Virus record (IMG/VR): IMGVR_UViG_3300025000_000313
Span: 1 to 31,125 of that record
Length of the DNA: 31,125 nucleotides
Direction: 5' to 3' (one strand)
Source: a virus
Shown: piece after piece, positions 1 through 31,125 of the stretch
Numbering within the stretch: the stretch's first letter is position 1
Layout of the letters: every line of letters begins with the position of its first letter
Position numbers and translations under genes: made by a program
The notes under the pieces: generated by a model
Seen by the model: only the letters and a program-made list of their open reading frames with translations
What the model was told of the DNA's origin: nothing
Database searches by the model: none

Positions 1-17
1 TACATAAAGGAACATTT

Positions 18-338
18 ATGGCAAATAAAAAACAGAAACCACAAGCAAATTATGATTATAAAATTATATTATTGACTTGTAAATTTTGTAAATATAGTAT
101 TCTTCAATATTTAGGCCCAAGTAGAGAGAAGATTAAAGATGAACGTCATTTAATAAATACAATAATGAGTTTTGTTGAAAATGAAATAAACAATGTTTTA
201 TCAAGATTAAAAAATTCTAAGAAGGCAGAAGAAAAAACCATACATATAGAATTAGAAAATCAAATACATGAAGGAGCTGAATATAAAGCAAAAAGTAAAG
301 ATAAAAAGATCGATAAGGAATTGGAGGAATTATGGTAA
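18..338 (+). CDS. Hypothetical protein, 106 aa
   Basis: I do not recognise this protein. It is short, charged and lysine/glutamate-rich, with one CxxC pair near residues 21-24 and a probably helical C-terminal half. An AAAGGA Shine-Dalgarno at 6-11 supports the ATG at 18. Its stop (TAA at 336-338) directly abuts the ATG of the DnaB-like helicase, and the helicase ribosome site (GGAGGAATT) lies inside its last codons, so the two are probably translationally coupled. Position suggests a replication accessory protein, but nothing in the sequence proves that. Confidence 0.7.
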   Translation: MANKKQKPQANYDYKIILLTCKFCKYSILQYLGPSREKIKDERHLINTIMSFVENEINNVLSRLKNSKKAEEKTIHIELENQIHEGAEYKAKSKDKKIDKELEELW

Positions 339-1868
339 ATGGCTGTTGTTACAAAAACAAAGTCAAAAACTACTGTTGCTAAAAAAGAAGTAAGTCCTTA
401 TGAACAAGAATTAATTAATGCTGTAAAAAAAGTTAAAGAATTTAAATTATCTGCTGAAGCAAACGCCACATCTATATTTTACAAGAACCCAGAATTAATG
501 TATTCATATGATAATTTGACTTTACAAGATTTCTCTAATAATGAATGGAAGATATATTTTGTTATTGCTCATGATATTATCAAGAAAGAAAAGAAACAAT
601 CATTAGATGAAATTACCGTAGGATTATATCTTGAAAAACATGATAAATTGAAAGTTAAATATGATGAATATGGTGGTTATGACACCATTGACAAAGCAAA
701 AGAATATGTAAAAGAAGAAAATTTAGACGGGTACATTAACGAATTACATAAATGGAATGCAGTTCTTAAATTAATGAAAGCAAAATTCCCTGTTCATGAT
801 AAATTAAGTCAATTCGCAGATATGAATACAGAAGAAATATATGCTTATTATGAAACTAATCTTAATCATATATTCGTAAATGTCGAAGGTGATGTTAAAA
901 GTTACAATGCTTGCTCTGGCGTAAATGAGTTAATTGATAAATTAAATGAAGGAATCAATATAGGACTACCACTTGATAATTGCACTATATTAAATAAAGA
1001 AATATCAGGATTAAATTTAGGAAATATAGTTGGATTGGGAGGACTATCGGGAGCCGGAAAATCAACTACAGCAATCAATTGGTTATTTCCCTCAGTATTA
1101 AAACACGATGAAAAAGTAGTATTCATTATAAACGAAGAAGATCAAACCAAAATACAAAAAGAAATGATTATATGGGTAGCTAATAATGTTTATAAAGAAA
1201 ACTTACATAAATATATATTAAGGGATGGGAATTTTGATGAAAAAACAATGGAATTATTAAGAAAATGTGCAAAATGGATTGAAGATAAGAAGGAAAATAA
1301 AAATATTACAATTATACCTCTAGAAAAATATACTACAGATATTGCCATTAAAATTATAAAGAAATATTCAGCTTTGGGAAATGTAAAATACTTTTGCATT
1401 GATACGCTTAAAGAAAATGCTGATAGTAATTCTGATAAAACATGGTTGGAAATGCAAAGGGATATGGTAAAAATTTACGATGTGATTAAACCAACTGCTA
1501 AAAATGTTAGTCTACTTGTTACATATCAATTAGGTAAAACTGCTACTAAACTAAGATATTACACAAACAATGAAATTGGTATGGCTAAATCGATTGTGGA
1601 TGTAATGTCAGTTAATATTATGATTAGACAACCTTTTGAAGATGAATATGAAAATGAAAAACATGAAATAAAACCATACAAACTAGAAGGGAAGAGAAAT
1701 CTCACCAAGATTCCTTTTAAGTTAAAAAAAGATAAGCGATATCTTATAATATTTATTACAAAAAATAGATTCGGGCAAACTAATCAATTTCAAATCATTG
1801 CAGAGTATGATTTATCTTTAAATATGTATAAGGAACTTGGAATTTGTAATATTTCGCAAGATTGGTAG
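339..1868 (+). CDS. DnaB-family replicative DNA helicase
   Basis: A RecA-fold ATPase of 509 aa. The N-terminal ~200 residues are helical, as in the DnaB N-domain. The motor domain has a Walker A at residues 234-243 (GGLSGAGKST, Lys241), a following strand ending in NEED (the DnaB H1a glutamate region), a Walker B-like strand FCIDT, and a motif 3-like VTYQLGK segment. The C-terminus has the KNRFGQ element typical of DnaB helicases. The role would be 5'-3' unwinding at the fork. It heads a + strand operon with primase, nuclease, polymerase and RecD-like helicase. The ATG at 339 follows GGAGGAATT. RadA/RecA-like ATPases are the main alternative, but the C-terminal motifs favour DnaB. Confidence 0.88.
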   Translation: MAVVTKTKSKTTVAKKEVSPYEQELINAVKKVKEFKLSAEANATSIFYKNPELMYSYDNLTLQDFSNNEWKIYFVIAHDIIKKEKKQSLDEITVGLYLEKHDKLKVKYDEYGGYDTIDKAKEYVKEENLDGYINELHKWNAVLKLMKAKFPVHDKLSQFADMNTEEIYAYYETNLNHIFVNVEGDVKSYNACSGVNELIDKLNEGINIGLPLDNCTILNKEISGLNLGNIVGLGGLSGAGKSTTAINWLFPSVLKHDEKVVFIINEEDQTKIQKEMIIWVANNVYKENLHKYILRDGNFDEKTMELLRKCAKWIEDKKENKNITIIPLEKYTTDIAIKIIKKYSALGNVKYFCIDTLKENADSNSDKTWLEMQRDMVKIYDVIKPTAKNVSLLVTYQLGKTATKLRYYTNNEIGMAKSIVDVMSVNIMIRQPFEDEYENEKHEIKPYKLEGKRNLTKIPFKLKKDKRYLIIFITKNRFGQTNQFQIIAEYDLSLNMYKELGICNISQDW

Positions 1869-1879
1869 GAGGGAATAAT

Positions 1880-2734
1880 TTGTTGATAAAAAAGTATAGC
1901 ATTAATAAAGAAATAGAAAATCAAAACGATAGGAATAAATATATCGGAAAAATTTTTATAAGCAAAATATTTGGAGAATATAAAGTTTTAGGTGTATATG
2001 ATACAAACGGATCTAAAACAGGTAATAAACGATACGTAGTTGAATTTAAAAATACTGGTTTTCAAACCATCTCTACTGGTATTCAAATTATAAACAAAAA
2101 CATAAAAGACTCATTAAAACCAATTATTTATAATAAAGGATACTATGGATATGTAAAAAATGTTAAACACAATCCATATATAAATAAATGGGTATCTATG
2201 TTGCAAAGATGTTATGATGAGAAATTTCATATTAAAGAAGAAACATATAAAGATTGTATTGTAAATGAAAAATGGTTGTGTTTTGAATATTTTCTTCAAG
2301 ACATACCTAAAATATTAGGTTATCAAGATATGATAGATCATCAAAATATTAAATTCGAACTCGATAAAGATGTCTTAACTGATGCAAAAATATATAATCT
2401 AGAAAATTGTGTGTTCGTACCTGGAAAAATAAATAACTTCTTTACTAATATTCAGAAACATAATACTAGTGGTTATCCCGGAGTGTCTTATGATAAAACA
2501 AAAGAAAAATATGCTTGTTATATTTCAAATAATAGCAATCAGGAGCATTTAGGATATTTCAATGATCCTTTAGATGCGTTCATGGAATATTTTAAGCATA
2601 AAAAATTAATATTGGAAAAGTATTTAGAAGAATATAATTTTCTTCATATAAAAATTAAAAATGGCTGTAGAGATAAATTAAGGAGACAATATGAAAGTAT
2701 ATTGAATTATAATTTAAAAAGTGATATTAAATAA
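1880..2734 (+). CDS. AP2-domain homing endonuclease-like protein
   Basis: A stand-alone mobile-gene protein of 284 aa. The middle part (W-x-S-M-L-x-R-C-Y, then Y-K-D-C and NEKW) resembles phage endonuclease-associated proteins. The C-terminal part has an AP2-like DNA-binding module (TSGYPGVSYDK, then Y-A-C-Y-I, then a helix with PLDAFMEYFKHK). NCVFVPGKIN before it matches the linker seen in HNH/AP2 phage proteins, but I see no clean HNH triad, so catalytic activity is uncertain. The start is TTG at 1880 or 1883, chosen because AGGAGGG (1867-1873) sits 6 bases upstream; an earlier TTG at 1862 precedes that site. It interrupts the helicase-primase gene order, a common position for homing genes. 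Confidence 0.7.
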   Translation: MLIKKYSINKEIENQNDRNKYIGKIFISKIFGEYKVLGVYDTNGSKTGNKRYVVEFKNTGFQTISTGIQIINKNIKDSLKPIIYNKGYYGYVKNVKHNPYINKWVSMLQRCYDEKFHIKEETYKDCIVNEKWLCFEYFLQDIPKILGYQDMIDHQNIKFELDKDVLTDAKIYNLENCVFVPGKINNFFTNIQKHNTSGYPGVSYDKTKEKYACYISNNSNQEHLGYFNDPLDAFMEYFKHKKLILEKYLEEYNFLHIKIKNGCRDKLRRQYESILNYNLKSDIK

Positions 2735-2765
2735 AATAAATAGAGAGTGATGTGAAAATAATTGA

Positions 2766-3851
2766 ATGACCTCTATTGAATTAAAAACTTATATCTTAGA
2801 CAATGATAAACTACAAGAAATACTAAAATCTCTAGACTGTCATGGTATTAAGGAATATACAAAAGAATTAAGATGTGGATTACCTAATCATACATCGAAT
2901 AATAATATTGCTATAAATAAAGAAACGTTATCTACTAAAATATTTCAATCAGATAGCGAAATAATTAGAGGTGATCTGCTAACTTTAGTTATGACAATAA
3001 AAAATATATCATTTCCCAAAGCAAATAAATATTTACATAAATTGTTTGGTTTAGAGTACAAATTTAAAACTAATAAACAAGATAAACCTGATAAGAAAGA
3101 TCCATTAAATGTATTCAAAAAGGTTAAAAGAAAAAGATGCATTGTAAACATTGACGACATTGAGTTGTATGACGAAGGTATCATTAAGGAGTATATATCC
3201 CTGCCCCATATAAATTGGATAAAGGAAGACGGCATTCTGCCATTTACCTGTGAATTATTTAAAATAGGGTATAGTGCAGAAAAGAAGAGAATAGTTATTC
3301 CTTGGCGACATTGGTGTGGAGATGAAAATGATTTTGTAGGTGTAATCGGAAGAACTACGATTCCTGAGTATAAAATGCTCGATATTCCTAAATATTTTCC
3401 TTTAAAAAAGTTTCCTAAATCAATGCATTTGTATGGATTGCAAGAAAACTATAAGACTATTCAAGAAGAAAATAGAGTTGTTGCGTTTGAATCGGAGAAG
3501 TCAACCTTAAAAAGACATAGTAGAAAAGATGGAACAGGTGTATCAATAGGGTCACATGATATATCAGATGAGCAAGTAAAAATACTTATTTCATTAAACA
3601 CAGAAGTTGTAATTTGCATGGATAAAGATGTTTCTTTGCAACATATTAGAAGCATGTGTAGTAAATTCTATGGAATACGTACCGTAAGTTATGTGTTCGA
3701 TAAATATGGATTACTAGAAGATAAAGAAAGTCCGGCAGATAAACCAGATAAGGTTTATAAATACTTACTAAAATATAGAGTTACATACGATGAAACAGAA
3801 CATAAGAAATATATTAAAGAGAGGGATAAAAGACTTGAGAAAACAATTTGA
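2766..3851 (+). CDS. DnaG-type TOPRIM primase (reduced zinc motif)
   Basis: A probable primase of 361 aa making RNA primers for the adjacent helicase and polymerase. The N-terminus has one half of a CHC2-like metal site (Cys37-x4-His42, CGLPNH), but the second cysteine pair of a canonical zinc ribbon is not visible. A TOPRIM-like domain follows: acidic motif FESEKS (Glu242, Glu244), a GS-H-D segment, then MDKD (Asp286, Asp288). Gene order (helicase, primase, nuclease, polymerase) supports the call. The ATG at 2766 has only a weak upstream ribosome site. It ends in TGA, which shows that TGA acts as a stop in this element. It overlaps the next gene by 17 bases. Confidence 0.72.
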   Translation: MTSIELKTYILDNDKLQEILKSLDCHGIKEYTKELRCGLPNHTSNNNIAINKETLSTKIFQSDSEIIRGDLLTLVMTIKNISFPKANKYLHKLFGLEYKFKTNKQDKPDKKDPLNVFKKVKRKRCIVNIDDIELYDEGIIKEYISLPHINWIKEDGILPFTCELFKIGYSAEKKRIVIPWRHWCGDENDFVGVIGRTTIPEYKMLDIPKYFPLKKFPKSMHLYGLQENYKTIQEENRVVAFESEKSTLKRHSRKDGTGVSIGSHDISDEQVKILISLNTEVVICMDKDVSLQHIRSMCSKFYGIRTVSYVFDKYGLLEDKESPADKPDKVYKYLLKYRVTYDETEHKKYIKERDKRLEKTI

Positions 3852-4992
3852 AGAAGTTCAATTAATAGCTAACAAATTAGATTGTAATGAAATATACTCA
3901 TGGTCAAAATACAATCAATACAAAGGAGACACTTATACTTTCTTCTTAAAATACATTCTTAAAATACCAGAGGATAGACATGATTCTATTTATGGAGTAT
4001 TTGGAAATGCAGTCCATGATATATTAGAGAAATATTATAGTAATGAAATATCCTATTCCGATATGTTGGAAAAATTTGAAGAGAAACTATTTGAATTTAC
4101 TATTGGTGGTTTAAAGTATGACAGAAGCGATGAAGATAAGAATAAAAAAATAGGAAATAAATATGAATCGTGTTTAAGACATTTCTTTAAAAATCATCAA
4201 AAAATACCTCATAAATTAAAACTTGAAGTATTTGTTCCAATAAAAATAAATAATATACTAATTCAAGCTTATATAGATGCTATACATATGGAAAAAATAA
4301 ATGATAAAGATGTATTGTTTGTTACAGATTGGAAAACATCAAGCATATATAAAGGTAAAAAAATAGATAAGGAAAAAGGTCAATTACTCCTTTATTCATA
4401 TGGAATCAGTCAAAAACTAAACATATCAATGGATCAGATTATAGCTAGATGGGCGTTTCTAAAATATGTTGAAGTCGAATGTATGCAAGCTAATGAAAAA
4501 GTTAAAAGTCGTATTATTGAAAGAAATTCCATTGGTAGTAGTTTATCATCAAGTGTTAAAATGTGGTTAAAGAAGTCAGATATTAAATTTACAGAAGAAC
4601 AAATTGAGGATTATATTAATAAAATATCTATTGATAATTCTATAGATTGTTTGCCAGATGATGTTAAGAGTAAGTTTGTAGTAAAAGATTGCTATGTTGA
4701 AATATCTTTAGACGATGAATCTATTCACGAATTATTAGATGATATTATTAAAACAGTAGAGGAAATTAAAATAAAGCATAGTGATTATAAGAATACATTA
4801 GATAATAAAATATGGTGGCAAGATGTTACAGATACGGAAAGTTATTTTTTAGCGAATTTGAATGGATATTCATCAGTTATTCATAAACCTTATAGAGAAT
4901 ATCTTGAAAAGTTAGATATGTTTAAAAATAAAGATACAGGTAATAAGATTGAAGAAGAAGATTTGGCGTGGTTAACTGAATTGTTGGATTAG
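3835..4992 (+). CDS. RecB/Cas4-like PD-(D/E)XK exonuclease
   Basis: A PD-(D/E)XK superfamily nuclease. Numbering from the TTG at 3835 gives GNAVHD (His61, the RecB/Cas4 histidine), AYIDAI (Asp148), TDWKTSS (Asp165-x-Lys167, the DXK core) and GQLLLYSYG (Gln183/Tyr187, the QxxxY motif). Together these are the full RecB-nuclease set. It likely processes DNA ends in recombination or replication, working with the RecD-like helicase downstream. The start is uncertain. TTG at 3835 has AAAGAGAGG at 3816-3824 ten bases upstream and overlaps the primase by 17 bases; an in-frame ATG at 3790 would overlap by 62 bases without a good ribosome site. Confidence 0.85.
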   Translation: MRKQFEEVQLIANKLDCNEIYSWSKYNQYKGDTYTFFLKYILKIPEDRHDSIYGVFGNAVHDILEKYYSNEISYSDMLEKFEEKLFEFTIGGLKYDRSDEDKNKKIGNKYESCLRHFFKNHQKIPHKLKLEVFVPIKINNILIQAYIDAIHMEKINDKDVLFVTDWKTSSIYKGKKIDKEKGQLLLYSYGISQKLNISMDQIIARWAFLKYVEVECMQANEKVKSRIIERNSIGSSLSSSVKMWLKKSDIKFTEEQIEDYINKISIDNSIDCLPDDVKSKFVVKDCYVEISLDDESIHELLDDIIKTVEEIKIKHSDYKNTLDNKIWWQDVTDTESYFLANLNGYSSVIHKPYREYLEKLDMFKNKDTGNKIEEEDLAWLTELLD

Positions 4993-5001
4993 GAGGATAA
5001 T

Positions 5002-7422
5002 ATGAATAATATATTCTATGATTTTGAAGTTTTTATCAAAGACTGGATGATAATATGCATCAATCAAACTACAAAAGAGAAAACCCAAATTGTAAATAAT
5101 CCTGATGAGTTACGTGAGTTTTATGAACAACACAAAGAAGATATTTGGATTGGATATAATAGCAGAAATTACGATCAATACATACTCAAGGGAATTCTGT
5201 TAGGTATGAATCCTTATACTATTAATAATGAAATTATTATCAATGATAAGAAAGGGAATCAGGTAGTAAAAAAATCAAACAATTTTCCATTGAATAATTT
5301 TGATATTTCTACTGGTTTCCATAGCTTGAAGCAATTAGAAGGATTTATGGGTTCTAAAATTAAAGAATCATCTGTACCATTTACTATAAATAGAAAATTA
5401 ACAGAAGACGAGTTAAAAGAGGTATTAGAATATTGTACACATGATGTTGAACAAACAATTGAGGTATTTAATCATAGAAAAGAAGAATTCGATAGTCAAT
5501 TATCTTTAATTCAAGCATTTAATATGCCAATGACTATGTTTACAAAAACAAAAGCTCAACTTTCAGCTATTATTTTAGATGCACAAAAAACTGAAAGAAA
5601 CGATGAATTTGAATTAACTATACCTGATACACTAGTTATATCTGATAAATATAAGAATATTGTAGATTGGTATAAAATCAAAGAAAATATGAATTATAAA
5701 AAGAGTTTAATCACAGATGTCGCAGGGGTTCAACATGTATTTGCATGGGGAGGAATCCACGGTGCAATACCCAATTATTCATATGAAGGAATCATACTTT
5801 GTTGTGACGTAGCAAGTCTTTATCCAGCACTAATGATAGAATACGGTTTTGTAAGTAGAAATGTAAGTGATTCTAGTAAGTATAAAGAAATAAGGGACAC
5901 TCGTTTAAAATTAAAAGCAGCAAAAAACCCTATGCAATTACCTTATAAAATCGTATTGAATGCAACCTATGGAGCAATGAAGGACGAATATAATAATTTG
6001 TATGATCCGTTAATGGCTAATAACGTATGTATTGCTGGACAATTATTATTACTAGACTTAATAGATAAAATTGAGCCGTTTTGTGAACTAATACAATCAA
6101 ATACAGATGGTTTATTTCTTAAAATTAATAATATTGAAGATATTGAAAAGATAAAAGCTGTAGCAAAAGAATGGGAAATCAGAACAAGATTAGATTTAGA
6201 ATGGGAAATATTTGATAAAATTTATCAAAAGGATGTTAACAATTACATTATCATTGATGCAAAAGGAAAGTATAAATCTAAAGGAGCATATGTAAAAAAA
6301 TTAAATGCAATTGATTATGATTTACCAATTATTAATGATGCACTAATAAATTATTTTGTACATGGTAAACAAATTGAGGATACTATTAATGAATGTAATG
6401 ATCTTATAAAATATCAGAAGATTGTTAAAGTATCAAGATTGTATCAACATGCATTACACGGAGATGTAAAGATAAATGAAAGAGTATTAAGAGTTTTTGC
6501 TAGTATGGATGAAACCTCCCTAGGAATATTTAAAGTAAAAGGAGAAGATAAAATTGAGAAAATAGGTAATACTCCAGAACATTGTTTTATTTACAATGAA
6601 GAAGTTTTACATAAAAGTATTCCGAAAGAATTAAACAAGCAATACTATTTAGATATGGCAAATAAAAGATTGCATGATTTCTTAGATCCAAAAGTTAAGA
6701 AACATAAATTACCTAGTGATATTAAATTTATAACGAATGAGATTAGAGATTCTATTTGTGATATTATTGAAGAAAATACAGATACTAATTTTATTGATTT
6801 ATTAAATATTATCTTCGAAAATGTAAAAGTTAGTGCTAGACAAATAAATATTCTTATTATATTGAACTATTTTATTAATTATGGAAAGAATAAAAAACTT
6901 ATGCAAATTCTTGATCTATATAATAAACATGGCAAACGTAAACAATTAAAAATAAAGGATCTTGAAAAACTAGAAATAAAGGAGAATATATTAATCAAAT
7001 ATTCTCAAGATAAAACTGAAAATCAGTACAGAAAATTAGATATGATTGGTTATATAAAAGAAATGTCTGCTACCTTTGAAGATAAGCAATTATCTATTAA
7101 GGAACAAATTAAAAATGAATTGGAATATGCTGATACGATTTTCACCATTTATGAACAAGCTGGAGACAATTTCTATATTGTTATTGATTTGAAAAATACT
7201 GATAAATTTAAACCGCATATCATTTTGAGACAAATTAATTCAGGGGAGGAAATAAAGACAAAGATTAAAGAAGTAAATGTATTTATGAATAATCCTTTTA
7301 AATTGTTCTCTGTTTTAAAAATTAATGAATTTAACCATCAAAAGAAAAGTATAATGATTGATGGTAAATGGGGAAAATCAAGTGAAACTGAAAAAATATT
7401 ATTTGACTATGAGGTGTATTAA
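5002..7422 (+). CDS. Family B DNA polymerase with 3'-5' exonuclease
   Basis: The replicative polymerase, 806 aa. All three exonuclease motifs are present: Exo I FYDFEVF (Asp7, Glu9), Exo II NSRNYD (Asp58) and Exo III YCTHD (Tyr144, Asp148). Polymerase motif A is DVASLYPALMI (Asp269), motif B is KIVLNATYG (Lys316-Gly324), and motif C is SNTDGLF (Asp369 in place of the second Asp of DTD). The first Asp of the usual DTD is Asn367; in family B the indispensable metal ligand is the second Asp, so activity is expected. The A-to-B distance is short, as in many phage enzymes. The last ~350 residues have no motif I recognise. An AGGAGGATA ribosome site precedes the ATG. Confidence 0.9.
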   Translation: MNNIFYDFEVFIKDWMIICINQTTKEKTQIVNNPDELREFYEQHKEDIWIGYNSRNYDQYILKGILLGMNPYTINNEIIINDKKGNQVVKKSNNFPLNNFDISTGFHSLKQLEGFMGSKIKESSVPFTINRKLTEDELKEVLEYCTHDVEQTIEVFNHRKEEFDSQLSLIQAFNMPMTMFTKTKAQLSAIILDAQKTERNDEFELTIPDTLVISDKYKNIVDWYKIKENMNYKKSLITDVAGVQHVFAWGGIHGAIPNYSYEGIILCCDVASLYPALMIEYGFVSRNVSDSSKYKEIRDTRLKLKAAKNPMQLPYKIVLNATYGAMKDEYNNLYDPLMANNVCIAGQLLLLDLIDKIEPFCELIQSNTDGLFLKINNIEDIEKIKAVAKEWEIRTRLDLEWEIFDKIYQKDVNNYIIIDAKGKYKSKGAYVKKLNAIDYDLPIINDALINYFVHGKQIEDTINECNDLIKYQKIVKVSRLYQHALHGDVKINERVLRVFASMDETSLGIFKVKGEDKIEKIGNTPEHCFIYNEEVLHKSIPKELNKQYYLDMANKRLHDFLDPKVKKHKLPSDIKFITNEIRDSICDIIEENTDTNFIDLLNIIFENVKVSARQINILIILNYFINYGKNKKLMQILDLYNKHGKRKQLKIKDLEKLEIKENILIKYSQDKTENQYRKLDMIGYIKEMSATFEDKQLSIKEQIKNELEYADTIFTIYEQAGDNFYIVIDLKNTDKFKPHIILRQINSGEEIKTKIKEVNVFMNNPFKLFSVLKINEFNHQKKSIMIDGKWGKSSETEKILFDYEVY

Positions 7423-9678
7423 TTGGTAACTAAAAATAAAATAACCTATGAATTCAAGGGAGTCGTAGTCGCAAACCCTTATAATACAGATGATTATAAA
7501 ATATATGCTCTAGAAGTTGATGATATTAAATATCCGCATATAGCGAAAAATTCGTATGGAAATGTCAGCATTCTAGGAAATTTACCAGACCTTGAAACGG
7601 GCATAGAGTATAGTATAAAATCAGAAGAAAAAGAAGGTAAGAATGGAATATCGTATAAAGTAATTAACATAGGAAGGGATATGCCTAAAACAGAAACATC
7701 GACTAGATTATTTCTGCAAAGCATATTAGATAGTAATAGTCATGTTGATGAAGTAATGAGGGAATATCCAGATATTATTGATAGAGTTATTAATAATCGT
7801 TTAGATGACATTGATTTAAAGAAACTATATAATATTGGAGAAGTTAGATTTGAGGTTATTAAAAGAAAAATAATTGAGAATTTTGTATTAGGTGAGTTAG
7901 TTACAGAATTTAAGGGATTTATTGAATTCAAAGTCTTAAAGGCATTATATGACAAATATGGTTCTGTAGATAAAATCAAAGAAAAATTACAAGACAACCC
8001 ATATTTCTGTCTTTGCGGATTGTCAAGAATTTCGTTCAAAACAGCCGATAAGATACTCCTATCGTTTAATAAAGATTGTATAGCAACAAAAAATAAAGGA
8101 GACGTTCCTCCAATTGATTTTACTTTTGATTTGCAAACTTCTAGTCAAAGACAAAAATCTGCAATTATGTTCTTACTCGAAGAAAACGAGAATACAGGTA
8201 ATACAAAAATGAATATAAAAGAATTAAGGAAACAATCTGAATCATTGGCAAATAAATGTATTGAACACTTTGTTGATATTGTTAAAAGTGACAAAGATAT
8301 TCATTTTGATAAAGTAAATAAAACTGTGGCATTAGAAGAAACATATCAAACAGAAGAATATATTGCTAATAGGATTTTAGAAGGATTGAAGGTAGAAAAT
8401 AAGTGGAATATTGATACTGAAAAATATAAGAATAATGGGAGTATTATTCTTACCGATCAGCAACATAAAGTTTTACCTATGGTGTGTAATTCTAATGTGT
8501 GTATTCTCAATGGGTTTAGCGGGAGTGGGAAGAGTGCTACAACTAAATCAGTAATTGATATGTTAAAGGATACTAATAAATCATTTGTTATATTCTCTCC
8601 TACTGGGCGAGCGAGTAAAATTATCTCAGAATTTACTAAAGAACCAGCATCTACAATACATAGAGGATTATTATATAAACCTCCCATATGGGGATATAAT
8701 GAAGAATCAAAATTACCATACAACGTAGTGATCGTGGATGAATTCGGGATGTGTGATGTTTTCTTAATGAAACATTTATTAGAGGCAACTGACTTCACTA
8801 AAACTAAATTATTAATGATTGGAGATTCGAACCAAATTCCTTCTGTTGGGGCAGGTAATGTATTCCATGATTTAATCAATTCAAATTTAATTCCTATAGT
8901 TTCTCTTACTGAAATTTTTAGATATGGAGAAGGAGGCGTACTTACTGTAGCAACTAATACTAGAAATAGTAAGAAATTCTTAACTGATTCTCTTAGTCCG
9001 CAAATATTTGGAGAAGACAAGGGATATATGTTTATTCCTATGTTACAAGAAAAAATAATGAAAAATGTAGTTGGATTATATAAAAAACTATTATCATCTG
9101 GAAATTCTAAAGAAGATATTATGATTTTATCATCTTATAATGTAGGTGATTATGGAACGGTTGCTATAAATAAACACTTACAACCCATAGCAAATCCTAA
9201 TGTATTATCAGGAAACATATATATTCAAATTGGAGATACTAAATTTTATGAAGATGATATAGTTATTCAATCTACAAATAATTACAAAGCAATAAGATAT
9301 AATGAGAATTATATAGATGAAGATGATAAAACTTTTGTGGCAAATGGAGAAGTTGGTAAAATTGTTAAGATAGAATATGGCAAAGCAATTATAATGTTTG
9401 ATGAATTGGTTGTTTATACTAAAAATGATTTATTGAATGTAAAATTAGCTTATAGCATCAGCATAATGAAGAGTCAAGGAGGTCAAGCCAAAATAGTTAT
9501 AATGATAACTCCTAAAGCACATACCTTCATGCTAAATAGCAATCTTTTGTATGTATCTCAAACAAGAGCAAAACAAAAGGTATTTCATTTTGGTGAAATA
9601 GAAACTATTAATAGAGCAATTAAGAAAAAAGCAGACTTTGATAGAAAAACACATCTTAAAGAATTATTACTATCTTAA
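7423..9678 (+). CDS. RecD2/TraA-like SF1B DNA helicase
   Basis: A 5'-3' SF1 helicase of 751 aa. The N-terminal ~340 residues carry an OB-like opening and helical repeats (NIGEVRFEVIKRK, then CGLSRISFKTADK) like the helix-hairpin-helix part of RecD2. The motor has Walker A GFSGSGKS (Lys370), Walker B VIVDEFG (Asp439-Glu440), GDSNQIPSVGAGN (motif III), TEIFRYGEGG (motif IV), SIMKSQGGQA (motif V) and YVSQTRAK (motif VI). The start is TTG, abutting the polymerase stop, with GAGGTG just upstream. Likely roles are fork support or recombination with the RecB-like nuclease. No RecC-like partner is visible, which favours a RecD2-type solo helicase. Confidence 0.87.
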   Translation: MVTKNKITYEFKGVVVANPYNTDDYKIYALEVDDIKYPHIAKNSYGNVSILGNLPDLETGIEYSIKSEEKEGKNGISYKVINIGRDMPKTETSTRLFLQSILDSNSHVDEVMREYPDIIDRVINNRLDDIDLKKLYNIGEVRFEVIKRKIIENFVLGELVTEFKGFIEFKVLKALYDKYGSVDKIKEKLQDNPYFCLCGLSRISFKTADKILLSFNKDCIATKNKGDVPPIDFTFDLQTSSQRQKSAIMFLLEENENTGNTKMNIKELRKQSESLANKCIEHFVDIVKSDKDIHFDKVNKTVALEETYQTEEYIANRILEGLKVENKWNIDTEKYKNNGSIILTDQQHKVLPMVCNSNVCILNGFSGSGKSATTKSVIDMLKDTNKSFVIFSPTGRASKIISEFTKEPASTIHRGLLYKPPIWGYNEESKLPYNVVIVDEFGMCDVFLMKHLLEATDFTKTKLLMIGDSNQIPSVGAGNVFHDLINSNLIPIVSLTEIFRYGEGGVLTVATNTRNSKKFLTDSLSPQIFGEDKGYMFIPMLQEKIMKNVVGLYKKLLSSGNSKEDIMILSSYNVGDYGTVAINKHLQPIANPNVLSGNIYIQIGDTKFYEDDIVIQSTNNYKAIRYNENYIDEDDKTFVANGEVGKIVKIEYGKAIIMFDELVVYTKNDLLNVKLAYSISIMKSQGGQAKIVIMITPKAHTFMLNSNLLYVSQTRAKQKVFHFGEIETINRAIKKKADFDRKTHLKELLLS

Positions 9679-9697
9679 ACCAATAAATAAAAATTTC

Positions 9698-9726
9698 TTG
9701 ACTTACTATTCACCACATGTTATACT
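9698..9726 (+). promoter_or_regulatory. Sigma-A-type promoter
   Basis: TTGACT (9698-9703) and TATACT (9721-9726) are separated by exactly 17 bases. The promoter lies in the first sizeable gap after the replisome operon and precedes the small-gene cluster. A second ribosome-site-like AGGAGG follows at about 9734 without an obvious gene. Confidence 0.75.
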
Positions 9727-9804
9727 ATTCACAGGAGGTAAATAAATCATCTCAATCTAAAAAATAAATAAACTATACTAATCAAAGGAGGTGAAAACAA
9801 AAAA

Positions 9805-9951
9805 ATGAATCCCACAAAAATCATCAATCGAATCGACGGAATTTGGACTACCTGCACTTCACAAGAATACGATTCCCAAGACACAGTAAACTTCATGTTC
9901 AGCAAAAGTGATGTAACCAATACAACTACATATTACAAAAAGATTGGTTAA
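9805..9951 (+). CDS. Small protein, 48 aa, paralog of the gene at 10075
   Basis: Function is unknown. A strong AAAGGAGGTGA site precedes the ATG at 9805. The pattern D-G-x-W-x-x-C-x(3)-E-Y, then V-N-F and Y-Y-K-K, recurs with the same order in the shifted frame of the next gene, so the two are paralogs and this small frame is probably real. It is the first gene behind the promoter at 9698. Confidence 0.65.
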   Translation: MNPTKIINRIDGIWTTCTSQEYDSQDTVNFMFSKSDVTNTTTYYKKIG

Positions 9952-9998
9952 ATAATCATAATTTCTAAACACAAATCATAAAATAATTATCATAATAT

Positions 9999-10051
9999 TA
10001 GCAAGAATTTGATCACATATCTTATAAATACTACTAATCAAATTCTTGCTA
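9999..10051 (+). promoter_or_regulatory. 15-bp perfect inverted repeat before small gene
   Basis: TAGCAAGAATTTGAT (9999-10013) is exactly complementary to ATCAAATTCTTGCTA (10037-10051), with a 23-base loop. It ends 10 bases before the GAGGTGATT ribosome site of the frameshifted gene at 10075. There is no T-run after it, so a plain intrinsic terminator is unlikely. It may be an operator, an RNA processing site or a translation-control hairpin. Confidence 0.7.
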
Positions 10052-10074
10052 CAATCAAAAGAGGTGATTACATA

Positions 10075-10271
10075 ATGAAAATTCTACATGGGGTAGAGAT
10101 GGCGATTGGATTCAATGTAGTCCAGAAGAGTACAATAAAAACTATACGGACAAAGTTAACTATGCATTTATTGTGGATCAGGATACTAATAAAGGACATT
10201 ATTATAAAAAGGTAAGAATTGAAGTTTTTGATAATGAATCAAAGATTAAAAATGAAAGGATGGAAGATTAA
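10075..10271 (+). pseudogene. Small gene with -1 frame break at GGGG
   Basis: The ATG at 10075 has an AGAGGTGATT site at the right distance, but its frame leaves the homologous frame after six codons. From 10092 another frame encodes a protein matching the 48-aa paralog at 9805 (D-G-D-W-I-Q-C, E-E-Y, V-N-Y, Y-Y-K-K) and runs on to TAA at 10269-10271. No start codon exists in that second frame after its stop at 10065. One extra G in the GGGG run at 10090-10093 would join the two frames into a ~65-aa protein. It may be a real mutation, a slippage site or a base-calling error. Confidence 0.65.
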
Positions 10272-10274
10272 AGT

Positions 10275-10493
10275 TTGGCTAACATATCAATGTGTAAAGC
10301 AGTAAACAACTGTATTCAAAAAGATATTTGTTATAGATTCAATGCTATTCCTGAACCAATTGATCAAGTTTATATGAGATTTCATAATTTATGTTTCTTA
10401 GAAAATGATTGGTATTGGTTTTATGGTGATAGGAGCAAGATGGTTCATGTAGAATTAATTGAAGAGAAAGAAGAGGATGATATTAATGAATGA
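10275..10493 (+). CDS. Small cysteine-containing protein, 72 aa
   Basis: A protein with four cysteines (residues 7, 13, 19, 40), an aromatic patch (NDWYWFYG) and an acidic tail. The cysteine spacing could bind a metal, but I recognise no family. The start is TTG at 10275, three bases after the previous stop, with a weak GGATGGAAG upstream, so coupled translation is likely. It overlaps the next gene by 8 bases. Confidence 0.65.
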   Translation: MANISMCKAVNNCIQKDICYRFNAIPEPIDQVYMRFHNLCFLENDWYWFYGDRSKMVHVELIEEKEEDDINE

Positions 10494-10641
10494 AGAGATT
10501 GTAAAGAAAATTAAACCTTTAATCGATAAATACCCAGAATTAAGCATAGAAGAATTAGATAAATTAAGGGTATTAACGAGTCAATTAAGCAATTATATTA
10601 GCTGTGATTTGTATAATTTAAGAATTGGAATTATAAAATAA
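10486..10641 (+). CDS. Small helical protein, 51 aa, paralog of the gene at 10942
   Basis: The ATG at 10486 is chosen because AGAGGATG lies just upstream; an upstream in-frame ATG at 10459 sits deep inside the previous gene. The protein is helical. Its E-E-L-D-K-L-R-V-L-x(3)-L-S segment aligns with the 54-aa product at 10942, so the two are probably duplicates. Function is unknown. Confidence 0.6.
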   Translation: MNEEIVKKIKPLIDKYPELSIEELDKLRVLTSQLSNYISCDLYNLRIGIIK

Positions 10642-10677
10642 ATTATTAATATATAGAAAGAAGGTGAATAAAATAAT

Positions 10678-10920
10678 TTGAGTATTTCTTTACATGGTAT
10701 TGACTTTCACAAATATGTAGTCATAAAGCAAGATGATTTATATAAACACGCATCAGAACAAGATAGTATTGATTTAGCAAGAATTATTAAAAATATTAGA
10801 ATCAGCAGAGTTAAGTTTAATAAGAAACCTAGTAATCAGTATTTAGTTATAAATATTGATGAACCATATGCAGGAGAGGTTATTGAGATTTTGAAGAAGA
10901 ATAGGCATTGGGATTTGTAA
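10678..10920 (+). CDS. Hypothetical protein, 80 aa
   Basis: Not recognised. The start is TTG with GAAGGTGA ten bases upstream. The composition is mixed alpha/beta, soluble and without cysteines, ending in a basic-aromatic tail (KKNRHWDL). It sits between the two small paralogs at 10486 and 10942 and is probably co-transcribed with them. Confidence 0.65.
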   Translation: MSISLHGIDFHKYVVIKQDDLYKHASEQDSIDLARIIKNIRISRVKFNKKPSNQYLVINIDEPYAGEVIEILKKNRHWDL

Positions 10921-10941
10921 ATATTAAAGGAGGTGATAATA

Positions 10942-11106
10942 ATGAATTATGGAGACATGGATATCTTAGATATTGTAAGAGAACTTAAAATATTGTTGGA
11001 GAAATTTGCAGGAAATATTAGCAAAACTGAAGTTGAACAACTAAGAATATTGTCAAATAATTTAAGCAAAGAATGTGGAAATATTTTATATGATTGGGGA
11101 AAGTAA
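10942..11106 (+). CDS. Small helical protein, 54 aa, paralog of the gene at 10486
   Basis: The ATG at 10942 follows AAAGGAGGTGATAAT, one of the best ribosome sites in the window. The predicted protein is acidic and helical. Its E-V-E-Q-L-R-I-L-S-N-N-L-S block matches the 51-aa protein at 10486. Function is unknown. Confidence 0.65.
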   Translation: MNYGDMDILDIVRELKILLEKFAGNISKTEVEQLRILSNNLSKECGNILYDWGK

Positions 11107-11161
11107 ATACCTTAAAAGAAGATTTCTATCGTATATTTTATAAGAAAGAAGGTTAAAATAA

Positions 11162-11449
11162 ATGGCAAAATATCGTAAGAAACCAGTAGTAATTGAGGCA
11201 ATTACATTTGACGAATTTCTCACATACGGAAGAGATAATGGAGCAAATATAGTATGTGATATGCCTTGGTCATTTAATTATAATGGTCATCCAGTTACTC
11301 ATGAAAATAATGAATGTTATTTGATTCCTACACTTGAAGGAATGATGAAATTCACTCCATTGGATATGTTGATCATTGGTGTCAGTGGTGAAATTTATCC
11401 TTGTAAAATTGATATATTTGAAAAGACGTATGATTTATTAGTGGAATAA
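11162..11449 (+). CDS. Conserved phage-type small protein (KYRKKPVVIEA family)
   Basis: A protein of 95 aa. The opening KYRKKPVVIEAI and the ending GVSGEIYPCKIDIFEKTYD are hallmarks of a widespread phage and prophage family of unknown function. The central region E-G-M-M-K-F-x-P-L-D-M-L-I-I-G fits the same family. The ATG at 11162 follows a GAAGG site. Its presence is one of the better hints that this block is of phage origin. Confidence 0.8.
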   Translation: MAKYRKKPVVIEAITFDEFLTYGRDNGANIVCDMPWSFNYNGHPVTHENNECYLIPTLEGMMKFTPLDMLIIGVSGEIYPCKIDIFEKTYDLLVE

Positions 11450-11526
11450 TAAATATAACTTAAATCAATCTTTTTATCGTATTTAGGTAATTAAATTTAA
11501 AAATAAATATATTGGAGGATACATAG

Positions 11527-14163
11527 TTGGCAGTAATTAATGAAAACACACAAAGATTACTAGAAGATAGATATTTTTATAAGGATACAAATACAGGTGA
11601 AGTAATTGAAAAAACAGTAGAAGAAATGTTTATGCGTGTAGCAAAAACAATTTCAAAAGCAGAAAAAACTCCAGAATTGCAAGAACAATATGAAAAAATA
11701 TTTTATGATTTAATGGATAATCAATTATTTATGCCAAATACACCTACTCTTATTGGGTCTGGTTATAATAAATGTTTAAGTGCTTGCTCAGTATTGCCTA
11801 GAATACCTGATAATTTAGAAGGTATCTACAAACATATGTGGCATAATGCAAAACTAACAAAGTATGGGTGTGGAGTTGGTCAAGATTTATCCGATATTCG
11901 ACCAAAAGGAGCAATAATTAAATCATCTGGTGGAACTTCTGCTGGTGTAGTTAATTGGATGCATTTGATTAATACTGTTGCAAATACGACTATTCAAGGT
12001 GATAAAGCTAGAAGAGCAGCTAATATGGCAAGTTTAAGATTTTCTCATCCAGATTTTAATGATTTTATACATAGTAAAGAGAATGATGGTAATCTAAATG
12101 CAATGAATATATCTGTTACAATTACAGATGAAGAAATGAATAAAATTATTAATGATGAAGATATTGATTTAGTTTGGGAAGGTAAAACATATAAAACTGT
12201 AAAAGCTAAAGATTTGTTCAATGATATTATCGATGGATTGTGGGAAAACGGAGAACCTGGGGCATTATGGACAGATTCTATTAATCGTGATAATCCTTTC
12301 AATCTTCAAGATGGTAAGTTTAATAGTAGTAATGAGCATTATATGAGTACAACAAATCCTTGTTTTGCAGGTGATATGAATTTATTAACCTCTGATGGAT
12401 ATCAAACATTTGAAGAATTAGACAGCAAAGAAATTAATATTATTGATTCAAATGGTAACATATTCAGTAAAAAAGTTTGGTGTAATGGAGAAAAAGAAGT
12501 TATAGAATTAAAATTAAGTAATAATAAATCAATTAAATGTACTCCAAACCATGTATTTATGTTAAACGATGGATATGAATGTGAAGCACAAAATTCTTTA
12601 AATAAAAAGTTATTAGCGTTCAAAGATCAATGTCCAACAGTAATATCTATTCAAAATATTGGAAAGCAAAAAGTTTATGATTTTATGGAACCATTAGCAC
12701 ATTGGGGAGTAGTAGAAAATGTAATAGTCCATAATTGTGGAGAGCAACCCCTTGAAGGATATGAATTTTGCAATTTAGGGAGTATTAACTTAGAAAATCT
12801 ATATGATAAAAAAACAAAAGATGTAGATTTGGTTATGTTTGAATATGTAATCAAAAATGCAATAAGATTTCTAGATGATGTTATTGATGTTAATGAATAT
12901 GTTCTTCCTGAATTCAAAGAAAAAGTTTTAGCAAATAGAAAAATTGGGGTAGGTGTGGCAGGATGGGCTAATTTATTAATTAAAATGGGTATTAGGTATG
13001 ATAGTGAAGAATGTCTTAAATTCATTGACAAAGTATTTGGATTTAAACAAAAGATTGAGAAATTATACAATACGGAACTTGCATTAGAAAAAGGCAATTT
13101 CCCTAGTTGGAATGAAAGTATTTTTGCTATAAAAAATATTCCTGCAAGATGTGCAACTATTAGTACACAAGCTCCCACTGGATCAATAGCAGGAATTATG
13201 AATACTACTGCCTATGGTGTAGAACCTCTCTTTGGAGTTGCAATTCTTAGAAGAATTATTACTGGTGAAATATATGAAGCTAGTGAACTATTTGCAACTA
13301 TGTTACATAGCATTATAAAAGATACAAAAAAAGAACTTGAAATAATCAAAGAGTGTTATGAAAAAGGAACAGCACAAATTAGTTCTGTACCAAAAAAATT
13401 AAGAGACTTATTTAGATGTGCTAATGATATTTCACCTGAATGGCATATTAAGACACAAGCACAATTCCAAAAATATTATGACAATGCGATAAGTAAAACT
13501 GTTAATGCCCCAGAGAATGCAACGAAAGATGAATTATTTGAATTACTTATTAGTGCTTGGAAATTAGGGATCAAAGGGGTTACTTATTATCGCAATAATT
13601 CACGTAAAAATCAAACAATGCAAATTGGAAATAATGAAGTTGGTCACGGTATTAATCTTGATTCAATTCAACCATTAAGTCGTTCATCTATTGGCAAAAC
13701 ATATGGAGTTACAGACAAATATACCACAGCTTGCGGTTCATTTTATCTAACAATTAATCGTGACAAAGAAGGAAATATAGTTGAATCATTTGTAAATACA
13801 AGTAAAAATGGAACATGTAAATCAAATATTGATGGTCTAAATAGACTTATATCTTTAGCATTAAGATCAGGCACAAAAGTAGATGAAATTGTAGATCAAT
13901 TAAAAGGTATTACTTGTTCTGCTTGTACAAGAGTAAAAACAAAAGGAGAAAAGAAAATTAATGGTTTATCTTGTCCTGACATTATTGCTAAAGCACTAGA
14001 AGAAGAATATAAGAATAAGACAAAAATAACATCAGAAATTATTAGTATAATTGAAGATATTTCTAATGAGAATGACTGTCCTGAATGTCATAGTCCAATG
14101 CAATTAGCAGAAGGATGTAGTGTTTGTTCTAATCCTGATTGTGGCTATTCTCACTGTGGATAA
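11527..14163 (+). CDS. nrdJ: Class II (B12-dependent) ribonucleotide reductase with mini-intein
   Basis: An adenosylcobalamin-type reductase of 878 aa (753 after splicing), which makes deoxyribonucleotides without oxygen or a small subunit. Evidence: NTPTLIGSG and CLSACSVLP near the N-terminus, GCGVGQDLSDIRPKG, the active-site N-P-C-G-E (joined after splicing), QAPTGSIAGI, and a C-terminal CPEC...CSNPDCGYSHCG cysteine cluster typical of NrdJ. The intein covers residues 279-403, directly before the catalytic cysteine (Cys404). The start is TTG at 11527 behind GGAGG. Downstream are MazG-like and dCMP deaminase genes, forming a dNTP-supply group. A class I enzyme is unlikely: there is no NrdB nearby and the C-terminus is class II-like. 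Confidence 0.9.
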   Translation: MAVINENTQRLLEDRYFYKDTNTGEVIEKTVEEMFMRVAKTISKAEKTPELQEQYEKIFYDLMDNQLFMPNTPTLIGSGYNKCLSACSVLPRIPDNLEGIYKHMWHNAKLTKYGCGVGQDLSDIRPKGAIIKSSGGTSAGVVNWMHLINTVANTTIQGDKARRAANMASLRFSHPDFNDFIHSKENDGNLNAMNISVTITDEEMNKIINDEDIDLVWEGKTYKTVKAKDLFNDIIDGLWENGEPGALWTDSINRDNPFNLQDGKFNSSNEHYMSTTNPCFAGDMNLLTSDGYQTFEELDSKEINIIDSNGNIFSKKVWCNGEKEVIELKLSNNKSIKCTPNHVFMLNDGYECEAQNSLNKKLLAFKDQCPTVISIQNIGKQKVYDFMEPLAHWGVVENVIVHNCGEQPLEGYEFCNLGSINLENLYDKKTKDVDLVMFEYVIKNAIRFLDDVIDVNEYVLPEFKEKVLANRKIGVGVAGWANLLIKMGIRYDSEECLKFIDKVFGFKQKIEKLYNTELALEKGNFPSWNESIFAIKNIPARCATISTQAPTGSIAGIMNTTAYGVEPLFGVAILRRIITGEIYEASELFATMLHSIIKDTKKELEIIKECYEKGTAQISSVPKKLRDLFRCANDISPEWHIKTQAQFQKYYDNAISKTVNAPENATKDELFELLISAWKLGIKGVTYYRNNSRKNQTMQIGNNEVGHGINLDSIQPLSRSSIGKTYGVTDKYTTACGSFYLTINRDKEGNIVESFVNTSKNGTCKSNIDGLNRLISLALRSGTKVDEIVDQLKGITCSACTRVKTKGEKKINGLSCPDIIAKALEEEYKNKTKITSEIISIIEDISNENDCPECHSPMQLAEGCSVCSNPDCGYSHCG
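12361..12735 (+). other. Mini-intein in ribonucleotide reductase (125 aa)
   Basis: The intein starts at Cys279 (CFAGDMNLLTSDG, block A), has block B around T-P-N-H (His342), and ends in a block F/G region (KVYDFM, then VENVIVHN) followed by the +1 Cys404. There is no LAGLIDADG or HNH insert, so the endonuclease is missing and it cannot home by itself. All splicing residues (Cys1, TxxH, penultimate His, Asn, Cys+1) are visible, so it should splice. The insertion point is the N-P/C-G-E motif, so the reductase's thiyl-radical cysteine doubles as the splicing nucleophile. Confidence 0.9.
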
Positions 14164-14209
14164 TTTTACAAATTTAAAAATAAATTAAATGAAAAGAGGA
14201 ATAATTAAT

Positions 14210-14596
14210 ATGATGAAGCAACAACAACAAGTAAAAGAATTTCAAATGGCGTTTAATCATCCAATTGCAAGTAAACCTACATTCATGGATAAAAAAAGAG
14301 CAGAAGTAAGAATGAATTGGGTAAAAGAAGAAGTTGATGAATTTTTAGAATCAGACAATGTAATTGACCAAGCAGATGCCCTTGTCGATGCTCTATATTT
14401 TATCCTTGGGACTGCTGTAGAAATTGGAGTAGATTTAGAACCTGTTTTTGATATTGTGCAGGGAGCAAATATGGCTAAATTATGGTCTGATGGTAAACCT
14501 CATTATAGGGAATTAGATGGTAAAGTTGCAAAACCTGAAGGATGGGAAGCACCAGAACTTCAAATTGAAGCAGAAATTAAAAGACAAATGAAGTAA
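14210..14596 (+). CDS. MazG-like NTP pyrophosphohydrolase
   Basis: An all-alpha NTP pyrophosphatase of 128 aa. The metal-binding motifs are EEVDEF (Glu40, Glu41, Glu44) and D-Q-A-D-A-L-V-D (Asp53, Asp56, Asp60), followed by VQGANMAKLW.DGKP, which matches the MazG/phosphoribosyl-ATP pyrophosphohydrolase-like phage family. It may clear or convert nucleoside triphosphates, or lower alarmone-type signals. ATG at 14210 or 14213 is preferred since AAGAGGA lies upstream of it; an ATG at 14189 lies before that site. It sits between the reductase and the dCMP deaminase. Confidence 0.82.
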   Translation: MMKQQQQVKEFQMAFNHPIASKPTFMDKKRAEVRMNWVKEEVDEFLESDNVIDQADALVDALYFILGTAVEIGVDLEPVFDIVQGANMAKLWSDGKPHYRELDGKVAKPEGWEAPELQIEAEIKRQMK

Positions 14597-14612
14597 TTAT
14601 AAAAGTTAATAT

Positions 14613-14636
14613 GGAGAGATTGAAATATATCTCTCC
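14613..14636 (+). promoter_or_regulatory. 8-bp perfect hairpin before dCMP deaminase
   Basis: GGAGAGAT (14613-14620) pairs with ATCTCTCC (14629-14636) around an 8-base loop, about 30 bases before the deaminase start. There is no T-run, so it is more likely an mRNA hairpin than a terminator. The 5' arm resembles a ribosome site held in a stem. Confidence 0.5.
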
Positions 14637-14665
14637 TACCTCACAAGAAAGGAGCAATAAAATAA

Positions 14666-15145
14666 ATGCAAATCATAAATTGGGACGAATATTTCATGTC
14701 TGTTGCATACATATCATCACTTAGAAGTAAAGACACAAGAACACAAGTTGGTGCATGTATTGTCAATAGATCAAATAGAATCATATCAACTGGATACAAC
14801 GGAATGCCTAACAATTGTGATGATGATAAAATGCCTTGGCAAAATAAAGAAGGATTAGAAGGTAAATATTTATATGTAGTACACTCTGAGCAAAATGCCA
14901 TTCTCCATGCAAAAGTTGATTTAACCGATTGTATTATTTACACAACATTATTTCCTTGTAACGAATGTTCAAAAAGTATAATCCAAAGTGGTATATCAGA
15001 AATTGTATATCTAAGTGATAAATACAATAATACAGAACAAACAATTGCTTCTAGGTTTATCTTAGATATGGCAGGAGTAAAATATAGACAATTAATTAGT
15101 AATACTAAAATTGAGGTAAATTTTAACAATATTACTCAAAATTAG
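14666..15145 (+). CDS. dCMP deaminase
   Basis: A zinc-dependent cytidine/deoxycytidylate deaminase of 159 aa that makes dUMP from dCMP. The catalytic signature is H-S-E (His73, Glu75; the HAE-type motif) and P-C-N-E-C (Cys98, Cys101). The N-terminal TRTQVGACIVN and the TGYNGMP segment are typical of phage and bacterial dCMP deaminases. The start ATG follows AAGAAAGGAG. The dUMP formed would feed the ThyX-like enzyme at 19568. Confidence 0.92.
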   Translation: MQIINWDEYFMSVAYISSLRSKDTRTQVGACIVNRSNRIISTGYNGMPNNCDDDKMPWQNKEGLEGKYLYVVHSEQNAILHAKVDLTDCIIYTTLFPCNECSKSIIQSGISEIVYLSDKYNNTEQTIASRFILDMAGVKYRQLISNTKIEVNFNNITQN

Positions 15146-15171
15146 TTAAAATACTGTATTTTACCTCTCTC

Positions 15172-15219
15172 ATACTTCCATTTACTCGTTAATACTTCCA
15201 TATGATACCCAATATGATA
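15172..15219 (+). repeat. Two short tandem direct-repeat pairs
   Basis: ATACTTCCAT occurs at 15172-15181 and 15192-15201 (20-base period). ATATGATA occurs at 15200-15207 and 15212-15219 (12-base period). They lie in the 114-base gap after the dCMP deaminase, upstream of the small zinc-ribbon gene. They may be regulator binding sites. Confidence 0.5.
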
Positions 15220-15259
15220 GCACCCAATTCAAAAATATGGTTGAAAGGAGAATAAATAA

Positions 15260-15421
15260 ATGACTTGTATTTATTGCGAAGACAATAATATGGAATGGTG
15301 TTTATCAGGTTGTTATAGTGACACTTTTAAGTGCAAAAATTGTAAAGTAACTGTTGAAATTAAGCAAAATAGGGATTTATTAACTGAATTTTTAATGGTC
15401 TGGAGTATTCCTAAGAAATAA
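15260..15421 (+). CDS. Small cysteine-rich zinc-ribbon-like protein, 53 aa
   Basis: The ATG at 15260 follows GAAAGGAG. Cysteines fall in pairs (CIYC at 3-6, C14 and C18, CKNC at 25-28), as in a compact zinc ribbon. No family is recognised. It is translated directly upstream of the gene at 15457. Confidence 0.6.
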   Translation: MTCIYCEDNNMEWCLSGCYSDTFKCKNCKVTVEIKQNRDLLTEFLMVWSIPKK

Positions 15422-15456
15422 TGAATTTATCCCCAATTAAGAAAGGAAGATGTAAA

Positions 15457-15891
15457 ATGTTTAACGGAACCATTGAAATGAATAATGATTATCATGCCAT
15501 GAGATCAATTGATTCTATTTTTACAGTAATAGAAAACCTCAGAAAGAAGTTTAATTTAGAAATTATAGATATTAAAAGAGAAACTGAGGCAAAGTTAGAA
15601 AAGTTTATATTCGAATTATCACAAACAACAATTACTTTTTCTTTTACCTCGTTTAATAGAAAGTGTGAAATTATTACATATGATGAATTAGATAAATTTT
15701 GTGAAAGATATAATTATCTAAATTACTATTTAACTGATTTTGATTTTAAGGTAGGTGATGTTGTTTATTACAATCATAAAGCAGTAGTTGTCACAAAAAT
15801 CCTAGATGATAATAATTACATAAATGTAATATCAAAAGAAAACGAGATGACTAAAAAAGAATATAAATGTTGGGGAATGAGATTAAATTAA
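15457..15891 (+). CDS. Hypothetical protein, 144 aa
   Basis: Not recognised. The ATG at 15457 is preferred because AAAGGAAGA sits just upstream; the frame is open from 15421. The C-terminal third has a small beta-barrel look (FKVGDVVYYNHKAVVVTKIL), like a KOW/SH3-type domain that might touch nucleic acid or protein. That is a weak guess from composition and strand pattern. Confidence 0.65.
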   Translation: MFNGTIEMNNDYHAMRSIDSIFTVIENLRKKFNLEIIDIKRETEAKLEKFIFELSQTTITFSFTSFNRKCEIITYDELDKFCERYNYLNYYLTDFDFKVGDVVYYNHKAVVVTKILDDNNYINVISKENEMTKKEYKCWGMRLN

Positions 15892-15931
15892 TACCTCGAA
15901 AAATTTTCATTTGGAAAGGAGTTAGTTAATT

Positions 15932-16138
15932 TTGTATATAGTTATTGAAAATAGAATTGAAATTGAAACACTTAAAGACATCAAAAAGATATATCCGTAT
16001 ATAAATATTGTAAATAATATTTGCGAATTTGCTTCAACTGTGAATGGGTTAATTGATGTCATATGTGATTATTGTAAGCACGATTATTATGATAATAACG
16101 ACATAGAACAATGCAAAATTAAAGATGAGATACTTTGA
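15932..16138 (+). CDS. Hypothetical protein, 68 aa
   Basis: Not recognised. TTG start at 15932 with AAAGGAG at 15914-15920. An N-terminal strand-rich half is followed by a C-terminal part with histidine and cysteines (CDYCKHDYYD). It ends in TGA. Confidence 0.55.
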   Translation: MYIVIENRIEIETLKDIKKIYPYINIVNNICEFASTVNGLIDVICDYCKHDYYDNNDIEQCKIKDEIL

Positions 16139-16176
16139 AAGATAAATTTTAAGGGATAAGAAAGGAGATGAACATC

Positions 16177-16368
16177 ATGGATAAAGATGAACGTGTTACC
16201 TGTACAGACTGTGTTAATTGGGATAAATTAAAAAAGAAGTTAGAAAATTACTTTAGCTGTAATACTGCATTATGTTTTCGATGCGAGTGCTTTAATTGTG
16301 ATTGTATTTATCCAGAAACAGGTAAGGTGTTCAAAATTAGGTCAAAATTTATCTTAAAAGAAAGTTAA
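16177..16368 (+). CDS. Small cysteine-rich protein, 63 aa
   Basis: The ATG at 16177 follows AAAGGAGATG; the frame's earlier ATG at 16168 overlaps that ribosome site and is unlikely. It holds many cysteines in CxxC-like spacings (CTDC, CFRCECFNCDC), suggesting metal binding. It is the last gene before the TnpB element. Confidence 0.6.
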   Translation: MDKDERVTCTDCVNWDKLKKKLENYFSCNTALCFRCECFNCDCIYPETGKVFKIRSKFILKES

Positions 16369-16430
16369 TATAAATTGAAATATGATTATATGGATTAATC
16401 TATTACTATATAAAGTAGGTGAATTTATTC

Positions 16431-17851
16431 ATGGCAAAATCTAAAACATCATCATATGTCTTAACACTTCGTATGAAATATACAACTTCTGATAAATCTG
16501 CAATTGATAAATACTTTGAATTATCGAGAAGATTATATAATTCTATTCTGGGAGAAACATTGAACCGATTTAATTTAATGCGTGAAAGTAAACTATATAA
16601 TCAGGCAAGAAAAGAAACTGATAAAAAATTAAAACAAAAACTATTTACGCATGCAGAAATCAAATATGGGTTTAGAGAATATGATATAAGTAATTTTTTT
16701 ACAAAAGTTATGATTAATGAGTACCGTAGTTTAGGGAGCCATATTAAAGGTAGATTAGTTAAAAGAGCATTCAATACGGTTAATAAATTAAGATTTGGGA
16801 ATGCCAAGAAGGTTAATTTTATTAAATATAAAGAAATAAATTCTATTGAGGAATCCGATAATAAACAAGGTATTAAATACAGAGATGGAAACATAATCTT
16901 TAACAAACTTAAAATGCCAATTATTATTGAGAATAATGATTTTTATGCTCAAAAAGCAATTCAAGATAGAGTTAAATATTGTAGGTTTGTTAAAAAAAGT
17001 ATAAAAGGAGTAGATTATTATTATATTGATTTAATCCTTGAAGGAATCCCACCCAAAAAGATTAACAAAAACACAGGAGAAATTAATTTATACATAACTC
17101 AAGGGGATGTCGGAATTGATATTGGAACACAAACTGTGGCTTATTGTTCCAATAGTGAAGTAAAACTATTAGAATTAGCACCAGAAATACAGAACATTGA
17201 GAAGCAAAAGAGAGTATTGCAAAGAAAACTTGATAGAAGTAGAATAGCTACCAATCCTAATAACTTCAATGAAAATGGCACATATAAAAAGAGCAATGCG
17301 AATAAATGGATAAAATCTAATCACTATATTGAAACTCAAGCAGAATTAAAATGTTTACAGCAAAAACAAGCAGATTTAAGGAAACAATCACATAATAGAC
17401 TTGCTAATCATATCTTAAAATTAGGCGACAAGTTTTATGTAGAGAAAATGAATTATTCTGGATTGCAGAAGAGGGCGAAGAAAACTACTAAGAATAAAGA
17501 TGGCAAATTTAATAAAAAGAAGAGATTTGGAAAATCTATTGCAAATAAAGCACCTGCTATGCTGATTGAAATTATTGATAAAAAGCTAGTCAATATAATC
17601 ATATTGATGATATTTATATTAAGAAGGAGTTGAGTGAGAGATGGAATATTTTCAATGTTGACGGAAAAGAATTTAAAATCCAAAGAGATTTATATTCTAG
17701 TTTTCTTATTATGAATGTCAATGATTTGGCATATAAAGTTGATAGAAGTAAATGTATTGATAAATTTGATGTATTTAGAGTTTTGCATGATATTGAGATT
17801 GAGCGAATTAGAAATTGTGGTAATGTATTAATTAGTAGCATGGGAATATAG
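16431..17851 (+). pseudogene. tnpB: TnpB-family RNA-guided nuclease, frameshifted
   Basis: IS200/IS605-type TnpB. The RuvC-I motif is VGIDIGTQT (Asp230) and RuvC-II is FYVEKMNYSG (Glu338). In the first frame the protein stops at 17631-17633 after an unrelated tail. From about 17585 the neighbouring frame continues the family sequence: KASQYNH, then LSERW, then IQRDLYSSFLIMN (RuvC-III Asp at 17687-17689), ending in ISSMGI at 17851. One extra A in the A5 run at 17580-17584 would give an intact protein of about 473 aa. The usual TnpB zinc cysteines are absent, as in some clostridial relatives. The ATG at 16431 follows GTAGGTGA. No tnpA is present, so the element cannot transpose alone. Confidence 0.85.
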
Positions 17852-17865
17852 TTTTATAAATAAAA

Positions 17866-18105
17866 AAGGTTTAGAATCGAGCCTTATGCTATCGTTAATT
17901 ATCTCAATGGAGATATTGATAGTAAAAGTCTATGGATAATTAATTCAATGACTAAGATGTTGTAAAATGTAAATGAAATACAATGCTTACAAATGAGAGC
18001 TTAGAGACGAATTAATTGAAGTAGAACCTGCATTCGTGCAGAGGTTCAGGCTATGACCCTACTAGCACTAGAAGGTTTGAAACTCGACCAATGTTTGTAA
18101 GAAAG
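17866..18105 (+). ncRNA. Probable omega RNA / structured TnpB 3' region
   Basis: This gene-free stretch directly follows tnpB, where guide (omega/re) RNAs of TnpB systems lie. Visible structure: CTTACAAA (17986-17993) pairs with TTTGTAAG (18094-18101), closing a ~100-base domain. Inside it the GAACCTGCA/TGCAGAGGTTC hairpin (18024-18047) has a TTCG loop. Upstream is a possible GACTA (about 17950), which could pair with TAGTC at about 18122, as the P7 stem of a group I (IStron-like) intron would. The omega-RNA reading rests on position and folding; the intron reading is weaker because no 5' intron half is visible. Confidence 0.5.
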
Positions 18106-18135
18106 AGTTGATATTATTACATAGTCTAATAAAGT

Positions 18136-18179
18136 AAAGTGAAATAAGTAATAGAAAAATACAGTTCTTATTTCACTTT
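18136..18179 (+). terminator. 13-bp perfect stem-loop downstream of TnpB region
   Basis: AAAGTGAAATAAG (18136-18148) is exactly complementary to CTTATTTCACTTT (18167-18179), with an 18-base loop. It separates the TnpB RNA region from the next small-gene operon. The T-run is poor, so termination is only one option; it could be a processing or operator site. Confidence 0.5.
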
Positions 18180-18223
18180 GTCAATATTTATGAAATAAAT
18201 AAAATTAAAAGGGAATGATTAAT

Positions 18224-18418
18224 ATGAGAAACAATGTAAATATATTAAACAAAGAAATTTTAACTAATGAGGAATTATCTCAAAAACATTATGAAAGAAT
18301 GATGGGATTCTTAATTACTGATTTCGAAGGTAAAGATTTTAATGAGTGCGATATCATTCTTAGACAAATTATCAAGGTTGCTTATGATTTGCTTAATGAG
18401 CCTGATGTTATGAAGTAG
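18224..18418 (+). CDS. Hypothetical protein, 64 aa
   Basis: Not recognised. The ATG at 18224 is preferred because AAAAGGGA ends nine bases upstream; an ATG at 18215 abuts the ribosome site. The protein is acidic and mostly helical. It is the first gene after the TnpB element, followed by a ~100-base gap containing a 17-codon frame I do not support. Confidence 0.6.
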   Translation: MRNNVNILNKEILTNEELSQKHYERMMGFLITDFEGKDFNECDIILRQIIKVAYDLLNEPDVMK

Positions 18419-18523
18419 AAATGATTTGTGAGCGACTGAATGATAGCAAGGTTACGTTTAAATATTGTGTTGAGGATTAGTTTATGAAGTCTTAGATGAG
18501 ACAAATTAGAGGAGGAATTACAT

Positions 18524-18745
18524 ATGAATAAAAGACAAAATAAAAAGAAAATTAAATATATTATTGATAATATTCAAACTGTAAATCTGAAAGAAAATGA
18601 GTTTTTACTATTTAGATATGATCAAATTAAATATCGTCCTCAATATATTGCAGAATTAGCAAAAATAATTAGTAAAGATATTACTGGTAAAATTGTGTTT
18701 ATCCCTAATGACCTTGAAATGAAAAAAGTTTCAGAAGTAGAATAG
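18524..18745 (+). CDS. Hypothetical protein, 73 aa
   Basis: Not recognised. A GAGGAGGAATT ribosome site precedes the ATG. The protein has a strongly basic N-terminus (KRQNKKKIK), then a helix-strand pattern and an acidic end. It could bind nucleic acid through the basic head, but no motif proves it. It is co-directional with the next gene, 12 bases on. Confidence 0.65.
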   Translation: MNKRQNKKKIKYIIDNIQTVNLKENEFLLFRYDQIKYRPQYIAELAKIISKDITGKIVFIPNDLEMKKVSEVE

Positions 18746-18757
18746 GAGGAATTATTT

Positions 18758-18970
18758 ATGTTAGTAAAAATTGGAGACAAAATCTATGATTCTACTCAAA
18801 TTCCTATTTTATTGATATTTGATGCAAAAGAAATTAAGGATATGCAAAACTTAGCAGACAATAACCATAAATATTGTTCATGTCCAGATGATACAGAGGA
18901 GAAAGATATTGTAGAGTTCATGAGAACGGATGATGTAGAAATTGAGATTACTGGTTATGTAAGGTATTAA
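18758..18970 (+). CDS. Hypothetical protein, 70 aa
   Basis: Not recognised. AGGAGGAATT lies at 18745-18754, just before the ATG. The protein is acidic, with a C-x-C pair in HKYCSCPDD followed by a glutamate/aspartate-rich stretch. It likely shares an operon with the gene at 18524. Confidence 0.65.
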   Translation: MLVKIGDKIYDSTQIPILLIFDAKEIKDMQNLADNNHKYCSCPDDTEEKDIVEFMRTDDVEIEITGYVRY

Positions 18971-19051
18971 ATTGACTTTGTGTATAAAGTAATATATAAT
19001 ATTATTAGTTGGGATACATATGAAAAATAAATTGTAGAGGTGGTGAAAATT

Positions 19052-19551
19052 ATAGCAAAAGGTAAAATTAATCTTACTCCAAGAGCCACTAAACAAAAAA
19101 AAAAAAGGAAGACAAATATTCAGAATTAAGTGACATCAAAAAAATACCTAAATTTAATGCAGAAGATAAAGTAATTTTTGTTGGTTTAATTGTAAAATAC
19201 AGAGGTCAAGAATGCACAATTGTAAAAAGGAGTCTTAGAAAAGATGTTCATTATTATAAAATAAGATTCGAAGATGATTATGAATTAAAAGATATTACTT
19301 CTGGACTTCTTAAAACACATGAGGAATATGAACAATGGTTATTGAATCAAGAAAATGTAAATGAAGATGACCAAGAAGAAATCTCTGATATTGAGAAAGC
19401 AATTCTTGAAAAAGGTTTGACTCCTATGCGCAATAGATTGTCGTGTTACAATCAAGAAGAACTATACCATAGAAATTGCACGGGCTGTTGCTATGAACCT
19501 ACATGTATATATTGGAAGAAATATCAGTATGACAAGGTAAATTTTAATTAA
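19052..19551 (+). pseudogene. Gene with -1 frame break in A12 run; putative ATA start
   Basis: An open frame encodes a continuous protein from about 19107 to TAA at 19551: a beta-rich domain (DKVIFVGLIVKYRGQ, then YYKIRFEDDYELKDI) followed by a C-terminal cysteine cluster (RNCTGCCYEPTCIYW). The likely N-terminus (AKGKINLTPRATK) is in another frame, joined through twelve A residues at 19095-19106; thirteen would restore the frame. Upstream, GAGGTG (19037-19042) is nine bases from ATA at 19052, where other genes in this window have ATG-GCA-AAA; an in-frame GTG at 19043 touches the ribosome site. The only conventional start in the second frame is TTG at 19342. No function is recognised. Confidence 0.6.
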
Positions 19552-19567
19552 GAGAGGAAGATTATAA

Positions 19568-20173
19568 ATGAAAACTGAAATATATAAAATTGAAGCAAAT
19601 TGGATTCGCATTAAAAATGCTTGTCGTAACACTGTAAATAAAAACCATACTGACACAATTCCTAATAGTGAATTTAAAACTAAATTATTAATATCCGAAC
19701 ATAGTCCCATAAGATTAATTAATGTGGATTGGTCTTGGAAGAATATTAAATCTTTCGTCGCAACTCATTTTTCTAGACATAAATGGGAGTGCTTTATATC
19801 TACTCAGAGAAGCGATAGAACAGGTGTAGATAGAGATAAAGAACCTCAAGGGGCATTAGTTACCTTTGAAGGTGTAGCAAACGCTCAGAACTTAATTGAT
19901 ACAATGCGAAAGAGATTATGCTATCAGGCCAGTAAGGAAACTAGAGAGTTAGCTGAAGATTTAAAGGTTTCAATTAGTAAGACCGAAGTTGAATTAGCTG
20001 ATGTATTAGTCCCTAATTGCATATATAGAGCGAGTTGTCCTGAATTTGAGAATTGTGGATTTTGGAATAAATTTATTGAAAAATATAATATTTTAGATAT
20101 GTTGAATATTGATTCAAGATATAAATTATATAATGGAGATTTTTATACTAGAAAAATGAAGGATGGTAAGTAA
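19568..20173 (+). CDS. thyX: ThyX-like FAD-dependent thymidylate synthase
   Basis: A protein of 201 aa. ThyX makes dTMP from dUMP using methylene-tetrahydrofolate and FAD. Visible signature parts are SEHSPIR (Glu44-His45, the H-x-P element), FSRHK (Arg70-His71, standing for the RHR core), and STQRSDRTGVDR (residues 78-89), a phage-type variant of the S-x-N-E-x-S-x-R motif. A C-terminal LVPNCIYR segment matches the P-x-x-x-x-R region. The motif departs from the textbook form, so family membership is likely but not certain. The neighbouring dNMP kinase and upstream dCMP deaminase support a thymidylate route. GAGAGGAAG precedes the ATG. Confidence 0.72.
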   Translation: MKTEIYKIEANWIRIKNACRNTVNKNHTDTIPNSEFKTKLLISEHSPIRLINVDWSWKNIKSFVATHFSRHKWECFISTQRSDRTGVDRDKEPQGALVTFEGVANAQNLIDTMRKRLCYQASKETRELAEDLKVSISKTEVELADVLVPNCIYRASCPEFENCGFWNKFIEKYNILDMLNIDSRYKLYNGDFYTRKMKDGK

Positions 20174-20174
20174 T

Positions 20175-20696
20175 ATGGATATAATAATATTTGGTCAAAT
20201 GGGGGCAGGAAAAAGCACAGTAGCAAACTATTTACAAGATAAATATGGCTATTCTAAGTTTTCTCTTGGTGCAAAAATTCACTCTGAATGTAGGATGCAT
20301 GGAAATGAAACTCGTACAGAAATGCAAAATTATGGTCAAGCAATGCGTAATATATTTGGAATTAATGTATGGTGCAATTATGTCAATGATCAAACATTTG
20401 ACAAAGATAAAGTAGTTATTGATGACGCTAGACAGCTTAATGAATATGATTATTTTGAAGGATTAGGATATTTAACAGTAGCAGTAGTTGCAGATGATAA
20501 TAAAAGAATTGAGAGACTTAAAAAAAGGGTTGGATATGTAGTTGATCCTAATACTTTTAATCACGAAACAGAGGTTCAAGCTAGAGCGTGTATTAATAAG
20601 TGTAAAATAAAAATATATAATAATTCAGACGATATTAATGAATTAATTGAAGCAATTGAATTCAAATTAGGTGAATACTTAGGAGGTGAAATTTAA
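20175..20696 (+). CDS. Deoxynucleoside monophosphate kinase-like
   Basis: A P-loop kinase of 173 aa. The Walker A is GQMGAGKST (residues 7-15, Lys13) right at the start, as in dNMP and adenylate-type kinases. V-V-I-D-D-A-R reads as a Walker B-like strand, and basic lid residues follow (ERLKKRVGY). It would phosphorylate dNMPs, for example dTMP made by ThyX next door. The ATG at 20175 begins one base after the ThyX stop. The frame extends to an ATG at 20163 that would overlap thyX, and the P-loop position favours the shorter form. Substrate is not determined by sequence. Confidence 0.8.
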   Translation: MDIIIFGQMGAGKSTVANYLQDKYGYSKFSLGAKIHSECRMHGNETRTEMQNYGQAMRNIFGINVWCNYVNDQTFDKDKVVIDDARQLNEYDYFEGLGYLTVAVVADDNKRIERLKKRVGYVVDPNTFNHETEVQARACINKCKIKIYNNSDDINELIEAIEFKLGEYLGGEI

Positions 20697-20697
20697 T

Positions 20698-21132
20698 ATG
20701 TATACATATCTTGCAGGAGCACTTACCATACATCATAGAAATAATGAATTCTATAAGGCTACAAATTGGAGAGATAAATTTAAAACTTGGGCTAAAAATA
20801 ATTCAGTAAGTACATTTGATCCTTGTATTAATTTTCTAAGAGAAATAAATCATACATACGATCCTAAGATTGTGGTTGACCAAAATAATTATTACATTAA
20901 CAAATCAGATATTTGTATTGTTTGTCTAGATTCTATAGATTTTAGTCCTGGAACTATATTTGAGTTAACTAGATTTAAAGAATTAGGAAAACCAGTTATA
21001 GCATTTGGAAGCAATAAACATTGGAGTCCACATATTAACTCATGTATTAGTAATTATTGCGTAGAACTAGATGGTGCAATTGACGTTTTAGAAAATATGT
21101 TTGATCAATGGGGTTTCGGAGTTTATAAATAG
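20698..21132 (+). CDS. Nucleoside 2-deoxyribosyltransferase-like protein
   Basis: A protein of 144 aa. The features match the NDT/RCL fold: YLAGAL at residues 4-9 (like YLAGPM), an N-K-S-D-I-C-I-V-C-L-D strand (Asp71, Asp78), and SPGTIFELTRFKELGKPVI with Glu89 as the candidate nucleophile. Members exchange or hydrolyse the base of deoxynucleosides or deoxynucleotides, so a salvage or nucleotide-editing role alongside ThyX and dNMP kinase is plausible. The ATG at 20698 follows GGAGGTG (20682-20688). It starts one base after the kinase stop. Confidence 0.75.
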   Translation: MYTYLAGALTIHHRNNEFYKATNWRDKFKTWAKNNSVSTFDPCINFLREINHTYDPKIVVDQNNYYINKSDICIVCLDSIDFSPGTIFELTRFKELGKPVIAFGSNKHWSPHINSCISNYCVELDGAIDVLENMFDQWGFGVYK

Positions 21133-21144
21133 AAGGAGAATTAA

Positions 21145-21540
21145 ATGAATTATTGTGAAAACATAAAATGTAATCGAATTTCATCATGTGACTATCCTTG
21201 TGAACCATACACCGATTACATAATAAATTTATCATTGCAGAAAAATACTCTTGAACAAAATAAATTATTACCAACTTGTAATGATATAACTGATTTCCTT
21301 GAGTATGATGTTTCAAATGACATATGGTTAAAAATCATTAATAAAGAAGTTCCTCTGATAGAACTATTTGATCAAAATTCAATTTATGACTATCTTGAAA
21401 CGGAAAATGAAAAATATTGCAAACAAGAGGGGATTTGTCCTGAATGTCGAGGAAATCTTGTTCTAAAGGTGGAATACGAGGAGATATGGGGATCAAAAAG
21501 AGAATCAGAAAGGTATTTAGTTTGTGAGAATGGATGTTAG
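21145..21540 (+). CDS. Hypothetical protein with C-terminal zinc ribbon, 131 aa
   Basis: Not recognised as a family. It begins with clustered cysteines (CENIKCNRISSCDYPC) and ends in a likely zinc ribbon (CPECRGNLVL, then CENGC). The middle is acidic and helical. AGAAGGAG precedes the ATG. It follows the nucleotide-metabolism genes in the same operon. Confidence 0.65.
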   Translation: MNYCENIKCNRISSCDYPCEPYTDYIINLSLQKNTLEQNKLLPTCNDITDFLEYDVSNDIWLKIINKEVPLIELFDQNSIYDYLETENEKYCKQEGICPECRGNLVLKVEYEEIWGSKRESERYLVCENGC

Positions 21541-21581
21541 GAGAAAATAAAATTAAAATAATTTAAGGATGTGGTGAGAAT

Positions 21582-21662
21582 TTGTTTGTAGGTAATTTAA
21601 TATTTTACATAATTACAATCAATAAAATAAATATAAGAAAGAAGGATTTTAATAATGAATAA
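21582..21662 (+). CDS. Possible small leader peptide, 26 aa
   Basis: A TTG at 21582 with AAGGATGTGGTGAG upstream opens a 26-codon frame (a hydrophobic stretch FVGNLIFYIITI, then a basic tail). It overlaps the methyltransferase start by 8 bases. It could be a coupled leader or chance; the evidence is only the ribosome site and the overlap. Confidence 0.25.
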   Translation: MFVGNLIFYIITINKINIRKKDFNNE

Positions 21663-22671
21663 ATTAACAAACGTATGGATCAATGGAGATTGCCTTAAGG
21701 AATTACCAAAATTAGCAGATGCAAGTATTGACTTAGTTGTAACTTCTCCTCCTTATCATAATCTTAGAGTTTATTCTAATGATCCATCCGATATTTCAAA
21801 TTGCGAGACATATGAAGAATATTATTATCTTCTTGGATTAGCAGTTGAAGAATGTCATAGAGTTTTAAAACCTGGAGGTAAATTCGTTATTCAATTTGAA
21901 GATTACAATTATACACTAGGAAGAGATAATAAAAGAGGAAAAGAAAATATTGTAGGAGATATTAATAAAATCTTCATAGAAAAAGGTTTTACATTATGGA
22001 CTGAAGCAATTTGGCGTAAATATTCAGCACAAAGGGCTATGTTGGCAGATGGAGCTTTATGGTATCGAAATCTTAAAAATAGTGACGTTCAATTAGCAGC
22101 TAACTGGGGCTATGTTTACTGCTATCGCAAAGCAGGAGATACAGAAAATATAGTAGGAAGCGATATTACATTAGAAGACTGGGCAGCATGGGCAGATGCA
22201 ATATGGAATATTTCTAACTCTGGAATTGGACATACAACTCCTTTTGCAGAGGAACTTGTAAGAAGAATTATTAAATTATGGTCAATGCCAGGAGATACCG
22301 TATTAGATCCTTTTGCTGGAGCCGGAACGGTGAATAAAGTAGCAATAAATAATAATCGCAATGCAATAGGAATTGAACTTCGTCCTGATTTCTGTGAGTT
22401 GGCTATCGAAAAAAGATTCAGTAAATTCACTGAGGAAGATTTTTTACAATTAGATACTAGAGAACAAGTCACAGCAAGATTTGTAGCTGAAAAAGCAAAG
22501 TGTGAAGATGTTAAAGAAGAGAAAGCACAAGAAGCAGAAGTGAAGAAAGAATTGACAGACAAAAAGAAAACTCTTAGGGAGGAAATTAAACTATTGGAAA
22601 CTCAGTTAAATATTTTGGGCATGAAGAAATCTGAAATCAAAAAACTTAAAGATGAAGCAATCAATGATTAA
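21655..22671 (+). CDS. DNA adenine-N6/cytosine-N4 methyltransferase
   Basis: An S-adenosylmethionine-dependent DNA methyltransferase of 338 aa. The catalytic motif IV is TSPPY (Ser31-Tyr34) and comes before the AdoMet motif I DPFAGAGT (218-225), which is the beta-class order. The SPPY form is common in N4-cytosine enzymes but not exclusive to them. The last ~70 residues are lysine/glutamate-rich and likely coiled-coil. No partner restriction enzyme is adjacent, so it is probably an orphan that protects or marks the element's DNA. The ATG follows AAGAAAGGA. Confidence 0.9.
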   Translation: MNKLTNVWINGDCLKELPKLADASIDLVVTSPPYHNLRVYSNDPSDISNCETYEEYYYLLGLAVEECHRVLKPGGKFVIQFEDYNYTLGRDNKRGKENIVGDINKIFIEKGFTLWTEAIWRKYSAQRAMLADGALWYRNLKNSDVQLAANWGYVYCYRKAGDTENIVGSDITLEDWAAWADAIWNISNSGIGHTTPFAEELVRRIIKLWSMPGDTVLDPFAGAGTVNKVAINNNRNAIGIELRPDFCELAIEKRFSKFTEEDFLQLDTREQVTARFVAEKAKCEDVKEEKAQEAEVKKELTDKKKTLREEIKLLETQLNILGMKKSEIKKLKDEAIND

Positions 22672-25162
22672 ATTAGAAATACCAAAAGATAAAATAAGTT
22701 ACATACGCACCATTGAGGGAAGAAAGTTTAAGGATGGGTTCTGGTTTTTTCCAGATTCATCCCTTCCTAAATTAAAGGAATTAAAAATTATTGATTCCGG
22801 TGTTGAGATTAAAACTAAAGAATTTAAGCAATTTGATTTATCTCCACACCTTAGAGATTATCAAAAAACATTAGTGAATACGTCATTAAACTACAATAGT
22901 TATGGAATATTTGCAGATACAGGAACAGGTAAATGCCACGGTAGTGGAACTGAAATTTTAATGTTTAATGGAGAATATAAAAAGGTAGAATCTATTATAT
23001 TAGGAGATTTGCTAATGGGAGATGATTCTACTCCTAGAGAAGTTTTGTCGTTAGCAAGAGGGCAAGAAAAAATGTATAAAGTAGTACCAAATAAAGGTGA
23101 GTCATTTGTTTGTAATGAAAGTCACATATTATCTTTAAGAGCAACAGCATTTAAAAAGAATGTTTTTGAAAAGGATCAAATAATAAATATTTCTATTAAG
23201 GATTATTTAAAACAAAATGCTCAATTCAAACATCATATGAAGCTTTATAAAAAATATGTAGAATTTCAAGATAAAAAAGTATATTACCCTCCTTATATAA
23301 TTGGTTTGTGGTTAGGAGATGGTTCAAAAGATAATAGTACAATAACTAATTCAGATAATGAAATAGTTACATATATTAAATCATTTGCAAATGAATATAA
23401 TTATAATATTAGAGAGGAAGAAGGCAACAACACCAAAATTTATCATATCAACCGATCAATAAGATTTGGAGAAAATCCATTTAGAAGATATTTATTAGAT
23501 AATTGTGTAACAAATAATGAAAAACGAATACCTAAAGAATATTTATATAATTCTTATGAAAAAAGAATGGAAATTTTATCGGGATTATTAGATACAGATG
23601 GTTATTTAACAAGTGGATGTTTTGAAATAGTTACAAAATATGAAGGTTTGATGAATGATATTACTTTTTTAGCAGGTAGTCTTGGATTTATGGTTACACA
23701 TAAGAAAAGAAAGGGGATTATAAAAAAGTTAAATTTTCAAGGTAAATATTATAGAATATTTATAAGTGGTAATATAGACAAGATACCATGTAGAGTAAAA
23801 AGAAGAATTGCCCCTCCAAGAAAACAAATAAAAAATGTTTTAAATTGTGGTTTTACATTAGAAGATATGGGAATTGGTGATTACTATGGTTTTACTATCA
23901 CTGGGAATCATTTGTATTTTTTAAAAGATTTTTGGATTACTCACAATACTATTATGGGTTTAGAAATATCAAGATTCTATAATAAAACATTAGTAATCTG
24001 TCCTTTATCAATTATTGAGTGTGCTTGGATAGAAGATTGCAATAAATTCTATCCTAAAAGAAAAATTGTTTCATTATGGTCTAAATCAAAAAAACTAAGA
24101 TTAGAAAAATTAAATGAAGAAGCAGATATCTACATAATTAATTATGATGGATTAAAAATAATCTATAATGACATTCTGAACAAAAAATTTGATTGTATGA
24201 TTGTAGATGAGAGTAGTAAAATGAAAAATATGACTAGTCAAATTACAGCTACATTGTTAAATTTAGGAGAACACATTGAAAGTAAATATGTATTGTCTGG
24301 TTGTCCTACACCTAATCATAATAGTGAAATATTTCCTCAAATCAAATTAATTAATCCTGATATATTTGGTAATAATTATTATGGGTTTCTTGCTAAATAC
24401 TTTTCACAAGATATGGAGAATCCGCATAGGTGGTTTCAAACAGATCAAAATAAAGATGCTTTCTTTGAAAGATTAAGAGAACAAAGTGCATTTTTAAGAA
24501 AAGAAGATTGTGTTGACTTACCAGAAAAAACATTCTTGATAAGAAAATATCAGCTTGGAAAAGTCCAACAAAAGTATTATGACAATATGCTTTCTGATAT
24601 TAAAGACAATATCAATAATTGGTCGAAATTCGAATTCACAGCAAAATTAATGAAGTTGAGAGAAATAATATCAGGATTTGTAATAAGTAAAGATAAAGAA
24701 ATTATTGAATTTGAAACACAAAAGGATAATGAATTGGAGAATGTTTTAGAAGAGATTGGAAACAAACCAGTTATTATATGGTGTCAATTTATTCATGAAA
24801 TTGAAAGACTAGCCAAGAAATTTAATGGAATTGGATTAACTTCTAAAACCAAAGACAGAGATCAAATCATTAGTGATTTTAAAAATGATAAAATAAAATT
24901 GCTTTTTGTTCATCCTAAACTATTGGGGATGGGGTTAACATTTACAAATTGTAGTTACAATGTATACTATTCGCTTTCTTTTAGTTATGAAGAATTTAAA
25001 CAATCACAAGATAGAATACATAGAATTGGCCAAGTAAATAAATGTACATATATTGTGTTATCAGCAAACAAAACAATTGATGAATCAATTTATAAATGTT
25101 TAAGTAATAAAAAGAATGTGGTTGATGAATTGTATTTGAATTTAGGGAGTAATATAAAATAA
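22652..25162 (+). CDS. SNF2-family helicase with LAGLIDADG intein
   Basis: An 836-aa precursor (498 aa spliced). It is a DEAD-like SF2 ATPase of the SNF2/Rad54 type: HLRDYQK, Walker A GTGK/T split by the intein, CPLSIIECAW, the DE-x-x motif at Asp519-Glu520 (VDESSKMKN), SGCPTPN (motif III) and QDRIHRIGQ (motif VI, Arg788 and Arg791). It may remodel protein-DNA complexes or act with the methyltransferase, whose 3' end it overlaps. The start may be ATG at 22652 or 22664; no clear ribosome site is visible, so translation is probably coupled to the upstream gene. Confidence 0.9.
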   Translation: MKQSMIKLEIPKDKISYIRTIEGRKFKDGFWFFPDSSLPKLKELKIIDSGVEIKTKEFKQFDLSPHLRDYQKTLVNTSLNYNSYGIFADTGTGKCHGSGTEILMFNGEYKKVESIILGDLLMGDDSTPREVLSLARGQEKMYKVVPNKGESFVCNESHILSLRATAFKKNVFEKDQIINISIKDYLKQNAQFKHHMKLYKKYVEFQDKKVYYPPYIIGLWLGDGSKDNSTITNSDNEIVTYIKSFANEYNYNIREEEGNNTKIYHINRSIRFGENPFRRYLLDNCVTNNEKRIPKEYLYNSYEKRMEILSGLLDTDGYLTSGCFEIVTKYEGLMNDITFLAGSLGFMVTHKKRKGIIKKLNFQGKYYRIFISGNIDKIPCRVKRRIAPPRKQIKNVLNCGFTLEDMGIGDYYGFTITGNHLYFLKDFWITHNTIMGLEISRFYNKTLVICPLSIIECAWIEDCNKFYPKRKIVSLWSKSKKLRLEKLNEEADIYIINYDGLKIIYNDILNKKFDCMIVDESSKMKNMTSQITATLLNLGEHIESKYVLSGCPTPNHNSEIFPQIKLINPDIFGNNYYGFLAKYFSQDMENPHRWFQTDQNKDAFFERLREQSAFLRKEDCVDLPEKTFLIRKYQLGKVQQKYYDNMLSDIKDNINNWSKFEFTAKLMKLREIISGFVISKDKEIIEFETQKDNELENVLEEIGNKPVIIWCQFIHEIERLAKKFNGIGLTSKTKDRDQIISDFKNDKIKLLFVHPKLLGMGLTFTNCSYNVYYSLSFSYEEFKQSQDRIHRIGQVNKCTYIVLSANKTIDESIYKCLSNKKNVVDELYLNLGSNIK
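22934..23947 (+). other. Homing intein (338 aa) in SNF2 Walker A
   Basis: Residues 95-432 of the precursor, inserted between Lys and Thr of the P-loop (GTGK/T). It starts with Cys95, has block B near NESHIL, ends in ITHN, and uses Thr433 as the +1 residue. LAGLIDADG blocks are visible as IIGLWLGDG (Asp223) and LSGLLDTDG (Asp314, Asp316), so a homing endonuclease is likely intact. Splicing restores GTGKT. Confidence 0.92.
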
Positions 25163-25185
25163 ACAATGAAAGAAGGAAATATAAA

Positions 25186-25545
25186 ATGGCAAAGATTAAA
25201 CAATTTTATAATAAAAACAAAAGCAATAACAACATCAAATATCAAGTGAGATTTGGAATCCAATTAAATGATAATGAAGATGAATCAGGAGTTTTCGCAA
25301 AACCTGAATATTACTCATCAATTGAAAAAGCAAAAGTAGAAGTAATTGTAACATTTAATGAAATTATTAAAGATATGTTTCCCGATGCTACACATAATGG
25401 ATTATTTATGACGAAGGATATGAAATGCGATTGTGGGAGTAATGTTAGTTCTGTAAAATATAGCAATGGAGGGAAACAATTGTTTGGCAGAATGGATATA
25501 AAATTTGAAGGAGGAGAGGGTTTTATTGATATTGTGGAGGCCTGA
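25186..25545 (+). CDS. Hypothetical protein, 119 aa
   Basis: Not recognised. GAAGGAAA precedes the ATG. The central region is strand-rich and acidic, and the C-terminal part has C-D-C-G and a glycine-rich end (KFEGGEGFIDI). It is probably the last gene of the methyltransferase-SNF2 operon, before the terminator at 25583. Confidence 0.65.
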   Translation: MAKIKQFYNKNKSNNNIKYQVRFGIQLNDNEDESGVFAKPEYYSSIEKAKVEVIVTFNEIIKDMFPDATHNGLFMTKDMKCDCGSNVSSVKYSNGGKQLFGRMDIKFEGGEGFIDIVEA

Positions 25546-25582
25546 TATTAATTAAAATAGTAACTAGTTAAATAAAACTGTA

Positions 25583-25610
25583 AAGGGTGCTGAAAGGCAT
25601 CCTTCTTTGA
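25583..25610 (+). terminator. Probable intrinsic terminator
   Basis: AAGGGTGC (25583-25590) pairs with GCATCCTT (25597-25604), one G-U pair included, with loop TGAAAG, followed by CTTT. The T-run is weak, but the stem directly follows the last gene of the operon. Confidence 0.55.
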
Positions 25611-25649
25611 AATTTCTAAATTAATAAAAAATATTTAGGGGGTAAGAAG

Positions 25650-26948
25650 ATAGAAAAGATTAATTATTTAATCGGAAATATCATTGATATGAAAAATGGA
25701 CAAGTTGAAATATTAGATATTGGTCGATATAAAAATAGTGATAAAAAATATACAATTAAATGCTTAAAATGTGGGCATATAAGAACGATAGGCAACAAAG
25801 GAATATTGAACAAATCTGAATGTATTAATTGCTCTAAAAATAAATTCAAATTATCTGACGATGGTACATATTGGATAGGAACTACACAGGATGGAATTGA
25901 TTTCTGGTTTGACGGAGACGAAGAAACAATAGCATACGTAAAATCAAAAACATGAAGTATGAGTAATGGAAATAATAGTTATATCAGGAATGGAAAACAT
26001 GAAAGATTACATAGAATAATAATGGGGGTTATAGATCCAAATATATATGTAAATCATTTAGGTGGAAATAGATGGGATAATAGAAAAAGTAGTTTGTCTA
26101 TTTCAGATTGTGTAGATAACACTAAGGAAAGAAATAAAACTTCTAATAGCAGTGGAATAGTTGGGCTTAGAGGAAATGGAGAAAAATGGTTTGGTAATGT
26201 AAATATAAATAATAGACTAATGTATAGTATGACTAAAGAGAAAAAAGAAGCATTAATTGATTTGCTTATTATGCAACGAGAATATGGATATAGGCATAAT
26301 ATTGATAAATATCATTTGTTGGAAAATATACCCCAAGAAAGAATAGATAAAATTTTGACTTTAATTAAGAATCAATTAGAAATACATAAGACTCCCCAAA
26401 TTATTGCAAAAAATAAATATGAATTATCAGAATGTGGGACGTATTATAATGTATATGATAAAAAAGGCAGTAGTTTTAAAATTAGTATAGAAGATAAAAA
26501 TAAAATAGAAAATGGAATTTGGTATATTAGTGGAAGATATGTCTACGGGGCTATAATTATAAATAATACAAAGATACGAGTTTCATTGCATAGATATTTA
26601 CATAATTTGTTAGATATAAAATACAAAAATTTTTTCATAGACCATTTAAATGGAATTGGAACGGACAATAGAATCTCTAATTTACAAATTACAAATCTAA
26701 AAGGTAATAATCAAAATCAACCAGGTTTAGGGTATGTCGAAGTAAAAGGCAGTTACAAAGCATTTATTACCGTTAATGGCAAATATAAGTGTAAAACATT
26801 TAAAACTATAAAAGAAGCTATGTATTGGCGCAAGGAGCAGAAAGAACTAGCTATGGATAATAGAACGACATTTAAAAATAAACAAGAAATAGATGAATAT
26901 TTAAAAATAGTACAAACCCAAGAAGAATCACTTCTTTTAATACAATAA
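25650..26948 (+). pseudogene. Double-module HNH/AP2 homing endonuclease, interrupted by TGA
   Basis: Two halves lie in one frame with a single TGA at 25953-25955. The first begins at ATG 25689, or at ATA 25650, which has AGGGGGT (25637-25643) six bases upstream. It has a CLKC...CINC zinc pair. Two successive HNH-like blocks follow: LHRIIMG then NHLGGNRWDNRKSSL (first Asp of the canonical D-H replaced by Asn), and LHRYLHN then IDHLNGIGTDNRISNL (intact). Each is followed by an AP2-like segment. In the second module a Trp (GIWYISG) lies where the TGA falls in the first, so TGA probably replaced TGG. TGA is a normal stop elsewhere here. Most likely a decaying mobile gene. Confidence 0.75.
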
Positions 26949-26958
26949 AACAAAATCT

Positions 26959-27891
26959 CTAAGAATTTTCACAAATTACAACAATATTACTAATCCCACT
27001 ATTCTCAGGCAAACAATCAACAATCATACTAAGATATTTTCCCTCTATCCAATCCACAGCAAATTGACTTGAACAATTAAGTATTAACTTTGTCTCCTGT
27101 ATTTCTGGTACGATGGGCAATATCCAAGCAGACATTGATGCAGGAGACAATTTAATTTTCAAGTTATCCACAACATCTTCCCATACGCGATTAATATTAA
27201 TAAGATATATATCTCTGTAAGTAGTCTCTGGTAATGCTTGCATGTTTTCACTAGTTGCATTGCATATTTGCGGAGATGCATTTCCGTTTTCCGAGAATGC
27301 AATTATGTCCTCAACCCCATATTCTATGCCATTATTGTTTTCCGACTGTGCAATCTCACATTCTAAAGATGCATTTCCACTTAATGATATTTGCATTTCC
27401 GCATTCCGAGGTTGCTTTTTATTGTGGATAACTTCCATAAGAGTTTCAAAATTAATTGGACTAGAATATCCATCTAAAACATAATTATGTTCTAATAAAT
27501 CAAGTTGTATTGCTAAAATATTCACACGATATTGTATGGTTCTATCCCTACGATCAAGGGGGTTAGTTCTCTCAGAAAGAAAACCTTTATCTACTAATAC
27601 TTTGATATGTGTACGCATTGCAGTATGTTTTAATCTAAGCATAGTTTCTTCTGATAACTGTTCAGAACTCTTAAATATCCATCCATTTTTCAATTCAGCT
27701 TTGTATTCATATCCACACCTTTCGGCCTGAGACTTTTCTTCTAAAACAAATTGATCATAATCTTTGGTTCTTTCTGACCAATAGATGAATTGTTGCAAAA
27801 TAACTGCTTTGATATAATCTCCTGTGATTTCAACTAGTTCTTCTTTAATTGGCACGCGTTTTAACTTCTTTGGATCTCTAATCATGCTCAT
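26959..27891 (-). CDS. Plasmid-type Rep protein with DnaA domain I-like C-terminus
   Basis: A protein of 310 aa. The N-terminal half looks like a winged-helix initiator (KAVILQQFIYWSERT, then TAMRTHIKVLVDKGFLSE). The C-terminal ~75 residues (VWEDVVDNLKIKLSPASMSA, then SSQFAVDWIEGKY) match the DnaA N-terminal domain (domain I), which recruits helicase in DnaA. This fused layout is known in low-GC plasmid and phage Rep-like proteins. The ATG at 27891 is chosen because GGAGAGAAGG (minus strand) sits 8 bases upstream; the frame extends to 27933. DnaA boxes lie upstream, so Rep likely acts there. It converges with the HNH pseudogene 10 bases away. Confidence 0.75.
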   Translation of the reverse strand: MSMIRDPKKLKRVPIKEELVEITGDYIKAVILQQFIYWSERTKDYDQFVLEEKSQAERCGYEYKAELKNGWIFKSSEQLSEETMLRLKHTAMRTHIKVLVDKGFLSERTNPLDRRDRTIQYRVNILAIQLDLLEHNYVLDGYSSPINFETLMEVIHNKKQPRNAEMQISLSGNASLECEIAQSENNNGIEYGVEDIIAFSENGNASPQICNATSENMQALPETTYRDIYLININRVWEDVVDNLKIKLSPASMSAWILPIVPEIQETKLILNCSSQFAVDWIEGKYLSMIVDCLPENSGISNIVVICENS

Positions 27892-27895
27892 AATA

Positions 27896-27950
27896 AAAAC
27901 CTTCTCTCCATGTTTTACCAACAACAAAAACACACTAGACAGAAGGTTTT
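27896..27950 (-). promoter_or_regulatory. Rep leader hairpin sequestering the ribosome site
   Basis: On the minus strand AAAACCTTCT (27950-27941) is exactly complementary to AGAAGGTTTT (27905-27896). The 3' arm contains the Rep ribosome site and is followed by a U-run, so it could block translation or terminate transcription. An alternative pairing exists: the upstream leader segment AGAGG..GTTTTC (27989-27977) can pair with GAAAACCTTCT (27951-27941) with a two-base bulge, which would free the ribosome site. This is the layout of an attenuator with an anti-attenuator. Confidence 0.55.
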
Positions 27951-27964
27951 CTTTTTGTTATAAT
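27936..27964 (+). promoter_or_regulatory. Promoter of putative antisense RNA
   Basis: TAGACA (27936-27941, one mismatch to consensus) and a perfect TATAAT (27959-27964) with a 17-base spacer. It fires against the rep leader, and no coding frame follows before the terminator at 27997. Confidence 0.7.
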
Positions 27965-27970
27965 AAAAAT

Positions 27971-28041
27971 ACAAACGAAAACAACCTCTGCTGTGGCTCC
28001 TTGAAGTGCTAGTTTGGTCGCGAACACTTCAAGGAGTTTTT
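27971..28041 (+). ncRNA. Putative antisense (countertranscribed) RNA controlling Rep
   Basis: An RNA of about 71 bases, delimited by the promoter at 27936 and the terminator hairpin ending at 28041. It is fully complementary to the rep mRNA leader, including the arm (27977-27989) that could keep the ribosome site open. Its hairpin loop contains UUGG, fitting the YUNR U-turn motif found in plasmid antisense RNAs. By analogy with pT181/pIP501-type control, it would lower Rep synthesis as copy number rises. Inferred from sequence only. Confidence 0.55.
27997..28041 (+). terminator. Intrinsic terminator of antisense RNA
   Basis: CTCCTTGAAGTG (27997-28008) pairs perfectly over 12 bp with CACTTCAAGGAG (28025-28036), loop of 16, followed by TTTTT (28037-28041). 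Orientation is + because the T-run follows on that strand; on the - strand it would be a leader hairpin. Confidence 0.8.
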
Positions 28042-28095
28042 GCTATTATTCTTTTGCTAAAAATTAACATTAATATGTATTGGACATGTTAATAC

Positions 28096-28124
28096 ATTAT
28101 ACTACAAATCGACAAGGCTGTGTA
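28096..28124 (-). promoter_or_regulatory. Probable rep promoter
   Basis: On the minus strand TACACA (28124-28119) and TATAAT (28101-28096) are 17 bases apart. The -35 lies within a TTATACACA DnaA box, so DnaA could repress or time rep transcription. The leader to the Rep start would be about 200 bases, covering the antisense RNA. Confidence 0.5.
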
Positions 28125-28168
28125 TAAGTTTCTAAAATTTCTAGAAAAATTTTGTCCACAGTGGATAA
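28119..28168. other. DnaA-box cluster, candidate origin
   Basis: TTATACACA (minus strand, 28119-28127) fits TTWTNCACA exactly. TTGTCCACA (28152-28160) and, overlapping on the opposite strand, TTATCCACT (28160-28168) are one mismatch from TTATCCACA. Flanking A/T-rich DNA and the adjacent Rep gene support a replication origin or DnaA control site. No clear Rep iterons are visible. Confidence 0.55.
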
Positions 28169-28192
28169 GTATTCGGGTCGGATAATAAAACA

Positions 28193-28239
28193 AAAAAATA
28201 AGCCACACTCAGATACAACTAAGTATTCTGGTGTGGCTT
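28193..28239 (-). terminator. Intrinsic terminator of the 99-aa gene
   Basis: AAGCCACACTCAG (28200-28212) and CTGGTGTGGCTT (28228-28239) form a stem with one bulged base. Read on the minus strand, it is followed by a TTTTTTT run (28199-28193). It ends the transcript of the gene at 28244-28543 just before the origin region. Confidence 0.8.
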
Positions 28240-28243
28240 TAAA

Positions 28244-28543
28244 TTATCTTCTATTAGATTCAATCATATCTGCTAAAAGTTTAACTCTTTTATTTGCTTC
28301 TTCTTTCCCTATGCTTTGTTCCCATTCATCATAGGTAGTATTATCTAAATCTAATCCCATTATTTTTCTAAACATTTCATGAAGACATTCTGTCAATAAA
28401 CCACTAACGTCTCGATCTGTTTTATCAGCTACTTCAAATAATATCTTCATTTCTAAACTATCAGCAGATAACATAAATTCAGGAAAATCATTATTTTCGC
28501 AATGCACAGGTATGAATTTATACGGCCTACTTTTTAAATCCAT
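28244..28543 (-). CDS. Hypothetical protein, 99 aa
   Basis: Not recognised. It has an AAGGAGTTG site and ATG start (minus strand). It is acidic and largely helical, with E-V-A-D-K-T-D-R-D-V-S-G-L-L-T at the centre. It lies downstream of the KfrA-like gene on the same strand with a 63-base gap, so both may share a transcript ending at the terminator at 28193. A replication or maintenance accessory role is possible from position only. Confidence 0.65.
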   Translation of the reverse strand: MDLKSRPYKFIPVHCENNDFPEFMLSADSLEMKILFEVADKTDRDVSGLLTECLHEMFRKIMGLDLDNTTYDEWEQSIGKEEANKRVKLLADMIESNRR

Positions 28544-28606
28544 TTACTTCAACTCCTTTTATATAAAATATATTAGCATTGAATATTCTTAAAGTCCATA
28601 TTGTTT

Positions 28607-29428
28607 TCACCTAACATTAAATGGCAACCAAATTTTCTCTTTAATTTCCAACCTTTCATTTTCCTTTTTTATCTCATTAATTCTCTTATCACATTCATCT
28701 TTCATTTCTTGTCTCATTGCCCTCAATTCCAACGCATAACTTTCTCTCAATTCACTAATCTCCTTCAATCTATCCTGCTTAGACTCAACCAATTGCCCTT
28801 CTAAAAATACTGATCTATTCTCAGATTCTTTCAATTGAAGTTGTAAATATTTATTAGAATCTTCCATCTCACCAATAGAAAATTCTAATTCATCTACAGA
28901 CCCAATTCTTTTTCTCATCTCGTCATTTTCTAATCTTAATGTCTCAATTAAGTAATTTGAATTATTGTGTCCGGCCTCTAACTCAATATTTCTTTTAGAT
29001 AATTTATCTGCATTTTCTTCAGCTTCTTTTCTTGCTTTGTCAGAATCCTTTTTGCTGTTTTCAGCAATATCAATTCTTTCTCTTAGAGAATCTAGAGTAA
29101 TTTTAAAATCATTTGTTAATGTTTGAACTGTCTCCATATGGAATTTCTTCTGGTCTGCTTCACTACGAGTAATTTCAGTAAACATTTGAATTATGCGCTC
29201 TACATGCTCTTTCATTTTTAGCATATTAGGAGTAATTAATTCTGATATTCCACCTGATTCTGCTTCTAATTGATCTTTCTTTAATCTGATTACATCTAGC
29301 AATAAATCTTTTGATGTTAAACCTGTACGAGTTTGAAGTGAGACCCATTCATTTTTACCATCTTCATTATCTAGTCGGATAGAAAGTGATGGAGAAGATG
29401 GTTTTCTTGACTCTTCATTTTCGTTCAT
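28607..29428 (-). CDS. RHH plus coiled-coil (KfrA-like) DNA-binding protein
   Basis: A protein of 273 aa. The N-terminal ~60 residues look like a ribbon-helix-helix unit (SLSIRLDNEDGK strand, then VSLQTRTGLTSKDLLLDVIR). From about residue 90 to the end the sequence is a long heptad-like coiled coil rich in E, K and L. This matches plasmid KfrA-type proteins, which bind DNA and autoregulate. The ATG at 29428 follows AAGGAGG; an upstream TTG at 29434 is less likely. The GTATAC repeats immediately upstream are a good candidate operator. The alternative is a phage structural-maintenance-like coiled-coil protein. Confidence 0.65.
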   Translation of the reverse strand: MNENEESRKPSSPSLSIRLDNEDGKNEWVSLQTRTGLTSKDLLLDVIRLKKDQLEAESGGISELITPNMLKMKEHVERIIQMFTEITRSEADQKKFHMETVQTLTNDFKITLDSLRERIDIAENSKKDSDKARKEAEENADKLSKRNIELEAGHNNSNYLIETLRLENDEMRKRIGSVDELEFSIGEMEDSNKYLQLQLKESENRSVFLEGQLVESKQDRLKEISELRESYALELRAMRQEMKDECDKRINEIKKENERLEIKEKIWLPFNVR

Positions 29429-29460
29429 AATCAATCCTCCTTTGACATGGTTAAGATAAT

Positions 29461-29524
29461 GTATACATTTTAGATAGTAATAATGCTAAGTATACACATG
29501 TATACGTGCTGACATGATGTATAC
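29461..29524. repeat. Four GTATAC palindromes, candidate operator
   Basis: GTATAC occurs at 29461, 29490, 29500 and 29519, mostly in the larger frame GTATACA(T). Spacings of 29, 10 and 19 bases are close to whole helical turns, so a multimer could bind one face of DNA. The array lies between the divergent KfrA-like gene and the parM promoter. Confidence 0.65.
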
Positions 29525-29586
29525 ATTGATATTTGTATTGATTATATCAGGAGAAATTAGATTAAACAAGTGAGTACAAAAAGTTG

Positions 29587-29615
29587 TTGTAAAGTATGGG
29601 GTAATACTATATAAT
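29587..29615 (+). promoter_or_regulatory. Probable parMR promoter
   Basis: TTGTAA (29587-29592) and TATAAT (29610-29615) with a 17-base spacer. The first arm of the GTATGGGGTA inverted repeat falls in the spacer, so a ParR-like protein bound there would repress its own operon. Confidence 0.55.
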
Positions 29616-29654
29616 CTAGATAAATGTAAATACCCCATACTATATAGTGGGGTA
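29594..29654 (+). repeat. GGGGTA inverted and direct repeats, candidate parC (upstream)
   Basis: GTATGGGGTA (29594-29603) is perfectly complementary to TACCCCATAC (29631-29640), and GTGGGGTA follows at 29647-29654. The same core recurs downstream of parR, so these are likely ParR binding sites. Confidence 0.7.
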
Positions 29655-29676
29655 AAATATGAAGGAGGTAATTATA

Positions 29677-30534
29677 GTGGCCTTTCAGATCATTCCAATC
29701 GATACTGGTAGACATGGTGTTAAATTATTAAATGGTGAATCTTTTAAAAGTGTAGTAGGTGATTGGCATCATAGAGAAATGTCTGACAATGAAGAGTATG
29801 AAGTAATTATCAATGATAAAGAAAAGTATTTTGTAGGTCAATTAGCCCTTGATGAAAGTTACGCCCCTACGGAAATGACGACAAAATCTAAAATACACCT
29901 GCAAACAAAAATCCTCTTTCTCACTGGGGTTGCAATCTCATTAGAAGAAAATGACAGTGAATTGTACGTTTGTACAGGAGTTCCTATTGACCAGTTTAAT
30001 GTTGCTACTAAAACAGCTTTAGAAAATTTATTATTTGGAAAATATGATATTCAAATTAATGGTAAACATAAAAAGTTCTGCATTGATAATTTAAATATCG
30101 CACCTGAATCTGTAGCTAGTTTTCAGTACGCTTTATCAAAGGATGAAAGTTTAGCAATTGGAAAAAAACGAATTATTGATATTGGTTCGCTTACTGTGAA
30201 TGCGGCGAGCTTCAAGGGGGAAAAATTTATCACAAGGGACTCTTCTACGATCCATTTCGGGACTGTCAAATTAAAAGACAATCAGATTGATAATGAACAA
30301 TATGTCAGTAAGATTGTAGCTGAAATTAGTCAGATTTTTACCGACTACGACCCTTCTGATAGAGTTCTATTAACTGGTGGGGGAGCATTGCAATTTGGTG
30401 ATTTATTTAAAAAACATTATCCCAATTGTTCTATTTTAGATAATTGTGTTCACGCTAACGTTGAGGGTTACTATCGCATGAGCATAAAGAGGTGGTCAAA
30501 ATTAAAAGCATCGGCGAACTCACAGGCAGAGTAA
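29677..30534 (+). CDS. parM: ParM/AlfA-like actin-type segregation ATPase
   Basis: An actin-fold plasmid-segregation filament protein of 285 aa. Phosphate 1 loop is PIDTGRHG (Asp9-Gly11), phosphate 2 is IIDIGSLT (Asp168-Thr173), and the adenosine motif is LLTGGGALQFG (Gly234-236). It is shorter than classical ParM and near AlfA in length, without a closer match I can name. The start is GTG at 29677, because AAGGAGGT (29662-29669) is 7 bases upstream; the frame opens at an ATG at 29659 that lies in front of this site. It overlaps the ParR-like gene by 43 bases. Confidence 0.85.
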   Translation: MAFQIIPIDTGRHGVKLLNGESFKSVVGDWHHREMSDNEEYEVIINDKEKYFVGQLALDESYAPTEMTTKSKIHLQTKILFLTGVAISLEENDSELYVCTGVPIDQFNVATKTALENLLFGKYDIQINGKHKKFCIDNLNIAPESVASFQYALSKDESLAIGKKRIIDIGSLTVNAASFKGEKFITRDSSTIHFGTVKLKDNQIDNEQYVSKIVAEISQIFTDYDPSDRVLLTGGGALQFGDLFKKHYPNCSILDNCVHANVEGYYRMSIKRWSKLKASANSQAE

Positions 30535-30755
30535 AAAGAAAAGGTGTTTATTTTAATCTAGATGATGAAGATGAATTATTGCTTTATAAGAAGGCAAATG
30601 AGATTAAGAATTTTAGCAAATGGGTTAAAAAGCAATTGATTAATGATGGGGTCGTTAAGGAAGTAAAAGAAGGGATAAAAGAGTCTGTAGTAGAACATAT
30701 TAAGATTGAAAGAAAGAGGATAGAAAAGGATGAACTTGAAGATATAATGCTTTGA
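30492..30755 (+). CDS. ParR-like ribbon-helix-helix DNA-binding protein
   Basis: A protein of 87 aa, overlapping the parM 3' end. The N-terminal part has an RHH pattern (VYFNLDDED strand, then ELLLYKKANEIKNFSKWVKK), and the C-terminal part is a basic-acidic helix that could contact the ParM filament. In ParM systems such a protein binds the centromere and links it to the filament; GGGGTA repeats lie on both sides. The start is uncertain: GTG at 30492 lies within GAGGTG, and the next in-frame near-start is ATT at 30501, six bases after that site. Confidence 0.7.
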   Translation: MVKIKSIGELTGRVKRKGVYFNLDDEDELLLYKKANEIKNFSKWVKKQLINDGVVKEVKEGIKESVVEHIKIERKRIEKDELEDIML

Positions 30756-30788
30756 GATGCAACTGTAATGGTTGTGTCTTCTTTTTTT
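30756..30788 (+). terminator. Intrinsic terminator of parMR
   Basis: GATGCAAC (30756-30763) pairs with GTTGTGTC (30771-30778), including two G-U pairs, loop of 7, then a run of mostly T (30779-30788). It lies immediately after the ParR-like stop codon. Confidence 0.75.
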
Positions 30789-30794
30789 GCTTAA

Positions 30795-30863
30795 GGGGTA
30801 TGTAGGAATAATTGGGGTATTGTATGGGGTATTGGGATAGTATAGAGGAAAGTTTGGGGTATT
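30795..30863 (+). repeat. Four GGGGTAT repeats, candidate parC (downstream)
   Basis: GGGGTAT occurs at 30795, 30814, 30826 and 30856; the last three continue as GGGGTATT. Spacings are 19, 12 and 30 bases. They share the GGGGTA core of the repeats upstream of parM, suggesting a two-sided centromere. They lie behind the terminator, so they act as DNA and not as mRNA. Confidence 0.7.
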
Positions 30864-30965
30864 ATACATATTCATTAGATTACACCTAAAATATTACAAA
30901 TTATCATCCCTCTAAACTCTTAAAAATAATGTTTTGTGTGATTGTGTGGGTATGATTAGTTAAGT

Positions 30966-30993
30966 TTGTTTTAGTCCAAAGATTTGGTATAAA
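30966..30993 (+). promoter_or_regulatory. Possible promoter of the edge gene
   Basis: TTGTTT (30966-30971) and TATAAA (30988-30993) with a 16-base spacer, about 75 bases before the TTG start at 31068. Matches are only moderate. Nothing else is visible between 30864 and 31067. Confidence 0.35.
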
Positions 30994-31067
30994 TTACTAC
31001 ACATAATGGACAATTTCAAGCAGTAAGATTAAACATATCAACATCACACAAAGGAGGTCACAAGGCA

Positions 31068-31125
31068 TTGCTAACTGATAAACTCAATAAATCAGAGATT
31101 AAAGTTCTTCAAGTTCTTCAGGAAT
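31068..31125 (+). CDS. Partial gene, N-terminus only
   Basis: AAGGAGGT (31051-31058) and TTG at 31068 open a frame that continues past the window edge. Only 19 residues are visible (LTDKLNKSEIKVLQVLQE after the start), which look like the first helix of a winged-helix protein. Family cannot be told from this much. Confidence 0.5.
   Translation, partial: MLTDKLNKSEIKVLQVLQE

Follow-up and report, generated by a model that had tools for sequence, protein, structure and literature searches.

The question raised by this locus is how its rep gene is controlled: is the leader of rep the target of an antisense RNA, and would such an arrangement set the copy number of the element that carries it? 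Throughout, the window is the whole stretch of 31,125 nucleotides that was analyzed, and all positions refer to it. We consider it highly likely that the rep leader acts as an attenuator under the control of an antisense RNA and in this way determines the copy number of an extrachromosomal element; the parts of the switch, their conservation and, in silico, its two competing folds are supported directly.

The rep gene and the elements of its leader

The rep gene occupies positions 26959 to 27891 of the minus strand, and its product, according to Pfam and PHROG searches, consists of a winged-helix N-terminal domain and a DnaA domain I-like tail. The tail had been described as such in a sequence-only reading of this DNA, and the description is borne out by a match to Pfam DnaA_N (E = 8.7e-11) that exceeds the curated cut-off. 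The PHROG search led to DnaD-like/O-like initiators; no relative of Rep was found in annotated phages. The start codon is the ATG at 27889-27891, which is kept in relatives; a plain list of open reading frames gives a GTG at 27933 instead.

The minus-strand rep promoter (TACACA-17-TATAAT, 28096-28124) has its -35 element at 28124-28119 and its -10 element at 28101-28096 and is 100% conserved in relatives. As had been proposed, the -35 element overlaps an exact DnaA box, TTATACACA (28119-28127, minus strand), which is identical in all relatives; through this overlap, transcription of rep may respond to DnaA. On the plus strand, a predicted antisense promoter (TAGACA-17-TATAAT, 27936-27964) was found exactly where the sequence-only reading had placed it; it has an 11/12 match and an extended -10 TG, is identical in relatives and has counterparts in distant leaders. 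Promoter-like sites as a class are not enriched (4 found vs 5.0 expected from shuffled sequence), and TTATNCACA occurs 5 times vs 2.8 expected, which is not significant. Since promoter-like sites and DnaA boxes are both at chance level, they count only through their positional conservation, and their counts alone were dropped as evidence.

The antisense promoter would give rise to an RNA of ca. 71 nt (27971-28041, plus strand), the predicted copy-number inhibitor; the assignment is based on promoter, terminator, fold and conserved architecture. The RNA would end at a hairpin (27997-28036) that is at the same time the terminator of the antisense RNA and the target hairpin of the rep leader. Perfect 12-bp arms (27997-28008 and 28025-28036) enclose a 16-nt loop and are followed by T5 at 28037-28041, which confirms the terminator suggested earlier; our terminator scan skipped this hairpin, as it allowed loops of at most 8 nt. 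For the antisense strand at 27971-28048, the folding energy is -24.9 kcal/mol (z = -3.25). The recognition loop, CTAGTTTGGTCGCGAA (28009-28024, plus strand), presents the U-turn motif UUGG on the antisense strand. No Rfam covariance model matched the window or any of ten relatives at the gathering threshold, the only match being a chance one to a miRNA (E 0.86).

Of the five exact DnaA boxes in the window, three are inside rep or adjacent to it. Two of these are located within the gene, where they form the halves of a perfect 13-bp inverted repeat (27161-27173, plus strand, at the same position in relatives; 27422-27434, minus strand). Between them, a repeat search revealed that the rep linker contains four iteron-like repeats of 24 nt each (27256-27415). 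The positions of this arrangement (27161-27434) are conserved in relatives, and the repeats with the two flanking boxes are a candidate origin; replication probably starts within rep, as in pSK41 (PMC5703833). Upstream of the rep promoter, two degenerate DnaA boxes, TTATCCACT / TTGTCCACA, are arranged back to back at 28152-28168, and exact boxes are present near this site in relatives, one in L002 and two in L006.

An imperfect hairpin with T-rich flanks at 28183-28256, between an open reading frame at 28244-28543 and the rep leader, is probably a terminator that insulates the rep promoter. Near rep, at 29659-30755, an actin-like partition gene (ParM/Alp type) is followed by a small ParR-like open reading frame; the presence of these genes supports stable extrachromosomal maintenance and fits an autonomously kept element. 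Elsewhere in the window, as judged by the sequence alone, there are a ribonucleotide-reductase-like open reading frame with an apparent small intein (11527-14163; Cys start, HN-C end), an open reading frame resembling a TnpB-type RNA-guided nuclease (16419-17633) and a helicase-like one that seems to be interrupted by an intein, part of which is homing-endonuclease-like (22652-25162). The records of two relatives, L002 and L003 (230 and 227 kb), are classed as viral; neither a large terminase (phrog_2, PF03237) nor a tail sheath was found in them, and they may be divergent large phages or megaplasmids. A terminase is present in the record of the more distant L138.

Competing folds in the rep leader

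The leader hairpin that had been suggested to hide the Rep ribosome site is real. Its 3′ arm (27893-27910, minus strand) contains the Shine-Dalgarno (SD) sequence AGAAGG (27900-27905) followed by T5 (27895-27899), which makes it terminator-like, and its 5′ arm was located at 27927-27951 (minus strand) by pairing and folding analyses. The same 5′ arm can pair with a second segment, the pre-emptor (27977-27999, minus strand), as indicated by pairing energy and by folding of the nascent RNA. The competing pairing has an energy of -17.6 kcal/mol vs a shuffle mean of -10.2 (p = 0.013) and is longer than was originally proposed. The pre-emptor lies inside the antisense interval and would be covered by the antisense RNA, in line with the earlier proposal. 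The distance from the end of the target hairpin to the rep start is 105 nt.

When the nascent leader is folded, the 5′ arm is paired with the pre-emptor (0.98) until the SD is made; when the antisense region 27971-28041 is blocked, the 5′ arm is paired with the SD (0.98). In the full-length leader at equilibrium, the two folds are about equal in free energy (pre-emptor fold 0.50-0.63 vs SD fold 0.35-0.48), and the switch would therefore have to be kinetic. How accessible the SD is at equilibrium changes only slightly and is a poor test for the window, folding of the nascent RNA being the informative one.

We propose that rep would be transcribed leftwards from about position 28089, giving a leader of ca. 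198 nt in which the 5′ arm would first pair with the pre-emptor. With this pairing in place, the SD would be open, the terminator-like hairpin would not form, and Rep would be made. The constitutive antisense RNA would contact the target hairpin through the 16-nt loop and would then zip along its own 5′ tail across the pre-emptor. The freed 5′ arm would pair with the SD and the U-tract, leading to the end of transcription and/or a block of translation. Since the antisense RNA concentration would track copy number, the result would be negative feedback. The transcripts, their binding, the choice between termination and translation and the effect on copy number are those we infer.

The same switch was seen upon nascent folding in about 12 of 16 curated leaders; three (L117, L019 and L097) do not fit, which counts against the model, and L020 fits in part. 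Pre-emptor pairing exceeded that of dinucleotide shuffles in 11 independent leaders (combined Fisher p = 1.9e-9) and cognate pre-emptors and 5′ arms paired better than non-cognate ones (p = 0.002), these and our other significance values ignoring part of the shared ancestry.

A switch that is purely translational, as in pSK41, with the antisense RNA causing the SD to be folded away while transcription continues, is a plausible reading, if a somewhat disfavored one. It agrees with the position of the SD within the 3′ arm and with the stem being AU-rich with a long loop; the AU-rich SD hairpin of the window is also a weak terminator candidate, which counts against the attenuator model. The translational reading further agrees with the dimensions of the pSK41 system, where an RNAI of ca. 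83 nt has its target ca. 100 nt upstream of the start (PMC5703833), vs 71 and 105 nt here. It agrees less well with the distribution of U-tracts: of 16 antisense-type leaders, 15 have T5 or a longer tract in the spacer from SD to start, vs 3 of 101 others, as would be expected if termination matters, a contrast that is illustrative since the 16 leaders were partly chosen by eye. In addition, strong terminator-like stems are found at the SD of several relatives (L016, L019 and L137).

Conservation and spread of the module

The proposed attenuator can be followed in five virus-classed contigs with full Rep, 87-93% identical to that of the window. Two related lineages, whose rep genes differ by a dS of 0.30-0.44, have a 236-nt leader that is 98-99.5% identical outside the loop, and the near relatives show 1-4 differences in the 220 nt from the DnaA box to the ATG. 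Beyond a block that starts near the DnaA box, their upstream DNA is largely unrelated to that of the window. Thus, the leader is near-invariant despite the divergence of rep, which indicates very strong constraint. Loss of the competing stems in elements that keep Rep had been named as one observation that would refute attenuation; in the near relatives, the stems turned out to be fully conserved, and the attenuation reading as a whole is upheld. A low-stringency search of plasmids for DNA-level relatives of the window leader returned none, and none were found for the L138 leader in plasmids or phages.

Most of the distant relatives with an antisense gene rebuild the competing stems from different sequence. 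In the clade of L156-L161 and L139, four compensatory pairs are present in the target hairpin and pre-emptor, a number reached in 3 of 500 shuffles; when the pairing was slid, at most one was obtained. The SD helix hardly varies in this clade and is therefore uninformative there. Four plasmid leaders from B. subtilis/velezensis are identical to one another.

The N-terminal domain of Rep defines a broad family, found mainly in Bacillota, with interchangeable tails. Its members were collected from genome contigs by an alignment-based scan, and among 93 of them the tails are DnaB_2 in 15, Phg_2220_C in 10 and DnaA_N in 5. The C-terminal tail is swapped among these three types in L013-L141, and many of the linkers of these proteins (around residues 140-260) encode short repeats such as QNEQS and QNEES, i.e., in-gene iterons. 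In members that are part of phage (prophage) or chromosomal operons, the upstream DNA is coding and an antisense leader is absent; plasmid and phage-plasmid members often have one. The module is thus linked to the Rep family and is not obligatory; most members are without it, which has to be counted against the model. Leaders of distant family members on Bacillota plasmids and phage-plasmids are unrelated in sequence and contain the same parts: an antisense promoter, a terminator/target hairpin, a pre-emptor and an SD-sequestering hairpin with a U-tract. L039 and L110 are apparent variants whose terminator hairpin is upstream of and separate from the SD; leaders of this type would be pure transcription attenuators.

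The blind counterpart of the partly hand-picked set of 16 is an architecture score applied to 117 Rep leaders. The score combines an opposite-strand terminator hairpin, an antisense promoter placed to transcribe this hairpin and an SD helix. The full architecture was present in 14 of the 117 Rep leaders vs 0 of 224 leaders of control genes from the same loci (p = 1.8e-7). The motif TTTGGYCG, counted in all 117 leaders, is only modestly enriched, which is explained by the absence of the module from most family members. To explain its distribution on the Rep tree, no fewer than four gains or losses of the module are needed on well-supported branches; hence, leader and Rep have recombined, or the module has been lost, repeatedly.

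That the hairpin is merely a plus-strand terminator, or a cruciform or protein site acting at the DNA level at the origin, with the antisense RNA and competing pairing being coincidental, is very improbable: opposite-strand terminator-like hairpins do occur in 74 of 224 control leaders and DnaA boxes are close by, but their combination with an antisense promoter and an SD helix occurs in none of these controls, the pre-emptor complementarity and compensatory changes are seen at the RNA level, and constraint extends over the whole leader, beyond the hairpin.

The inverted recognition loop and relation to known systems

Within the conserved leader, the recognition loop is the exception. In four relatives (L100-L103, from the contigs L002-L005), it is the exact reverse complement (16/16) of the loop shared by the window and L104 (contig L006); when read directly, it has 12 mismatches to the window. 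At the 220 leader positions outside the loop, there are no more than 1-4 differences. The inverted form (B) was recovered without variation in four contigs, which come from four metagenomes, and the form of the window (A) is found in two lineages. With either form, complementarity between antisense RNA and target is preserved inside each element, and self-regulation would survive since a single stretch of DNA encodes both RNAs. Between the forms, loop pairing drops from -26.5 to -9.3/-9.5 kcal/mol, the residual contact being a 6-bp palindromic UCGCGA.

As a result of the inversion, the U-turn motif UUGG is no longer on the antisense RNA and appears on the mRNA. The assignment of this YUNR motif to the antisense loop in the sequence-only reading thus holds for the window and fails for the four relatives, where it is in the sense loop. 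That reading overlooked the inversion, the ability of the motif to be on one RNA or the other and the origin that probably lies inside rep; otherwise, its interpretation is supported. Most of the distant relatives (L016, L017, L018, L045, L082, L137, L138 and L139) have the motif on the sense strand, and two (L019 and L020) have it on the antisense strand, so that either orientation seems to be functional. In its family form, UUUGG, it likewise belongs to the sense RNA in some lineages and to the antisense RNA in others. In L156-L161 and L139, most of the leader is conserved and the loop varies by point changes, which looks like loop diversification between compatible elements; no further exact inversions were found among L137-L139 and L156-L161, where point changes alone were seen.

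Among the antisense systems that are known, it is the loop that determines incompatibility. An inversion that keeps self-control and weakens cross-recognition is a possible incompatibility switch. How new incompatibility arises in replicons under antisense control without a stage of weakened recognition is a long-standing question, to which one-step loop inversion would be a solution, with these elements as a natural experiment. The inversion itself probably arose when the template was switched between the arms. Hairpins of rRNA and microRNA provide documented examples of loops inverted by template switching; most of the rRNA cases are 4 nt long, and none exceeds 7-8 nt (PMC8794818). As in those cases, the inversion described here is exact and lies between perfectly paired arms; unlike the rRNA cases, it spans 16 nt and affects an antisense/target recognition loop. 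A literature search for loop inversion in antisense copy-number control yielded nothing relevant.

There is almost an even chance, in our view, that the template switch was selectively neutral and left compatibility unaffected. Loop inversions of this kind are known from rRNA and microRNA hairpins (PMC8794818), antisense/target self-complementarity is retained, and the UCGCGA contact (-9.3 to -9.5 kcal/mol) persists between the forms; against neutrality stand the strong constraint on all other leader bases, the fall of cognate loop pairing from -26.5 to about -9.4 kcal/mol and the role of the loop, as generally known, in setting incompatibility. It appears rather unlikely that the target hairpin serves in evolution as a switch of incompatibility, in which a one-step sense/antisense swap creates a sister element that neither represses its parent nor is repressed by it and the strand differences of UUUGG are the trace of repeated flips. 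An assembly artefact is hardly credible: short inverted repeats can mislead assemblers and only contigs are at hand, but the whole hairpin (40 nt) is far below typical read length, identical B forms come from four contigs and four metagenomes, the A form comes from two lineages, and the motif occurs in both orientations among distant relatives too.

In pIP501, the loop has a U-turn motif, and, as here, an antisense-induced attenuator (RNAIII/repR) lies upstream of rep; pIP501 also has the CopR repressor, and the Rep studied here is unrelated. The likeness to pT181/pIP501 attenuation that had been noted earlier holds for the pT181-type pre-emptor logic and does not extend to a CopR-like neighbor: the upstream open reading frame at 28244-28543 had no HTH/CopR-like match in Pfam and PHROG searches.

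The same antisense switch logic has been described experimentally for pT181 and pSK41 (PMC5703833). In pT181, the terminator overlaps the ribosome site, stem-loop IV holding this site just before the start (PMC5703833). As with pT181 RNAI/repC (PMC5703833), an antisense RNA complementary to the rep leader and a pre-emptor opposed to a terminator-like stem are present here: a predicted antisense gene, with promoter and terminator at a conserved position, lies opposite the rep leader, and the pre-emptor that pairs with the 5′ arm is covered by the antisense RNA. Unlike in pT181, the initiator is of the winged-helix/DnaA-domain-I type, there is no sequence similarity, and termination is a candidate mechanism. 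The window does not belong to the pT181 plasmid family, which has a Rep_trans initiator and a rolling-circle origin: Rep had no Rep_trans match in Pfam and PHROG searches. With pSK41, whose origin lies inside rep (PMC5703833), the window shares an SD-sequestering hairpin and, as judged from the folds, a short predicted antisense RNA ca. 100 nt upstream. It differs in that a U-tract follows the SD, pSK41 acting on translation, and in that the RepA_N domain of RepA_N-replicon initiators is missing: neither the Rep of the window nor distant members matched RepA_N in Pfam.

No earlier report of an antisense switch on this Rep family was found in the open-licence PMC literature. Judged by its sequence features, the leader is very probably a copy-number switch of the pT181/pSK41 type, a known mechanism placed on a winged-helix Rep family. 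Antisense attenuation would thereby be extended to a widespread, uncharacterized family of initiators from Bacillota plasmids, phage-plasmids and large virus-like elements.
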